Origin: Terrabacter sp. MAHUQ-38
GTDB lineage: Bacteria > Actinomycetota > Actinomycetes > Actinomycetales > Dermatophilaceae
Direction of reading: 5' to 3'
DNA length: 64,000 bases
Assembly: GCF_014518425.1 (NCBI RefSeq)
Contig: NZ_JACVCU010000002.1
Span: 434,001-498,000 of the forward strand
Within the stretch, counting starts at the first letter, position 1; every line of letters starts with the position of its first letter. This document shows, in pieces, positions 1 to 64,000 of the stretch. A program made the position numbers and the translations under genes. Below the pieces are notes generated by a model, which was not told the origin of the DNA, made no database searches, and saw only the letters and a program-made list of their open reading frames with translations.

Positions 1-2877
<2,877 letters not shown>

Positions 2878-3054
2878 ATCTCTCCTGTTCCTGGTCCGGC
2901 CTGAACAGGAAGTGGCCGAACCGTGGGTTATTGCTGGGGCTTGCTCATCGCTGAGTACTCATCGGGTGCTCATAGCGTTTCAACCCGCCTTGTGGTTCGT
3001 TGACTGATCTCTGACTGTGCCTGCGTGTCCGCTCAGGGACCGCGCCGGCTCTTC

Positions 3055-3360
3055 CTACGGGTGGTGCATGCCGAGGTGTCGTGCGACCGCGCTCACGTCG
3101 ACCGCGGTCTGCAGGCGCAGGGCACGTCCGAACGCCTTGCGGCGCACTGCCAGCTCGAAGCACTCCGGCGTCGGGTGCAGCCATGCACCACGTCCCGGCA
3201 TCCGATGTCGCGGGTCGGGGCGGAGCGTGACCGAGGACGAGTCCTCGGCACCTCTGTCCGTCACCGCGACCACTCGCAGCAGGGCCGACCAGCTATCCGA
3301 TCCTCGGCATCCCACACAGGTGCGGGATGGCTCAGCACGGAGTCCAGTCCGGTCGGCCAC
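3055..3360 (-). CDS. ylxR: YlxR/RpnM family RNA-binding protein (DUF448)
   Basis: This small basic protein lies between nusA and infB, the standard position of YlxR. The family motif RTCVGCR is near residue 17 and [12 protein letters not shown] follows in the middle, then [10 protein letters not shown]. The family is a small RNA-binding protein; binding to RNase P RNA has been reported for some members. The frame is open up to a GTG at 3435 (126 residues), but the extra N-terminus is low complexity and not family-like. The GTG at 3360 (101 residues) fits the family length better, although neither start has a strong ribosome-binding site. It is co-oriented with nusA 113 bases upstream. Confidence 0.88.
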
Positions 3361-3473
3361 AGACGAGTCTACCGCGTCTGGGCCCTTCGCCGCTCCACGG
3401 GGTGCCCGCAGGTGCCTTCCGGCGTGTGCCGGCACGCCTCCGGCCCGCGCCTGAGGACGGTCCTCGTGGGCGC

Positions 3474-4523
3474 TCAGAGGTCGTCGGGCGCGACCTCGAC
3501 GCCACCGCCGGGGGCGCCGGCGGCCTCGGTGTCGGGCCGGATGTCGATGCGCCAGCCAGTGAGCTTGGCCGCGAGGCGGGCGTTCTGGCCCTCCTTGCCG
3601 ATGGCAAGGCTGAGCTGGTAGTCGGGGACGATGACGCGTGCGGTGCGGGCGGCCGCGTCGACGATCTCGACGGACTGCACCCGCGCGGGCGACAGGGCCG
3701 CCGCGACGAACGAGGCAGGATCCTCGGAGTAGTCGACGATGTCGATCTTCTCGCCCCGCAGCTCGGTCATGACGGCGCGGACACGGGCCCCCATCGGGCC
3801 GATGCAGGCGCCCTTGGCGTTGACGCCGGCGACCTTGCTGTGGACCGCGATCTTCGTGCGGTGCCCGGCCTCGCGGGCGAGCGCCGCGATCTCGACGGTG
3901 CCGTCGGCGATCTCGGGGACCTCGAACTTGAACAGGGTGCGCACGAGGTTGGGGTGGGTGCGTGACAGTCCCACCTGGGGGCCCTTGGGACCCCGCTTGA
4001 CGCTGACCACGAAGCAGCGCAGACGCTCGCCGTGTCCGTAGCGCTCCCCCGGCACCTGCTCGGCGAGAGGCAGGATGCCCTCGACCGTGCCGAAGTCGAC
4101 GAGGACGTTCCGGGGGTCCTGGCTCTGCTGGATGATGCCCGAGATGACGTCGCCCTCACGGCCCTTGAAGTCGCCGAGGATCGCCTCGTCCTCGAGGTCG
4201 CGCAGCCGCTGGACGATGACCTGCCGCGCGGTCGAGGCCGCGATGCGGCCGAAGCCCTCCGGCGTGTCGTCGAACTCCGGCCCGGGCTCGCCGCGCTGGG
4301 GGCGTTCGCTCTCGTCGGTCTGCGGGAGCAGCTCGCCCTCCTCGCGGGCCCAGACGATGACGTGCCCGGTCTTGCGGTCGAGCTCGACCCGGGCCAGCCG
4401 CTGGCTGCCGTCGGTGCGGTGGTAGGCCACGAGGAGCGCCTGCTCGATGGCCGGGATCAGCACGTCGAGGCTGATGTCACGCTCCCGTTCGAGGGCGCGC
4501 AGGGCGGCGAGGTCGATGTCCAT
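3474..4523 (-). CDS. nusA: Transcription termination/antitermination factor NusA
   Basis: NusA binds RNA polymerase and nascent RNA and controls pausing, termination and antitermination. The 349-residue product starts [18 protein letters not shown]. It has the N-terminal RNAP-binding domain (to ~120), an S1 domain ([10 protein letters not shown] onward) and two KH domains, with [14 protein letters not shown] and [19 protein letters not shown] as the KH GxxG signatures. It ends after KH2 with a short tail, the short form usual in Actinobacteria, without the E. coli acidic repeats. Its ATG overlaps the rimP TGA by one base (TGATG), so translation is probably coupled. Confidence 0.96.
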
Positions 4524-5098
4524 CAGTGGTCCCCTTCCAGGGCGGACGTCTCGTCCGGGTCGTCGTCGGTGGCGACGGTGTCGTCGCCGGTGTCGGCCCG
4601 CTTGAACTCGACCTGCACGATGCCACGCTGCACGGCATCGAGGTCGAGCGTCACCTGGCGGGCCGGGGTCTTCTTGGTGGCCGGGATCTCGAGAGTGAGC
4701 GAGTCGGAGCCGACGGCCGTGAGGCGGCCGGTCTCGGAACCGGCCTGGTGCGTCACCTCGACCAGGCGTCCGACCTGACGGCGGAACTGGTCGCGGGAGC
4801 TCAGCGGGCGACCGACGCCCGGCGACGACACCTCGAGGACGTACGGGGCCTGGCCCATGACGTCGCCTGCGTCGAGCTCGTCGCTCACCGCGCGGGTGGC
4901 GTCCGCCACGACGTCGAGCGAGAGCGGCGGCACGGCACTCACGTCGTCGGTCACGTCGAGGTCGCTGATGTCGGCGTCGACGAGCACGCGCACGAGACGT
5001 CGCTTGCCGGCAGGAGACACGGAGACGTCCTCGACGACCAGCCCGAGGGGCGCGAGCACCGGCTCGAGCGCCGCTCTGATCTCCTGGGCCGTGCTCAT
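4523..5098 (-). CDS. rimP: Ribosome maturation factor RimP
   Basis: RimP is a 30S assembly factor. The 191-residue product begins [20 protein letters not shown] and carries the family signatures [34 protein letters not shown] and a C-terminal SH3-like part ([16 protein letters not shown]). Its acidic tail is common in actinobacterial RimP. The ATG at 5098 matches the family start. The frame is open to 5161, but that extension is Arg-rich and unlike RimP. It is the first gene of the rimP-nusA-ylxR-infB operon and is divergent from the DUF4439 gene at 5231, leaving a 132-base shared upstream region. Confidence 0.95.
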
Positions 5099-5230
5099 CA
5101 GTCGACGCCTCCTGCTCTTCTCGAATGTCCGGTGCCGACGCCCCGAGGGGCGGTCCGGCACCGCGTGTCCTCCACTCTATCGGCGCCGGCGGGTGGTCGC
5201 AGACCGCCGGACGCGTGCGAAGATCACGCC

Positions 5231-6256
5231 ATGGACGGCGACACCCGTGGGCTCGGGTCACGGGTGATGGCGGGACTCGGGCAGCCGCCCCGGCGCCTCT
5301 TCGTCGTCGGCGGCGGTGCGGCCGCCCTCGCGCTCCTCGTCGACCGCGGGCTGCGGCTCGATGTCCCACAGCCTCCCCCGCCCGTGCCGACCCGTCGCCC
5401 GGCCCCCGACGAATCGCTGCTGCTGTCGGCCGTCGCCGGGTTGACGCGGCTCGTCGCGGCCGAGACCGAGGTCCTCTCGGGTCCCGAGGCCGGCGCCACG
5501 GTGCGACGGCTGCGCGAGGTCAGCCGTGAGCAGCTGCGCGTCCTGCGGGGCCGGCTGACCAACGCCGGCGTGCCCACCACGGTCATCGACGCGGCGGCCG
5601 CTGCTCGTCCCGCGCCAGTGACCACCTCGACCGGCGCCACCACCGGAACGCCGGCGCCCGGGTCGTCGCCCACGTCGACCGCGCCGGCGGCCGCCGACCC
5701 GGTGCGCACCCGCGACGAGCTGGCAGCGCTGCTCGACGCGATCGGCCCCGCAGAGTGGACGGCGCTGGCGAGCGCGACCGCGGCGACGCGCGAGCTGCTC
5801 GTCGCCGCCTACGCCGCGCGGTTGGCCGGGGCCGTCCTGCTCGGGCACGACGTGGCGGTCCTCGACTCCCCCAGCCCGGTTCGGCCGGCGATCGTCGCCC
5901 GCACTCAGCCGCTCGTGTACGCGTTCGAGGTCGTGGCCGCCCAGAGCACCGGCGAGCAGCGTCGTTCCGCGGAGTCGACCCTGGCCGCGTTGTCGCACCT
6001 CGAGGTGGCCGTGTCTGGGGCGACGTCGACCACGCCGGCCGGATGGGCGCTGCCGTTCCCGGTCACGTCGCCAGCCGACGCGCGCCGCCTCGCGACCGTG
6101 ACACTCGCGTCGGCCGTGGACGCCGGCCCGGAGCTGGTCGGCGTGAACGCCTCGCCCGCGTCCCTCGAGGACGTCGCCCGGTGGGGCGCCAACGTCCAGG
6201 CCCTTGCGGTGGACTGGGACCTCCCCCTCGCCGCCTTCCCCGGAGCCGCGTCGTGA
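5231..6256 (+). CDS. DUF4439 ferritin-like domain protein, probably exported or membrane-anchored
   Basis: The 341-residue protein has a basic N-terminus ([10 protein letters not shown]) and a hydrophobic stretch at about residues 21-36, which looks like a signal peptide or anchor. A Pro-rich segment follows, then an Ala-rich helical region and a Thr/Ala/Pro linker near residues 130-155. The C-terminal ~150 residues ([20 protein letters not shown] onward) resemble the DUF4439 ferritin-like four-helix domain. Such genes often lie divergently upstream of rimP in Actinobacteria, which supports the call. Function is unknown; no clear metal-ligand set was verified. Its stop overlaps the next gene's GTG (GTGA). 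Confidence 0.78.
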
Positions 6257-7221
6257 CCTACGACCCCATGTACGACCTCATCCCTGCACACTTCGCGCAC
6301 GAGGTCAGCGGCCGGCCGTCGACGGGCTACGTCTCGGGCGAGGACTGGATCGACGACCTGCCCGGCCTCATCGCCGACCTCCTCGCCGAGTGGGAGCTCG
6401 AGCCCGTCGGGCGCCCGAGCAGCGGCGTGTGTGCCGTCGCGATCCCCGTACGCCTGCTCGGCACGGGTCGCGACGTCGTCGGCGTCAGCGGTGAGGGCAT
6501 CCTCAAGATCACCTGGCCCCATCCCGAGGCGGCCACCGAGCACCTGGCCCTGCAGGCCTGGAACGGGCACGGCGCCGTGCGGCTCGTCCGGGCCGACCCG
6601 TCACGCTTCGCCCTGCTGCTCGAGCGCCTGCACACCCGCGACCTGAGCCGCGTCGACATCGACGAGGCGTGCGGCGTCATCGGCGACCTCCTCCGGGTGC
6701 TGCGTCGTCCGGCGCACCCGCGCATGCCCGGCCTCACGGCATACGCCCTGCGTCAGGCGGACGAGCTGCGGGCTGCCCCACCCGTGCTGCCGCGCCGCTA
6801 CCTCGACCAGGCCGCCGCCCTCGCCACGGAGCTCGCAGAGCGAGGAACGGCAGAGGAGCGCCTGCTCCACACCGACCTGCACTACACGAACGTCCTTGCG
6901 GCGTATCGCTCTCCGTGGTTGGCCATCGACCCCAAGCCGATGGCCGGGGACGCGGCGTTCGAGGTTCCGCCCTCCCTGTGGAACCGGACCGACGCGCTCG
7001 GCACCGGCTCGCAGGTCCGGTGGTCGCTCCGCCGCCGCCTCGAGATCATCTGCGAGCGCGCAGGGATCGACGAAGGCCGGGCCCGCGCGTGGACGATCGT
7101 GCGCGTGGCGGACAACGCCGTCGACGCCGCCGCCAGCGCCTCGGGCGACGCGACGTCGCAGGCCCGCGCCCACGACGAGGTCAGCCTCGCGGTCACGATC
7201 ATCAAGGTGATGAACGACTGA
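6253..7221 (+). CDS. Aminoglycoside/hydroxyurea phosphotransferase-like kinase (APH(6)/Hur family)
   Basis: This is a 322-residue kinase-fold protein. The catalytic loop reads LLHTDLHYTNVLAA, followed by the metal-binding segment WLAIDPKPMAGD and FEVPPSLWNR. This arrangement is characteristic of the streptomycin-6-phosphotransferase/hydroxyurea-phosphotransferase family, which phosphorylates hydroxyl groups of small molecules. An N-terminal ATP-binding part (DVVGVSGEGILKIT) is present. The GTG at 6253 overlaps the upstream stop; an ATG at 6268 is an alternative start. The native substrate cannot be read from sequence, and resistance is not demonstrated. A MATE exporter follows on the same strand. 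Confidence 0.85.
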   Translation: MTYDPMYDLIPAHFAHEVSGRPSTGYVSGEDWIDDLPGLIADLLAEWELEPVGRPSSGVCAVAIPVRLLGTGRDVVGVSGEGILKITWPHPEAATEHLALQAWNGHGAVRLVRADPSRFALLLERLHTRDLSRVDIDEACGVIGDLLRVLRRPAHPRMPGLTAYALRQADELRAAPPVLPRRYLDQAAALATELAERGTAEERLLHTDLHYTNVLAAYRSPWLAIDPKPMAGDAAFEVPPSLWNRTDALGTGSQVRWSLRRRLEIICERAGIDEGRARAWTIVRVADNAVDAAASASGDATSQARAHDEVSLAVTIIKVMND

Positions 7222-7262
7222 GCCGTGCGCTCGTCCGCGCGTCGGCACCGCCGGATCAAATC

Positions 7263-7285
7263 GTTTCGATATTCGATCTCGAAAC
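7263..7285. promoter_or_regulatory. Inverted repeat GTTTCGA-N9-TCGAAAC upstream of MATE gene
   Basis: Seven-base perfect arms (GTTTCGA and TCGAAAC) are separated by nine AT-richer bases. They lie 49-71 bases before the MATE start in an otherwise GC-rich stretch. Size and position suit an operator for a small dimeric regulator (MarR, TetR or PadR type), but no regulator gene is adjacent. Function is inferred. Confidence 0.45.
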
Positions 7286-7333
7286 ATCTACTCTGGGTCG
7301 GCACACCTTCTCGCTTTCGTGAAAGGCACCCGT

Positions 7334-8719
7334 ATGCCTCGCCCCGCCATGCCCACCCGCGACCGTCGCTCGGCCCCGCCGACGCCGGCTCGCGAGATCG
7401 CGCGCATCGCTGTGCCGGTGAGCATGGAGTTCGTCCTCATGCTGGTGCTCAACTTCGTCAACCAGATCGTCGTGGGCAGCCTCGGAGCCACCGCCATCGC
7501 CGCGGTCGGCTTCTCCAACAGCCTCACGTTCATCCTCGGCGTCACCCTCGGCGCACTCGGCACGTCCGTCGCGATCCTCGTGGCGCGGGCCGTGGGTGCG
7601 GGCCGCCGCGAGGCGCTCGACCACACGGTCACGGCCGCACTGGTCGTCGCCCTGGGGCTGGGAACCGTCGTGTCGCTCGTGCCGTGGCTGTTCGCCGATC
7701 ACCTGCTCTCGCTCGTCGGGGCGTCACCCTCGGTCGCCGCCGCCGGCACCGACTACTTCCGGCTGACCGTCCTCGCGACCCTGCCCGTGATGGTGAGCGC
7801 GATCCTCTCGGGCGTGCTCCGTTCGGCGGGGCGGCCGTCGAGCCCGATGGTGGCGACCCTCATCACGGTCGTCGCCAACTCCACGATCGCGTACTCACTC
7901 GTCACCGGCCTCGGTCCGTTCCCGGAGCTCGGGGTCGCGGGCGCCGGGTGGGCCACTCTCGTCACCGGCGTGGTGAAGACGCTCATCCTCGCCTGGATGG
8001 TGTTCGGCCCCCGACGCACGGTGGGCTGGTGCCTGCCCGACAGCCGGGCCCAGTGGCGGGCCGTGGTCGTCGCGCTCTTCGTGCTCGCGCTCCCCCTCGG
8101 CGTCACCGAGCTGTTCTGGACCGTCGGCACGTTCCTCTACAACGTCGTCTTCCAGCAGCTCGGCGACGAGGCGCTGGCTGCCGCCCAGATCGTCACGACG
8201 CTCGAGGGCATCTTCATCGTCGGCAGCATCGGCCTCATGGCCGCGACGACGACGCTCGTCGGCCGCTCCGTCGGCAGCGGCGACATCGAGGAGGCCGTGG
8301 CCTGGGTCCGCCGGGTCAAGCGCGCGGGCATCGGCACGGCCGCCGCCTTCGGCGTCCTCTTCGGCGTGTCGGTGCTGCTCCTCGAGCCGCTCTACGGCGA
8401 GGCCGGCCCCGACGTGCGGCTCATGGCCGGCGTCGGCATCCTCATGAACGCCGCGTTCCAGGTCGTCAAGGTGCGCAACATGATCATCGGCGCCGGCGTG
8501 CTCCCCAGCGGCAACGACGTCCGTGGCGTGATCCTCGGCGACGTCGTGGGCGCGTTCCTCGTCGGTCTGCCGCTCGCGATCCTGCTCGGCCTGCACACAC
8601 CGCTCGGCTACGTCGGGATCTTCGCGGCCCGCATCGTCGAGGAGCTCGCCAAGCTCGCGATCTTCGCGTACCGCGCGCGCCGCATCCGTTGGGAGACGCT
8701 GGTCGCCCAGGCGGCCTGA
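7334..8719 (+). CDS. MATE family efflux transporter
   Basis: The ~461-residue integral membrane protein has about twelve hydrophobic segments. It shows the two-repeat MATE layout: early [20 protein letters not shown] with [11 protein letters not shown], and the second half beginning [24 protein letters not shown] proteins export drugs or metabolites by Na+ or H+ antiport. The ATG at 7334 is preferred over the in-frame GTG at 7319, because GAAAGG lies seven bases before it. It follows the APH-like kinase by 112 bases, with a palindromic putative operator between them. Substrate is unknown. Confidence 0.92.
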
Positions 8720-8753
8720 CGTGCACGCCGCGGCGGTCGCCTAGCGTGGAGGC

Positions 8754-10757
8754 ATGAGCAACCGCCTCGCCGACGCGACGAGCCCCTACCTGCTCCAGCA
8801 CCGTGACAACCCGGTGCACTGGCAGGAGTGGGGCGAGCAGGCGTTCGCGGAGGCCCGCGAGCGCAACGTGCCCATCCTGCTCTCGGTCGGCTACGCCGCG
8901 TGCCACTGGTGCCACGTGATGGCTCACGAGTCCTTCGAGGACGAAACCGTTGCGGCGGCGCTCAACGAGGGCTTCGTGTCCGTCAAGGTCGACCGGGAGG
9001 AGCGGCCCGACATCGACGCCGTCTACATGTCGGCCGTCACGGCGACGACGGGCCAGGGCGGCTGGCCGATGACGGTGTTCATGACGCCCGAGGGCGAGCC
9101 GTTCTTCTGCGGCACGTACTTCCCACGGGACCACTTCCTCCGCGCCCTGGCCGCCATCGGCGAGGCCTGGCGCACGCGCGAGGACGAGGTACGCGCGTCG
9201 GGCACACACATCGCCACCTCGCTCGCCGGCGCGCTCCGACCGCCGACACCGTATGCCGTGGAGCCGGCCGCGCTCTCGAGCGCGGTCGAGCGGCTGGCGC
9301 GTCAGTTCGACCACGCCGCGGGCGGATTCGGAGGTGCGCCGAAGTTCCCGCCCTCGATGGTGCTGGAGTTCCTGCTGCGCCACCACGCGCGCACGGGTGA
9401 CGAGCTGTCGCTCACCATGGCGACGCGCACCCTCGAGGCCATGGCGCGCAGCGGGATGTACGACCAGCTGGCCGGGGGTTTCGCACGCTACGCCGTCGAC
9501 GCCGCATGGGTCGTGCCCCACTTCGAGAAGATGCTGTACGACAACGCACTGTTGCTCCGTGCGTACACCACGTGGTGGAAGGTGACGCGAAGCCCCTTGG
9601 CGGAGAGGGTGGTCCGCGAGACGGCGGAGTTCGTGCTCCGCGACCTCGGCACCGAGAGCGGAGGCTTCGCGTCGTCGCTCGACGCAGACGCGGCCGGGGT
9701 CGAGGGCCTGACGTACGCGTGGACCCCAGCCCTGCTGCGCGACACGCTCGGCGAGGACGCCGAGCAGGCCGCCGCTCTCTTCGTCGTCACGCCGGAGGGC
9801 ACGTTCGAGCACGGGGCGTCGACGCTCCAGCTGCCGGCCGACCCGGATGACGCCGCCTGGTTCGAGCAGGTGCGGTCGCGACTGCTGGCGGCCCGCGCGC
9901 AGCGACCGCAGCCCGGTCGCGACGACAAGGTCGTCACGTCGTGGAACGGCCTCGCCATCGCCGCCCTGGCCGGGGCGGGTGCGACCTTCGACGAGCAGGG
10001 TTGGGTCGAGGCGGCGCGGCGTTGTGCGGCGCACCTGCTCGACGTGCACACCGTCGACGGCGAGCTGCGGCGGGCGTCGCGGCGCGGCGTCGCCGGGTCG
10101 GCCCGTGGCATCGCCGACGACCACGGCAACCTCGCCGAGGGGCTGCTCGTGCTGCACCAGGTGACGGGCGAGGTGCGCTGGCTCGACGCCGCGACGCACG
10201 TTCTCGACGCGGCACAGGCCTTCGCCGCCGACGACGGCGGCTTCCACGACACGGCCGAGGGAGCCGAGACGCTCTACCTGCGACCACGGAGCGCCGCCGA
10301 CAACGCCGAGCCGGCGGGCCAGTCGGCACTCGCCGGAGCCCTCGTGACCCTCGGGGCGCTGACCGGAGACGCCGCTGCTCTCGACGCCGGCGCGCGGGCC
10401 GCGGCCGCGGGCCTCGGCCTCGCCGTCCGCGAGCCGCGGTTCGGCGGGTGGTCGCTCGCGGTGGCGGAGGCGCTCGTCGCCGGACCGCTGCAGGTGGCGG
10501 TCGTCGGCGCCGGGGCCCGGGCGGACGACCTCGAGGCACTGGCCCGCCGGTCACCGAGCCCCGGGCTCGTCGTGGTGCGTGGTGAACCGGACGCCCACGG
10601 CATCGCGCTCCTGGCCGGGCGTCCCCTCGTCGACGGCAACCCGGCGGCGTACGTCTGCCGCGGGATGGTGTGCGAGCTGCCCGCGACGATCCCGACGGCG
10701 CTCGAGGAACAGCTGGGCGGCTCGGGCAGACCGGGCGGTCCGGATGGACCGGCGTGA
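8754..10757 (+). CDS. DUF255/YyaL (SPATA20-like) thioredoxin-fold protein
   Basis: The 667-residue protein starts [20 protein letters not shown], the hallmark opening of the DUF255/YyaL family. A thioredoxin-like domain carries [15 protein letters not shown] (Cys50, Cys53), then [12 protein letters not shown] and [13 protein letters not shown]. The rest is a large alpha/alpha-barrel-like region with [39 protein letters not shown] and [11 protein letters not shown]. Full family length is present. The biochemical role of the family is not firmly established; a redox or sugar-epimerase-like role has been suggested from the folds. It sits 34 bases after the MATE gene on the same strand. Confidence 0.92.
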
Positions 10758-10821
10758 ACGGCACGCCGCCACTCCAGCCGTTCTGACGGGTCAAACCCGA
10801 ACATTCTGCAACAATCACCGC

Positions 10822-11604
10822 ATGAGCCCCACGCGTACTGCCGTCGTCGTCGAAGACGACGACGACATCCGCGAACTCATCACGCACAGCCTGACGATGC
10901 AGGGCTTCGAGGTCTCGGCCGCCGCATCGGGTCTGGCCGGCGTCGAGCTCGTCGTCGCCACCGACCCCGACCTCGTGACGCTCGACCTCGGCCTGCCGGA
11001 CCTCGACGGCATCGAGGTGTGCCGCCGGGTCCGTGACGTCAGCCAGGCCTACGTCGTCATGATCAGTGCCCGCACCGACGAGATCGACCGCCTCATGGGC
11101 CTCGAGATCGGCGCCGACGACTACCTCACGAAGCCGTTCAGCCCGCGCGAGCTGCAGGCTCGCGTCAACGCGATGTTCCGTCGGCCGCGGGCGGGCCGCG
11201 TCAACGGCTCCGACGCGGCCTCCGACGGCGCAGAGCCGACGTCGGTCGCGGCCGATGCGCCTGCCGACGAGGCGTCCGGCGCCACGCACACGCTCGTGCG
11301 GCACGGGCGCATCGAGGTCGACCTCGAGGGCCGCGTCGTCACCGTCGACGGCAACGAGGCCGACCTGACACGTACCGAGTTCGACCTGCTGACGACGTTG
11401 ATCAGCGCTCCGCGGCGGGTGTGGTCACGCGCAGTCCTGCTCGACAGCCTCTGGGGACCGGGGTGGAGCGAGGAGCACCTCGTCGAGGTCCATGTCGGCA
11501 ACCTGCGCCGCAAGCTCAGCCGGCTGGGGCCGGCGGGCCACCGGGCGCCGATCCGCACCGTGCGCGGCGTCGGCTACCGCATGGAGGAGCCCGACGCGTT
11601 CTGA
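10822..11604 (+). CDS. OmpR/PhoB-type response regulator without an adjacent kinase
   Basis: The 260-residue protein has a receiver domain (residues 5-120) with acidic residues EDDDD at 11-15, phospho-acceptor Asp55 in LVTLDLGLPDLDG and Lys in YLTKPFSP. An Ala/Asp-rich linker of about 45 residues follows. A winged-helix domain ends the protein (LTRTEFDLLTTLI, VEVHVGNLRRKL, RTVRGVGYRM). No kinase gene lies next to it. The convergent neighbour, ending 31 bases away, resembles an Hpt domain without its histidine. The ATG at 10822 is used because the receiver domain begins directly after it. Confidence 0.93.
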   Translation: MSPTRTAVVVEDDDDIRELITHSLTMQGFEVSAAASGLAGVELVVATDPDLVTLDLGLPDLDGIEVCRRVRDVSQAYVVMISARTDEIDRLMGLEIGADDYLTKPFSPRELQARVNAMFRRPRAGRVNGSDAASDGAEPTSVAADAPADEASGATHTLVRHGRIEVDLEGRVVTVDGNEADLTRTEFDLLTTLISAPRRVWSRAVLLDSLWGPGWSEEHLVEVHVGNLRRKLSRLGPAGHRAPIRTVRGVGYRMEEPDAF

Positions 11605-11635
11605 GCGCGACGTGCTCGAGGAGCACGAGGTGGGG

Positions 11636-12046
11636 TCAGGCCTGCCCCTGCGCCGCGGCGCCGTCGAGGTGCGAACGCAGCGCCAGCCGCCCGCTCGTCG
11701 CGAGCCCCGGCAGTTCGGCTCCGCGCTCGCGGGCGACGTCGGGCTCGCCGCGCCGCACCGCGTCGATGACGCAGAGCACGGCCGACTCGAGACGGACGAG
11801 ACCGACCGTGGCGGACGAGACGCGCAGACTCAGCAGCACGTCCATGGCCGCCACGTCGTCGTGGCTCTCGAGGGCGGACGCTGCGCGCGCCAGCCGCGTG
11901 TCGAGCATCCGCAGGTAGGTGTCCGCGATGGAGCGAGCGAGGTCGTCGCTCTGCAGCTCCGACGCCAGGCGGGTCAGCGCCGCCGGGTCGAGCTCGTCGA
12001 CGGGGAGTCCGGGACAGGCCGGGCCCACGACCGCCTCAGCGGACAT
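11636..12046 (-). CDS. Hpt-like helical protein lacking the phospho-histidine
   Basis: This is a 136-residue, mostly helical, Ala/Leu-rich protein. The segment LLSLRVSSATVGLVRLESAV aligns by eye with the Hpt signature (AHxLKGxxxxxGxxxL), but Leu stands where the phosphorylated His should be and Val where the Lys-Gly glycine lies. It could be a degenerate Hpt acting as a phosphatase or binding partner, or an unrelated four-helix protein. The frame is open for another 140 codons upstream, but that part looks non-coding. The ATG at 12046 has only a weak ribosome-binding site, so the start is uncertain. It is convergent with the orphan response regulator. Confidence 0.6.
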   Translation of the reverse strand: MSAEAVVGPACPGLPVDELDPAALTRLASELQSDDLARSIADTYLRMLDTRLARAASALESHDDVAAMDVLLSLRVSSATVGLVRLESAVLCVIDAVRRGEPDVARERGAELPGLATSGRLALRSHLDGAAAQGQA

Positions 12047-12540
12047 GACGAGCGCCGGGGACACCCGACGCACCCCGCCTGGGCGCCAGGGCACCGAGGC
12101 GACGCACGTCAGCCGGGCTCGGGATGGGTCGGCCTCCCACCAGACGACCCACCCCGGCCCGGTCTCCTCCCCCCGAAGAAGTCCTCGAGTGGGCCCGCCG
12201 TCCGGGAAGGGCGCCGCGACCGCGCACCGGCACTGCAGGGTCAGTGCTGATGGTGCTGGCCATGGCGCGCTCCTCCCCGGATCGGCGGGCACTCGCCCGA
12301 AGGTTCTCTGTCGGCGACCGGTCCCCCGACCGTTTCGCCGATGAGTTGACTCTGCAGGGCCAACTGCAAGTCGCAAGGCTTGTCGCACGCAGGGTTTCCG
12401 CAAGAAAGGCGCAAGGGCCGCGGCACGCGGACCGAGCTCATGCCAGCGCCCTCGGCCGACGTCGGCCACGTCATCGGCCTGCCGGCTCTCGTCTCGTGGT
12501 CACCCGAGCGCGTCGCGACGACACACGAGACGTCGTCGTG
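12047..12540. other. 494-base intergenic region, no gene recognised
   Basis: It lies between two minus-strand genes (ApbE ending at 12541 and the Hpt-like gene starting at 12046). It should hold the Hpt-like gene's promoter and the end of the ApbE transcript. Open frames cross it on both strands but translate to compositionally random Arg/Pro/Gly-rich sequence. I see no convincing hairpin, riboswitch or small gene. Confidence 0.5.
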
Positions 12541-13314
12541 TCAGTGAGCCGTCCAGACGTAGCCCGTCGCCCGCGCCGCGAAGGCGTCTCTCGTCGCGTC
12601 ACCGCCGACGAAGAGCGCGGTCGCCCAGATGTCGGCCCACAGGAGGGTCGGGCCGGTCACGGTCACCGATCCCGGTCGACCGACGAGCTCGCGCGCTACG
12701 GGGTCGTAGAGGTGCGCTCCCCTTGCGGCCGTGCCCGAGGTCGCGACGGCGCCACGGGTCAACCTCAGGGTGCTGGCGATCTGTCGCGCGTCACGGGGGT
12801 TCTCGATGCCGACCCGCCACGCGATCGCGTCCGGACCCTCGGTCGGCACGTCGGCGTGCGCACCGATGAGGATGTCTCCGCCGGCGTTGACGCAGAACGA
12901 CACGCCGTCCAGGGCGTGCAGAGGTCGCGACGCGAGGTCGACAGCCCATCCCTTCACGAGGCCGGTAGGGTCGAAGGCGAGGTCACCGGCGCCGGTGGGC
13001 AGCATCGTCGTGAACGCCCCGCAGGTCAGGACCTCAGCCTGCTGACCGATACGGAGCGACTCCTCGACGAGGGCGCTGCACTGCGACAGCTCGACCTCTC
13101 CGCGACCCAGCCGCACGACGTCCGAGTCGTCGCGGTACGTCGAGAAGACCGAGTCCATCTCACGCAGGATGCCGTACGCCTCACCGACCGCCGTTCGCGC
13201 CACCTCGCCGTCGACGGCGTGGCCACGCAGGTGGATGCTGACCGGCATCCCCATGACGTGTTCGACCCACGCCCGGCGCGGGAGGGGTCTGGTCGTCGGT
13301 GCCGGCCGGTTCAC
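12541..13314 (-). CDS. apbE: FAD:protein FMN transferase (ApbE family)
   Basis: ApbE attaches FMN covalently to Thr/Ser in FMN-binding target proteins. The 257-residue product has MGMPVSIHLRG early, MDSVFSTYRDDSDVVRLG, FDPTGLVKGWAVD and the nucleotide-binding VNAGGDILIGA, then a late WADIWATALFVGG with the family Asp. It lacks a lipoprotein signal, so it is probably cytoplasmic or exported by another route. The GTG at 13314 overlaps the upstream TGA (GTGA). The gene directly upstream encodes a likely substrate with the SGAT flavinylation motif, so the pair is functionally linked. Confidence 0.93.
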   Translation of the reverse strand: MNRPAPTTRPLPRRAWVEHVMGMPVSIHLRGHAVDGEVARTAVGEAYGILREMDSVFSTYRDDSDVVRLGRGEVELSQCSALVEESLRIGQQAEVLTCGAFTTMLPTGAGDLAFDPTGLVKGWAVDLASRPLHALDGVSFCVNAGGDILIGAHADVPTEGPDAIAWRVGIENPRDARQIASTLRLTRGAVATSGTAARGAHLYDPVARELVGRPGSVTVTGPTLLWADIWATALFVGGDATRDAFAARATGYVWTAH

Positions 13315-13802
13315 AGGTTGGCCTGGTCGATGGCCGACTGGAGGGACTGCGTGTAGCCGTCCCACGTCACGGTCGCCCCGGAGACGACGTCGATGTCGGC
13401 CGACTGGGCCGACACCGTCTCCTCGTTGTAGACGGGGACCGCCCGCGAGTTGATCATCTGGTCGTGCCGGTCCTCCATCGGCACCTGCAGCACCTCGGCC
13501 GCGGTGATCGTGCCGTCGGCCACCGTGATCCGCACCTGGACGTTGCCGAAGCGGGTCATCACGGCCTCGCCCGCGTACGCCTTCGCCGTGGCCGCCGTGG
13601 CCGACGTGGCCGACGTGTCGGTCGCGTCGGCGGTGTCGGTCGCACCGGACGAGGACCCGATGCTCCCGGATGCCTTGCTGCTCGCGGTGACCTGCCGGGT
13701 CTCGGCGGCCACGACGGCAGTGGAGCTGCGGGAGGTGCTGTAGCTGAAGAGGAGGACGAGCACCGTCAGGGTGCTCATGGCCCAGAGGACGATCCGGCGC
13801 AT
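13311..13802 (-). CDS. Exported or anchored FMN-binding domain protein
   Basis: The 163-residue protein has an N-terminal hydrophobic segment (residues 4-20) and then a Ser/Thr/Ala-rich linker up to about residue 75. The C-terminal FMN_bind domain (residues 78-163) contains VVSGATVTWDGY. Thr144 in SGAT is the expected site of covalent FMN attachment by ApbE. The family carries electrons outside the membrane, as in RnfG/NqrC-like subunits. It is coupled to apbE downstream and lies 40 bases after a ferric-reductase-like gene, giving a complete small flavin-transfer operon. Confidence 0.92.
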   Translation of the reverse strand: MRRIVLWAMSTLTVLVLLFSYSTSRSSTAVVAAETRQVTASSKASGSIGSSSGATDTADATDTSATSATAATAKAYAGEAVMTRFGNVQVRITVADGTITAAEVLQVPMEDRHDQMINSRAVPVYNEETVSAQSADIDVVSGATVTWDGYTQSLQSAIDQANL

Positions 13803-13842
13803 GGGGTTCTCGATTCGCGGGTGGGTGCGTGGTGGTGGGAGG

Positions 13843-15273
13843 TCAGTAGCTGAAGCGTTCGTGGTGGACGGCCTCGCGGGGCACCCCGGCCTCGTGCGCG
13901 GCGGCGATGACGGCGTCCATCCACGCGGGGTTCCCGCAGACGTAGACGTCGCGTTCGGCGATGTCGGGGACGATGCGGGTCATGGCCTCGACGTCACCGA
14001 GGCTGCTCGAGTCGGCGGGCAGCCAGCTGCTCCGCTCGCGGTTGCGATGGCCGACGACCGCGACGACCCTGCCGCCCCGGGAGCGGGCGAGGTCGAGCAG
14101 CTCGTTGCCGAGGACGATGTCGGCGTGGCTGCCGACGCGGTAGATGACGACGACGCCGTCCTTCGCCGTCGGCGCGGCCGGAAGCTCCTCGAGGATCGCC
14201 CGTAGCGGGGTGATCCCGATGCCGGCACCAATGAGCACGGCCTTGCCGCTGGTGCGCACCCCCGTGTGGAGGCGGCCGTACGGGCCCTCGAGAAGGACCT
14301 TCGTGCCGGGTCGCAGGGTGGCGAGCCGGGAGCTCGACCCGCCGACCGCCTCGGCGGTGATGCGCAGCGTCCGGCCGTCGGGCGCCGCGGACAGGGAGTA
14401 GGGGTTGGCCCGCGTCCAGCCCGGTCCGTCGAGGAACCGCCACTGGAAGAACTGGCCCGCCCGCACCCGGAGCAGGTCGAGCCGGCGCCCCGTCATGACG
14501 ACGGACGTGACCGTCGACGACTCGGCGACGACGTGCGAGACGACGAGCCGGTGCCGCCGGGACCGGATGAGCGGCAGGCCGACGCGGAAGACGAGCACGG
14601 AGATGAGCGCCACGGCATACAGGCCCCACCAGAAGCCCGTGGCGAGACCGTTGGTGTTGAAGTCCTGCCCCGTCCACAGCTGGTGCGGGAGCGCGAGGCC
14701 GCCGCCGAGGTAGGCGTAGAGGTGGAGCAGGTGCCACGACTCGTGGCGCAGGCGCGCCCTCGCCTTTCGCACCGAGGTGACGACGACCATGACGAGGGCG
14801 ACCGCGCCGGCGAGGGCGAGCAGCATTCCCGGCGAGTGCAGCACCTCGTCGACGAACGTCCCGATGACGCCGAGGTCGGTGCCGGCGCTGTAGCCGAGGA
14901 TCGTCAGGGCTATGTGGGCCAGCATGAGGTTGAACGACGTGAACCCGACGAGCCGGTGCACACGGGCGAGCTCGTCCTGGCCCCAGGCCTGCTCGACGAC
15001 CGGGATGCGCGCCATGAGCAGCACCTGCAGCAGCATGAGCACCGAGGCGAGCAGCCCACTGAGGTGGCCGAGGTTCGTGAGACTCTCGCCGGCCGACCCG
15101 AAGGCCGTGAGTCCGCCCCCTGCGACCCACAGGGCCACGACGAAAAGGGTCACGGCCCACGCGAACGCCGCCGTGGCGTCACGCCACCACCGTGGCGTGG
15201 GTTCTCGCGAGCGGTCCTGGGCGGCATCCGGCAGCTGCAGGTCGCGGCGCTCCGGGAGGGCGAGGCTCGTCAT
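13843..15273 (-). CDS. Ferric-reductase-like membrane flavohaem oxidoreductase
   Basis: The 476-residue protein has about six hydrophobic segments in residues 30-235. His pairs suited to haem binding lie in ARVHRLVGFTSFNLMLAHIA and HESWHLLHLYAYL...LPHQLW. The C-terminal half is a ferredoxin-NADP reductase module, with NPYSLSAAP for FAD, GAGIGITPLRAIL for NAD(P)H and a terminal VCGNPAWM. Such proteins move electrons from cytoplasmic NAD(P)H across the membrane. With the FMN_bind and ApbE genes downstream, the likely acceptor is the exported flavoprotein. The final electron acceptor is unknown. Confidence 0.9.
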   Translation of the reverse strand: MTSLALPERRDLQLPDAAQDRSREPTPRWWRDATAAFAWAVTLFVVALWVAGGGLTAFGSAGESLTNLGHLSGLLASVLMLLQVLLMARIPVVEQAWGQDELARVHRLVGFTSFNLMLAHIALTILGYSAGTDLGVIGTFVDEVLHSPGMLLALAGAVALVMVVVTSVRKARARLRHESWHLLHLYAYLGGGLALPHQLWTGQDFNTNGLATGFWWGLYAVALISVLVFRVGLPLIRSRRHRLVVSHVVAESSTVTSVVMTGRRLDLLRVRAGQFFQWRFLDGPGWTRANPYSLSAAPDGRTLRITAEAVGGSSSRLATLRPGTKVLLEGPYGRLHTGVRTSGKAVLIGAGIGITPLRAILEELPAAPTAKDGVVVIYRVGSHADIVLGNELLDLARSRGGRVVAVVGHRNRERSSWLPADSSSLGDVEAMTRIVPDIAERDVYVCGNPAWMDAVIAAAHEAGVPREAVHHERFSY

Positions 15274-15383
15274 GCCGTCAGCGTCGAGCGGCTACCTGTG
15301 CGAGTGCTGTGCCGGGCGGATGCCAGTCGTATGAGCGTTCGGTCGCGACGCACCGGCCCGGGTACGGGCCAGCGCCCGGGTGG

Positions 15384-16166
15384 TCAGGGCCACCAGCCGA
15401 GGAGACTGCCGCCGATCTTGACGATGAAGGCGCTGACGATGGCGACGAAGACGGCGCGCACGAAGCCGCTTCCCCTCGCGACGGCGGTGCGCGCCCCGAG
15501 GTAGCCACCGAGCAGGTTGGCCGCCGCCATGACGACACCGACCTTGACGAGGACCAGACCCATCGGCGCGAAGACTGTCAGCGCACCGAGGTTCGTCGCG
15601 AAGTTCGCGATCTTCGCCTTCGCGCTCGCCTCGAGGAAGTTGTAGCCGAGCAGACCCACGAGGGCGAACACGAGGAAGCTGCCGGTGCCCGGGCCGAGCG
15701 CGCCGTCGTAGGCGCCGATGACGAACCCGGTCAGCATCGCGAGGACCGTGTGGCGGGCCCCGTGGAACCGTCGGATCGACTCCTTGCCCAGGTCGGGCCT
15801 GAAGAGCGTGTAGGCGCCGACGACGACGAGCAGCACGAGGATGATCGGGTTGAACGCCGCCTTCGGGATGTGCAGCCCGATGAGCGCGCCGCCGAGGGAC
15901 CCGACATAGGCGACGCCCGCCATCGGCAGCGCGGTGCGCAGGTCGGGACGGACCCTGCGGTAGAACGTGATCGAGCTCGTCGTCGTGCCGAAGATCGAGG
16001 CGAACTTGTTCGTCGCGAGCAGCTGCGCCGGTGACGCGCCCGGCAGGCCGACGAGCAGCGCCGGCAGCTGCACGAGCCCCCCTCCGCCGACGACGGCGTC
16101 GATCCAACCGGCGACGAACGCCGCGAGCCCGAGGAAGGCGAGGGTCGTCAGGGTGGGGTCGTTCAC
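15384..16166 (-). CDS. TauE/SafE (TSUP) family membrane permease
   Basis: The 260-residue integral membrane protein has about eight hydrophobic segments. The family repeats are visible as AGWIDAVVGGGGLVQLPALL in the first half and GFVIGAYDGALGPGTGSFLV in the second. TSUP proteins are proposed to move sulfonates, sulfite or other anions; the substrate here is not readable. The GTG at 16166 overlaps the stop of the HAD gene (GTGA), so it is translated in the proS-HAD-TauE series. Confidence 0.9.
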   Translation of the reverse strand: MNDPTLTTLAFLGLAAFVAGWIDAVVGGGGLVQLPALLVGLPGASPAQLLATNKFASIFGTTTSSITFYRRVRPDLRTALPMAGVAYVGSLGGALIGLHIPKAAFNPIILVLLVVVGAYTLFRPDLGKESIRRFHGARHTVLAMLTGFVIGAYDGALGPGTGSFLVFALVGLLGYNFLEASAKAKIANFATNLGALTVFAPMGLVLVKVGVVMAAANLLGGYLGARTAVARGSGFVRAVFVAIVSAFIVKIGGSLLGWWP

Positions 16167-16912
16167 GCGCTCGGGCCCTGGGCCTGCGCGTTCCACGACT
16201 CGACGATCGTCAGCACGTCGCCGAGCTCGTGGGCGATGGCATCGGGTGTCGCGTCGTGGGAGACCTGCTGGTCGACCGGGATCGTGGAGTGCGGCACCCA
16301 GATCGCGCGCATCCCGACCTGCTGCGGCCCGTGGACGTCCTCGTAGGACCGGTCGCCGACATACGCGCACTCCTCCGGCGCGACGCCGGCCTCACGCGCG
16401 GCATACGCGAAGATCTCCGGCTGCGGCTTCACCCACGGCGTCTCGCTCGAGTAGATGTCGACGTCGATGAGGTCGAGCACGCCGTCCCGTTGGAAGATCG
16501 ACCGGTGGTACGCACGGTCCCACAACGTGTTCGAGAGCACCCCAACGCGGATTCCCTTGTCGCGCAGAACTTTCCACAGCGGGCCGATCTCCGGTGCAGT
16601 GAGAGTGTGGGGCTCCCACAGCTCGCGGTATGCCGTGAGCGCCTCGTCTGATCCGGGGTGGCCCTCGGCGATCCCCACCGACGCGAGCAGCTCGTGGAGC
16701 CGCGCGCTCCCACCGCCCCGGCGCCCGCGCGTCCACGCCGCGCCCTCCGCCTCGCAGATGGCCGCGACGAACGCGTCCAGCGCGTCACCCGTGTGTCCGA
16801 GCCCGGCGGCATACGCCCCCCACGTCGTGTGGAAGTCGACCTCGTGCCACGGCGTGATGGTGCCGCCCCAGTCGAAGAAGACCGCCCGCACCGGGCGGCC
16901 GGCGGCCCTCAC
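16163..16912 (-). CDS. HAD-superfamily hydrolase
   Basis: The 249-residue protein has the HAD motifs: motif [10 protein letters not shown] with the nucleophilic Asp, motif II VLSNT, a Lys in WVKPQPEIF and motif [16 protein letters not shown]. The second motif-I Asp is replaced (DWGGT). This variant is common in one HAD subgroup and may change acid/base chemistry, so phosphatase activity is likely but not assured. A helical cap lies between motifs I and II. The GTG at 16912 overlaps the proS stop, giving strict coupling to proS. Substrate is unknown. Confidence 0.88.
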
Positions 16913-18687
16913 GAGCGCTCGACCTCCGCGGTGACCTCGGCCGTGAGGGCGGCGACGACGTCGTCGACGGCGACCTCGCGGCGCTCGCCCGAGCGACGGT
17001 CCTTGATCTCGACCTTGCCCTCGGCGAGGCCGCGGCCGATGACGAGGATCGTCGGTACGCCGATGAGCTCGGAGTCCTTGAACTTGACGCCGGGGCTCAC
17101 GCCCTTGCGGTCGTCGACGAGGACCGACAGGCCCTGGACCTCGAGCTCGCGGGCGATCTCCTCCGCCTTGACCACGAGGGCGTCGTCCTTGCCCGCGGCC
17201 ACGATGTGCACGTCGACCGGCGACAGCTCACGCGGCCAGATGATGCCTGACTCGTCGTGGTTGCCCTCGACGACGCAGGCCACGGCACGCGAGACCCCGA
17301 CGCCGTAGGAGCCCATGACGACCGTCACGAGCTTGCCGTTCTGGTCGAGCACCTTGAGGTCGAGCGCCTCGGCGTACTTCGTGCCGAGCTGGAAGACATG
17401 GCCCATCTCGATGCCGCGGGCACCCGACAGGACGTGGTCGCACTGGGGACAGGGGTCGCCGAAGCGGACCTCAGCGGCCTCGACGGTGCCGTCGCCGGTG
17501 AAGTCGCGACCCACGACGAGGTCGATGACGTGGCGACCCGGCTCATCGGCGCCCGTGACCCAGCGGGTGCCCTGGGCGATGCGCGGGTCGAGCAGGAAGC
17601 GGATGCCCGTCGTGCCCTCGGTGCCGAGCGCGCGGGGGCCGATGTAGCCCTTGGTCAGACCGGGGTGTGCCGCGAAGTCGGCCTCGGTGAACGCCTCGAT
17701 CTCGGCGGGCTCGACCTGCGCGCCGAGGCGCTTCTCGTCCACCTCGCGGTCGCCGGGGAGCCCGATGGCGAGCGGCTCGCGCGTGCCGTCGGGGTGCTTG
17801 AGCATGACGACGACGTTCTTGAGGGTGTCGCCGGCCACCCACGGCCGGTCCTCGCGCGGGAAGCGCTCGTTGAGGTGGTCGACGAGCGTCGCGATCGTCG
17901 GGGTGTCCGGCGTGTCCTCGACGTGCGCGGCGGGAGCGTCCTCCCACCCGACCGGGCTGGGAGCCGGCACCCTGACGGCCTCGACGTTGGCGGCATACCC
18001 GCAGCTCGTGCAGTGGACGTAGGTGTCCTCGCCGACCTCGGCGGTGGCCAGGAACTCCTCGCTCCTGCTCCCGCCCATGGCGCCGGCCATCGCCTCGACG
18101 ATGACGTAGTGGAACCCCAGGCGGTCGAAGATGCGCACGTACGCGTCACGGTGCGCCTGGTAGCTCTTGTCGAGCCCGGCCACGTCGACGTCGAAGGAGT
18201 AGCTGTCCTTCATGACGAACTCGCGACCCCGCAGCACGCCGGCGCGGGGGCGGGCCTCGTCGCGGTACTTCGTCTGGATCTGGTAGATCGACAGCGGCAG
18301 GTCCTTGTAGGAGCTGAAGAGGTCCTTGACCGTGAGGGTGAACATCTCCTCGTGCGTGGGACCCAGCAGGTGGTCGGCGCCCTTGCGGTCCTGCAGGCGG
18401 AAGATGTTGTCGCCGTACTCGGTCCACCGGCCGCTCGCCTCGAAGGGCTCCTTCGGCAGCAGCGCCGGGAACAGCAGCTCCTGCGAGCCGATGGCGTCCA
18501 TCTCCTCTCGGACGATCTTCTCGACGTTGCGCAGCACCCTCAGGCCGAGCGGCAGCCACGTGTAGACACCCGGGCTGACGCGGCGCACGAAGCCCGCGCG
18601 GACGAGCAGCCGGTGGCTCGGGACCTCTGCGTCCGCCGGGTCCTCGCGAAGGGTGCGCAGGAACAGGGACGACATGTGCAGGACCAC
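16909..18687 (-). CDS. proS: Prolyl-tRNA synthetase
   Basis: ProRS charges tRNA-Pro. The 592-residue product has class II motifs: [20 protein letters not shown] near the start (motif 1 region), [27 protein letters not shown] (motif 2, described by its ends) and [18 protein letters not shown] (motif 3). An inserted editing domain lies between motifs 2 and 3, with a C-terminal anticodon-binding domain ([10 protein letters not shown] onward). This is the bacterial type. The GTG at 18687 is preferred because GAGGAG sits just upstream; the ATG at 18675 is an alternative. The long frame extends further 5' but that part is not homologous. Stop overlaps the HAD gene start. Confidence 0.97.
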
Positions 18688-18823
18688 CGGGACTCCTCGT
18701 GTTTGGTGCTCGTCGTGGTGCTGGTCGGACGCACGCGGGCCACGCCTGCCGAGGCAAGGCGCGAGTGCGGAACCTGGGAAGGATATCGGCCCAGCGCTCG
18801 TGCCCGGTTGGCACGTTCCTTGT

Positions 18824-18854
18824 CCTGTTCCTGTCCGGTCAGGACAGGAACAGG
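18824..18854. repeat. Perfect 13-bp inverted repeat with 5-base loop
   Basis: CCTGTTCCTGTCC and GGACAGGAACAGG flank the loop GGTCA with no mismatch. It lies 137-167 bases before the proS start. There is no T-run on either side. It could be a leader hairpin in the proS transcript, or an operator. A related but weaker sequence overlaps the infB ribosome-binding region at 2884-2909. Confidence 0.8.
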
Positions 18855-18904
18855 TCACTTCCTTGACCGCTCCGCCGGGCACGTGTTCAGTGAGCCTGCC
18901 GCTC

Positions 18905-18916
18905 GACAACGATGTC
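18905..18916. promoter_or_regulatory. Possible LacI-family operator GACAACGATGTC
   Basis: The 12-base near-palindrome (10 of 12 positions symmetric) resembles sugar-responsive LacI-family operators. It lies 134 bases upstream of the sugar transporter start. No LacI or ROK regulator gene is in the window, so the link is inferred from shape and position only. Confidence 0.35.
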
Positions 18917-19049
18917 AGCTCGACGGCAGATCGTGACGTCCTTGTGACGACACGACGCGCGGTGTTCGGCCACGCGAGCAGGAACCGTGAGCAAGAATCG
19001 GGAAGGGCCTTCGCGCCTCCGCACACCACAAAGGAGTGTTGACGACCAG

Positions 19050-20684
19050 ATGAGCACCCCCTCCAACTCTGCTCCTGGCTCACCGAGCGGCGACGTCCCG
19101 AGCGGCACGAGTCCCACCGCCAACGTGATCCTCGAGATGCGGGACATCACCAAGGAGTTCCCGGGCGTCAAGGCCCTCTCGAACGTGTCGATGGTCGTGC
19201 GCCGCGGGGAGGTACATGCGATCTGCGGCGAGAACGGCGCCGGCAAGTCCACGCTGATGAAGGTGCTGTCGGGTGTCTACCCGGCCGGCACCTACGACGG
19301 CGAGATCCACTTCGAGGGGCAGCTCTCGGAGTTCCACAACATCCGCGACAGCGAGCACGCCGGCATCGTCATCATCCACCAAGAGCTCGCCCTCATCCCC
19401 GAGATGTCGATCGCCGAGAACATCTTCCTCGGCAACGAGACGGCCAGTGGTGGGGTCATCGACTGGATGGCGACCCGGGTCAAGGCACGCGAGCTGCTCG
19501 CCCGCGTCGGGCTCGAGGAGGAGCCGGACACCAAGATCCGCGAGATCGGCGTCGGCAAGCAGCAGCTCGTGGAGATCGCCAAGGCGCTCTCCAAGGACGT
19601 CAAGCTGCTCATCCTCGACGAGCCCACCGCGGCCCTCAACGAGGGCGACTCGCAGCACCTGCTCGACCTCATCTCCGGGCTGCGCTCCAAGGGCGTGACC
19701 TGCATCATGATCAGCCACAAGCTCAACGAGATCGAGCAGATCGCCGACTCGATCACCATCATCCGCGACGGCAAGTCGATCGAGACCCTGCGCGTCAAGG
19801 AGGACGGTGTCGACGAGAACCGCATCATCCGCGGCATGGTCGGCCGGGACCTCGAGTCCCGCTTCCCCGACCACACGCCCCAGCTCGGTGAGGTGTTCTT
19901 CGAGGTGAAGAACTGGACGGTGCGCCACCCGAGCGTCCCCGACAGGCTCGTCGCCAAGCACAGCGACTTCTTCGTGCGTCGCGGCGAGATCGTGGGCTTC
20001 GCGGGCCTGATGGGCGCGGGTCGGACCGAGCTGATGCGCAGCCTGTTCGGCCGCTCCTACGGGACGTACGTCGAAGGGACCATCGTCAAGGACGGCCGCG
20101 AGGTGAAGCTGCGCACCGTGTCGGATGCGATCGAGGCCGGGCTCGCCTACGTGACCGAGGACCGGAAGACCCTGGGCCTGAACCTGCTCGACGACATCAA
20201 ACGGACGACCGTGTCGGCCCGCCTCAGCCGGATCACGCGTGGCTTCGTCGTCGACGAGCGTGAGGAGTACAACTACGCGGAGTCCTACCGGAAGTCCTTG
20301 CGCACCAAGGCTCCCAACGTCGACGAGGGCGTCGCCAAGCTCTCCGGCGGCAACCAGCAGAAGGTCGTCCTGGCGAAGTGGCTCTTCACCGAGCCCGACC
20401 TGCTCATCCTCGACGAGCCGACCCGGGGCATCGACGTCGGCGCCAAGTTCGAGATCTACGGCATCATCCAGCGCATGGCCTCGGAGGGTAAGGGCGTCAT
20501 CCTCGTCTCCTCCGAGCTCCCCGAGCTGATCGGGCTCTCCGACCGGATCTACACGATCAGCGAGGGCGCAGTCACCGGTGTGCTCGACCGCGAGCAGGCC
20601 GACCAGGAGTCGCTGATGAGGCTCATGACGCGCCGCACCCACGGCGGCTCCCACGCGACCGACGCGCCACGCGCGAGCGCCTGA
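19050..20684 (+). CDS. Sugar ABC transporter ATP-binding protein, MmsA/GguA/XylG type
   Basis: The 544-residue protein has two fused ABC domains. The first has Walker [17 protein letters not shown], signature [15 protein letters not shown] and Walker [12 protein letters not shown]. The second has a degenerate Walker A ([16 protein letters not shown]), [15 protein letters not shown] and [14 protein letters not shown]. This is the standard layout of carbohydrate importer ATPases of the RbsA/XylG/MmsA class. The first ~25 residues are Ser/Pro/Thr-rich. The start is ATG 19050; AAGGAG is 13 bases upstream. It is first in an operon with permease and binding protein. Confidence 0.95.
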
Positions 20685-20756
20685 CGCGGCCGCGGCCGCG
20701 CCCGCTCCCCCACCACCTCCCCCCATCCACCCCGACACAGAGCCAGGACTGCACCC

Positions 20757-22052
20757 ATGGACAAGGTCAAGAAGATCTTCGGCGGCGACACCCGTCAGCT
20801 CGGGATGATCTTCGCCCTCGTGGCGCTCATCATCTTCTTCCAGATCTGGACCGCCGGACTGACCCTCACTCCGGACAACGTCATCAACATCTTCCAGCAG
20901 AACTCCTACATCCTCGTCCTCGCGATCGGCATGGTCCTCGTCATCATCGCCGGCCACATCGACCTCTCCGTCGGGTCGGTCGCCGCGTTCGTCGGCATCT
21001 CCGTGGCCATCGCGATGCGCGACTGGGGCCTCAGCTGGTGGATGGGGATCCTGTTCGGCCTCGCCCTCGGCGCCCTCGTCGGCGCCTGGCAGGGACTGTG
21101 GACGGCCTACGTCGGCATCCCTGCGTTCATCGTCACCCTGTCGGGCATGCTGCTCTTCCGCGGCGCGAACCAGTACGTCGGCAAGTCGAACTCCGTACCG
21201 GTCTCGGACGACTTCCAGGTGATCGGTGGCGGCTACCTGCCTGAGGTCGGGCCCGACACCGGCTACAACAACCTCACGGTCCTCATCGGTCTGCTGCTCG
21301 CGGCCGGCGTCGTCTACGGCAGCGTCCGCAGCCGGCGCGCGCTCGTCAAGCTGGGTGCCGACGTCGAGGAGGCGTGGGTCATGTGGACTCGTATCGCGCT
21401 GATCTGCGCGGCCATCATCGGCGCGACCCTGCTCTTCGGCTCGGGACGCCCCGGCACGTCGTTCCCGATCGCCGGCATGATCCTCGCGCTGCTCGTGCTG
21501 CTCTACGGCTTCATCTCCAACCGCACGGTCATCGGCCGGCACATCTACGCCGTGGGCGGCAACCGCCACGCGGCCGAGCTCTCCGGCGTCAAGAGCAAGA
21601 AGGTCAACTTCCTCGTCATGATGAACATGTCGATCCTGGCCGCCCTCGCCGGCATGATCTTCGTGGCCCGCTCGACCGCGTCCGGCCCCGCCGACGGAGT
21701 CGGGTGGGAACTCGACGCCATCGCGGCCGTCTTCATCGGTGGCGCGGCCGTGACCGGTGGCGTGGGCACCGTCGTCGGGTCGATCGTCGGAGGCCTTGTC
21801 ATGGCGGTGCTCAACAACGGCTTGCAGCTCAAGGGGATCGGCGCCGACGCCACCCAGATGATCAAGGGCCTCGTGCTCCTCGTCGCGGTCGCCTTCGACG
21901 TCTACAACAAGTCGCAGGGCCGAGCCTCGATCATCGGCCTCCTCACGAGGAACTTCCGTGGCGGTCGCCCCGGCGGCGACGACGCGCCCCCGCCGCCGTC
22001 CGCCGCCGTCGAGACCACGCCGACGAGCGAGACGATCCGTCAGTCCACCTGA
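20757..22052 (+). CDS. Sugar ABC transporter permease, MmsB/GguB/XylH type
   Basis: The 431-residue protein has about ten hydrophobic segments and the family signatures AGHIDLSVGSVAAFVG, WTAYVGIPAFIVTLSGMLLFRG and AVGGNRHAAELSGVKSKK. A hydrophilic Gly/Pro-rich tail of ~35 residues ends it. The longer form with an insertion between mid-protein segments is typical of XylH/MmsB permeases. It follows the ATPase gene by 72 bases and is followed by an intercistronic hairpin and the binding-protein gene. Confidence 0.94.
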   Translation: MDKVKKIFGGDTRQLGMIFALVALIIFFQIWTAGLTLTPDNVINIFQQNSYILVLAIGMVLVIIAGHIDLSVGSVAAFVGISVAIAMRDWGLSWWMGILFGLALGALVGAWQGLWTAYVGIPAFIVTLSGMLLFRGANQYVGKSNSVPVSDDFQVIGGGYLPEVGPDTGYNNLTVLIGLLLAAGVVYGSVRSRRALVKLGADVEEAWVMWTRIALICAAIIGATLLFGSGRPGTSFPIAGMILALLVLLYGFISNRTVIGRHIYAVGGNRHAAELSGVKSKKVNFLVMMNMSILAALAGMIFVARSTASGPADGVGWELDAIAAVFIGGAAVTGGVGTVVGSIVGGLVMAVLNNGLQLKGIGADATQMIKGLVLLVAVAFDVYNKSQGRASIIGLLTRNFRGGRPGGDDAPPPPSAAVETTPTSETIRQST

Positions 22053-22056
22053 GTGT

Positions 22057-22079
22057 CGGTGGGCTCGGCGAGCCCACCG
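22057..22079 (+). repeat. Intercistronic hairpin between permease and binding-protein genes
   Basis: CGGTGGGCTC and GAGCCCACCG form a perfect 10-bp stem with a 3-base loop, starting five bases after the permease stop. There is no T-tract. Such hairpins between permease and binding-protein genes can protect or partly terminate transcripts, giving unequal expression. This role is inferred. Confidence 0.65.
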
Positions 22080-22187
22080 TCCCGGCTGACGCCGACTGAC
22101 AGCACGAAAAGACCCGGTCAGGGCACCCGGCCCGAGACCGAGCAGGATCCGCGTTCGCCCGGGACGCGATGAGAGGAAAGAGAACAC

Positions 22188-23291
22188 ATGCGTACCTTCA
22201 CCAAGGTGCTGGGCGTCACGGCTGTGGCCGCCCTTGTTCTGGCCGGTTGCGGTCGGAACAGCGACACCGGCACGACGCCGGGCGCCTCCAACGGCGGCTC
22301 CGCCGCGGCGGGCTTCCCCGCCAACGCCCTGATCGGCGTCGCCCTGCCGCAGAAGACCTCCGAGAACTGGGTCCTCGCCGAGCAGCTGTTCAAGGACGGC
22401 CTGTCCGCCGCCGGCTTCCAGGGCGACGTGCAGTTCGCAAACGCCGGCGTGTCCGAGCAGCAGAACCAGATCCAGGCCATGGTGACCAAGGGCGCCAAGG
22501 TCATCGTCGTCGGCGCCATCGACGGCTCGCAGCTGGGCAGTCAGCTCAAGGCCGCCAAGGACGCCGGCGCCATCGTGATCGCCTACGACCGCCTCGTGAA
22601 GAACACGAACGCCGTCGACTACTACGTCGCGTACGACAACTTCAAGGTCGGCGAGCTGCAGGGCCAGGCCCTGCTCGACGGCATGGCCAAGAAGAAGGCC
22701 AACGGCCCTTACAACATCGAGCTCTTCGCCGGATCGCCCGACGACGCGAACGCCCAGGTCTTCTTCGACGGCGCGATGAAGGTGCTCAAGCCCAAGATCG
22801 CCGACGGCACGCTCAAGGTCGTCTCGGGCCAGACCAACTTCAACCAGGTCGTCACCCAGGCCTGGAAGGGCGAGAACGCGCAGCGGCGCATGGACACGCT
22901 CCTCTCGGCCAACTACACGAATGCCGACATCGACGGCGTCCTGTCGCCCAACGACAACCTCGCCCGCTCCATCATCACGTCGGTCAAGGCAGCCGGTAAG
23001 CCGGTGCCGGTCGTCACGGGCCAGGACTCCGAGGTCGAGTCGGTCAAGTCGATCATGGCGGGCGTCCAGTACTCCACCATCAACAAGGACACGCGCAACC
23101 TCGTCAAGGACACCATCGCGATGGTGACCGCCCTCCAGAAGGGCCAGCAGCCGAAGGTGAACGACACCAAGTCCTACAACAACGGGGTCAAGGTCGTCCC
23201 GGCGAACCTGCTCCCGCCCGTCATCGTGACCAAGGAGAACGCCGCCGAGGCGTACGCGAACGACCCGACGCTCTCCGCGCTCACGAAGTGA
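22188..23291 (+). CDS. ChvE-type sugar-binding lipoprotein of the ABC transporter
   Basis: The 367-residue protein has a lipoprotein signal (MRTFTKVLGV, then LVLAGC with Cys21) and a Ser/Gly-rich spacer. The periplasmic-binding type 1 fold follows: IGVALPQKTSENWVLAEQLF, VGAIDGSQLGSQLKAAKDAG, VIAYDRLVKNTNAVDYYVAY and VLSPNDNLARSIITSV. These match multiple-sugar (ChvE/GguC-type or xylose) binding proteins. It delivers substrate to the permease encoded upstream. AGGAAAG lies upstream of the ATG. The exact sugar is not readable. Confidence 0.94.
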   Translation: MRTFTKVLGVTAVAALVLAGCGRNSDTGTTPGASNGGSAAAGFPANALIGVALPQKTSENWVLAEQLFKDGLSAAGFQGDVQFANAGVSEQQNQIQAMVTKGAKVIVVGAIDGSQLGSQLKAAKDAGAIVIAYDRLVKNTNAVDYYVAYDNFKVGELQGQALLDGMAKKKANGPYNIELFAGSPDDANAQVFFDGAMKVLKPKIADGTLKVVSGQTNFNQVVTQAWKGENAQRRMDTLLSANYTNADIDGVLSPNDNLARSIITSVKAAGKPVPVVTGQDSEVESVKSIMAGVQYSTINKDTRNLVKDTIAMVTALQKGQQPKVNDTKSYNNGVKVVPANLLPPVIVTKENAAEAYANDPTLSALTK

Positions 23292-23319
23292 GCTGAGACC
23301 GCCCGGTCCCGCCACGAAG

Positions 23320-23353
23320 CGAAGGCCCGCCCCCCTCTTGGGGCGGGCCTTCG
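23320..23353 (+). terminator. Strong stem-loop terminator after sugar ABC operon
   Basis: GAAGGCCCGCCCC pairs perfectly with GGGGCGGGCCTTC around a 6-base loop, and the flanking C/G extends the stem to 14 bp. It begins 29 bases after the binding-protein stop. The T-tract is weak (TCGTCGT), common in high-GC Actinobacteria. Confidence 0.85.
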
Positions 23354-23420
23354 TCGTCCCGCGGAGGAGCAGAGCTGGACAGGGCCGCATCGCCGTGCGG
23401 CCCGGGCGTAGCGTCGCGCC

Positions 23421-24224
23421 ATGACGGACGTCTACCTGCACGGGCACCACTCCAGTGTCCTCGCGTCCCACGGGGTGCGGACGGCCGCGGACTCGGCGGC
23501 ATACCTGCTGCCCCACCTGCGCGACGGCCTCCATGTCCTCGACGTCGGGTGCGGCCCGGGCACCATCACCCTCGACCTCGCAGAGGCGGTCGGCCCCACG
23601 GGTCACGTCATCGGCATCGAGAACGTCACGGGGCCGCTCGCCGAGGCCGGCCGCAACGCCGCCGCACGCGGTGACGCACGCACGCGGTTCGAGCTGGCGG
23701 ACGTCATGGCGCTCCCGTATGCGGCCGCGTCCTTCGACGTCGTCCACGCCCACCAGGTGCTCCAGCACCTCACCGACCCCGTCGGCGCTCTCCGCGAGAT
23801 GGCGCGCGTCACTCGACCCGGCGGCCGCGTCGCGGTTCGCGACGTCGACTACGCCTCGATGGTGTGGCACCCGGCGTCCGCGGGCATGACGCGCTGGCTC
23901 GAGGTGTACCGCCGGCTCGCGCGGCTCAACCACGCCGAACCCGATGCCGGGCGACACCTCGTCGCCTGGGCGCACGCCGCCGGGCTCGCGCGCCTGACGC
24001 CTTCGGCGTCGCTCTGGACGTACGCGACGCCTGAGCAGTGCGCGTGGTGGGGAGGCGTCTGGGCGAGGCGGACGCTGCAGTCGACGTTCGCGACGCAGGC
24101 CGTGGAGCGCGGCCTGCTGACCGAGGACGAGCTGACGGAGGTCAGCGAGGCGTGGCGAGCCTGGTCGGTGCACCGGGACGCGTGGTTCGCGATGACCCAC
24201 GCCGAGATCCTCGCCACGGTCTGA
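23421..24224 (+). CDS. SAM-dependent methyltransferase (class I)
   Basis: The 267-residue protein has the Rossmann methyltransferase motifs VLDVGCGPGTITLDLAE (SAM loop), ELADVMALPYAAASFDVVHA and VLQHLTDPVGALREMARVTRPGGRV. It resembles the UbiE/COQ5-like small-molecule group. The C-terminal half is specific and gives no substrate clue. It stands alone after the sugar operon terminator, 67 bases downstream. Confidence 0.88.
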   Translation: MTDVYLHGHHSSVLASHGVRTAADSAAYLLPHLRDGLHVLDVGCGPGTITLDLAEAVGPTGHVIGIENVTGPLAEAGRNAAARGDARTRFELADVMALPYAAASFDVVHAHQVLQHLTDPVGALREMARVTRPGGRVAVRDVDYASMVWHPASAGMTRWLEVYRRLARLNHAEPDAGRHLVAWAHAAGLARLTPSASLWTYATPEQCAWWGGVWARRTLQSTFATQAVERGLLTEDELTEVSEAWRAWSVHRDAWFAMTHAEILATV

Positions 24225-24372
24225 CTCGGGCCCGGCTCAGGGATGCCGGTGGCGCTCAGCGGTACGGGTAGGGCTCGGCTGCGGCCGGGTGCTGCCGCGC
24301 CGCTGGGCGCCGCCGGCCCCTGTGAGGACAATCCGGTCGCCGCAGTGGCAGTCGCTTTGCCAGAGTGGCCGT

Positions 24373-25221
24373 ATGCCGTCCCGTGCACTCGCGTTCGCCC
24401 TGATCACTGCGCCGGCCGAGGCCAGAGCAGCCTTCGCCCGCCTCGTCGAGCGTGAGCCGGAGGCCCTCAGCGTCATCGCGAGCGTCACCGACGGCCTCGT
24501 CGTCGACCCCACGCGTTACACCGGTCCACGGTGGTGGGCCGGACGGGACGTGAGCGGCAGCGTCGTGGCCGCGTTCATGCACACACCCCCGCACCCGCTC
24601 CACATCGCTCTCGCCACGTCTGGGCAGGCCCGGGACCTCGCGGCCCTGCTCGCCGAGGAGGGAGACGCGCTGCCGGGCGTCGGCGGCCTGAGATCGCCCG
24701 CCGAGGCCTTCGCGGACGAATGGGTGGCTCGCACCGGCGCGAGCGCCTCGGTGGTCATGGAGGTCGGGCGGTTCGACCTGCCGACTCGGCCGCGCGTGCC
24801 GTTCCCGGTGCCCGGAGCGTTCCGCCTGGCCACCGAGGAGGACGCCGGGCTCGTCGAGGACTGGCACCAGCAGTTCTACGAGGTGATCGAGGGCCACGGG
24901 GCACGAGCGGCATCGCTGGACCGCCACATCGCCCAGCGACGCGTCGGGCTCTGGGAAGACGACGGTCGGCCGGTGTCGATGGCCTACGCGTCCCCCGCGA
25001 GCGGCGGCGTCACCCGGATCGCCGGCGTCTGGACTCCGCCGGCCCTGCGCGGCCACGGGTACGCGAGTGGTGTCGTCGCCGCCCTGAGCAGGGCCCGCCA
25101 GGACGCAGGTGAGGCGTGCATGCTCTACACCGACCTCGCCAACCCGACGTCGAACGCGATCTACCGGGCCATGGGCTACCGCCGCGTCGGCGACAGCATC
25201 AGTATCGCCTTCAGCGCGTGA
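24373..25221 (+). CDS. GNAT-family N-acetyltransferase
   Basis: The 282-residue protein has a poorly conserved N-terminal half and a C-terminal GNAT domain. The latter has RIAGVWTPPALRGHGYASGVVAALS (acetyl-CoA loop RGHGYA) and LYTDLANPTSNAIYRAMGYRR. The ATG at 24373 overlaps a GTATGCC word and is preferred over an upstream in-frame start at 24289, whose extension looks random. Substrate is unknown. Confidence 0.85.
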   Translation: MPSRALAFALITAPAEARAAFARLVEREPEALSVIASVTDGLVVDPTRYTGPRWWAGRDVSGSVVAAFMHTPPHPLHIALATSGQARDLAALLAEEGDALPGVGGLRSPAEAFADEWVARTGASASVVMEVGRFDLPTRPRVPFPVPGAFRLATEEDAGLVEDWHQQFYEVIEGHGARAASLDRHIAQRRVGLWEDDGRPVSMAYASPASGGVTRIAGVWTPPALRGHGYASGVVAALSRARQDAGEACMLYTDLANPTSNAIYRAMGYRRVGDSISIAFSA

Positions 25222-25310
25222 GTCCCCCGGCGCGCAAGGCAATGGCGTCCTTGCCGAGCGAGGCGTTCGTCGCAGTCTGCATGCCACCCACGCCAGGCAG
25301 CTGCCGGCGA

Positions 25311-26156
25311 CTAGAGCAGGACCGTGGTGAAGGCACCGACCTCGCGGAAACCACAGCGTGCGTAGGTGGCTCGCGCCGCCACGTTGAAGTCGTTGACGTA
25401 GAGCGACACCTCGTCGGCGAGCCCGTCGAGCACCTGCTCGAGGACGCTCGCCATGGCCGGCACCGACAGCCCCTGCCCCCGCAGCCGAGGGTGGAGCCAC
25501 ACTCCCTGCACCTGGGCGCACCCGAGGGCCAGGGAGCCGACGTCGGCCTTGAAGACGACCTCGCCGTCCTCGACCTTGACGAAGGTGTGCCCGGCGCGGA
25601 CGAGCGAGGAGATGCTCGTGCGGTAGCCGCGGTCGGAGCCGAAGTACGGCGGATAGCCGATCTCCTCGGTGAACATGTGGGCGGCCGCGGGGAGCACGAG
25701 GTCGACCTCGTCGAGGCTCGCCGGCCGGACGTCGGGGTCGAGGTCGACGCCGAGGTCCGATGGGCGCCTCCGCGTGGTCAGGAGGGGCTGGTGCGTGCGG
25801 ACGGCCCGCACCGGACCCCACGTCGGGCCGAGGCGGTCCCACAGCCCGACCACCTGGGGCGTGGGCCCGAAGATCGAGGCGCACTGCCGGCGCATCCTGG
25901 TGATCCGCGCCGCCACGGCCGTGAGGCCGTCGTCGTCGAGCTCGACGGGCACGACGTTGGCACTGACCCAGGCCAGGCCGCGCAGCTCGCCGTCGTTCCA
26001 GTGCCCGAGCAGCGACCCGGGCGACGAGCGCAGGGAGCCCTCGGCGATGCGCGCCGCGACGAACACGTTGGCCACCCGGTCGCGCGCGCAGACCTCGAGC
26101 GCGACGTCGTGGTCGGCAGCCGACAGCGGCCGCACGGGGAGGCGTTGGCGGAGCAC
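25311..26156 (-). CDS. GNAT acetyltransferase with DUF4081-type N-terminal domain
   Basis: The 281-residue protein begins VRPLSAADHDVALEVCARD and has VANVFVAARI, the opening of the DUF4081/GNAT proteins that sit downstream of ispG in many Actinobacteria. The C-terminal GNAT domain has VQGVWLHPRLRGQGLSVPAM and LYVNDFNVAARATYARCGF. The GTG at 26156 has a purine-rich GGGAGG almost touching it, so the exact start is uncertain. Here a uridine-kinase-like gene separates it from ispG. Substrate is unknown. Confidence 0.85.
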   Translation of the reverse strand: MLRQRLPVRPLSAADHDVALEVCARDRVANVFVAARIAEGSLRSSPGSLLGHWNDGELRGLAWVSANVVPVELDDDGLTAVAARITRMRRQCASIFGPTPQVVGLWDRLGPTWGPVRAVRTHQPLLTTRRRPSDLGVDLDPDVRPASLDEVDLVLPAAAHMFTEEIGYPPYFGSDRGYRTSISSLVRAGHTFVKVEDGEVVFKADVGSLALGCAQVQGVWLHPRLRGQGLSVPAMASVLEQVLDGLADEVSLYVNDFNVAARATYARCGFREVGAFTTVLL

Positions 26157-26224
26157 CTCCCAAGAGTGCCTGCCAGCGGGCCGGGTGTCACCCCGGCGCG
26201 CCTCACGATGCCGTCACGGCCTCG

Positions 26225-26893
26225 TCAGGGAGCCACGTACAGCACCGGTGAGTCCAGGTCGGTGTTGTCGACCACCCAGCCGGCGCGGCCGCGAGGGTCG
26301 GCCTCCGCGAGGTAGAGCAGCTGGCCACCGACGTAGCGATGGTTCGACTCGGCGTCCGGGTCGGGGTCGTGCCCGTCACCGAACCGGGCGTTGCCGCGTG
26401 GCACCGAAACGGCGAAGGGCACGTCGACCCAGATGGTCGCATCCCACACGTCGGTGAGCTCCGGCCGCTGGAGGAAGATGCCGTCGACGAGGAGCACGGT
26501 GTCGACGCCGACCGCGACGGGGTCCGGATGGACGGCACGGTCGGCGACGACGTCGTTCACGGCCGGCGTCACCGGCTCGCCGCGCCGGAACGGCTCGACG
26601 ACCACGTGCCGGAACGCGTCGTAGTCGTAGGAGTCCTCGTAGAAGGTCTCCGGTCCCCGGCCACGCGCCACGCGCTCCGCGCGGGGCCGGTGGAACCCGT
26701 CGATCGAGAGCCGCAGCACGTCGCGTTCGCCGGCCAGCACCTCGGCGAGCTCGTCCGCGAGCACCGTCTTGCCCGCGCCGTCGACGCCGTCGACGGCCAC
26801 GGCGACCCGCTCACCCGGCCGGAGCGCCGCGACGCGGTCCGCGAGGTCGCGCAGGACGACCCACCTCTGCGTCGACGGGGCTGGCGGTCGCAC
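26225..26893 (-). CDS. Uridine-kinase-like P-loop kinase
   Basis: The 222-residue protein has Walker A VDGVDGAGKTVLADEL, then RLSIDGFHRPR, FYEDSYDYDAFRHVVVEPF and VLLVDGIFLQRPEL, matching uridine-kinase/phosphoribulokinase-like proteins. It probably phosphorylates a nucleoside or related small molecule. Its GTG start directly follows the ispG stop with no gap, so it is read from the ispG message. Substrate specificity is inferred only from family. Confidence 0.87.
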   Translation of the reverse strand: MRPPAPSTQRWVVLRDLADRVAALRPGERVAVAVDGVDGAGKTVLADELAEVLAGERDVLRLSIDGFHRPRAERVARGRGPETFYEDSYDYDAFRHVVVEPFRRGEPVTPAVNDVVADRAVHPDPVAVGVDTVLLVDGIFLQRPELTDVWDATIWVDVPFAVSVPRGNARFGDGHDPDPDAESNHRYVGGQLLYLAEADPRGRAGWVVDNTDLDSPVLYVAP

Positions 26894-28054
<1,161 letters not shown>

Positions 28055-28143
28055 GCCCGCCATTATGTCCCGCGCCGTTCAGGGCGTATGCCGTCGGGCG
28101 GGCTCACCGGCCGCACCTGACGCGGCGTTCACCCGAAGAGCGC

Positions 28144-29490
28144 TCAGCCGAAGAGCCTGATCGGCTTGACGATGTCGGCGTAGATGAGCAGCACCGACAT
28201 CGTGATGAGCACGAGGGACATGCCGTAGGCGACGGGCAGGCCCTTGGCCACATCGACGAAGCCCGGGTCGGGCCGGTTGCGCAGGCGCGCATAGCCCTTC
28301 TTGACCGCCTCCCAGATCGCACCGGCCACGTGACCGCCGTCGAGGGGCAGGAGCGGGATGAGGTTGAAGACGAAGAGCGCGAGGTTGAGCGAGGCGATGA
28401 GCAGGATCAGCTGCGCGATCTTGACCCAGTTGCCGCCCTCGTCGGCCGGGATGTCGAGGGCCGCCACCTCGCCACCGATGCGCCCGACGCCGACCACGGA
28501 GATGGGGCCGTTGGGGTCGCGCTCCCCGGAGCCGAACGCCGCCTGGACGACGCCCGTCATCTTCTCGGGGATCTTGACGATGATCCCGGCCGTGTCGACG
28601 AGACGGTCCCACACGAACCCGGGCGCCTGCGCGATCGGGGTCTTGACGAGCTCCTGCCCGGGTGTGATGCCGGCGAAGCCCATGGAGGCGAGGACGGGCT
28701 TGCCGTCCCGCGCGACCGGGTCGCCCTCGTCGTCATAGGTGGCGCGCTCGAGGACGGCGGGCTTGATGTCGATCGACACCCGCTGGTCGCCGCGCTGGAC
28801 GACCCACGTCATCTGCCGGCCCTTGCTGTCGCGGATCGCGGCGGCGACCTGGTCCCACTTGGTGACCGGGGTGCCGTCGACCGAGAGAATGCGGTCGCGT
28901 TCCCGGAGACCGGCCGCCGTCGCCGGGGCGGCCGGGTCGCCCGGCTGGCACTTCGGCTGGGGGACCTGGAGCGTCGGGGCCGTGGTCGGCACGCACGGCG
29001 AGAGGGCGCCGACCTTCGGGGCCACCTGGGGCAGGCCGTACAGCGTGATGACACCAGTGATGAGGGCGGCGGCGATGATGAGGTTCATGATCGGGCCGCC
29101 GAGCATGATGATGACCTTCTTGCCCGGGCTCAGCTTGTAGAACACGCGGTCCTCGTCGCCGGGCTTGACCTCCTCCATGGAGTCCGCCCGCGCCTGGTCG
29201 ACCATCTGGCTGAAGCGGCCGGTCGAGAGGGTGCGCAGCTCGCCGGGCTTGTCACCGGGGCGCGGCGGGAGCATGCCGATCATGCGGACGTAGCCGCCGA
29301 GCGGGATCGCCTTGATGCCGTACTCCGTCTCGCCGCGGCGTCGCGACCAGACGGTCGGGCCGAAGCCGACCATGTACTGGGTCACCTTGACCCCGAACTT
29401 CTTGGCCGGCACGAGGTGGCCGATCTCGTGCAGCGCGATGCTCAGCGCCACGCCGACGACGACGACCAGGACCCCTAGGAAGAACAGCAC
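28144..29490 (-). CDS. rseP: Site-2 intramembrane metalloprotease RseP/Rip1 family
   Basis: This M50 protease cuts membrane anchors such as anti-sigma factors. The 448-residue product has the zinc site ALHEIGHLVPAKKFGVKV near the N-terminus, GGYVRMIGM, GGPIMNLIIAAALITGV, a PDZ domain around LRERDRILSVDGTPVTKWDQV, and the third metal ligand in LIPLLPLDGGHV. Four hydrophobic segments are visible. The start is taken as GTG 29490. No ribosome-binding site precedes it and the frame extends upstream into a palindrome, so a leaderless or unusual start is possible. dxr is normally just upstream but here a DUF559 gene intervenes. Confidence 0.93.
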   Translation of the reverse strand: MLFFLGVLVVVVGVALSIALHEIGHLVPAKKFGVKVTQYMVGFGPTVWSRRRGETEYGIKAIPLGGYVRMIGMLPPRPGDKPGELRTLSTGRFSQMVDQARADSMEEVKPGDEDRVFYKLSPGKKVIIMLGGPIMNLIIAAALITGVITLYGLPQVAPKVGALSPCVPTTAPTLQVPQPKCQPGDPAAPATAAGLRERDRILSVDGTPVTKWDQVAAAIRDSKGRQMTWVVQRGDQRVSIDIKPAVLERATYDDEGDPVARDGKPVLASMGFAGITPGQELVKTPIAQAPGFVWDRLVDTAGIIVKIPEKMTGVVQAAFGSGERDPNGPISVVGVGRIGGEVAALDIPADEGGNWVKIAQLILLIASLNLALFVFNLIPLLPLDGGHVAGAIWEAVKKGYARLRNRPDPGFVDVAKGLPVAYGMSLVLITMSVLLIYADIVKPIRLFG

Positions 29491-29520
29491 GGATTCATTG
29501 TCACATCCACCGCGCCCTTT

Positions 29521-29568
29521 CCCGGTTCGATGTATTGCCGCGGCCTCTGGCCCGCGGCAATACATCGA
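29521..29568. repeat. Palindromic hairpin element, copy 1 (left flank of DUF559 gene)
   Basis: TCGATGTATTGCCGCGG (29527-29543) pairs perfectly over 17 bp with 29552-29568 around an 8-base loop. With its left flank CCCGGT it matches copy 2 (30605 onward) over about 26 bases with one difference (G/T). It lies 31 bases upstream of the rseP start, between divergent rseP and the DUF559 gene. No T-tract is present, and the shared sequence argues for a repeat family, not two unrelated terminators. Confidence 0.85.
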
Positions 29569-29672
29569 CCCACAGGTTCTCGTGGTCCACACCCACCAGG
29601 TGCGGCGCAGGCTTGTCCACAGGTGGTCGGATCAACCCGCACGGGACGCGGAACGCTGGTGACCCTGTCGCC

Positions 29673-30590
29673 ATGGATCGCACTCGACGACGACGGTTGG
29701 CGAGCGACCTGGCAGAGGGCCAAGACGGCGTCGCCTCGCGTTCGCAGCTGGCGTCTCTCGGCATCTCACGTCATGACATCGGCTACGAGGTCGATGGCGG
29801 TCGCTGGCGGCGGTACGGACATCAGACGGTCGCCGTGCACACCGGTCCGCCTTCGGTGCTGGCCCGGTGCTGGGCAGCGGTCTTCGAGACGGGCGCCAGC
29901 ATCGCTGCCATCGACGGGGCGACAGCCCTGCAGCATGCCGGCCTCAAGGGCTACGTCGACGACGACATCCATGTCTCAGCCGTCCACAACCACAACACGA
30001 ACAGGCTCCGGGGAGTCAAGATCCACAAGGCGATTCGACGCGTGACGGGCGAGCTCGTGGAGGCCGGCCTGCCTCGCACGCGCCCCGAGGTGGCCGCGAT
30101 ACGCGCTGCACACTGGGCAGCATCCGATCGACAGGCCGCCCTCATCCTGCTGATGACGGTCCAGCAGCGCCTGACCACTCCGGCGCGACTCGCTGCGGCC
30201 CAGCGGCTCGTGCGCGGACGCACTCGTCGGGCGTTCATCCGCGCGGTGGTTCGTGACATCGCGTTCGGCGTGCAGAGCCTCGGTGAGCTCAACTTCGGTC
30301 GCCTGTGCCGGGCTCGAGGGCTGCCGGAGCCGTCGCGGCAAGTCGTGCGCCAGACGCCGGGTGGGCGCATCTATCTCGACGTCGCCTGGGACGGCTTCGA
30401 CCTCGTCGTCGAGATCGACGGAGCGCAGCACCGCTGGGGCCTCGCCGTCATGAACGACAACCTCCGACAGAACGACGTCGCTCTCTCGGGCGAGCGCGTC
30501 CTCAGGGTCGACATCATCGGGCTTCGCCTCGAGACCGATCGCTTCTTCGAGCAGATCGAGCGCGGTCTTTCACAGCGCCGCGCCGCCTGA
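29673..30590 (+). CDS. AbiEi-type wHTH + DUF559 (Vsr-like nuclease fold) protein
   Basis: The 305-residue protein has an N-terminal winged-helix segment (residues ~18-60, GVASRSQLASLGISRHDI) like the AbiEi antitoxin domain. Its middle is Arg/Ala-rich. The C-terminal DUF559 domain (~205-297) contains GRIYLDVAWDGFDLVVEIDG and RVLRVDIIGL. Asp236, Glu247 and Asp249 fit a PD-(D/E)xK-like metal site, so nuclease activity is possible but unproven. It is opposite in strand to dxr and rseP and splits that conserved set. Nearly identical hairpins flank it. No partner toxin is adjacent. Function is unknown. Confidence 0.85.
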   Translation: MDRTRRRRLASDLAEGQDGVASRSQLASLGISRHDIGYEVDGGRWRRYGHQTVAVHTGPPSVLARCWAAVFETGASIAAIDGATALQHAGLKGYVDDDIHVSAVHNHNTNRLRGVKIHKAIRRVTGELVEAGLPRTRPEVAAIRAAHWAASDRQAALILLMTVQQRLTTPARLAAAQRLVRGRTRRAFIRAVVRDIAFGVQSLGELNFGRLCRARGLPEPSRQVVRQTPGGRIYLDVAWDGFDLVVEIDGAQHRWGLAVMNDNLRQNDVALSGERVLRVDIIGLRLETDRFFEQIERGLSQRRAA

Positions 30591-30604
30591 GCCTGCCCAC
30601 ACCT

Positions 30605-30658
30605 CCCGGTTCGATGTATTTCCGCGGCCCCCAGGCCTCGGAAATACATCGAACCGGG
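30605..30658. repeat. Palindromic hairpin element, copy 2 (right flank of DUF559 gene)
   Basis: CCCGGTTCGATGTATTTCCG (30605-30624) pairs perfectly over 20 bp with 30639-30658 around a 14-base loop. Fifteen bases separate it from the DUF559 stop and 23 bases from the dxr stop, so it can terminate both convergent transcripts. The near-identity to copy 1 marks it as a dispersed repeat. Confidence 0.88.
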
Positions 30659-30681
30659 GAAGGGGGGACGTCGGGTGGGGG

Positions 30682-31893
30682 TCAGGTGGCGAGCGTGACG
30701 AGGGCGCCGGCGGTGGCGCGGGCCCAGGCGTCGGCGGCGAGGACGTCATCTAGCGTGAGGTCACGGACCGCGGATGCCGGCTCGGCGGCATACGCGTCGA
30801 TGATCCGCGAGACCGTGTCGACGATCTCGACGAAGCCGAGGCGACCGTCGTGGAAGGCGTCGACGCACACCTCGTTGGCGGCGTTGTAGACGGCCGGCCA
30901 CGTGCCGCCGGCCTCCCCCACGCGACGAGCGAGCGCGACGGCCGGGAAGGCCTCGTCGTCGAGCGGCTCGAAGTCCCACGACTGCGCCTTCGTCCAGTCG
31001 ACGGGCACGTCGGCGTCGGTGACCCGCTCGGGCCAGCTGAGGCCCAGAGCGATGGGCACGAGCATCCGCGGCGGCCCGGCCTGCGCGATCGTCGAGCCGT
31101 CGACGAACTCGACCATCGAGTGGATCATCTGCTGCGGGTGCACGACGACGTCGATGCGGTCGAAGGGGATGTCGAAGAGCAGGTGGGCCTCGATGACCTC
31201 GAGGCCCTTGTTCACGAGGGTGGCCGAGTTCGTCGTGATGACCCGGCCCATCGCGAAGTTCGGGTGCGCGAGGGCCTGCTCCGGGGTGACGTCGGCCAGC
31301 TCGGCCCGCGAACGCCCCCGGAACGGCCCGCCGCTCGCGGTGACGACGAGCCGTCGCACCTCGTCGGCACGCCCGCCGCGGAGGCACTGGGCGATCGCCG
31401 AGTGCTCGGAGTCGACGGGGACGATCTGGCCGGGCGCCGCGAGCGTCTTGACCAGGGGGCCACCGATGATGAGCGACTCCTTGTTGGCGAGCGCAAGCGT
31501 CGTGCCGGCCCGCAGGGCCGCGAGCGTCGGCTCGAGACCGATGGCACCGGTGATTCCGTTGACGACGACGTCCGCCTCGCGTCCGGCGAGCCGAGTGCTC
31601 GCGTCGGCTCCGACGAGCAGCTCCGGGTCGTAGGCCGTCACGCGGGCCTCGTCGGCCGCCCTCGCGATCGCGACGGTGAGCTCGTCCTGGGACCCGCCCG
31701 CCACCGCCACCACGGGGACGCGAAGGGCGACGGCCTGCTCGGCGACGAGGCCGAGGTTGCCGCCGGCAGACAGCCCGGTCACCTCGAAGCGGTCGGGGTT
31801 GCGACGCACCAGGTCGATGGCCTGGGTGCCGATCGAACCGGTCGAGCCGAGCAGGACGATGCGGCGGCGCAGCCGCGCCGGGGTCTCAGTCAC
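30682..31893 (-). CDS. dxr: 1-deoxy-D-xylulose-5-phosphate reductoisomerase
   Basis: Dxr converts DXP to MEP with NADPH. The 403-residue product has the nucleotide loop [32 protein letters not shown], the metal/substrate site [23 protein letters not shown] and [14 protein letters not shown]. Full family length. The ATG start near 31893 is supported by immediate homology. It is the first gene of the split dxr-rseP-ispG series; the DUF559 module lies just downstream. Confidence 0.96.
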
Positions 31894-31918
31894 CCCGGCA
31901 TTGTTCCGCAGCCGACGC

Positions 31919-32440
31919 TCAGGCGGTCACTCCCCTCGCCCGGAGCAGCTCGTCGCGCTTGAACGCGTAGGCGACGGCCCACGTCATGCGCAGGCGGTAC
32001 ATGCGGATGTCGTCGCCCCAGCTCCACGGGCTGCTGCCGTAGTAGGCGGTCCAGTGCGCCTCGACCTCGTCGCGCTCCGCCCCGGGCGGCATGAGCACGG
32101 CGTAGCCGTGGCTGAAGAGCGCCAGGTCTTCTCCGTCGATGTGCGCGACGCTGACCGCCGGGCGCTTCTCGAGGTGACGCGCCTTGGCCGACGAGCCGTC
32201 GGTGCTGAACGTCCACGTGCCGTGCAGGAAGTGGCCGTCCAGGGCGCTGATGCGGGGCTCGCCCGACGCGGTGACGGTGGCGACGGACAGCACCTTCATC
32301 CCGGTGAGCAGGGCGGTGAGCTGGTCGGCCGACAGGGTGCGTTCGTCGTTGATGATGCCGCGCAGATGCCCCGTGGACCTCGCGTGCGACTCGTCGAGCA
32401 GTGTCTGCAGTGCTGCGACCTGGTCAGGTGTCTCGAGCAT
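31919..32440 (-). CDS. Pyridoxamine 5'-phosphate oxidase-fold protein
   Basis: The 173-residue protein has a short helical N-terminus and then a split-barrel flavin-binding fold: [36 protein letters not shown] and [20 protein letters not shown] (the first given by its span). It is likely FMN- or F420-binding; the substrate is unknown. It lies 26 bases upstream of dxr on the same strand and may be co-transcribed with it. Confidence 0.85.
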
Positions 32441-32502
32441 CTTCCGACGCTAACGCCGAGTGCCGACACCGGGGTCGTCATGGCTGCGTGACCCGCGGGC
32501 CG

Positions 32503-33768
32503 TCACCACCACTCGATGTCGGTCGGAAGCCAGAACGCGTCGCCGCCCCACGCGAACCACCCGCCCACCTCGTAGCCGGCGGCAGGCGCGGCCACGTGTG
32601 GTGGCGGGAGCAGGACGCTGGAGGGCACGGACGGTCGGGTCGGCATCGCCTCGCCGGGCCTCCCAGGAACCGGGGCGCGCACGGCGTCGCGTTCCGCCTC
32701 GCCGGGTGGACGGAAGTCGGTCCGCGCGTCGCGCTGGGGGCCCACGCCCGCCTCGGCGAGGTTCTTGACCACCGCGAGCCGGGTCCGCATGAGTGCCGCG
32801 ATCCCGGAGCTGTCGACGACACGTCCTGGCCCCGACGGGAGCCACCCGGTGAAGGTCTCGGTCAGCCGGCTGCCGACATCGGTCGCCTCGACGGTCGTGA
32901 CGACGTCGGTCTCGTGCGACGCCGTGACGTCGCGCTCGACGAGGCGCGCGGGCGCCGTCGACTCCACGACGAGCGAGACCGAGCCACCTCGGCGTCCGTC
33001 GTCGTGACGGTGCACGGCGAGCACGTGCTCGCGGCCCGGCTCGTCGGCGAGCTCGAGTCGGACGAGCCGCTCGACGCTGGGCTTGAGCAGCTGCTCCGAG
33101 CTCGGGGCCGCGAGAACCTCCCACAACCGGTCCGGCGTCACCGCCACGTCGATGGTGGCGGTCTCGTGGACCGACGTCACGCCCGGGGTCCCGGCGACGG
33201 CGGCCCCGTGACCGACGAAGCCACTCGCTGTCGTGCGGTCGACCGGAGCGTCGGCGACGACGTCACGGGTGCGTTCCCGCGGCGTCCCCTCGACGTCGGC
33301 CTTGAGCCCCAGCAGGGCGCGCGCCATCCAGGCCCGGGCGAACTCCGCCACGGGATCGGTGGGTATGACGCCGTCGAGCCGCTGCGCGACGACGCAGCCA
33401 CCGTCGAGCGACTCGAGGGTGGTCGTGAGCGTCAGACCCACGGCGCCGTCCGACGATGTGCACACGACGCGGACGCCGGGCTCCACGTCGACGACGCTGC
33501 TCAGCCCGACCCACAGCCGTCCGTTGGACCGCCGCCAGATCCCCGCGAACTCGGGCAGCCGGTCCGGGCTCGAGCTCGGCAGGGCGAGCACCCGGACGCA
33601 GTCGACGCCGAGCTCGGATCCTGGACCCGGCGAGACGAGGTGGGGCCACACGACGTCGGGCGTCCGCTCGACGAAGACGCGGTGTCCGACGTCCCGGGGC
33701 ACGACGACGGGCCCCGGGACGTCGCGACGGCCGGCGCGCTCCGGGAAGAGTCCGCGAAGTATGCCCAC
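32503..33768 (-). CDS. Protein with two SRPBCC (START/Bet v1-like) domains
   Basis: The 421-residue protein appears to hold two SRPBCC-type ligand-binding domains. The first (~residues 25-155) is seen in HRVFVERTPDVVWPHLVSPG and FARAWMARALLGLKADVEG. The second (~200-335) is seen in VHETATIDVAVTPDRLWEVLAAP and RLTETFTGWLPSGPGRVVDSS. A Pro-rich tail ending WLPTDIEWW follows. The family binds hydrophobic small molecules; nothing here identifies the ligand. No operon partner is evident. Confidence 0.7.
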   Translation of the reverse strand: MGILRGLFPERAGRRDVPGPVVVPRDVGHRVFVERTPDVVWPHLVSPGPGSELGVDCVRVLALPSSSPDRLPEFAGIWRRSNGRLWVGLSSVVDVEPGVRVVCTSSDGAVGLTLTTTLESLDGGCVVAQRLDGVIPTDPVAEFARAWMARALLGLKADVEGTPRERTRDVVADAPVDRTTASGFVGHGAAVAGTPGVTSVHETATIDVAVTPDRLWEVLAAPSSEQLLKPSVERLVRLELADEPGREHVLAVHRHDDGRRGGSVSLVVESTAPARLVERDVTASHETDVVTTVEATDVGSRLTETFTGWLPSGPGRVVDSSGIAALMRTRLAVVKNLAEAGVGPQRDARTDFRPPGEAERDAVRAPVPGRPGEAMPTRPSVPSSVLLPPPHVAAPAAGYEVGGWFAWGGDAFWLPTDIEWW

Positions 33769-33826
33769 GCCGGGCAGTCTTCCCCAGCAGGCCCGTCACG
33801 TCATACGATTCGCCGTTTTCCGAGCC

Positions 33827-33891
33827 CGTATGCCGGCACGCGACCTCTCGCGCGAGGTCACGTCGGCGAGCACTCGGCCACCCGGCATACG
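33827..33891. repeat. Nested palindromes bounded by CGTATGCCGG / CCGGCATACG
   Basis: Ten-base perfect arms (33827-33836 and 33882-33891) enclose a second palindrome GACCTC-N6-GAGGTC at 33842-33859. It lies between the start of the SRPBCC gene and the stop of the DnaB-like gene (both minus). Each arm contains the over-represented word GTATGCC/GGCATAC. It may terminate the DnaB-like transcript, but the spacing of the arms is wide. Confidence 0.6.
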
Positions 33892-33904
33892 TCCGGCGAA
33901 GGGG

Positions 33905-34921
33905 TCAGGTGACGAAGACCCGGTCGTCGATGAGGCGCTCGGTGACCTCCTGGCCGTCGGTGTGGAAGCGGCCGTGCTCGAAGTCCTTGGCGAACTCGAG
34001 CTCGACCTGCGCCTTGCCGTGCCGGTTCTTCTCGAGGCTGACGACCGACCAGCCGCGGAACCGCTGGATGTTGCCGAGGTTGTAGACGAGGTGCTCGCGC
34101 GAGACGACGTCGACCTTGTCGTTGACGATCATGACGACGTCGGCCTCGAAGGCGAGCGCCGACGTGCCGCGCAGGTCGTGGGTGCGCATGCGGTGGCCCG
34201 AAGCGAGGGCCTCCTTGTCGGCGGCCGAGATGGCGACGACGGGCACGCTCGCCGACAGCGCGAGGTCCTTGAGGCCCTCGGCGACCGCCGTGATCCGTTC
34301 GTCCTCGCCACCCCGCTCGTCGGGAACCTTCTGGATGTAGTCGAGAAGCACGAAGGGCGCCTCACCGGTCGCCTCGGTGACGCGGCCGACGGTCTCACGG
34401 ACCTGGTCGAGTGTCGTCGACGCGCCGGACGACTCGTGCAGCTGGAGGCGGTCGCCGTAACCCACCAGGGCGGCATGGGCCCGGGCCCCGCCGGCGAGCC
34501 CGGACAGCACGGTCTCGAGCGAGTGTCCCTGGACTGCGGTCTCGAGGGCGTGCCGTACGTCGAGCACGCCGGCCACCTCGCCCGGGTCGCGCTCGGCGGC
34601 CTCCATCGAGATGAGGCGCTCGAGGAGCGTGTGGCTCTCGTGCTCGTAGGAGAAGACGAGGGCGCTGCCGCCGGCGGCCACGACGTTGCGCGCGAACTGG
34701 AGCCCGATCGTCGTCTTGCCGTGCCCGGCGGGCCCGCCGAGCAGGACGAGCTCGCCCGAGCGGAAGCCACCGGTCAGCACCGTGTCGAGCGCCGCAAAGC
34801 CGGTCGACCACACCTTCGCCCCCGCGGGCGCGCCACGACGCAGGACCTCGTCGGTCTCGCTCAGCAGGGCGCCGAGCGGGCGCAGGGGTCCCGAGTCACG
34901 ACGGCCGGCAGGTGTCACCAT
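33905..34921 (-). CDS. Stand-alone DnaB-like RecA-fold ATPase
   Basis: The 338-residue protein matches the C-terminal ATPase core of DnaB helicases without the N-terminal primase-interaction domain. It has STGFAALDTVLTGGFRSGEL, Walker A LLGGPAGHGKTTIGLQFARN, VFSYEHESHTLLERLISME and Walker B FVLLDYIQKV. The usual SQLNR motif is altered to ISAADKEALASG, so the classical DNA-sensing loop differs. LRGTSALAFEADVVMIVND is retained. It is not the replicative helicase; an accessory role in DNA metabolism is inferred. It stands alone. Confidence 0.8.
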   Translation of the reverse strand: MVTPAGRRDSGPLRPLGALLSETDEVLRRGAPAGAKVWSTGFAALDTVLTGGFRSGELVLLGGPAGHGKTTIGLQFARNVVAAGGSALVFSYEHESHTLLERLISMEAAERDPGEVAGVLDVRHALETAVQGHSLETVLSGLAGGARAHAALVGYGDRLQLHESSGASTTLDQVRETVGRVTEATGEAPFVLLDYIQKVPDERGGEDERITAVAEGLKDLALSASVPVVAISAADKEALASGHRMRTHDLRGTSALAFEADVVMIVNDKVDVVSREHLVYNLGNIQRFRGWSVVSLEKNRHGKAQVELEFAKDFEHGRFHTDGQEVTERLIDDRVFVT

Positions 34922-34970
34922 GCGCAGATTGCATCACAGGCCCCCGACGCGCGGGCCGGAACCGCAGATG

Positions 34971-36440
34971 TCAGAGGGCGATCCCGACGTACTTCGTCTC
35001 GAGGTACTCCTCGATGCCCTCGAACCCGCCCTCACGGCCGACGCCGGAGGCCTTGACGCCACCGAACGGCGCCGCGGGGTTCGAGACGATGCCCTGGTTG
35101 ACCCCGACCATGCCGTACTCGAGCGCCTCGCTCATAGCAATCGCGCGCGAGAGGTCACGGGTGAAGAGGTACGCGACGAGGCCGTACTCGGTGTCGTTGG
35201 CCAGACGGATCGCCTCGGCGTCGGTGCGGAAGGTCGTGACCGGGGCCACCGGACCGAAGATCTCCTCGCGGGCCATGTCGGCGTCGGTCGGCACGTCGGC
35301 GAGGACGGTCGGCTCGTAGAACCAGCCGTCGCCGTCCGGGGCCGTGCCTCCGACGAGCACCTTGGCCCCCTTGGAGACGGCGTCGTCCACCAGGGCCGAC
35401 ACCTTGTCCCGAGCCTTCTCGTCGACGAGCGGGCCGACGTCGACACCCTCCTTGGTGCCCTTGCCGAGCGTGAGCGCGCCCATCCGTCGGGCGAGCTGGG
35501 CGCTGAACTCGTCGGCGAGGGACTCGTGCACGTAGAAGCGGTTGGCCGCGGTGCACGCCTCGCCCATGTTGCGCATCTTGGCGAGCATCGCCCCGTCGAC
35601 GGCCCGGTCGACGTCGGCGTCCTCGAAGACGAGGAAGGGGGCGTTGCCGCCGAGCTCCATCGAGACGCGCAGGACGCCCTGCGACGCCTGCTCCAGGAGT
35701 GCGCGGCCGACCTGGGTCGAGCCGGTGAAGGTGAGCTTGCGCAGCCGGGGGTCTCGGATGAGCGGCTCCATGACGGCGCCGGTGGTCTCGTGGCTCGTCA
35801 TGACGACGTTGAGCACGCCGTCGGGCAGCCCGCACTCGCGCAGCAGCTCGGCGAGGGCGAGCATCGTCAGCGGAGTCTGGCTCGCAGGCTTGACGACCAT
35901 GGTGCAGCCGGCCGCGATGGCCGGGCCGATCTTGCGGGTGCCCATCGCGAGCGGGAAGTTCCACGGCGTGATCATGAGGGTGGGCCCGACCGGCTGCTTC
36001 ATCGTCATGAGCCGGGTCGCGCCGTTCGGCGCCGTCGACCAGCGCCCCGAGATGCGGACCGCCTCCTCGGAGAACCACCTGAAGAACTCGGCGCCGTAGG
36101 CGACCTCGCCGCGGCTCTCGGCGAGCGTCTTGCCCATCTCGAGCGTCATGAGCATCGCGAACTCGTCGGCCCGGGCGGTGATCTTCTCGTATGCCGCCCG
36201 CAGCAGCTCGCCACGGTCGCGCGGTGGTGTCCTGGCCCAGTCGGCCTGGGCCGCGACGGCGGCGTCGAGCGCCGCGCGCCCGTCGGCGACGGTGGCCGAG
36301 GCCACGTGGGTGAGCACCCGTCCGGTCGCTGGGTCGTCGACCGCGATGGTCTCGCCCTCACCGCCGTCACGCCACTGCCCGCCGATGAGCAGGCCCTTGG
36401 GCACCGAGTCGATCACTGACGTCTCCGTCACCGCTGTCAT
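34971..36440 (-). CDS. gabD: Succinate-semialdehyde dehydrogenase (aldehyde dehydrogenase)
   Basis: The 489-residue aldehyde dehydrogenase has ITPWNFPLAMGTRKIGPAIA, VVKPASQTPL, FTGSTQVGRALL, the catalytic Glu in SMELGGNAPFLVF and the catalytic Cys in NMGEACTAANRFYVH, then EEIFGPVAPVTTF. The sequence resembles GabD-type enzymes that oxidise succinate semialdehyde to succinate. Its position at the end of a putrescine catabolic locus supports that substrate, completing putrescine to succinate. The substrate is inferred from context and overall similarity. Confidence 0.88.
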   Translation of the reverse strand: MTAVTETSVIDSVPKGLLIGGQWRDGGEGETIAVDDPATGRVLTHVASATVADGRAALDAAVAAQADWARTPPRDRGELLRAAYEKITARADEFAMLMTLEMGKTLAESRGEVAYGAEFFRWFSEEAVRISGRWSTAPNGATRLMTMKQPVGPTLMITPWNFPLAMGTRKIGPAIAAGCTMVVKPASQTPLTMLALAELLRECGLPDGVLNVVMTSHETTGAVMEPLIRDPRLRKLTFTGSTQVGRALLEQASQGVLRVSMELGGNAPFLVFEDADVDRAVDGAMLAKMRNMGEACTAANRFYVHESLADEFSAQLARRMGALTLGKGTKEGVDVGPLVDEKARDKVSALVDDAVSKGAKVLVGGTAPDGDGWFYEPTVLADVPTDADMAREEIFGPVAPVTTFRTDAEAIRLANDTEYGLVAYLFTRDLSRAIAMSEALEYGMVGVNQGIVSNPAAPFGGVKASGVGREGGFEGIEEYLETKYVGIAL

Positions 36441-36500
36441 GCCTGAAACCCTAGTCCTCGTTGTCGATTCGGGGTCGTGTGGTCGTCGGGACCGACGTGC

Positions 36501-37748
36501 TCAGCGCTCGTCCAGCCCCCAGGGCGAGCCGTAGCCCTCGGGCTTGGGTGCGGCCAGCAGCTCGAGGAAGGGGACGGCGTCGAAGGCCTCCGGGCCCAGC
36601 ACCCCCGCCCCCTGCCACGTGCCGCGAGCGAGCAGCTCGAGCGCCACGACGGGGTTGACGGCGGTCTGCCAGACGACGCACTGGGCGCCGTAGCTCTCCA
36701 TCGCCCAGGCGTTGTCGACGACGTGGTAGAGGTACGTGCGGCGCGGACGGCCGTCCCTGCCGGTGCCGGTCACGAAGAGGCCGGCGCACGTCTTGCCGCT
36801 CATCCGCGGGCCGATGGTCGCGGGATCCGGCAGGACGGCGGCCACGACGTCCCGTGGGGAGACCTGCACACCCTTGACCGTGATCGGCTCCGTGCGGTCG
36901 AGGCCGAGCGTGTTCAGCACCCTGAGGATCGTGATGAACTCGTCGCCGAGGCCGTACTTGAAGGTGACCCGCTTGGCGTCGACCCATCGAGGCATGAGGA
37001 GCACCTCCTCGTGCTCGACGTTGACGCACTCGACCGGACCGATGCCCTCGGGGAAGTCGAAGACCTCCGGCTCGCTGAACGGCTCGGTGGTGAACCAGCC
37101 GCGGTCCTTCTCCCAGATGACGGGTGGGTTGAGGCACTCCTCGATCGTGGTCCACATCGAGAAGCTCGGCGCGAAGATCTCGTTGCCGTCGTCGTCGTGG
37201 ACGACGAGGTCGGCGCCGTCGCGCGTGCCCAGCTCGTCGATCTGCTCGAACAGGTGGTCGGCGGCATACCTGGCGAAGACGTCGGAGAGGCCGGGTTCGA
37301 CGCCCATCCCGACGAGCGCCAGGCGGCCCGCGGCCTCCCACTCCCGTGCGGCGGCGAACTGTTCGTCGCCGAGCTTCACGCCGGTCTCCTCGTGCGGTCG
37401 CTTCGGGTGACGCTGCGACAGGCTCATCGCCATGTCGAGGTAGTCGGCCCCGGCGGCCTTGGCCCCGTGGAAGATCGGCATGTTGAACTTCGGGTCGACG
37501 GCGTTGAACACGTGCGTCGCGCCGTGTTCCCGCACCAGCGCCGCCACGGCGTCCGCCGACGAGGCGTCGACCTGCGCGGTGACGAAACGACTCTCGCCCG
37601 GATGCCGGTCACCGACTGCGGCGACGGTGCGCTGCGCCCGTGTGAGGTCGTAGTCGGAGACGACCCACCGCTCGAAGAAGTCCCGCTGGGCCGCGATGCG
37701 CGCGGCGGCGTCACCGACCCCGCCGGAGCCGATCATGAGGACGCGCAT
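36501..37748 (-). CDS. Saccharopine-dehydrogenase-like NAD(P) oxidoreductase
   Basis: The 415-residue protein begins MRVLMIGSGGVGDAAARIAA, a Rossmann NAD(P) loop. It has VSDYDLTRAQRTVAAV, VFNAVDPKFNMPIFHGAKAA and GMGVEPGLSDVFARYAADHL, all typical of the saccharopine dehydrogenase/LYS9 family. It follows the PotC-type permease gene by six bases, so it is part of the polyamine transporter operon. It may act on a polyamine- or lysine-derived imine or amino acid; the substrate is not readable. Confidence 0.85.
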   Translation of the reverse strand: MRVLMIGSGGVGDAAARIAAQRDFFERWVVSDYDLTRAQRTVAAVGDRHPGESRFVTAQVDASSADAVAALVREHGATHVFNAVDPKFNMPIFHGAKAAGADYLDMAMSLSQRHPKRPHEETGVKLGDEQFAAAREWEAAGRLALVGMGVEPGLSDVFARYAADHLFEQIDELGTRDGADLVVHDDDGNEIFAPSFSMWTTIEECLNPPVIWEKDRGWFTTEPFSEPEVFDFPEGIGPVECVNVEHEEVLLMPRWVDAKRVTFKYGLGDEFITILRVLNTLGLDRTEPITVKGVQVSPRDVVAAVLPDPATIGPRMSGKTCAGLFVTGTGRDGRPRRTYLYHVVDNAWAMESYGAQCVVWQTAVNPVVALELLARGTWQGAGVLGPEAFDAVPFLELLAAPKPEGYGSPWGLDER

Positions 37749-37754
37749 GGGCGA

Positions 37755-38549
37755 TCAGGCCACCTGTCTGTTGCGTCGGCTCGACAGCACCTGGCCGATG
37801 ATGACGACGACGAGGGCGACGAGGAACATCACCGTGCCGATGGCGTAGACCTGCACGGGCACCCCCCGGGCGGACGCGCCCCAGACGTACATCGGGAACG
37901 TGATCGAGCTCGGGCTCGCGTTGAAGTTCGTGATGATGTAGTCGTCGAAGCTGAGCGAGAAGGCGAGCAGCGCGCCCGCGGCGATACCGGGCGCGGCGAG
38001 CGGCAAAGTGACCCGCAGGAACGTCTGGAACGGGTTCGCGCCGAGGTCCGCCGCCGCCTCCTCGAGCCGCGGGTCGAGCGTCGCGACGCGCGCCTTGACG
38101 GCGACGACGACGAAGGACACGCAGAACATGATGTGCGCGATGAGGATGGCGCCGGTTCCTGACGGCACCCCCAGCATGAGGAACAGCGTCAGCAGGCTCG
38201 AGCCCATGACGACCTCGGGCGTGGCCATCGGCATGAAGATGAGCAGGTTCGTCGCCGACCGCCCCCGGAAGCGGTAGCGGCCCAGGGCGAAGGCGATCAT
38301 CGTCCCGAGAACCGTGGCGACGAGCGACGCCGTGACGCCGATGCGCAGGCTGAGCCCCAGCGACTCGCAGATCCCTTGCGCGCCACAGGGACTGGTCCAC
38401 GCCTCCGTGGAGAACTCGTTGAAGACGTAGTTGTACTTCCCCCTGGGGTTGTTGAACGAGAAGGCCGCGACGATGACGTTCGGCACGAGCATGTAGATCA
38501 GGACCGCAAAGGCCGCGAAAGCCACGAGGTGTCGTCGGATCCAGGCCAT
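37755..38549 (-). CDS. Putrescine/spermidine ABC transporter permease II (PotC/PotI type)
   Basis: The 264-residue membrane protein has six hydrophobic segments. The permease EAA loop reads VATLDPRLEEAAADLGANPFQ, and YVFNEFSTEAWTSPC near the N-terminus is typical of PotC-like proteins. It partners the permease encoded one base upstream. Together they form the channel of the PotABCD-type importer. The ATG at 38549 is separated from the potB-type stop by a single base. Confidence 0.9.
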   Translation of the reverse strand: MAWIRRHLVAFAAFAVLIYMLVPNVIVAAFSFNNPRGKYNYVFNEFSTEAWTSPCGAQGICESLGLSLRIGVTASLVATVLGTMIAFALGRYRFRGRSATNLLIFMPMATPEVVMGSSLLTLFLMLGVPSGTGAILIAHIMFCVSFVVVAVKARVATLDPRLEEAAADLGANPFQTFLRVTLPLAAPGIAAGALLAFSLSFDDYIITNFNASPSSITFPMYVWGASARGVPVQVYAIGTVMFLVALVVVIIGQVLSSRRNRQVA

Positions 38550-38550
38550 G

Positions 38551-39457
38551 TCAGAGCAGCTCCTCGGTGCCGGCCTTGCGCACGTACACGGCGACCATCG
38601 TGACGATGACGATGAGCAGGATGAACGAGAGCGCGGCGGCCAGCGGGTAGTCCAGCACCCGGAGGAACTGGCTGTCGATGACCGAGCCGATCATCGTCGT
38701 CTGCGTGTTGCCGAGCAGGCGTGCGTTGATGAAGTCGCCCGCGGCCGGGATGAAGGTGAGCAGCGTGCCGGCCACCACGCCGGGCAGCGAGAGCGGCCAC
38801 GTGACGCGCCGGAACGTCTCGCGCGGCGACGCGTAGAGGTCACCGGCGGCCTCGAGCAGGCGTGGGTCGAGGCGCTCGAGCGACGCGTAGAGCGGCAGGA
38901 TCATGAACGGCAGGAAGTTGTACGTCAGGCCCATGATCACCGCGAACTTCGACGACAGCAGCGAGTCGTTGGCCGTCAGACCCACCCACTGGAGCAGGTC
39001 CGTGACGCGGAGCGTGCGCGCCCACTGCGTCACGAACCAGTCGTCCGAGAGGATCGTGCGCCACGCGAGGGTGCGGATGAGGAAGCTCGTGAAGAACGGC
39101 GCGATGACGAGGACGAGGACGATGTTCTTCCATCGGCCGGCCTTCTGCGCGATGAAGTAGGCGAGCGGGTACCCGAGCAGCAGCGCGAGCAGGGTGGCCA
39201 CGCCGGCATAGAGCAGCGAGCGCAGCATCTGCGGCCAGTACCGGCCGAGAGCCTCGGCGTAGATCGCGACGTTCCCCGTGAACGCGTAGCCGTCGTCGAC
39301 GTTGCCCTCCTGCAGCGACTGCGAGCCCAGCGTGAGCATCGGCAGCACGAAGAACACCACGAGCCACAGCAGTCCCGGCAGCAGCAGCGCGTAGGGAACC
39401 CAGGTGCGCCGTCGGTGGCTCGGCGCGACGGCCGACCCGGTGGACAGGACGGCGGTC

Positions 39458-39465
<8 letters not shown>
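38551..39465 (-). CDS. Putrescine/spermidine ABC transporter permease I (PotB/PotH type)
   Basis: The 304-residue protein has six hydrophobic segments. It starts MAETAVLSTGSAVAPSHRRR with a basic cytoplasmic lead, then YALLLPGLLWLVVFFVLPML. The EAA loop is LERLDPRLLEAAGDLYASPRE, and IPAAGDFINARLLGNTQTTM is a PotB/PotH hallmark. The ATG at 39465 overlaps the end of the ATPase gene by eight bases; the longer open frame upstream is shadow sequence. Confidence 0.91.
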
Positions 39466-40572
<1,107 letters not shown>

Positions 40573-40573
<1 letters not shown>

Positions 40574-41823
40574 CACGCGGTCGTCAGGGCGGAGAAGAGC
40601 TTGGTGTACTTCGTCTCCTCGGCAGCGGTGAGGGGACGGAACACGTGGGCCTTGGCGAGCACGTCTTCGGTGGGGAACACGAGCGTGTTGTTGCCGAGCT
40701 CGGGATCATCGGCGACCAGCGCCTCCTTGGTGCCCGCGACGGGTGGGATGTAGTTGACCCACGCGGCGACGTCCTTGAAGACCTTCGGGTCGTAGTAGTA
40801 GTCGATGAGCTTCTCGGCGTTCTTCTTGTGCTTGGCAAGCGCCGGGATGACGAAGTTGTCGGACCAGAGCGTGTACCCGGCAGCCGGCAGCGTCAGGTCG
40901 AGCTCCGGGGTGTCGAGCTTGAGGGACGCGACGTCACCCGACCAGGCGACGCAGGCGGCGATGTCGCCCTTGCTGAGGCCGTCGGTGTACTCGTTACCGG
41001 TGAAGCCCTTGAGCTGGCCGGCGTCCTTGGCCTGCTGGATCATGTCGATGGCTGCCTGGAAGTCGGCGTCCGTGAAGCTGGCCGGGTCCTTGCCCTGCTC
41101 GAGCATCACGAGGCCCATCGTGTCGCGCATCTCGGTGAGCAGCGTGACCTTGCCCTTGAGGGCGGGGTCGGTGAGCAGCTGCGTCATCGACTCGACCTTC
41201 TTGCCGCCGGTCGCCTTCGCGTTGTAGCCGATGCACGCGAACCCGGCCTGCCAGGGCAACGAGTAGAGCCGCCCCGGGTCGAACTCGACGTTCTTGAAGT
41301 TGGCTTCGAGGTTGCCCGCATTGGGGATGTTCGCGAAGTCCAGCTTCTGGATGTAGCCCTGCCGGATGAGGCGGGCCACCATCCAGTCGGTGCTCACCCA
41401 GACGTCCCGGCCCGTGTCCTGGCCACCCTCGAGCAGCGGTCGCACCTTGGCGTAGAACTCGTCGTTGTCGAGGTAGTCCTCGGTGTAGTTGACCTTGATG
41501 CCCGTCTTCTTCATGAAGGCCTCGAGCGTGGGTCGCGACTTCTCGTCCTCGGACACGTCGATGTACTCGGTCCAGTTGGACCAGTTGACGACCTTCTCGG
41601 TGTCGGACATGTCCTGGGCTGCCGCAGCCGTCTTGGCCGGCGTCGTCCCGGTGGCGCCCGTGCCCGCCGGGGTGGGGTTCTTGCCGGCCGAGCCGCAGGC
41701 GGCGAGGAACGCCGCCGCGCTGACGCCGGCGGCGCCCATCATGGCCGAACGTCGCGACACGAGGCCGCGCAGCAGGGCCGCCCGCAGGTACGGGTTGTCG
41801 GTGTCGAAGCTCTTGTCGTTCAT
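40573..41823 (-). CDS. Polyamine-binding lipoprotein (PotD/PotF type), Tat-type signal
   Basis: The 416-residue protein has a twin-arginine signal (VSRRSAMMGAAGVSAAAFLA, Arg24-Arg25) ending in a lipobox LAAC with Cys43. It should be folded before export and lipid-anchored. The body matches PotD/PotF: VNWSNWTEYIDVSEDEKSRP, TGIKVNYTEDYLDNDEFYAK, DVWVSTDWMVARLIRQGY and YSLPWQAGFACIGYN. The ATG at 41823 has GGAG nine bases upstream. An ATG at 41829 is in frame, but its spacing is too short. Confidence 0.92.
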
Positions 41824-41906
41824 GGTCATTGACTCCAGGGGTTCGATTGGGCCGGCTGTGGAGGGATCGACGCTGACCCGTTGGTGCTTGATCGGTGAAG
41901 CCTGAC

Positions 41907-41932
41907 CGGCACCGGCGTCGCCGCCGGTGCCG
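41907..41932. terminator. Perfect 11-bp hairpin after aminobutyraldehyde dehydrogenase gene
   Basis: CGGCACCGGCG pairs with CGCCGGTGCCG around a 4-base loop, 12 bases past the minus-strand stop at 41945. There is no T-tract. It may terminate, or reduce, read-through from the dehydrogenase gene into the PotD-type gene. Confidence 0.6.
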
Positions 41933-41944
41933 TGGGGCGTGGCG

Positions 41945-43393
41945 TCAGGACTCGATGTTGGCCATCACGTGCTTGACGCGGGTGTAGTCCTCCAGTCCGT
42001 ACATGGACAGGTCCTTGCCGTAGCCGCTGTGCTTGAAACCCCCGTGCGGCATCTCGGCGACGACCGGGATGTGGGTGTTGATCCACACGCAGCCGAAGTC
42101 GAGCTTCTTGCTCATGCGCATGGCCTTGCCGAAGTCGCGCGTCCACACGCTCGAGGCCAGGCCGTACTGGACACCGTTGGCCCAGGCGAGGGCCTCGGCC
42201 TCGTCGCTGAACTGCTGCACGGTGATGACCGGGCCGAAGATCTCGGTCTGGATCTGTTCGTCGTCCTGGCGCAGGCCGGCGAGGACGGTGGGCTCGAAGA
42301 AGTAGCCTTCGCCGAGACCCTCGGCGCGGTGGCCGCCCGCGGCGATGCGCGCATGGTCGGGCAGCCGGTCGATCATGCCGCCGACGTGAGCGACCTGGTT
42401 CGGGTTGTTGACGGGGCCGAAGAGCGCGTCCGGGTCGTCGGGCCGGCCGACCTTCGCCGAGCCCTTCGCGTACTCGGCGAGCGCGGCGACGAAGTCGTCG
42501 TGGACCCGCGGCCCGGCGAGCACGCGGGTCGCAGCGGTGCAGTCCTGTCCGGCATTGAAGTATCCGCCGATGGCGATGCCCTCGACGGCCGCCTCGAGGT
42601 CCGCGTCGTCGAAGACGATGACCGGGGCCTTGCCACCGAGCTCGAGGTGGACGCGCTTGAGGTCGCGCGAGGCGCTCTCGGCGACCTGCATGCCCGCACG
42701 CACCGACCCGGTGATGGCGACGAGGGCCGGCGTCGGGTGCTCGACGAGCATGCGGCCCGTCTCCCGGTCACCGGTGATGACGTTGAAGGTGCCCTCGGGC
42801 AGGAACTCGGAGGCGAGCTCGGCGAGGAGAAGGGTCGTCTCCGGCGTCGTGTCCGACGGTTTGAGGACGACGGTGTTTCCCGCGGCCAGGGCCGGGGCGA
42901 TCTTCCACATCGCCATCATCATCGGGTAGTTCCACGGCGTGACCTGGCCGACGACGCCGATCGGCTCGCGCCTGATGAAGGACGTGTGACCCTTCATGTA
43001 CTCCCCCGCGGACTTGCCCTCCAGGACGCGGGCGGCACCGGCGAAGAACCGCAGCTGGTCGAGCATCGGAGGGATCTCCTCGCTCCGGGTCAGCGCGTGC
43101 GGCTTGCCGGTGTTCTCCCCCTCGAGGCGCACGAAGTCGTCGGCCCGGACCTCGATCGCGTCGGCGAACCTCAGCAGGGCTGCCTGGCGCTCGCCGGGGG
43201 TCGTGTCGCTCCACGTCTCGAACGCGGTGGACGCTGCGGCATACGCGCGGTCGACGTCGGACTGGCTGCTGACGGGGGCCTTGGCCACGACCTGCGCGGT
43301 GGACGGGTCGACGACGTCGGTCGTCGCGTCGCCGTCCGGGTCGACGTACTGGCCACCGATGAAGTTGCGGAGCTGGCGCGGCTGCGAAGTCAT
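41945..43393 (-). CDS. patD: Gamma-aminobutyraldehyde dehydrogenase (PatD/YdcW type)
   Basis: The 482-residue aldehyde dehydrogenase has VTPWNYPMMMAMWKIAPALA, VLKPSDTTPET, ITGSVRAGMQVAESA, catalytic Glu in HLELGGKAPVIVF and catalytic Cys in YFNAGQDCTAATRVL. It ends HGGFKHSGYGKDLSMYGLED. The GQDCTAATR and GYGKDLS forms are those of 4-aminobutanal dehydrogenases. It should oxidise 4-aminobutanal, made by the aminotransferase encoded at 44007, to GABA. It is divergent from the Lrp-type regulator gene, 113 bases away. Confidence 0.9.
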   Translation of the reverse strand: MTSQPRQLRNFIGGQYVDPDGDATTDVVDPSTAQVVAKAPVSSQSDVDRAYAAASTAFETWSDTTPGERQAALLRFADAIEVRADDFVRLEGENTGKPHALTRSEEIPPMLDQLRFFAGAARVLEGKSAGEYMKGHTSFIRREPIGVVGQVTPWNYPMMMAMWKIAPALAAGNTVVLKPSDTTPETTLLLAELASEFLPEGTFNVITGDRETGRMLVEHPTPALVAITGSVRAGMQVAESASRDLKRVHLELGGKAPVIVFDDADLEAAVEGIAIGGYFNAGQDCTAATRVLAGPRVHDDFVAALAEYAKGSAKVGRPDDPDALFGPVNNPNQVAHVGGMIDRLPDHARIAAGGHRAEGLGEGYFFEPTVLAGLRQDDEQIQTEIFGPVITVQQFSDEAEALAWANGVQYGLASSVWTRDFGKAMRMSKKLDFGCVWINTHIPVVAEMPHGGFKHSGYGKDLSMYGLEDYTRVKHVMANIES

Positions 43394-43506
43394 GCGGGAA
43401 TGCTAAACACATACCTTCGCAATCGTGAAGACTTGGCGCGATAAATCTTCGGAATCAGTTGTGCGGGGACTTGCCAACATCGCGTTCCACAGGTCACTAT
43501 CGGCGC
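43394..43506. promoter_or_regulatory. Divergent promoter/operator region for patD and the Lrp-type regulator
   Basis: This 113-base spacer is markedly AT-richer than its surroundings. It holds alternating half-sites CTTC (43415), GAAGA (43427) and TCTTC (43446), with ATAAATCTTC and a cgcaatcgtgaag-type motif. Lrp/AsnC proteins bind such degenerate AT-rich sites next to their own gene. Autoregulation and control of both sides of the locus are inferred. Confidence 0.5.
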
Positions 43507-44010
43507 ATGACGACCATCCGAGGCGTAGCCAACACCGGGGGCGACGGTGCCAAGAAGCCCTCGGTCAACCTCGACGACGTGAGCAAGACGATCATCGAGC
43601 TGCTCCAGCACGACGGTCGCAAGTCGTACGCCTCGATCGCGCAGCAGGTGGGGCTCTCCGAGGCCGCGGTGCGCCAGCGGGTGCAACGCCTGCTCGACGC
43701 CGACGTCATGCAGATCGTCGCCGTGACGGACCCGCTGCAGGTGGGGTTCCAGCGCCAGGCGATGGTGGGGCTGCGGGTGTCCGGTGACATGACGCCCGTC
43801 GCCGACGCGCTCAGCGAGATGGACGAGGTCTCGTACGTCGTCACCACGGCCGGCAGCTTCGACGTGCTGGCCGAGGTGGTCTGCGAGAACGACACCCACC
43901 TGCTCGATCTGCTCACGACCCGCATCCGCCCCCTCCCGGGTGTCACGGCCACTGAGACGTTCGTCTACCTGAAACTCAACAAACAGCTCTACAACTGGGG
44001 TACACGATGA
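43507..44010 (+). CDS. Lrp/AsnC-family transcriptional regulator
   Basis: The 167-residue protein has an N-terminal HTH (LDDVSKTIIELLQHDGRKSY, SIAQQVGLSEAAVRQRVQRL). A C-terminal RAM/AsnC ligand domain follows (DEVSYVVTTAGSFDVLAEVV, RIRPLPGVTATETFVYLKL). It sits at the hinge of the putrescine locus, divergent from patD and overlapping the aminotransferase start by four bases (ATGA). It probably senses an amino acid or polyamine-related ligand. The ATG at 43507 fits the family start. Confidence 0.93.
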   Translation: MTTIRGVANTGGDGAKKPSVNLDDVSKTIIELLQHDGRKSYASIAQQVGLSEAAVRQRVQRLLDADVMQIVAVTDPLQVGFQRQAMVGLRVSGDMTPVADALSEMDEVSYVVTTAGSFDVLAEVVCENDTHLLDLLTTRIRPLPGVTATETFVYLKLNKQLYNWGTR

Positions 44011-45446
44011 GCATCAACCCGAACCAGGTCTGGGAACCCACGTCTGACACCCGGACCCCGACCGGAGCCCTTCACTCGGAAGCCGCTCGCGACCACCTGT
44101 GGATGCACTTCACGCGCCACTCGGTGTTCGAGGAGAAGGAGGGCGGCGGACTCGGCCACTCGGTCCCCATCATCACCAGGGGCGAGGGCTGGAAGATCTG
44201 GGACGACCGAGGCAACGAATACATCGACGGCCTCGCCGGCCTCTTCGTCGTGCAGGTGGGCCACGGCCGCGAGGAGCTCGCCGAGGCAGCGGCCAAGCAG
44301 GCCAAGGAGCTCGCGTTCTTCCCGCTGTGGTCCTACGCCCACCCCCGGGCGATCGAGCTCGCCGAGCGCCTGGCCAGCCAAGCTCCCGGCGACCTCAACC
44401 GCGTCTTCTTCACGACGGGCGGCGGCGAGGCCGTCGAGACGGCCTGGAAGCTCGCCAAGCAGTACTTCAAGCTGACCGGCAAGCCGACGAAGCACAAGGT
44501 CATCTCGCGTGCGGTCGCCTACCACGGCACTCCCCAGGGGGCCCTGTCGATCACCGGCATCCCGGCTGCCAAGGAGATGTTCGAGCCGCTCGTGCCGGGC
44601 GCGCACAAGGTCCCGAACACCAACATGTACCGCGCCCCCGAGCACCTGCGCGACGACGAGAAGGCCTTCGGCCGTTGGGCCGCCGACCGCATCGCGGAGG
44701 CCATCGAGTTCGAGGGCCCAGACACGGTCGCCGCTGTCTTCCTCGAGCCCGTGCAGAACTCCGGCGGCTGCTTCCCGCCGCCTGCCGGCTACTTCGAGCG
44801 GGTCCGCGAGATCTGCGACGAGTACGACGTCCTGCTCGTGTCCGACGAGGTCATCTGCTCGTTCGGTCGCATCGGCTCGATGTTCGCGTGTGACGACTTC
44901 GACTACGTGCCCGACATGATCACGTGCGCCAAGGGCATGACGAGCGGCTACTCCCCCATCGGCGCGATGATCGCGAGCGACCGGCTGTTCGAGCCGTTCA
45001 AGCACGGCACGACGTACTTCCCGCACGGCTACACGTTCGGCGGCCACCCGGTGTCGGCCGCGGTCGCCATGGCCAACCTCGACATCTTCGAGCGGGAAGG
45101 CCTCAACGACCGCGTCAAGCAGAACGCGCCGGTCTTCAAGGCCACGCTCGACAAGCTGCTCGACCTGCCGCTCGTCGGTGACGTCCGTGGCGCCGGCTAC
45201 TTCTACGGCATCGAGCTCGTCAAGGACAAGGCCACCCGCGAGACGTTCAACGACGCCGAGTCCGAGCGGCTGTTGCGCGGCTTCCTCTCCAAGGCTCTCT
45301 TCGACGCCGGCCTCTACTGCCGTGCCGACGACCGGGGCGACCCCGTCATCCAGCTCGCCCCGCCGCTGATCACGGGCCCGGAGCAGTTCGACGACATCGA
45401 GTCGCGCCTCCGCTCGGTGCTGACGGAGGCCGAGAACCACCTATGA
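44007..45446 (+). CDS. Class III aminotransferase, probably putrescine-pyruvate type (SpuC-like)
   Basis: The 479-residue PLP enzyme has GKIWDD-type entry (EGWKIWDDRGNEYIDGLAGL), FFTTGGGEAVETAWKLAKQY, SRAVAYHGTPQGALS, VFLEPVQNSGGCFPPPAGYF, LLVSDEVICSFGRIG and the PLP Lys in MITCAKGMTSGYSPIGA. It resembles putrescine/omega-amino acid:pyruvate aminotransferases. In this locus it most likely converts putrescine to 4-aminobutanal. No separate GABA transaminase gene is seen, so it might also act on GABA. Translation is coupled to the Lrp-type gene. Confidence 0.88.
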   Translation: MSINPNQVWEPTSDTRTPTGALHSEAARDHLWMHFTRHSVFEEKEGGGLGHSVPIITRGEGWKIWDDRGNEYIDGLAGLFVVQVGHGREELAEAAAKQAKELAFFPLWSYAHPRAIELAERLASQAPGDLNRVFFTTGGGEAVETAWKLAKQYFKLTGKPTKHKVISRAVAYHGTPQGALSITGIPAAKEMFEPLVPGAHKVPNTNMYRAPEHLRDDEKAFGRWAADRIAEAIEFEGPDTVAAVFLEPVQNSGGCFPPPAGYFERVREICDEYDVLLVSDEVICSFGRIGSMFACDDFDYVPDMITCAKGMTSGYSPIGAMIASDRLFEPFKHGTTYFPHGYTFGGHPVSAAVAMANLDIFEREGLNDRVKQNAPVFKATLDKLLDLPLVGDVRGAGYFYGIELVKDKATRETFNDAESERLLRGFLSKALFDAGLYCRADDRGDPVIQLAPPLITGPEQFDDIESRLRSVLTEAENHL

Positions 45447-45471
45447 CCTGCGCCGCCGGACCACGGAGGGA

Positions 45472-45503
45472 GCACGAAGCCCCGTGCGCGGGTGGCTTCG
45501 TGC
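45472..45503 (+). terminator. Stem-loop after aminotransferase gene
   Basis: GCACGAAGCC pairs perfectly with GGCTTCGTGC around a 12-base loop, 26 bases after the aminotransferase stop. Outer GACCAC/GTGGTC can extend the structure past a bulge. T-tract absent. Likely terminator. Confidence 0.65.
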
Positions 45504-45588
45504 GTGGTCGGGCCCTCGGTGGAACGCCCGAACGGGCCGTTCGTTGGGTAGGTATCCGACAGTGCGACGCCGACGCAAGGAGAACGAC

Positions 45589-46239
45589 ATGGGATTCCTC
45601 GACAAGCTGCTCGGGCGCGAGCCACAGCAGCGCCCCAGCCAGACACCGACGGGCCAGCCCTATGCGGTGCCGCCGCCCCGGGGTGGCGCCTCGAGCGAGG
45701 ACGAGCGGGCCATCGCGCGCTACAAGTACCTCCTGCGCACGGCGGACCCGGAGGACATCGAGAAGGTGCACACGGAGGCGTTTGCCAAGCTGACGCCGGA
45801 GCAGCGCCAGATGGTGCTGCAGCGCCTCGACGAGGACCTTCCGGAGGGTGAGCGCCCACGCAGCGACCAGCCGGCCGACCTCGCCCGGAGCGCGACGAGG
45901 GCCGAGATGAGCCGGCCCGGCTACCTCCAGGGCGCGTTCGGCGGCGGACGCCCCGGCGGCATGGGCATGGGCGGCATGATCGCCGGCTCGATGCTCGGAA
46001 CCATCGCCGGCGTCGTCGTCGGGTCGGCCCTCGCCGACATGATGCTCGGCGGCTACGAGTCCTCCCCCGAGGCCCAGGAGGCCGGCGACGGAGGCGACGC
46101 GGGCGGCGATGCCGGAGGCGACGCGGGCGGCGATGCCGGCGGGGACGCCGGCGGGGACGCCGGCGGATCGGACTTCGGAGACTTCGGCGGCGGCGACTTC
46201 GGGGGCGACTTCGGGGGCGGCGACTTCGGCGGCTTCTGA
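45589..46239 (+). CDS. Small membrane-associated protein with Gly/Asp repeat tail
   Basis: The 216-residue protein starts MGFLDKLLGREPQQRPSQ, with AAGGAG six bases before the ATG. Residues ~40-90 are charged and helical (EDERAIARYKYLLRTADPED, FAKLTPEQRQMVLQRLDEDL). A Gly-rich hydrophobic segment follows (GGMGMGGMIAGSMLGTIAGV, then VVVGSALADMML). The tail is repetitive: GGDAGGDAGG units and then GDFGGGDFGG units to the end. The tail is encoded by direct DNA repeats and so may vary in length. It resembles Gly-rich-tailed actinobacterial proteins of unknown role. No function is assigned. Confidence 0.85.
   Translation: MGFLDKLLGREPQQRPSQTPTGQPYAVPPPRGGASSEDERAIARYKYLLRTADPEDIEKVHTEAFAKLTPEQRQMVLQRLDEDLPEGERPRSDQPADLARSATRAEMSRPGYLQGAFGGGRPGGMGMGGMIAGSMLGTIAGVVVGSALADMMLGGYESSPEAQEAGDGGDAGGDAGGDAGGDAGGDAGGDAGGSDFGDFGGGDFGGDFGGGDFGGF
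46091..46168 (+). repeat. Short in-frame tandem repeats coding Gly-Gly-Asp-Ala tail
   Basis: Units of 12-24 bases (GGCGACGCGGGCGGCGATGC-type, two near-exact 24-base copies, then GGGGACGCCGGC copies) encode the GGDA repeat at the end of the 45589 gene. All are multiples of three bases, so expansion or loss keeps the frame. Confidence 0.75.
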
Positions 46240-46291
46240 CCCCGCACGACCGCACCGGACGCGGCGTTCGGTTCCGACGGCTTCCGCCCCG

Positions 46292-46317
46292 GCGGCGCCT
46301 TCGGAAACGGGCGCCGC
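46292..46317 (+). terminator. Stem-loop after Gly/Asp-repeat gene
   Basis: GCGGCGCC pairs with GGCGCCGC around a 10-base loop, 53 bases after the stop at 46239. Eight-base perfect GC stem, no T-tract. Possible terminator before the VOC gene. Confidence 0.45.
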
Positions 46318-46416
46318 GTCCGCCGCGGCGCACGTCGGCAGGCTGTCGGTTTCGTCCAAGACGACGTGCCGCTCGCCTGCGAGGGTGGACCCACACCACC
46401 GACGAAAGGCGCCTCC

Positions 46417-46788
46417 ATGGCCATCGCTGCCCTCAAGATGCTCACCCTCGACAGCTCCGACGCGCGACGTGACGCCGCCTTCTGGTCGACCGTGCTCGGC
46501 TGGGACCTTGCCCACGTGCAGGACGAGTACGCCATGCTCTCCGGCCCCGGAGGTGTCGCGCTCGGTCTCGGGACGGTCGAGGACCACGAGCCACCGGCCT
46601 GGCCGAACGAGCGCGGCACGAAGCAGTTCCACCTCGACCTCGCGGTCGACGACCTCGACGCGGCGACCGACGAGTGCGTCGCGGCCGGCGCGACGCTGCC
46701 CGACGAGCAGCCCGGCGATACGTGGCGTGTGCTGCTCGACCCGAGCGGTCACCCGTTCTGTCTCACCCAGTCAGCCAACTGGGGCTGA
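46417..46788 (+). CDS. VOC-superfamily (glyoxalase/bleomycin-resistance-like) protein
   Basis: The 123-residue protein fits one VOC domain of paired beta-alpha-beta-beta-beta units: LKMLTLDSSDARRDAAFWST, LGLGTVEDHEPPAWPNERGT, QFHLDLAVDDLDAATDECVA and WRVLLDPSGHPFCLTQ. The His and Glu positions suit metal binding, but the enzyme class cannot be told. The ATG at 46417 is supported by GAAAGG eight bases upstream. It is convergent with the AEC carrier, with a 12-base tandem repeat spanning its stop. Confidence 0.88.
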   Translation: MAIAALKMLTLDSSDARRDAAFWSTVLGWDLAHVQDEYAMLSGPGGVALGLGTVEDHEPPAWPNERGTKQFHLDLAVDDLDAATDECVAAGATLPDEQPGDTWRVLLDPSGHPFCLTQSANWG

Positions 46789-46815
46789 GACCGGGGCTGA
46801 GACCGGGGCTCAGAC
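46781..46815. repeat. 12-base tandem repeat across VOC stop codon
   Basis: GGGGCTGAGACC occurs twice exactly (46781-46792, 46793-46804), and a third diverged copy, GGGGCTCAGAC, follows. The first copy contains the VOC stop codon and the last contains the AEC carrier stop on the other strand. It looks like a small slippage duplication between convergent genes. Confidence 0.7.
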
Positions 46816-47748
46816 GCCCGTGACCCAGTGGAAGAGGGCGGCAATGGCGAGGATCACGGGCACGGACGCGAAGGTGCTCACGAAGATGACGTCGCGAGCG
46901 AGGTTGACCTCGCGGCGGTAGTGGACGGCATACGTGAAGATGTTCTGGGCCGTCGGCAGCGCAGCTGTGACGACCACGGCGAACAGTGCCTCGCCGCGCA
47001 GCCCCAGCGCGAGGCCGATGCCCAGCGCGACAGCCGGCATGAGCAGGATCTTCAGCGCCACGATGGACCACACGTGGTCGGCGGACCGGCCGGCCGCGGG
47101 CCGCGGCCCACGGCGCAGGGAGATGCCGAACGCGACGAGCATGGACGGCACGGCCATCGCACCGAGCAGGTCGACGGGCCCCGCGACGACACGCGGCAGG
47201 TCGATGTCGAAGACGGCGATGAGCAGACCTGCGACTGCCCCGAGGGTGATCGGGTTGCTGAACATCCGCCGCAGGCTCCGACCGAGCCCCGGCGGCTCGC
47301 CGCGAGCGTCCCTGTCGAAGAGCGCCATGGAGAGCGGCGTGATGATGAGCAGCTGCATGAGCAGGGTCGGCGCCACCCATGCGACGTCACCGAGCACGTA
47401 GAGCGCGATGGGGATGCCGAGGTTGCCCGCGTTGACGTATGCCGCCGAGAGGCTCCCGACGAGACGTGACCCGAGCGTTCCTCCCGCCCAACGGAATCGG
47501 GCCACAAGTAGGTAGACGCCGACGATCACGGCGAAGCTGAGGAGAGAGGTGACGAGGTTCGCCGAGAGCACGGCGTCGAGTGAGGTGCGCTGCATGACGG
47601 TGAGCAGCAGGGCCGGCGACGCGACGTAGAACGCCAGACGGGAGAGGTTGACCTGCGCCGAGTCGTCGAGGATGCGCCGGTGCGCGAGGAGCCACCCGAC
47701 CGCGACGATGACCGCGATCGTCGCGAATCCCTCGAGCACCCCGACCAT
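46810..47748 (-). CDS. AEC-family (auxin efflux carrier-like) transporter
   Basis: The 312-residue protein has about ten hydrophobic segments in two similar halves. It starts MVGVLEGFATIAVIVAVGWL and has LSAAYVNAGNLGIPIALYVL, the conserved N-G-N-x-G motif of the PIN/AEC family. The second half includes GAMAVPSMLVAFGISLRRGP and VVVTAALPTAQNIFTYAVHY. Bacterial members move organic acids such as malate, or amino-acid derivatives. The substrate is not readable. It is convergent with the VOC gene. Confidence 0.9.
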   Translation of the reverse strand: MVGVLEGFATIAVIVAVGWLLAHRRILDDSAQVNLSRLAFYVASPALLLTVMQRTSLDAVLSANLVTSLLSFAVIVGVYLLVARFRWAGGTLGSRLVGSLSAAYVNAGNLGIPIALYVLGDVAWVAPTLLMQLLIITPLSMALFDRDARGEPPGLGRSLRRMFSNPITLGAVAGLLIAVFDIDLPRVVAGPVDLLGAMAVPSMLVAFGISLRRGPRPAAGRSADHVWSIVALKILLMPAVALGIGLALGLRGEALFAVVVTAALPTAQNIFTYAVHYRREVNLARDVIFVSTFASVPVILAIAALFHWVTGV

Positions 47749-47837
47749 GTCGCCGATCCTGTCAGCGCGTCGACCAGCAGCGTCACCGGGGTCCGATCCT
47801 CGATCACGGGCGATGACGGCGAGGCAGGATGGGGCGC

Positions 47838-48959
47838 ATGGAGATCGAGACGCTGCCCGAGTTCGACGACCACCTCGCGTCGGACGCGCCCCTGCGCGGG
47901 CTGCGGCTGCAGGACCTCGACCTCAGGGACTACGGCGAGCGCCTTGCGGCCCGGGGCGACCTCACCGGCCTGGTCGTCCTCGGCGGCACGGTGCCGGTGC
48001 CGGTGGCCGAGGTGTTGTTGCGCGGCGGAGCCATCCTCTTCCCCGGCGTCGCGGATGCCCCGGTCGACCCGTGGCGTGGCCTCTACCTTCCGTCCGACCT
48101 CTACGCCGGGATCGAGCACGGGTACGCGTCGACGCCCGACGCTCGCACGTACTCCTGGTTCGTCGACGCCAGGCTGCGCACCGACGCGTACTGCACGCTC
48201 GTGCGCGCCATCCACGACGACTCGGTCACGGACGAGCTCGACGAGTTCGTCGAGGGCCGCTCGGTCGTGGGCGTCATGGGCGGCCATGGGCTGCAACGGG
48301 GCTCGGAGTCGTATGCCGACGCCGCCCGGCTCGGTCACGTTCTCGCCGATGAGGGTCACCTCGTCGCCACCGGTGGCGGGCCCGGCGCCATGGAGGCGGC
48401 GAACCTCGGCGCCCTGTGTCGCAGCGCCGACGCCCTCGACGAGGCCGTGGCGCGCTTGGCGGCGGTGCCGAGCTTTCGTCCCGACGTCACGGCGTGGGCC
48501 GCGACAGGCCTTGCCGCACGTCGCGTCGTCGTCGGTGACGAGCCGTCGGCGTCCCCCGAGACGCTGGGCCCGTCGGCGCGCTCGCTCGGCATCCCCACAT
48601 GGTTCTACGGCCACGAGCCGTCCAACGTGTTCTGCGACGCCATCGCGAAGTACTTCTCCAACGCGATCCGGGAGGAGGGACTGCTCGCCCGGTCCAACGC
48701 GGGCATCGTCGTCCTCAACGGCGCGGCAGGCACGGTCCAGGAGATCTTCCAGGCCGTGACGCCGCTCTACTACGCGCCGGAGGGTGCGCGACTGTCGCCC
48801 CTCGTCCTCGTCGGCCGTCGCCACTGGACCGAGCGCGTCCCGGTCTGGCCCGCCCTCACGACGATCGCTGCCGGTCGTCCGATGGCCGGGGCCATCCATC
48901 TCGTCGACTCCGTCGACGAGGTCCTGCCCCTGCTGTCTCCGCCATCCGACCGCACCTGA
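47838..48959 (+). CDS. LOG-family (lysine-decarboxylase-like) protein, degenerate second motif
   Basis: The 373-residue protein contains a LOG/TIGR00730-type Rossmann core: VVGVMGGHGLQRGSESYADA, LVATGGGPGAMEAANLGALC and, where PGGxGTxxE is expected, VVLNGAAGTVQEIFQAVTPL. LOG enzymes release cytokinin-type bases from nucleotides. The changed PGG (NGA) and the extra ~130 N-terminal residues set this apart, so another nucleotide substrate is likely. The ATG at 47838 is preferred over 47829, because AGGA lies eight bases before it. Confidence 0.8.
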   Translation: MEIETLPEFDDHLASDAPLRGLRLQDLDLRDYGERLAARGDLTGLVVLGGTVPVPVAEVLLRGGAILFPGVADAPVDPWRGLYLPSDLYAGIEHGYASTPDARTYSWFVDARLRTDAYCTLVRAIHDDSVTDELDEFVEGRSVVGVMGGHGLQRGSESYADAARLGHVLADEGHLVATGGGPGAMEAANLGALCRSADALDEAVARLAAVPSFRPDVTAWAATGLAARRVVVGDEPSASPETLGPSARSLGIPTWFYGHEPSNVFCDAIAKYFSNAIREEGLLARSNAGIVVLNGAAGTVQEIFQAVTPLYYAPEGARLSPLVLVGRRHWTERVPVWPALTTIAAGRPMAGAIHLVDSVDEVLPLLSPPSDRT

Positions 48960-48976
48960 CGCCCACCGGACGCGAC

Positions 48977-49053
48977 CCCGCAACACACCGAGCAGCCTGC
49001 AACCCACCGGGGTCGGACGCCGGTGCGTTGCGGGCCTCCCGGTGTGTTGCGGG
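48977..49053. repeat. Fourfold inverted GCAACACACCG array between convergent genes
   Basis: Outer arms CCCGCAACACACCG (48977-48990) and CGGTGTGTTGCGGG (49040-49053) are perfect 14-base complements. Inner arms GCAACCCACCG (48999 onward) and CGGTGCGTTGC (49021-49031) pair with one mismatch and match the outer arms closely. The whole spacer between the LOG and CoA-ligase stops is this array. It may end both transcripts, but four copies of one motif suggest a REP-like repeat. Confidence 0.75.
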
Positions 49054-50961
49054 TCAGGGGCTGCGCAGGACCGGGGCGAGGGCGTCGAGCACCGAGGTGT
49101 CCTCGATCGTCGCCGGCACGGCCGGCGTCCTGCCGTCGGCCATCTCGCGCATCGTCTTGCGCAGGATCTTGCCGGACCGCGTCCTGGGCAGCCCGGCCAC
49201 GATGTCGACCCGCTGGAGCGCCGCAACCGCACCGACCTCCGACCGGACGCGGGCCACGAGCTCGCGCGCGATCCGCTCGCCGTCCGACTCGGCGTCGATC
49301 CCGGACTTGAGCACGACGAGCGCGCGGGGCACCTGGCCCTTCAGGTCGTCGTGCACCCCGATGACTGCGCACTCGGCGACGGCTTCATGGCCCGCGAGCG
49401 CAGCCTCGAGGGACCCGGTCGACAGACGGTGCCCCGCGACGTTGAGGACGTCGTCGGTGCGGCCCATGACGAAGAGGTAGCCCTCCTCGTCGAAGTAGCC
49501 ACCGTCGCCGGTCAGGTAGTACCCGGGGTGCGCCTCGAGATAGGAGCTGACGTACCGGTCGTCGTCGCCCCACAGGGTCGGGAGCGTGCCGGGAGGCATC
49601 GGCAGCTGGATGCAGATGGCGCCCTCGACACCGGGCTCGACCGGCTGCCCACTGGGGTCGAGCACCCGGACGTCGTAGCCGGGGACCGGCACGGTCGGCG
49701 AACCCGGCTTGATGGCCAGCAGCTCGATCCCCTTGGGGTTGCACGCGATCGGCCACCCGGTCTCGGTCTGCCACCAGTTGTCGATCACCGGCTTGCCGAG
49801 CGCCGCGGTCGCCCACTCGTAGGTGTCGGGGTCCAGGCGCTCGCCGGCAAGGAAGAGCGCGCGGAAGCGCGACAGGTCGTGCTCGGCAACCTTCGACGCG
49901 GTCGAGTCGTCCTTCTTGATCGCCCGGAATGCCGTCGGCGCGGTGAACAGGCAGACCGCGCCGTACTCCGCGATGACCCGCCAGAACGCCCCGGCGTCGG
50001 GCGTGCCCACCGGCTTGCCCTCGTAGAGCACCGTCGTCGCGCCCGTCAGCAGCGGCGCATAGACGATGTACGAGTGCCCGACGACCCAGCCGACGTCGCT
50101 CGCGGTGAACATCGTCTCGCCCGGTGCCACGTCGTAGAGGTTCGCCATCGACCAGCGCAACGCGACGGCATACCCACCGCTGTCGCGGTAGATGCCCTTG
50201 GGCTTACCCGTCGTGCCCGACGTGTAGAGGATGTAGAGCGGGTCGGTGGACGCGACGGTGACGCATTCGCTGCCCTCGCGCGCGGCGTCGCTCGTCTCGA
50301 ACTCGCCCCAGTCGAGGTCGCGCTCACCGAGGTCGGCTCGAAGCTGGTCGCGCTGGAGGATGACGCAGCGCTCGGGTCGGTGCGAGGAGCGGGCGATCGC
50401 CTCGTCGAGGAACGGCTTGTACGGCACAACGCGGCTGGGCTCGACACCGCATGACGCCGAGAGCACCACCTTCGGTGCTGCATCGTCGATGCGCGCGGCG
50501 AGCTCCTGAGGGGCGAAGCCGCCGAAGACGACCGAGTGGACCGCGCCGATGCGCGCGCATGCGAGCATCGCGATGACGGCCTCCGGCACCATCGGCATGT
50601 AGATGACGACGCGGTCCCCCTTTGCGACACCGAGCCCGCGCAGGCCACCGGCCACCGCGCGCACCCGCTCGAGCAGGACTGCATACGTCAGGGTCGCCTT
50701 GCTGCCGGTCACCGGCGAGTCGTAGTGGATCGCGGCCTGGTCGCCGCGGCCGGCGGCGACGTGCCGGTCGAGGGCGTTGAAGCACACGTTGAGCTCGGCG
50801 TCCGGGTACCAGCGGTAGAACGGCGGCCTCGAGTCGTCGAGGATCCTCGTCGGGGGTGTCACCCAGTCGATGGCCGCCGCCGCGTCGCGCCAGTAACCCT
50901 CGGGGTCGCGCAGGCTCGCGTCGTAGATCCGTCGGTATGCCGTCGCAGCACCATCGCTCAT
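49054..50961 (-). CDS. prpE: Acyl-CoA synthetase, propionyl-CoA synthetase (PrpE) type
   Basis: The 635-residue AMP-forming ligase has the ATP motif LYILYTSGTTGKPKGIYRDS, WSMANLYDVAPGETMFTASD, VGWVVGHSYIVYAPLLTGAT, LYEGKPVGTPDAGAFWRVIA and the catalytic Lys in RTRSGKILRKTMREM. The VGHSYIVYAPLL and EGKPVGTPDAG forms are those of PrpE rather than AcsA. It activates propionate (or acetate) to the acyl-CoA. The ATG at 50961 follows the MFS gene stop by four bases, so both form one operon. The longer open frame upstream is shadow. Confidence 0.9.
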   Translation of the reverse strand: MSDGAATAYRRIYDASLRDPEGYWRDAAAAIDWVTPPTRILDDSRPPFYRWYPDAELNVCFNALDRHVAAGRGDQAAIHYDSPVTGSKATLTYAVLLERVRAVAGGLRGLGVAKGDRVVIYMPMVPEAVIAMLACARIGAVHSVVFGGFAPQELAARIDDAAPKVVLSASCGVEPSRVVPYKPFLDEAIARSSHRPERCVILQRDQLRADLGERDLDWGEFETSDAAREGSECVTVASTDPLYILYTSGTTGKPKGIYRDSGGYAVALRWSMANLYDVAPGETMFTASDVGWVVGHSYIVYAPLLTGATTVLYEGKPVGTPDAGAFWRVIAEYGAVCLFTAPTAFRAIKKDDSTASKVAEHDLSRFRALFLAGERLDPDTYEWATAALGKPVIDNWWQTETGWPIACNPKGIELLAIKPGSPTVPVPGYDVRVLDPSGQPVEPGVEGAICIQLPMPPGTLPTLWGDDDRYVSSYLEAHPGYYLTGDGGYFDEEGYLFVMGRTDDVLNVAGHRLSTGSLEAALAGHEAVAECAVIGVHDDLKGQVPRALVVLKSGIDAESDGERIARELVARVRSEVGAVAALQRVDIVAGLPRTRSGKILRKTMREMADGRTPAVPATIEDTSVLDALAPVLRSP

Positions 50962-50965
50962 GCGT

Positions 50966-52321
50966 TCACTCTGCCGTCGCGCCCTCCCTGACACCAGAGT
51001 CCGTGCGCCCAGGTGACGCATCCGGCAGCCGAGCGGTCCGGATCGAGACGCACATCGCGGTGGCCGCGAGACACAGCGCGCCTGCGACGTACCAGGCGAG
51101 GTCGTAGGTGCCGAGCTGGTCGCGCACGAGCCCTGCTCCCAGCGCCGCCACGGCGGCGCCGAGCTGGTGCGAGGCGAAGACCCACCCGAAGACGATCGGC
51201 GCGCGCTCGCCGAACGCGCTGCGGCACAGGGCGATCGTCGGTGGCACGGTCGCGACCCAGTCGAGCCCGTAGAACAGGATGAAGGCGAGCATGTTGACGT
51301 GCATGTGGTCGCTGAAGAGCGAGGGCAGCAGGAAGAGGGAGCCGCCGCGGAGCGTGTAGTAGGCCGCGAGCAGGATGCGGGAGTCCACACGGTCGGTGAG
51401 CCACCCGGAGAAGACCGTGCCGACGATGTCGAAGACCCCCACGAGGGCGAGCAGGCCGGCGGCGGTCGTCGTCGGCATCCCGTGGTCATGCGCGGCCGGG
51501 ATGAAGTGGGTGCCGACGAGCCCGTTGGTCGACATGCCACAGACGGCGAAGCTCCCGACGAGGAGCCAGAAGACCTTGGTGCGGGCGGCGTCGCGCAGGG
51601 TCGTCAGGGCCAGCTGGACCGGGTGCCCGGTCGGCCGGGACGGCCGCCCGACCGGAGTGCCCTGGGCAGCTCCGTAGGCCGTCAGGCCGAGGACGCTGGG
51701 GTGGTCGTGCAGCTTCCACAGCACGAGCGGGACGACGGTGAGGGACACGGCTGCGGTCGCGACCGCTGCGGAGCGCCATCCGTGGTGCTCAGCGAGCCAG
51801 GCGAGGCCGGGCAGGAAGACCAGCTGTCCCGTCGCGCCGGCCGCGGTCAGCACGCCGGTGACGAGTCCGCGACGGGCGACGAACCAGCGTCCGGCGACGG
51901 TGGCCACGAGTCCCATCGACATGGCCCCCGTGCCGAGCCCGACGACGACTCCCCAGCAGAGGACGAGCTGCCACGAAGACGTCATCCAGATCGGCAGGAG
52001 GGAGCCGACACTGACCAGCAGCAGCGCGACGGCGATGACGCGCTGGATGCCGAGCCGCTCCATGGTGGCTGCCGAGAAGGGGGCGGCGAGGCCGAAGAGC
52101 ACGAGGTTGACCGAGACGGCCCCTCCGATGACGCCCATGGGCCACCCGAACTCCTCGTGGAGCGGCGTCATGAGCACACCCGGTGTCGAGCGGAAGCCGG
52201 CGGCGCCGATGATCGTGAGGAAGGTGACGACGGCGACCCACCAGGCGGGGTGCAGGTGGCGGGTCGTCGAGGGCGCGTCGGCGGAGCGGTCGGTGAGGGT
52301 CACGAGCCAACTGTGCGGCAT
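50966..52321 (-). CDS. Major facilitator superfamily transporter, carboxylate-type
   Basis: The 451-residue protein has about twelve hydrophobic segments. Its opening WVAVVTFLTIIGAAGFRSTP, GVLMTPLHEEFGWPMGVIGG and the later AGRWFVARRGLVTGVLTAAG resemble monocarboxylate/oxalate-type MFS carriers. It is followed at four bases by the PrpE-like gene, so import of propionate or another short acid for CoA activation is inferred. The ATG at 52321 or a GTG at 52303 could be the start. It is divergent from the GlxA-type regulator. Confidence 0.88.
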   Translation of the reverse strand: MPHSWLVTLTDRSADAPSTTRHLHPAWWVAVVTFLTIIGAAGFRSTPGVLMTPLHEEFGWPMGVIGGAVSVNLVLFGLAAPFSAATMERLGIQRVIAVALLLVSVGSLLPIWMTSSWQLVLCWGVVVGLGTGAMSMGLVATVAGRWFVARRGLVTGVLTAAGATGQLVFLPGLAWLAEHHGWRSAAVATAAVSLTVVPLVLWKLHDHPSVLGLTAYGAAQGTPVGRPSRPTGHPVQLALTTLRDAARTKVFWLLVGSFAVCGMSTNGLVGTHFIPAAHDHGMPTTTAAGLLALVGVFDIVGTVFSGWLTDRVDSRILLAAYYTLRGGSLFLLPSLFSDHMHVNMLAFILFYGLDWVATVPPTIALCRSAFGERAPIVFGWVFASHQLGAAVAALGAGLVRDQLGTYDLAWYVAGALCLAATAMCVSIRTARLPDASPGRTDSGVREGATAE

Positions 52322-52374
52322 ACGGGCGGCGGGCGACGAGTGGCCCGGCGGACATCATGTGCAAGAATCTGGCC

Positions 52375-53379
52375 ATGGCACTGACCGCCGGCCGGCCCCA
52401 CGTCGTCGTCGTGCTCGCGCTCGACACCGTCATCGCGTTCGAGCTGGGGCTCCCCCACCGGTTCCTGCGGGCCGGCGCCCTCGACCCGGGCTGGCCCGGG
52501 CCGCCGACGGGAGCTGCACCTCCGTACGACGTGCGCATGGTGACCCTCGACGACGGCCCCGTGACGACGTCGGCCGGGTATGCGGCCCTCCCGACCCACT
52601 CGAGGTCGGTGCTCGCCGAGGCCGACACGATCGTCGTGCCCGGGATCAACGGACCCATCGTCGAGACCGGTGTGCTCCCCGACGAGCTGTGCCGTCTGGC
52701 GGCCACGGCCAACCCGGACGTGCGGTGGCTCTCGATCTGCACGGGCGCCTTCGTGCTGGCCGGGCTCGGGCTGCTCGACGGCCGTGAGGCGACGACGCAC
52801 TGGTGCCACGTCGAGGCGTTCGAACGCCACTTCCCGCAGGTGCACCTCAACCCGGACGTGCTCTACGTCGACCACGGCGACGTGCTCACGTCGGCCGGCA
52901 ACGCCGCCGGCATCGACCTGCTCCTGCACGTGCTGCGCTCGGACCTCGGCACGGAGGCTGCGAACCGCGTCGCGCGCGGAGCCGTCGTCGCGCCGTGGCG
53001 GGCCGGCGGCCAGGCACAGTTCATCGACCGTCCGGTGCCTGACGAGTCCGAGACCGGCACCGGGCCGACGCGCGCCTGGGTGCTCGAGCGGCTCGACGAG
53101 CCGATCAGCCTCGCCGACCTCGCGCGGCACGCGGGGATGAGCGTGCGCACCTTCACCCGGCGGTTCCGCGAGGAGACCGGTGAGACGGCCGGGACGTGGC
53201 TCGTGCGGGCGCGCGTCGACCGCGCCCGGCACCTGCTCGAGACGACCGACCTGCCCGTCGACCGGGTCGCGGCCCAGGCCGGCTTCGGCACCACGGCCTC
53301 GCTGCGACAACAGCTCTCGGCCGCTGTCGGCCTTTCACCCGTCGCCTACCGCCGCACCTACCGCGCTGAGCCCGCCTGA
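52375..53379 (+). CDS. GlxA/FtrA-type AraC-family regulator with DJ-1/PfpI domain
   Basis: The 334-residue protein has an N-terminal DJ-1/PfpI-like domain: VVVLALDTVIAFELGLPHRF, TIVVPGING and LSICTGAFVLAGLGLLDGRE with Cys at the nucleophile-elbow position. A C-terminal AraC DNA-binding domain follows (ISLADLARHAGMSVRTFTRR, VAAQAGFGTTASLRQQLSAA). The ATG at 52375 is preferred over an upstream ATG at 52357. It is divergent from the MFS-prpE operon and is a good candidate to control it. Its 3' end overlaps the convergent kinase gene by 45 bases. Confidence 0.92.
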   Translation: MALTAGRPHVVVVLALDTVIAFELGLPHRFLRAGALDPGWPGPPTGAAPPYDVRMVTLDDGPVTTSAGYAALPTHSRSVLAEADTIVVPGINGPIVETGVLPDELCRLAATANPDVRWLSICTGAFVLAGLGLLDGREATTHWCHVEAFERHFPQVHLNPDVLYVDHGDVLTSAGNAAGIDLLLHVLRSDLGTEAANRVARGAVVAPWRAGGQAQFIDRPVPDESETGTGPTRAWVLERLDEPISLADLARHAGMSVRTFTRRFREETGETAGTWLVRARVDRARHLLETTDLPVDRVAAQAGFGTTASLRQQLSAAVGLSPVAYRRTYRAEPA

Positions 53380-53943
53380 GCCGGGCGACCGTCTGCTCAC
53401 CCGAGCTCGGAGGGAGGCTTCGACGACGATGCGACCGGCTGTCTCGCTCGCGGTCAGCGCTGCGGTGTCGAACCACCATCCGACGTCGCCGAGCTCGCGC
53501 CTCATGTCGGCCTCCAGGGCTTCGTAGCCGTCGAAGTCGAACCGCTCGAGCGGGTCTCTGGTCGTGTTGCGGTGCCGGCAGGCCTCGATGCCCGGTGCGA
53601 GGACGACGAACAGGACCTCACGACCTCGGAGGAGGGAGACGAAGAAGTCGAGCTGTGCGCGTGAGGGAATCACCCTGTCGATGACGGGCGTGAAACCGGC
53701 GTCGGCGAAGTTGTTCGCCAGCGTGCACAGGTTGCGGTTGCACAGCTCGACCTGCCGACTCGCCTCGTCGGCAGGCTCGCCGAGGGCCCATACGTGCCCG
53801 CTCACGACGAGCCTGCTCATCTCGTCGCCGTCGAGCCGAGCGGACCGCGACAGCCGCTCGGCCACCAGCCTGGTCACGGTCGACTTGCCGGCCCCCGGCA
53901 TCCCCGTCACGATCAGACAGCTCGGCGTCTCATTGGCGACCAC
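53335..53943 (-). CDS. P-loop AAA/zeta-toxin-like small kinase
   Basis: The 202-residue protein has Walker A LIVTGMPGAGKSTVTRLVAE, RLDGDEMSRLV, FTPVIDRVIPSRAQLDFFVS and RHRNTTRDPLERFDFDGYEA (lid-like). It belongs to the broad AAA_33/gluconate-kinase-like small-molecule kinases. No specific substrate is evident. The last 15 codons overlap the 3' end of the GlxA-type gene on the other strand, so the two mRNAs are complementary there. The ATG start is near 53943. Confidence 0.8.
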   Translation of the reverse strand: MVANETPSCLIVTGMPGAGKSTVTRLVAERLSRSARLDGDEMSRLVVSGHVWALGEPADEASRQVELCNRNLCTLANNFADAGFTPVIDRVIPSRAQLDFFVSLLRGREVLFVVLAPGIEACRHRNTTRDPLERFDFDGYEALEADMRRELGDVGWWFDTAALTASETAGRIVVEASLRARVSRRSPGSGGLSAVGAAVGDG

Positions 53944-54083
53944 GGAGCAATCCTGTCAGCGTGCCTCGTGTGTCCTCCACCGGGTTTCGGCGCGCAACGT
54001 GACCTCTCCGGGGTCACGTCCGGCACCGCCCAGCGGCATGTCGACGGTGGATTGAGGGGCTTGGAGTGACGAGCCGTGGAGCG

Positions 54084-55283
54084 TCAGGCGGTGGAGGCGG
54101 CGAGCTGGCCGCAGGCGCCGTCGATGTCCTGCCCACGCGTGTCGCGGACCGTCGTCGGGATGCCGTGGGCGCGCAGCCGCTCGACGAAGTTCTGCTCCAC
54201 GCCCGGGCGCGAGGCCGTCCACTTCGAGCCGGGCGTCGGGTTGAGCGGGATCGGGTTGACGTGGACCCAGCCACGACCTCGGCGGTTCAGCTTGTCGCCG
54301 AGCAGGTCCGCGCGCCAGCCCTGGTCGTTGATGTCGCGGATCAGGGCGTACTCGATGGAGACCCGCCGGCCCGTCACCTCGTAGTAGCGGTGGGCGGCAT
54401 CGAGCGCCTCGTCGACCGACCAGCGCGTGTTGATCGGCACGAGCTCGTTGCGCAGCTCGTCGTCGGGAGCGTGGAGCGACAGGGCCAGCGTCACCGGGAT
54501 GCCCTCGGCGGTGAGCTTGTCGATGCCCGGCACGAGACCCACCGTCGACATGGTGATGCCGCGCGCCGACATGCCGAGCCCGTCGGGGGCGGGGTCGGTG
54601 AGGCGGCGGATGGCCCCGATCGACGCCTTGTAGTTGGCGAGCGCCTCGCCCATGCCCATGAAGACGACGTTGCTGACGCGCAGGGGCGCCTCGCGGTCAT
54701 CGTCTCCCCCGCCGGCGAGCTCGCCGCGACGCAGCGCCCGTGCGGCCCAGACGACCTGCTCGACGATCTCGCCCGCCGACATGTTGCGGGTGAGCCCGGC
54801 CTGGCCCGTCGCGCAGAACGGGCAGTTCATGCCACACCCGGCCTGGCTCGAGATGCAGATCGTGACGCGGTTGGGGTAGCGCATCAGCACCGACTCCACG
54901 ATGGCGCCGTCGTGCAGGCGCCACGCGTACTTCATCGTCTGCCCGTCGTCGGCGACGCGCTGCACGATGGGTGTGAGCAGCGTCGGGAGCAGGTCTGCGA
55001 CGAGCTCGGACCGCACAGCCTTGGGCAGGTCGGTCATCTGCTCGGGGTCGTCCTCGAGCCGCTCGAAGTAGTGCGTCGACAGCTGCTTCGCGCGGAAGCC
55101 CTTGTGGCCCAGGGACTCGACGGCCTCCTTGCGCTCCGCCGGCGTGAAGTCCGCGAGGTGCCTGGGCGGCTTTCCGCGGCGAGGCGCCGTGAAGGTCAGC
55201 TGCCCCGGCTCGGGACGGGTGGTCGTCGGCTCGGGCAGGGCGACGGGCGCTGGGGCGGACGCGGGGGCAGGAGTCTCAGTCAT
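54084..55283 (-). CDS. rlmN: Dual-specificity 23S rRNA/tRNA adenine-C2 methyltransferase RlmN
   Basis: This radical-SAM enzyme methylates A2503 of 23S rRNA and A37 of tRNA. The 399-residue product has [20 protein letters not shown], the cluster motif [20 protein letters not shown] (CxxxCxxC), [20 protein letters not shown] and [20 protein letters not shown]. The C-terminal catalytic Cys lies in [12 protein letters not shown]. An extra Ala/Pro-rich N-terminus of ~35 residues is present. It follows cdsA in the conserved pyrH-frr-cdsA-rlmN order. Confidence 0.95.
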
Positions 55284-55386
55284 GGCGGGTCCATTGTCTC
55301 AGGTGCAGTCAAAACGACCCCGAATGCCGTGGGCCGACTCCCAGCACACCGCGCCAACCCGGCCCCGGCGAGACTCGCGCGGCAGG

Positions 55387-56367
55387 TCAGACCGGTCTCG
55401 AGGCGAGGAGCGTCAGCACGGCCCAGACGATGGGGGCGACGACCACGAGCGAGTCGAGACGGTCCATGATGCCGCCGTGGCCGGGGAGGATGTTGGACAT
55501 GTCCTTGATGCCGAGGTCGCGCTTGATGAGGGACTCCATGAGGTCGCCGACCGTGGCAGCGATCGCCACCCCGATGCCGAGGGCGATGCCGATCCACCAG
55601 GCGTGACCGAGGAAGAAGTGCACGGTCAGCGACCCACCGACGATGCACAGCAGCACCGAGCCGGCAAAGCCCTCCCAAGACTTCTTGGGACTGATGGTGG
55701 GCGCCATGGGGTGCTTGCCGAAGAGGACGCCCGCGGCATACCCGCCGACGTCGCTGCACACGGTCGTGATGATGAAGACGAACATCCGCCCGACGCCGTC
55801 CTCGGGAGCGAGCAGGAGCGCGGCGAAGCCGACCAGGAAGGTCGGGTAGGTCGAGATGAAGACGCCGCCGAGCACGTCACGCCCCGCGCCGTCGAGACGG
55901 CCGGTGCCGCGCCAGAGGACGACGGCGAGGCAGGTGATGGCCCAGGTGAGCACGAGACCCTGCGGGCCGTACACGTAGGCGGCCCAGATCATCGCCGCCG
56001 TGCCGACGAGCGGCGGCACCAGCGGGGCCTCGACGCCTGCCTGCCGCAGGGCGGCGCGCAGCTCCCAGAGACCGATGCCCACGGCGACGGTGACGACCGG
56101 CAGGAACGACTCCTTGCGCAGCAGCAGGGTCGCGACGATGACGACACCGAGCCCGAGGCCCACACCGATGGCTGCCGGAAGGTTGCGACCGGCCCGGCTC
56201 TGCTTCGCCTCGATGACCTCCTCGGCCGGCAGGCCGGCGAGGTCGTCGAGGGTCGGGTCGTACGGCACGGGGTCGAGCGGACCGGGCGCCCCCTCGTCGG
56301 GGTGACCGCCGGGAGGGGGATGCCCGGCGTCCGACGGCGGGTCAGTCGTCATCATCGGGTCGAGCAT
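55387..56367 (-). CDS. cdsA: Phosphatidate cytidylyltransferase
   Basis: CdsA makes CDP-diacylglycerol. The 326-residue protein has a hydrophilic Pro/Gly/Asp-rich N-terminus (~70 residues) and then about eight hydrophobic segments. The family signature is in the C-terminal part: SPKKSWEGFAGSVL and DLMESLIKRDLGIKDMSNIL, then PGHGGIMDRLDSLVVVAPI. The ATG at 56367 lies five bases past the frr stop; internal ATGs at 56355 and 56352 are alternatives. Confidence 0.95.
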   Translation of the reverse strand: MLDPMMTTDPPSDAGHPPPGGHPDEGAPGPLDPVPYDPTLDDLAGLPAEEVIEAKQSRAGRNLPAAIGVGLGLGVVIVATLLLRKESFLPVVTVAVGIGLWELRAALRQAGVEAPLVPPLVGTAAMIWAAYVYGPQGLVLTWAITCLAVVLWRGTGRLDGAGRDVLGGVFISTYPTFLVGFAALLLAPEDGVGRMFVFIITTVCSDVGGYAAGVLFGKHPMAPTISPKKSWEGFAGSVLLCIVGGSLTVHFFLGHAWWIGIALGIGVAIAATVGDLMESLIKRDLGIKDMSNILPGHGGIMDRLDSLVVVAPIVWAVLTLLASRPV

Positions 56368-56372
56368 CGAGG

Positions 56373-56930
56373 TCAGACCTCGAGCAGCTCGGACTCCTTG
56401 GCCTTGACGAGGCCGTCGACGAGGTCGGTGTGCTTCTTCGTCAGGCCGTCGAGCTCCTTCTCGGCACGCGTGCCGTCGTCCTCGCCGACCTCGCCGTCCT
56501 TGACGAGCTTGTCGATGTCGGTCTTGGCCTTGCGGCGGATGTTGCGCACCGAGACGCGCGCGTCCTCCGCCTTGCCGTGGGCGAGCTTGATGTACTCGCG
56601 CCGGCGCTCCTCGGTCAGCTCCGGCATGACGCACCGGATCTGGTGGCCGTCACTGCTCGGGTTGACGCCGAGGTCGGAGTCGCGGATCGCCTTCTCGATC
56701 TCGTGCATCGCCGACTTGTCGAACGGGATGACGAGGATCGTGCGGGGCTCCGGGTTCTGGAACGAGGCCAGCTGCTGCAGCGGGGTCGGGGCGCCGTAGT
56801 ACTCGACGGTCAGCTTGTTGAACAGACCGGGGTTGGCGCGGCCGGTGCGGATGCCCGCGAAGTCCTCCTTGAGGACCTCGACGGCCTTGTCCATCTTCTC
56901 CTCGGCCTCGAACATCGTCTCTTCGATCAT
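56373..56930 (-). CDS. frr: Ribosome recycling factor
   Basis: RRF splits post-termination ribosomes with EF-G. The 185-residue product has [60 protein letters not shown] and [20 protein letters not shown], giving full family length. The ATG at 56930 fits the family; the frame is open farther but not homologous. It lies 70 bases downstream of pyrH and five bases upstream of cdsA. Confidence 0.97.
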
Positions 56931-57000
56931 GGCTCTCTGACTTCCTCGTCCCTCGGTCGTGGGGTGGTGCGGGGTGATGCGAGTTCGTGGCTGCGCGCGG

Positions 57001-57729
57001 TCAGGCGTTGGTGACCAGCGTGCCGATCTTCTCACCGAGCAGCGCGCGCGTGATGTTTCCGGCGCCCTCCATGCCGAAGACGACCATGGGCAGCTTGTTC
57101 TCCATGCAGAGGCTGAACGCCGCCGCGTCGACGACCTTGAGCCCCTCCACGATCGCGTCGTTGAACGTGACCGTGTCGAGCTTCTTGGCGTCGGGGTTGG
57201 TGCGCGGGTCGGAGTCGTACACGCCGTCGACGCCGTTCTTGGCGATGAGCACGGCGTCGCACTTGATCTCGAGGGCGCGCTGGGCGCTGACCGTGTCGGT
57301 GGAGAAGAACGGCATACCGGCGCCGGCACCGAAGATGACGACGCGCCCCTTCTCGAGGTGACGGATCGCGCGGCGCGGGATGTAGGGCTCGGCGACCTGC
57401 TGCATCGCGATCGCGGACTGCACGCGTGTCTCGACGCCCTCCTTCTCGAGGAAGTCCTGCAGGGCGAGACAGTTCATGACGGTGCCGAGCATGCCCATGT
57501 AGTCGGCGCGCGTGCGGTCCATCCCGCGCTGCTGGAGCTCGGCGCCGCGGAAGAAGTTGCCACCTCCGATGACCACGGCGACCTCGACGCCACCGTGCAC
57601 CGCGTCGGCGATCTGCTTGGCGATGCCGGCGACCACGGCGGGGTCGAGTCCGATGCGGCCGCCACCGAAGACCTCACCGGAGAGCTTGAGAAGGACCCGG
57701 TGGAACGGGGTGGTCTGGGCGTCGGTCAT
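57001..57729 (-). CDS. pyrH: UMP kinase
   Basis: PyrH phosphorylates UMP to UDP and is a hexameric amino-acid-kinase-fold enzyme. The 242-residue product has [80 protein letters not shown] and [19 protein letters not shown]. The ATG at 57729 ([11 protein letters not shown]) is preferred; the frame runs further up to 57783. In most Actinobacteria tsf lies directly upstream; here about 5.6 kb intervenes. Confidence 0.97.
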
Positions 57730-57811
57730 GGCGCGGGGCCTCCTCGTGGGCAGCGTTCCAGCGGTCGGTCGATCTTTCCACATGCGACCGGCATCGGCCG
57801 CATCGAGGTGG

Positions 57812-58957
57812 TCAGGTGGCGAGCAGGGAGGTCAGGGCCACGGCCAGTCGCGCGTAGTCGTCCTCGTCGTTGTACGGCGCCGCAGCGAGCCGGACGTAGC
57901 CGCGGCCGCCGAACGACACGGGCGGCACCACGAACCCGGCCGCGTGCAGGCGCTGCCACAGGGCCTCGGCCGCCTCTGGCGTCTCGCCGACGCCGTCCGG
58001 CAGCGCCACGAGCCGCAGGCACGGGGCCGAGGGTGTGCCGCCGAGCGGGTCGGGTGTGCCCAGTGCCGTCCGCACGTGCTCGGCGCCCTTGAGGAGCAGC
58101 ACGGCGTTGCGCTCGACCTGGTCCCAGCCGCCGAGGTCGCGCCAGGCGGCGAGACCGTCCGGAACGGCGACCCACGCCGAGTGGTCGACGGTCCCCTGCA
58201 GGTCGAAGCGCTCGGGAAAGGGCAGTCCGTGGCTCCACGACGTGACGAGCGGCCGCAGCCGGTCCCGGTGCTCCGGCGCCACCCACAGGGTCGCGGCGGC
58301 GCGCGGCGTGTAGGCCCACTTGTGCAGGTTGCCGGCCCAGAATGCGACTCCGAGCGCCTCGACGTCGAGGCCGGGAAGAGCCCCGGGCACATGGGCCGCG
58401 TCGACGAGCACGGGCACGGGTGCGACGGCGGCTGCGACCTCCGCGACGGGCAGCTCGAGGGCCGTCGGGGAGGTGATCTGGTCGATGATGACGAGCCGGG
58501 TGGTGTCGGTCATCGCCGCGGTGAAGGAAGCGACGACCTCGTCCGGATGCACGTCGAGGGGGAACGCCGCCGTACGCAGCGTCGCTCCGCGCGCCTCGAC
58601 GGAGAACCCTGCCGTCAGGTAGCCGTGGTTGCTGACGACGACGTCGTCACCGGGCCCGATCTCCAGGCCCTGCAGGACGACTCCGACGGCCTCGGTGACG
58701 TTGCGCACCAGCGCCGTCGAGTCGGGAGACACCCCGATGAAAGAGGCCGCTCGGGACCGCGCCTCGGCCAGCGCCACGGGCAGCTCGTCGCGGAAGGCCC
58801 GCATCGGCGCCCCCTCGATGCGGGCGCGCGCCCGGTCCTGGGCCACGCGCACCGCTCGGGGCACGGCCCCGAACGCTCCGTGGTTGAGGTGGGTCAGGGC
58901 CGGGTCCAGCTCGAACTGCTCGGCGATGTCGCGACGCACCCGGTCATCCTGCCTCAC
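57812..58957 (-). CDS. Class V aminotransferase, isopenicillin-N-epimerase-like
   Basis: The 381-residue PLP enzyme has [80 protein letters not shown] and the PLP Lys in [20 protein letters not shown]. This matches the isopenicillin-N epimerase/cysteine-desulfurase-like group. Substrate is unknown. Its GTG start overlaps the stop of the histidine-kinase fusion (GTGA), so it is the last gene of a coupled regulator-kinase-enzyme operon. Confidence 0.9.
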
Positions 58958-61656
58958 CCGCCGATGCCCTGCCTCAGCGCCGTCGAGCAGCTGGCCTCGT
59001 CGAAGCCAGGGAGCGGGTCGGCGCCGAGCTCTCGGGCCCGGGCGCGACCGAGGTTCCAGGCGAGGGCGTCGTCGTCGGTACGTGGGAGGCCGCGCGCTCT
59101 GACGATGCAGGCGGACAGGTCGCGAGGCAGCCCGGACCGGATGGTGGGTGCCGCGTCAGTGCCGAGCGTCGAAAGGTAGCTCACGTCGAGCTTGCCGGTC
59201 GTGACGTAGCGGTCGATGTTGCGCTGGGCGACCCACGCCTCGGGGTTGACGAACCCGCCCAGGAGGAGGAAGAGCGCCGCCGACAGCAGGGCCGCGCGCG
59301 GAAGCCACCATCCGGAGAGCCTGACACCCGCGACGATGACGAGCACGACCAGAAGCCCCAACCACAGCTCGAAGCCGTCGACGAGGACCCGGAGCACCGT
59401 GAAGCCGTATGCCTGCTGGTAGAGGTCCATGCGGTGCAGGGCGGATGCCACGACGACGAGCGTGAGGCCGCTGAGCGCCCCGAGCGCGACACGCAGGACG
59501 ACACGGTCGCGCGGTGTCCCCTGCGGTGCCTTGCGCACGGCGAGGGCGACGGTCGCGAGCGTGAGCAGCGTTGCAGCCGTGAGCTGCCCGAATCCTTGGT
59601 GAACGTACTCGGCGTAGGTCAGGCCCGTCGTGCGCTGGACGTACTCGTGTCCCCCGAAGAGCGCAGCGGCCTGGGCCACGACGAACGCGACGAAGATTGC
59701 CACGACGAGTCCCACGGGCACGACCCACTCCCAGGTGCGTGCCACCGGACGACCCGCCGGGAGGGCAAGGCGCTGGACCTTGGGCGGGTTGAGCGCGACG
59801 TACGCCGCGGCGAGCGTCGCCCCGCCCACGACGAAGCCGACGAAGGACCTGAAGATCAGGCTGTCCCAGGCGAACTCGGGCACGATGGCGTTCGCCCATG
59901 ACCCGAAGATCGCGTCGCCCGAGGCGAAGAGACCGCCGAACACGACCAGGGCGACGAGCGAGATCGCCGCGGTGCGCACGACGGGCCACACGATGCTGAC
60001 GCGGCTCGTGGCGGCGATCGTGCGACCGAGCAGCGGCAGCCCACGCAGAGCCGACAGGGGCCACGACGCGAGGCCGGCAACGACGGAGAGCAGCCCCCTC
60101 GCGTCGGTGAGCGCCGTCATCGTCAGGACGATGCCGACCAGGACGGCGAGCACCATGAGCCAGTCCGTGTCACGGAGCACCGCCAGCGACGCGAGACCGA
60201 CGCACACGACCGTCGTGACGACGGTCCACGTCGAGAGCCGCTGCCGCGACGTACGCCAGATGACGGCGCCGGCCGTGAGCAGGACGAGGAAGAGTGCGAG
60301 TCCCATGTTGCGGTAGGGCAGCACGATCGCGGACAGCACGCCGACCCCGACACACGCGAGGAGCAGACGCACCTGCGGCGCGAGGCCTGCCTCGGGCCAG
60401 AGGTCGCCGAAGATCGAGTCCAGCACGGGCTTCGGGGCTCCCACGGGGACGCCTCCGAATGCCGTCGGGCTCGTAGGGTCGCCGGGCGGCGCGGGGGGCC
60501 GTGTGGGACCAGCAGCGGCGGGGATCGGGACGGGCACTACGGCCTCCTCGGTGGCGGGGCTCGGACGGGGGCTGGTTCGGGATGCGGCGGCATACGTCGG
60601 CGGTGTCGCCGGTGTCCGCGGCGTCGCTCCCGTCCTTGGTGCGGGCGCCGTGGGCTGTGGTGTGCGGGGCAGGACGACGCGCAGCCGGGCACCGTGCTCT
60701 CCCTCGGGCGGCGCGACGGCCGTGATCGAACCGCCGTGCAGCTCGCACACCCAGCTGGCGATCGCGAGGCCGATGCCGGTACCTCCGCCGGCGTCGTCGC
60801 CCGAGCCGAAGCGGTCGAAGATCCGGCCGGCGTGCGCTGGTGGGATCCCACTGCCCTCGTCGGCGACCAGGAGCCACCAACGGTCGGGCCCTTCCTCACC
60901 GGCGCTCACGGTCACGCGGCCCCCTGCCGGCGTGTGCCGGTCGGCGTTGTCGAGCAGGTTGGCGAGCACCTGGTGCAGGCGCGCCGCATCGGCGGTAACC
61001 TGCAGGCCCGGCGGCACGTCGACGACGTGGACGGTCCCCCGACTCGAGACGCCGGCCTCGGCGACGGCGCGCTCGACGAGCTCGCGGACGTCGACCGGGG
61101 CCAGCGCGAGCGGCACGCGGCCGCCGTCGACGCGGCTCAGGTCGAGCAGGTCGCCGACGAGGGCGCCGAGGCGCTCGGCCTGGGCGAGAGCGGTCCGCAG
61201 CACGGCGTCGTCGGGGCGGATGACGCCGTCGACGAGGTTCTCGAGGAGCGCCTGCTGGGCCGTGAGCGGCGTGCGCAGCTCGTGGGACACCGTGGCGACG
61301 AGCTGCCGGCGCTGCCGGTCGGCGTCGGCGAGGTCGGCCGCCATCGTGTTGAACGCGGCGCCGAGGGTGCCCACCTCGTCCGCCGAGGTGGCGGTGACGC
61401 GCGAGGAGTAGTCGCCGGTGGCCATCCGCGACGCCGCCGCGGTCATCTCGCGCAGCGGCGAGGTCATGCCGCGCGACAGCCACTGGGTCACCCCGAGGGC
61501 GGCGACCACGGTCACCGGAATCGTCAGCCAGGCCGGGACATCGGCCCGGTCGCCGATCTCCGCGACGAGGACCGCCACGAGGATGCTCACCGCGACGAGC
61601 AGACCCAGCTTGACCTTGATCGAGCGAATGCCGTCCAGGGGCCGGTCGGTGTTCAC
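58954..61656 (-). CDS. Sensor histidine kinase fused to DUF4153/DUF4173-type membrane domain
   Basis: One uninterrupted 900-residue frame. Residues 14-60 hold two hydrophobic segments with almost no external loop. HAMP follows (~62-115), then HisKA with SHELRTP (His125) and HATPase with N box LANLLDNADRH (Asn236), DEGSGIP and GTGIGLAIA. A Pro/Ala/Thr-rich linker covers ~332-410. From ~430 to ~790 there are many hydrophobic segments (LLLACVGVGVLSAIVLPYRN, FWG-less DUF4173-like core with ALHRMDLYQQAYGFTVLRVL). A cytoplasmic or external tail ends it. The GTG at 61656 overlaps the response-regulator stop. The tandem arrangement in one protein is unusual. Confidence 0.9.
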   Translation of the reverse strand: MNTDRPLDGIRSIKVKLGLLVAVSILVAVLVAEIGDRADVPAWLTIPVTVVAALGVTQWLSRGMTSPLREMTAAASRMATGDYSSRVTATSADEVGTLGAAFNTMAADLADADRQRRQLVATVSHELRTPLTAQQALLENLVDGVIRPDDAVLRTALAQAERLGALVGDLLDLSRVDGGRVPLALAPVDVRELVERAVAEAGVSSRGTVHVVDVPPGLQVTADAARLHQVLANLLDNADRHTPAGGRVTVSAGEEGPDRWWLLVADEGSGIPPAHAGRIFDRFGSGDDAGGGTGIGLAIASWVCELHGGSITAVAPPEGEHGARLRVVLPRTPQPTAPAPRTGATPRTPATPPTYAAASRTSPRPSPATEEAVVPVPIPAAAGPTRPPAPPGDPTSPTAFGGVPVGAPKPVLDSIFGDLWPEAGLAPQVRLLLACVGVGVLSAIVLPYRNMGLALFLVLLTAGAVIWRTSRQRLSTWTVVTTVVCVGLASLAVLRDTDWLMVLAVLVGIVLTMTALTDARGLLSVVAGLASWPLSALRGLPLLGRTIAATSRVSIVWPVVRTAAISLVALVVFGGLFASGDAIFGSWANAIVPEFAWDSLIFRSFVGFVVGGATLAAAYVALNPPKVQRLALPAGRPVARTWEWVVPVGLVVAIFVAFVVAQAAALFGGHEYVQRTTGLTYAEYVHQGFGQLTAATLLTLATVALAVRKAPQGTPRDRVVLRVALGALSGLTLVVVASALHRMDLYQQAYGFTVLRVLVDGFELWLGLLVVLVIVAGVRLSGWWLPRAALLSAALFLLLGGFVNPEAWVAQRNIDRYVTTGKLDVSYLSTLGTDAAPTIRSGLPRDLSACIVRARGLPRTDDDALAWNLGRARARELGADPLPGFDEASCSTALRQGIGG

Positions 61657-62387
61657 GTCTCGTCGACCTTCCCGGTCTCGAGGGCGTAGCCCACGCCGTG
61701 GACGGTGCGCACGCGAAGACTGCCGACCTTGGCCCGCAACGACTTCACATGGCTGTCGAGGGTTCGGGTTCCGGTGGCGTCGGCCCAGCCCCAGACCTCG
61801 CGCATGAGGTCGTCGCGGCCGCGTACCGCGCCCGGCTCGGCGGCGAGCGCCAGGAGCAGGTCGAACTCGAGCGGTGTCAGGTGCACCTCGCTGCCCCCCA
61901 CCGAGACGCGGCGCGCGCCGCGGTCGACGGTGAGGTCCCCGACGGCGAGCACCGGAGGCTGCTCGGCAGCGAGCTCGCGGGCCCGCTCGACGCGGCGCAG
62001 CAGAGCACGGATGCGAGCGACGACCTCGCGCATCCGGAAGGGCTTCGTCACGTAGTCGTCGGCGCCGACGCCGAGTCCGACCAGCAGGTCCGTCTCGTCG
62101 GCCCGGGCGGTGAGCATGAGGACTGGAACCGGGCGCTCGCCCTGGATGCGGCGGCACACCTCGAGCCCGTCGAAGCCGGGCAGCATGAGGTCCAGCACGA
62201 CCAGGTCGGGTGCGTGCTGACCGTGGGCTTCGACGGCGCCGGGCCCGTCGAACGCCTGGACCACCCGAAAGCCCTCGGCGACAAGGCGATCGGTGACGGC
62301 CTGGTTGATCGTCGGGTCGTCCTCGACGACGAGGAGCGTCGCTGGTGCAGGCGCGCCTGACGGTGCTGCAGTGTTCCCCTGACTCAT
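61653..62387 (-). CDS. OmpR/PhoB-type response regulator
   Basis: The 244-residue protein has a receiver domain with VVEDDPTINQAV, the phospho-Asp in LVVLDLMLPGFDG, TARADETD and the Lys in DDYVTKPFRMREV. A winged-helix output domain follows (LTPLEFDLLLALA, TLDSHVKSLRAKVG, RTVHGVGYALE). Its stop overlaps the start of the kinase-fusion gene, so the pair is a two-component system. The ATG at 62387 starts close to the receiver domain after an Ala/Pro-rich lead. Confidence 0.95.
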   Translation of the reverse strand: MSQGNTAAPSGAPAPATLLVVEDDPTINQAVTDRLVAEGFRVVQAFDGPGAVEAHGQHAPDLVVLDLMLPGFDGLEVCRRIQGERPVPVLMLTARADETDLLVGLGVGADDYVTKPFRMREVVARIRALLRRVERARELAAEQPPVLAVGDLTVDRGARRVSVGGSEVHLTPLEFDLLLALAAEPGAVRGRDDLMREVWGWADATGTRTLDSHVKSLRAKVGSLRVRTVHGVGYALETGKVDET

Positions 62388-62414
62388 GCCCTGAGCCTAG
62401 AAGCGGGTCTGCGG

Positions 62415-62609
62415 TCAGCGAGGGTGCGACGTGTGGAGATCCTGTGAAGGTGAGAGCAGCTGCTCGTCCTGCCAGACGAGACCCACGGGGATGACCCGCG
62501 GCGTCCCGTCGGGGGCGACGAAGGCGATGCGTGCGAGCGGGGCATCCGGTCCCAGCAGCTCCTGAGCCGCCGGGTGCTCGAGCCGCGCGCGGATGGTCGT
62601 CGAGTCCAT
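62415..62609 (-). pseudogene. Truncated pyridoxamine 5'-phosphate oxidase-like gene
   Basis: The 64-codon frame starts MDSTTIRARLEHPAAQELLG and continues IAFVAPDGTPRVIPVGLVWQ, which matches the first strands of small PNPOx-family proteins of about 130-150 residues. After DEQLL the sequence becomes SPSQDLHTSHPR and stops, so most of the barrel is missing. The break lies ~30 bases before the response-regulator start. No continuation in another frame was recognised, so deletion rather than a simple frameshift is likely. Confidence 0.65.
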
Positions 62610-62647
62610 GACCCGAAAGCCACGCCGATGCAGGACCGCGGTCGGCG

Positions 62648-63238
62648 TCAGGCGCGCAACCAGCGCGCGAAGAGCTTCGTGACGAGGGGCAGGAAGGCGT
62701 ACGTCATCCACGGCGTCGCCACGAGCGTCGTGACGAGGACTCGCAGCACGACGGGCCAGTGCTCGCTGAACGGCATGAGCAGGTAGGTCAGGGCGAGGCT
62801 CGTCGGGAAGAAGGCGACCCAGATGACGCTCGCCTGCTTCCACCTCGGCGGAGCCGCTGGGCCCGCCGGACCCGCGTCCTGCACCGAACGGGACGCCGGC
62901 TCGTCGAACCAGCCCTCGATACCGGTGCGGTACTCCGTGCGGCGGTGCTCGACGAGGTCGGCGGCCGAACGCAGCCACCGGATCCGCTCGGGCGACCGTT
63001 CCCACGCGTCGAGGTGGGCCCGTGAGCCGAAGCGGTACAGCATGTGCCAGTCCTCGGCGCCCGAACGCACCCAACCGGCCCCGAGGAAGCCCTCGAAGCG
63101 CTCGGCCATCGACGTCCCTGCATGGACCCACGCCTGCATGAGCAGCTCGTCCTCGGGCGCGACGCGTCGCGTGATCGACACGGTCAGCGGCCCGTCGGTC
63201 GCCGCCCCTTCGACCGGGGCGTCGGTCTGCGTGCTCAT
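62648..63238 (-). CDS. Antibiotic biosynthesis monooxygenase (ABM)-fold membrane protein
   Basis: The 196-residue protein has an N-terminal ABM-like ferredoxin-fold domain (VSITRRVAPEDELLMQAWVH, EDWHMLYRFGSRAHLDAWER). Two hydrophobic segments follow toward the C-terminus (VIWVAFFPTSLALTYLLMPF, VVLRVLVTTLVATPWMTYAF). This ABM-plus-two-helices layout is found in proteins of unknown role. AGGAGG stands four bases before the ATG at 63238, a strong ribosome-binding site. It is downstream of tsf, beyond a terminator. Confidence 0.85.
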   Translation of the reverse strand: MSTQTDAPVEGAATDGPLTVSITRRVAPEDELLMQAWVHAGTSMAERFEGFLGAGWVRSGAEDWHMLYRFGSRAHLDAWERSPERIRWLRSAADLVEHRRTEYRTGIEGWFDEPASRSVQDAGPAGPAAPPRWKQASVIWVAFFPTSLALTYLLMPFSEHWPVVLRVLVTTLVATPWMTYAFLPLVTKLFARWLRA

Positions 63239-63291
63239 GGATCCTCCTGGTACTGCAGGTCCGTCGTGCTGGACCTGGCCGGAATGCAACG

Positions 63292-63322
63292 ATGCCGGCC
63301 GCCCCGAGGGGGCGACCGGCAT
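63292..63322 (-). terminator. Stem-loop terminator downstream of tsf
   Basis: ATGCCGG-C-CGCCCC pairs with GGGGCG-A-CCGGCAT around loop GAG (about 13 pairs, one mismatch), beginning 55 bases after the tsf stop. The minus-strand tail is TCGTTGCATT, a modest T-rich stretch. It separates tsf from the inserted operon. Confidence 0.75.
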
Positions 63323-63376
63323 ACGTCGTCGTGATGCGCGGTCTGCGCTACGAGAGCGGTGCAGTGAGGTCAGGCC

Positions 63377-64000
63377 TCACTGGCCGACGCGGAAGCGCGC
63401 GAAGGACGTCGCGGCGGCGCCGCCCTCCTCGAGCACCTTCGCGACGGTCTTCTTCGGCTCCTTGGCGAACGGCTGCTCGAGCAGGACGTTCTCCTTGAAG
63501 TAGCCGTTGACGCGACCTTCGACGATCCTCGGGAGCGCAGCCTCGGGCTTGCCCTCCTCCTTGGCCGTGGCCTCGGCGACGCGACGCTCGTTCTCGACCG
63601 TCTCGGCCGGGACCTCGTCGCGCGTCAGCACGGTCGGGCTGAACGCGGCGATGTGCATCGCCACGTCGCGGCCCACGGACTCGTCGCCACCCTCGAGCGC
63701 GACGAGCACGCCGATCTGCGCGGGCAGGTCGGGGCTCGTCTTGTGAAGGTAGGAGACGACCTTGTCGCCCTCGAGGCGCGCCACGCGACGAACCTCGATC
63801 TTCTCGCCGATGGTCGCGTTGGCCTCGTCGAGCAGCTCCTGGACGGTCTTGCCGTCCTCGAGCGTGCTCTTGAGGAGCGAGTCGGCGTCGGTGGCCCCGG
63901 CGGCGACGGCCTGCGTGAGGACCTGGTCGGCGAGGGCGATGAACTTCTCGCCCTTCGCGACGAAGTCGGTCTCGCAGTTGACCTCGACGAGGGTGCCGAC
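63377..64000 (-). CDS. tsf: Elongation factor Ts (5' end cut by window edge)
   Basis: EF-Ts is the nucleotide-exchange factor of EF-Tu. The visible ~207 residues include VGTLVEVNCETDFVAKGEKF, the dimerisation part with VALEGGDESVGRDVAMHIAA, RDEVPAETVENERRVAEATA and the ending NGYFKENVLLEQPFAKEPKK, all typical of the family. The N-terminal UBA-like domain lies beyond position 64000. It is normally followed by pyrH, but here is followed by a terminator and an unrelated operon. Confidence 0.96.
   Translation of the reverse strand, partial: VGTLVEVNCETDFVAKGEKFIALADQVLTQAVAAGATDADSLLKSTLEDGKTVQELLDEANATIGEKIEVRRVARLEGDKVVSYLHKTSPDLPAQIGVLVALEGGDESVGRDVAMHIAAFSPTVLTRDEVPAETVENERRVAEATAKEEGKPEAALPRIVEGRVNGYFKENVLLEQPFAKEPKKTVAKVLEEGGAAATSFARFRVGQ

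Follow-up and report, generated by a model that had tools for sequence, protein, structure and literature searches.

The IS200/IS605 elements are single-gene units that end in hairpins. REPs are well-studied repeats of bacteria; as far as the accessible text of the sources goes, the enzyme tied to them belongs to the RAYT (HUH) family, and REPs are stated to number usually more than 100 per genome (PMC2817692). CGTC-tagged REPs have stems of 8-9 bp and an unpaired tag, and according to the available part of their description no dedicated transposase had been found for them (Di Nocera 2013, PMC3733652). The word Actinobacteria does not occur in that part of the text, but untagged REP-like repeats in Mycobacterium tuberculosis are mentioned there. 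REP-like repeats in Actinobacteria are thus already known, and genomes of Actinomycetota are listed in the accessible part of PMC12306157; no description of an association between such hairpins and a DUF559 gene was found in the open-licence literature, within the portions of it that are available. Here we describe a hairpin-gene-hairpin unit that, together with solitary copies of a related hairpin, probably constitutes a REP/RAYT-like repeat system with a PD-(D/E)xK nuclease. Cognate palindromes at its borders would give a role to the common DUF559 family, the function of which is unknown, and a DUF559 system would give the REP-like repeats of Actinobacteria an enzyme. If this is true, two unrelated nuclease folds converge on the same kind of genomic repeat.

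The window is a stretch of 64,000 nucleotides from Terrabacter sp. MAHUQ-38, the genome of which (G000) comprises 5.16 Mb in 18 contigs. An initial annotation of the window had described two palindromes with a common word around a plus-strand gene, and this was confirmed. The upstream bracket hairpin is located at 29521-29571 (core TCGATGTATTGCCGCGG...CCGCGGCAATACATCGA) and the downstream one at 30605-30658 (core TCGATGTATTTCCGCGG...TCGGAAATACATCGA), while the gene between them (29673-30590, plus strand) encodes a protein of 305 aa combining an AbiEi-like wHTH with a DUF559 (Vsr-like PD-(D/E)xK) part. Its neighbours rseP (28144-29490) and dxr (30682-31893), which form the flanking context outside the unit, are both encoded on the minus strand. 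The upstream hairpin has a perfect 17-bp stem within a 42-nt core, and its 20-nt arms contain one mismatch; in the downstream hairpin, the arms are 25 nt long and contain one mismatch, their outer 20 pairs being perfect. The word common to both hairpins carries a single G/T difference that is compensated inside each of them. A search of the window for the 25-base word (K at the variable base), allowing up to 3 mismatches, returned 3 matches, all in the two hairpins, and none in 100 shuffles. Folding z-scores of the hairpins range from -5.6 to -7.4 on both strands, and no shuffle was equally stable.

In the whole 5.16-Mb genome, the 17-nt core GGTTCGATGTATTNCCG (up to 2 mismatches) is found only in these two hairpins. 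Looser searches did reveal further related hairpins elsewhere, four of which were read (L108, L319, L320 and L321); an 18-nt loop stretch of L321 is common with the upstream bracket, on the other strand. A dispersed family of the exact 26-base word was rejected in that form, as the core is confined to the brackets and only the looser hairpin is dispersed.

The winged-helix part of the protein, a candidate hairpin-reading domain, covers aa 11-47 (29703-29813, plus strand). It matches Pfam AbiEi_4 below threshold (16.7 bits, cut-off 25), the best PADLOC AbiEi model reaches an E value of 2e-10, and an AbiEi_4 match at E 0.01 was obtained for 11 of 34 homologues. The nuclease part spans about aa 205-299 (30285-30569, plus strand); here the match to Pfam DUF559 (aa 225-297) is likewise sub-threshold (19.5 bits, cut-off 20.6), and the family profile matches structure 3hrl ('Endonuclease-Like Protein') with an E value of 7e-4. 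Residues E205, P218, D236, E247, G250 and D262 are invariant in all 50 aligned homologues, whereas D249 (46/50) and H253 (47/50) are nearly so; locus L113, which has stop codons inside, was left out of this count. We take the set E205/D236/E247/D262 to be the active-site pattern of DUF559/Vsr-type PD-(D/E)xK enzymes (E...D...ExD/H). An AlphaFold model built from three sequences was poor (mean pLDDT 47), so the assignment of the fold rests on profile matches. The core residues expected of DUF559 are present, while nuclease activity itself is inferred from sequence alone. Named homologues of the protein occur in Intrasporangium, with 75% and 57% identity, the former in Intrasporangium chromatireducens.

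The N-terminal AbiEi-like winged helix is shared with the AbiE type IV toxin-antitoxin systems. Unlike in those systems, the neighbours are dxr and rseP rather than a toxin gene, a nuclease domain is fused to the winged helix, and hairpins bracket the gene. An AbiE toxin-antitoxin pair was rejected, because no gene for an AbiEii nucleotidyltransferase toxin adjoins. The nuclease core with the DUF559 pattern is in common with solitary Vsr/DUF559 endonucleases such as PRK09767 and Caulobacter VsrA. The latter differ in lacking the extra AbiEi-like domain, and the role proposed here is at palindromes and not in short-patch repair; the available main text on Caulobacter VsrA mentions no palindrome or hairpin (PMC12907096).

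Matches to the window protein were found in 32 of 58 genomes, its own included, and the family profile matches in 166 of 345 genomes of the class, representing 70 of 127 genera. The initial annotation had suggested examining whether copies of its word also flank other AbiEi-DUF559 genes. Hairpins do flank them, with locus-specific words. A first set of 51 loci consisted of 49 of the 81 matches listed plus two from another search, the remaining listed matches being mostly fragments or weaker; L139 was dropped as too short, leaving 50 loci. In 25 of these 50, the upstream and downstream hairpins have a 10-nt arm word in common with at most one mismatch, whereas permuted pairings averaged 4.4 and never exceeded 11 (0/5000 as high). 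The exact-word version gave 21/50 against a permuted 1.7. An earlier test with exact 8-nt words and a frame-based gene end had given 15/50 (permuted mean 1.3, 0/2000), the figure of 25/50 being that of the mismatch-tolerant test with corrected gene end. Class-wide, a common bracket word was detected at 20 of 28 loci (permuted mean 3.9, maximum 11, 0/5000). These 28 are the best-scoring loci of a long list and not a random draw; two of the original 30 were omitted (L015, which is the window, and L244, already in the first set), and L246 is the same gene as L041. Random gene-sized intervals were bracketed in 0 of 1050 cases by exact words and in 11 of 1050 with up to one mismatch. Bracketing and the sharing of a word within a locus are thus observed, and so is the change of word from locus to locus, the brackets carrying such strongly different words as TCGATGTATT, TCGAGGTAT, GACCATCCGTG, CTAAGTACGA, TGCGTCTGCGG, GTCATACG, GCGTCCGAAG and others.

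Half of the first set (25/50) missed the strict test. Some pairs among these are visible by eye, and no bracket pair could be seen by eye at L123, L128, L132, L134, L136-L138, L141, L145, L041, L042 and L044. The distance from the upstream hairpin to the start codon is about 100-230 bp in most paired loci, and the second hairpin is mostly located within about 40 bp of the stop codon. Where the bracket hairpins are asymmetric (L223, L225, L236, L241, L243 and L308), they are inverted relative to each other; the orientation of the window's own brackets is undecidable, as both hairpins are near-symmetric. The possibility that every DUF559 gene is bracketed was rejected from the window genome itself, in which 0 of 7 other DUF559 loci have brackets; some of these look like similar fusions by eye. 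At one of its loci (L010, G000:C1, locus 660-699), an 18-bp perfect palindrome precedes another DUF559 gene on one side only.

The stem is held by compensatory changes. In the alignment, 52 cells changed on both sides of the stem versus 20.4 in shuffles (0/500 as high), and slid controls gave 7 to 20 such cells. Cell count and covariation score are above the shuffles, and the number of pairs with both-side change is not (9 versus 9.4). By eye, tandem arrays of same-word hairpins occupy both gene flanks at L105 (G003), L133 (G030) and L142 (G035), which recalls the clustered REPs (BIMEs) around some RAYT genes. At L113 (G029:C52), where the homologue contains in-frame stops, the brackets are degenerate too, which gives the impression that inactivation of the gene is followed by decay of its hairpins.

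The full protein had no match at E 1e-5 in the plasmid collection. Carriage by phage was met once, on a 7.6-kb fecal scaffold labelled phage (L285, MT837139.1), which may be bacterial rather than phage. At 3646-4548 it encodes a 48%-identical homologue that, judged by eye, has GGTGATGCA...TGCATCACC bracket hairpins and a tRNA-like sequence ahead of it. Three viral contigs hold only distant relatives, with 26-31% identity over the nuclease end. At L252, a phage terminase-like ORF (1683-4517) has an intein-like insert by eye, and an ORF at 2449-3270 with a Vsr/DUF559-like end overlaps the terminase-like ORF, as in homing elements.

Words follow the protein. Among pairs of the 25 loci that passed the bracket test, the word is shared by 7 of 8 pairs above 70% protein identity, 10 of 15 at 60-70%, 27 of 57 at 55-60%, 13 of 47 at 50-55%, 3 of 96 at 42-50% and 0 of 77 below 42%. 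Within the genus of the window, a loose pattern detected 36 hairpins in 8 of 9 genomes (0 with the reversed pattern as control), 13 of them in G006, where 2 are the brackets of its gene. A covariance model built from 25 genus hairpins, supplied by 8 of the 9 members and by neither G007 nor any outsider, has hits in all 9 members and in 3 of 25 other genomes, one of which (G011) is hit only at E 0.007. Copy number within the genus ranges from 6 to 50 model rows with both strands counted, which corresponds to some 3 to 25 hairpins. There are 8 model rows (about 4 hairpins) in G002 despite its lack of a close homologue, and 14 in G007, the homologue of which is broken; hairpin number in the genus tracks gene presence only loosely.

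Three bracket words, from G027, G025 and f31, were used for prediction tests, these being all that were run. The G027 word is found in 8 hairpins in its own genome, 2 of which are the brackets, and in none of 57 other genomes. The G025 word is found in 3 hairpins in G025 (1 being a bracket), in 13 in G015 and in none of 56 others; imperfect brackets with this word at the G015 gene are recognisable only by eye, and the G015 and G025 proteins are 50% identical. The f31 word is present in all 4 f31 genomes given and once in 1 of 26 others. Its distinct places number 7 in G068, 2 in G090, 15 in G108 and 2 in G124; both copies in G090 are its brackets, with no solitary copy by the exact pattern, and those in G124 were counted without inspection of the brackets of its gene. 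Copies of the three tested words are hence genome-specific. A palindrome present at many unrelated places without any link to such genes would have refuted the initial annotation; instead, for these three words, solitary copies are tied to genomes with a same-word gene.

Sites of solitary hairpins were compared with their orthologues, using 6 of the 11 solitary hairpin sites of G006 and seven congeners. At the L092 site, recovered in six congeners, four (G002, G004, G007 and G008) have a hairpin-free spacer of 49-52 nt, G005 carries a hairpin with a sequence type of its own, and the stretch in G003 is a different one. At the L098 site, for which seven congeners were available, there is no hairpin in G000, G002 and G007 (spacers of 25-43 nt) nor in G005 (61 nt), a hairpin in G003 and G008, and a decayed one in G004. 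The hairpin of the L097 site is absent in 3 of 3 recovered congeners, and the L099 word is absent from its site in 6 of 6. At the L095 site, this type of hairpin is found in G002 and G008, the remaining congeners having other or decayed stretches. The L101 site holds a hairpin with another word in five congeners, a third word in G002 and no hairpin in G000. Orthologous presence and absence is thus directly observed, whereas the replacement of words at the L101 site is not explained by simple copying and remains unexplained. The latter site is located in G006:C12, at about 17960-18010, its orthologous sites being L165, L175, L176, L178, L185, L189 and L207.

At the dxr-rseP junction, the comparison for an empty site that the initial annotation had called for showed the gene in 0 of 7 readable congeners. 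One recognisable related hairpin without the gene is present in three of them (G006, G007 and G008), and a decayed or different stretch in G002-G005. None of the seven keeps both palindromes, so the finding that would have told against the annotation, gene-free relatives retaining both as plain terminators, was not made. The gene also occurs at the dxr-rseP junction in another genus (L111, G029), which makes loss in the congeners likelier than a recent gain in the window genome. The description of the gene as inserted into dxr-rseP-ispG consequently holds for its position between rseP and dxr, and less well for the implied gain.

The gene occupies a few sites that several genera have in common. 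One of these accounts for 10 loci and one for 6, two more pairs of loci have a common site, and the loci of one site differ in their words. In the group of 10, the gene is reversed relative to its neighbours in three loci (L115, L120 and L121) as compared to L006 and six others; in the group of 6, it is reversed in L113 and L118 versus L103, L105, L107 and L122. Likewise, L132 and L133 occupy the same site in opposite orientations. Both orientations at one site are therefore observed, which means that the unit inverts between its hairpins or that these sites have been filled more than once; both fit a hairpin-directed element. In G008, the only congener readable there, the L093 site is empty and has retained no TCGATG hairpin. 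It is for the hairpins that coming and going is most evident. No genome was seen to hold the whole unit in two near-identical copies, although no systematic search was made, and recent movement of the whole unit is hence not shown. Neither a target-site duplication nor a fixed insertion boundary has been established.

Comparison with REPs of the RAYT type (GTAG REPs, REPtrons) reveals several likenesses. A single gene lies between two palindromes, inverted where this can be judged (RAYT features as given in the accessible part of PMC2817692), non-autonomous copies of the same word are dispersed, the word changes along with the enzyme, and the gene resides at sites common to several genera. On the other hand, the enzyme here is an AbiEi-like/DUF559 PD-(D/E)xK protein and not a Y1 HUH transposase (Pfam01797), and copy number in the genus is low. 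The RAYT domain Y1_Tnp had no match in the window protein and none in the 34 genomes searched, with 5 of 14 control genomes positive; mobilisation by RAYT was accordingly rejected for these 34 genomes. No GT(A/G)G head was seen at the foot of the hairpins, which were read by eye and left uncounted. As in IS200/IS605, hairpins end a single-gene unit, but there is no Y1 HUH transposase and each end is a long, nearly perfect, gene-specific palindrome.

The REP/RAYT-like unit with a different enzyme that the initial annotation had envisaged is supported by bracketing across the family, by locus-specific words and by the solitary copies tied to them; binding and cleavage are only inferred, as are movement by the protein and the manner of copying. 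In the mechanism that we propose, the AbiEi-like wHTH would read DNA and the Vsr/DUF559-type PD-(D/E)xK nuclease would cut it. The protein would recognise its own palindrome, most likely when replication exposes it as a hairpin or cruciform, and nick or cut it, after which repair or replication might copy the hairpin to intergenic positions elsewhere, now and then taking along the gene enclosed by two hairpins. The gene itself occupies a few sites common to several genera, in either orientation, and is at times lost, with one hairpin or nothing left behind.

Several other explanations have to be weighed against this mechanism. AbiEi-type antitoxins bind inverted repeats at their promoters, and the palindromes might merely be operators through which the AbiEi-like wHTH regulates its own gene, the solitary copies forming its regulon without anything moving. 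The presence of an AbiEi-type domain and the location of the upstream hairpin ahead of the start codon in most paired loci fit such a role. That the second hairpin is found so close to the stop codon does not, nor does the coming and going of solitary copies at orthologous sites, several of which start just after a TGA (by eye), and a nuclease domain with its invariant residues has been retained; we therefore consider regulation alone improbable. Vsr-like nucleases are used by homing elements, and the nuclease could instead cut an unoccupied hairpin, the gene being copied in by repair and the hairpin target duplicated or regenerated at each end. The single hairpin without gene at dxr-rseP in three congeners, the occupation of the same few sites in many genera and in both orientations, and the DUF559-like ORF of L252 that overlaps an intein-like stretch speak for homing. 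It does not by itself explain dispersed solitary hairpins, however, and the L093 site of G008 is empty without a TCGATG hairpin, so that homing, too, seems to us an unlikely account.

The hairpins could also be spread by another, unidentified enzyme, in which case the DUF559 gene would be a mere passenger, or would serve the host as a defence by trimming or silencing the hairpins. As no movement has been seen and only one transposase family (Y1_Tnp) was excluded, this cannot be ruled out, but it is difficult to reconcile with the joint change of word and protein, with the genome-by-genome specificity of the three tested words and with the fact that this one protein family is bracketed in several families of the class, and we judge it quite unlikely. 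Finally, the stable intergenic stem-loops might simply be bidirectional terminators or insulators that flank a solitary gene. Neither window hairpin showed a terminator-like site, in which a T run accompanies the stem, the two hairpins of one locus share a word that is absent from most other loci, and hairpins are present or absent between congeners. Given the missing T run and the gene-specific words, this scarcely credible explanation was rejected.

To what extent hairpins accompany DUF559 genes of the plain type was assessed in a plasmid collection, in which 46 records matched, 25 were fetched and 24 were used; some of these loci are related, three coming from one Sphingomonas strain and two from Sinorhizobium. 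The same exact 8-nt hairpin word is present on both sides at 8 of 24 loci (permuted mean 2.0, maximum 6, 0/5000), and the 9-nt setting gives 11 of 24 (permuted mean 3.5, maximum 9, 0/5000). With one mismatch allowed, the counts are not clearly above permutation (573 and 87 of 5000), a contrast that is lost because the words resemble each other across taxa. Control genes in three stretches of the same replicons were bracketed in 0/117 and 1/117 cases, and palindromes are infrequent in these stretches, with counts of 2, 2 and 5 in 49 kb. Hairpins are one-sided or unlike each other at the plain DUF559 loci of E. coli (L303), Shinella (L297) and Novosphingobium (L301), and the two brackets of Deinococcus psychrotolerans are identical in inverted orientation down to their feet.

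Similar to CGTC REPs, the hairpins described here are short intergenic palindromes, and CGTC stands at the base of the stem in the class-wide bracket words f31, f38, f39 and f45. The two differ in that the window hairpin has no CGTC tag, stems here mostly exceed those of CGTC REPs in length, and CGTC, which is unpaired in the latter, forms part of the paired stem in the actinobacterial words. At the plain DUF559 loci of Sinorhizobium, CGTC or TGTC is found at the foot of 6 of 6 CCCTCTCCCC bracket hairpins. A loose pattern for a CGTC-type foot matches 9 of 48 hairpins over 15 plain DUF559 loci, and beyond Sinorhizobium the foot is limited to single hairpins at three other loci. DUF559 is thereby a candidate for part of the missing CGTC-REP enzyme, a lead and not a demonstration. 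With such an enzyme, a single purified protein and a single hairpin oligonucleotide would suffice for a direct test of the question of the CGTC partner. Whether DUF559/Vsr-fold nucleases, with or without an AbiEi-like domain, form a second, unrelated enzyme class that generates and spreads REP-like palindromes across several phyla, each with its own palindrome, and that includes the unknown partner of some CGTC-tagged REPs, is a proposition for which we see the case as evenly balanced. Plasmid counts from PLSDB need care, since some of its records are of chromosome size (NZ_CP141089.1, NZ_OL790696.1 and NZ_CP119142.1, of 4.9, 4.8 and 2.2 Mb, respectively). On plasmids of Sphingomonas parapaucimobilis, plain DUF559 genes lie between sufB and sufC and between the genes for transhydrogenase subunits (L295 and L309).
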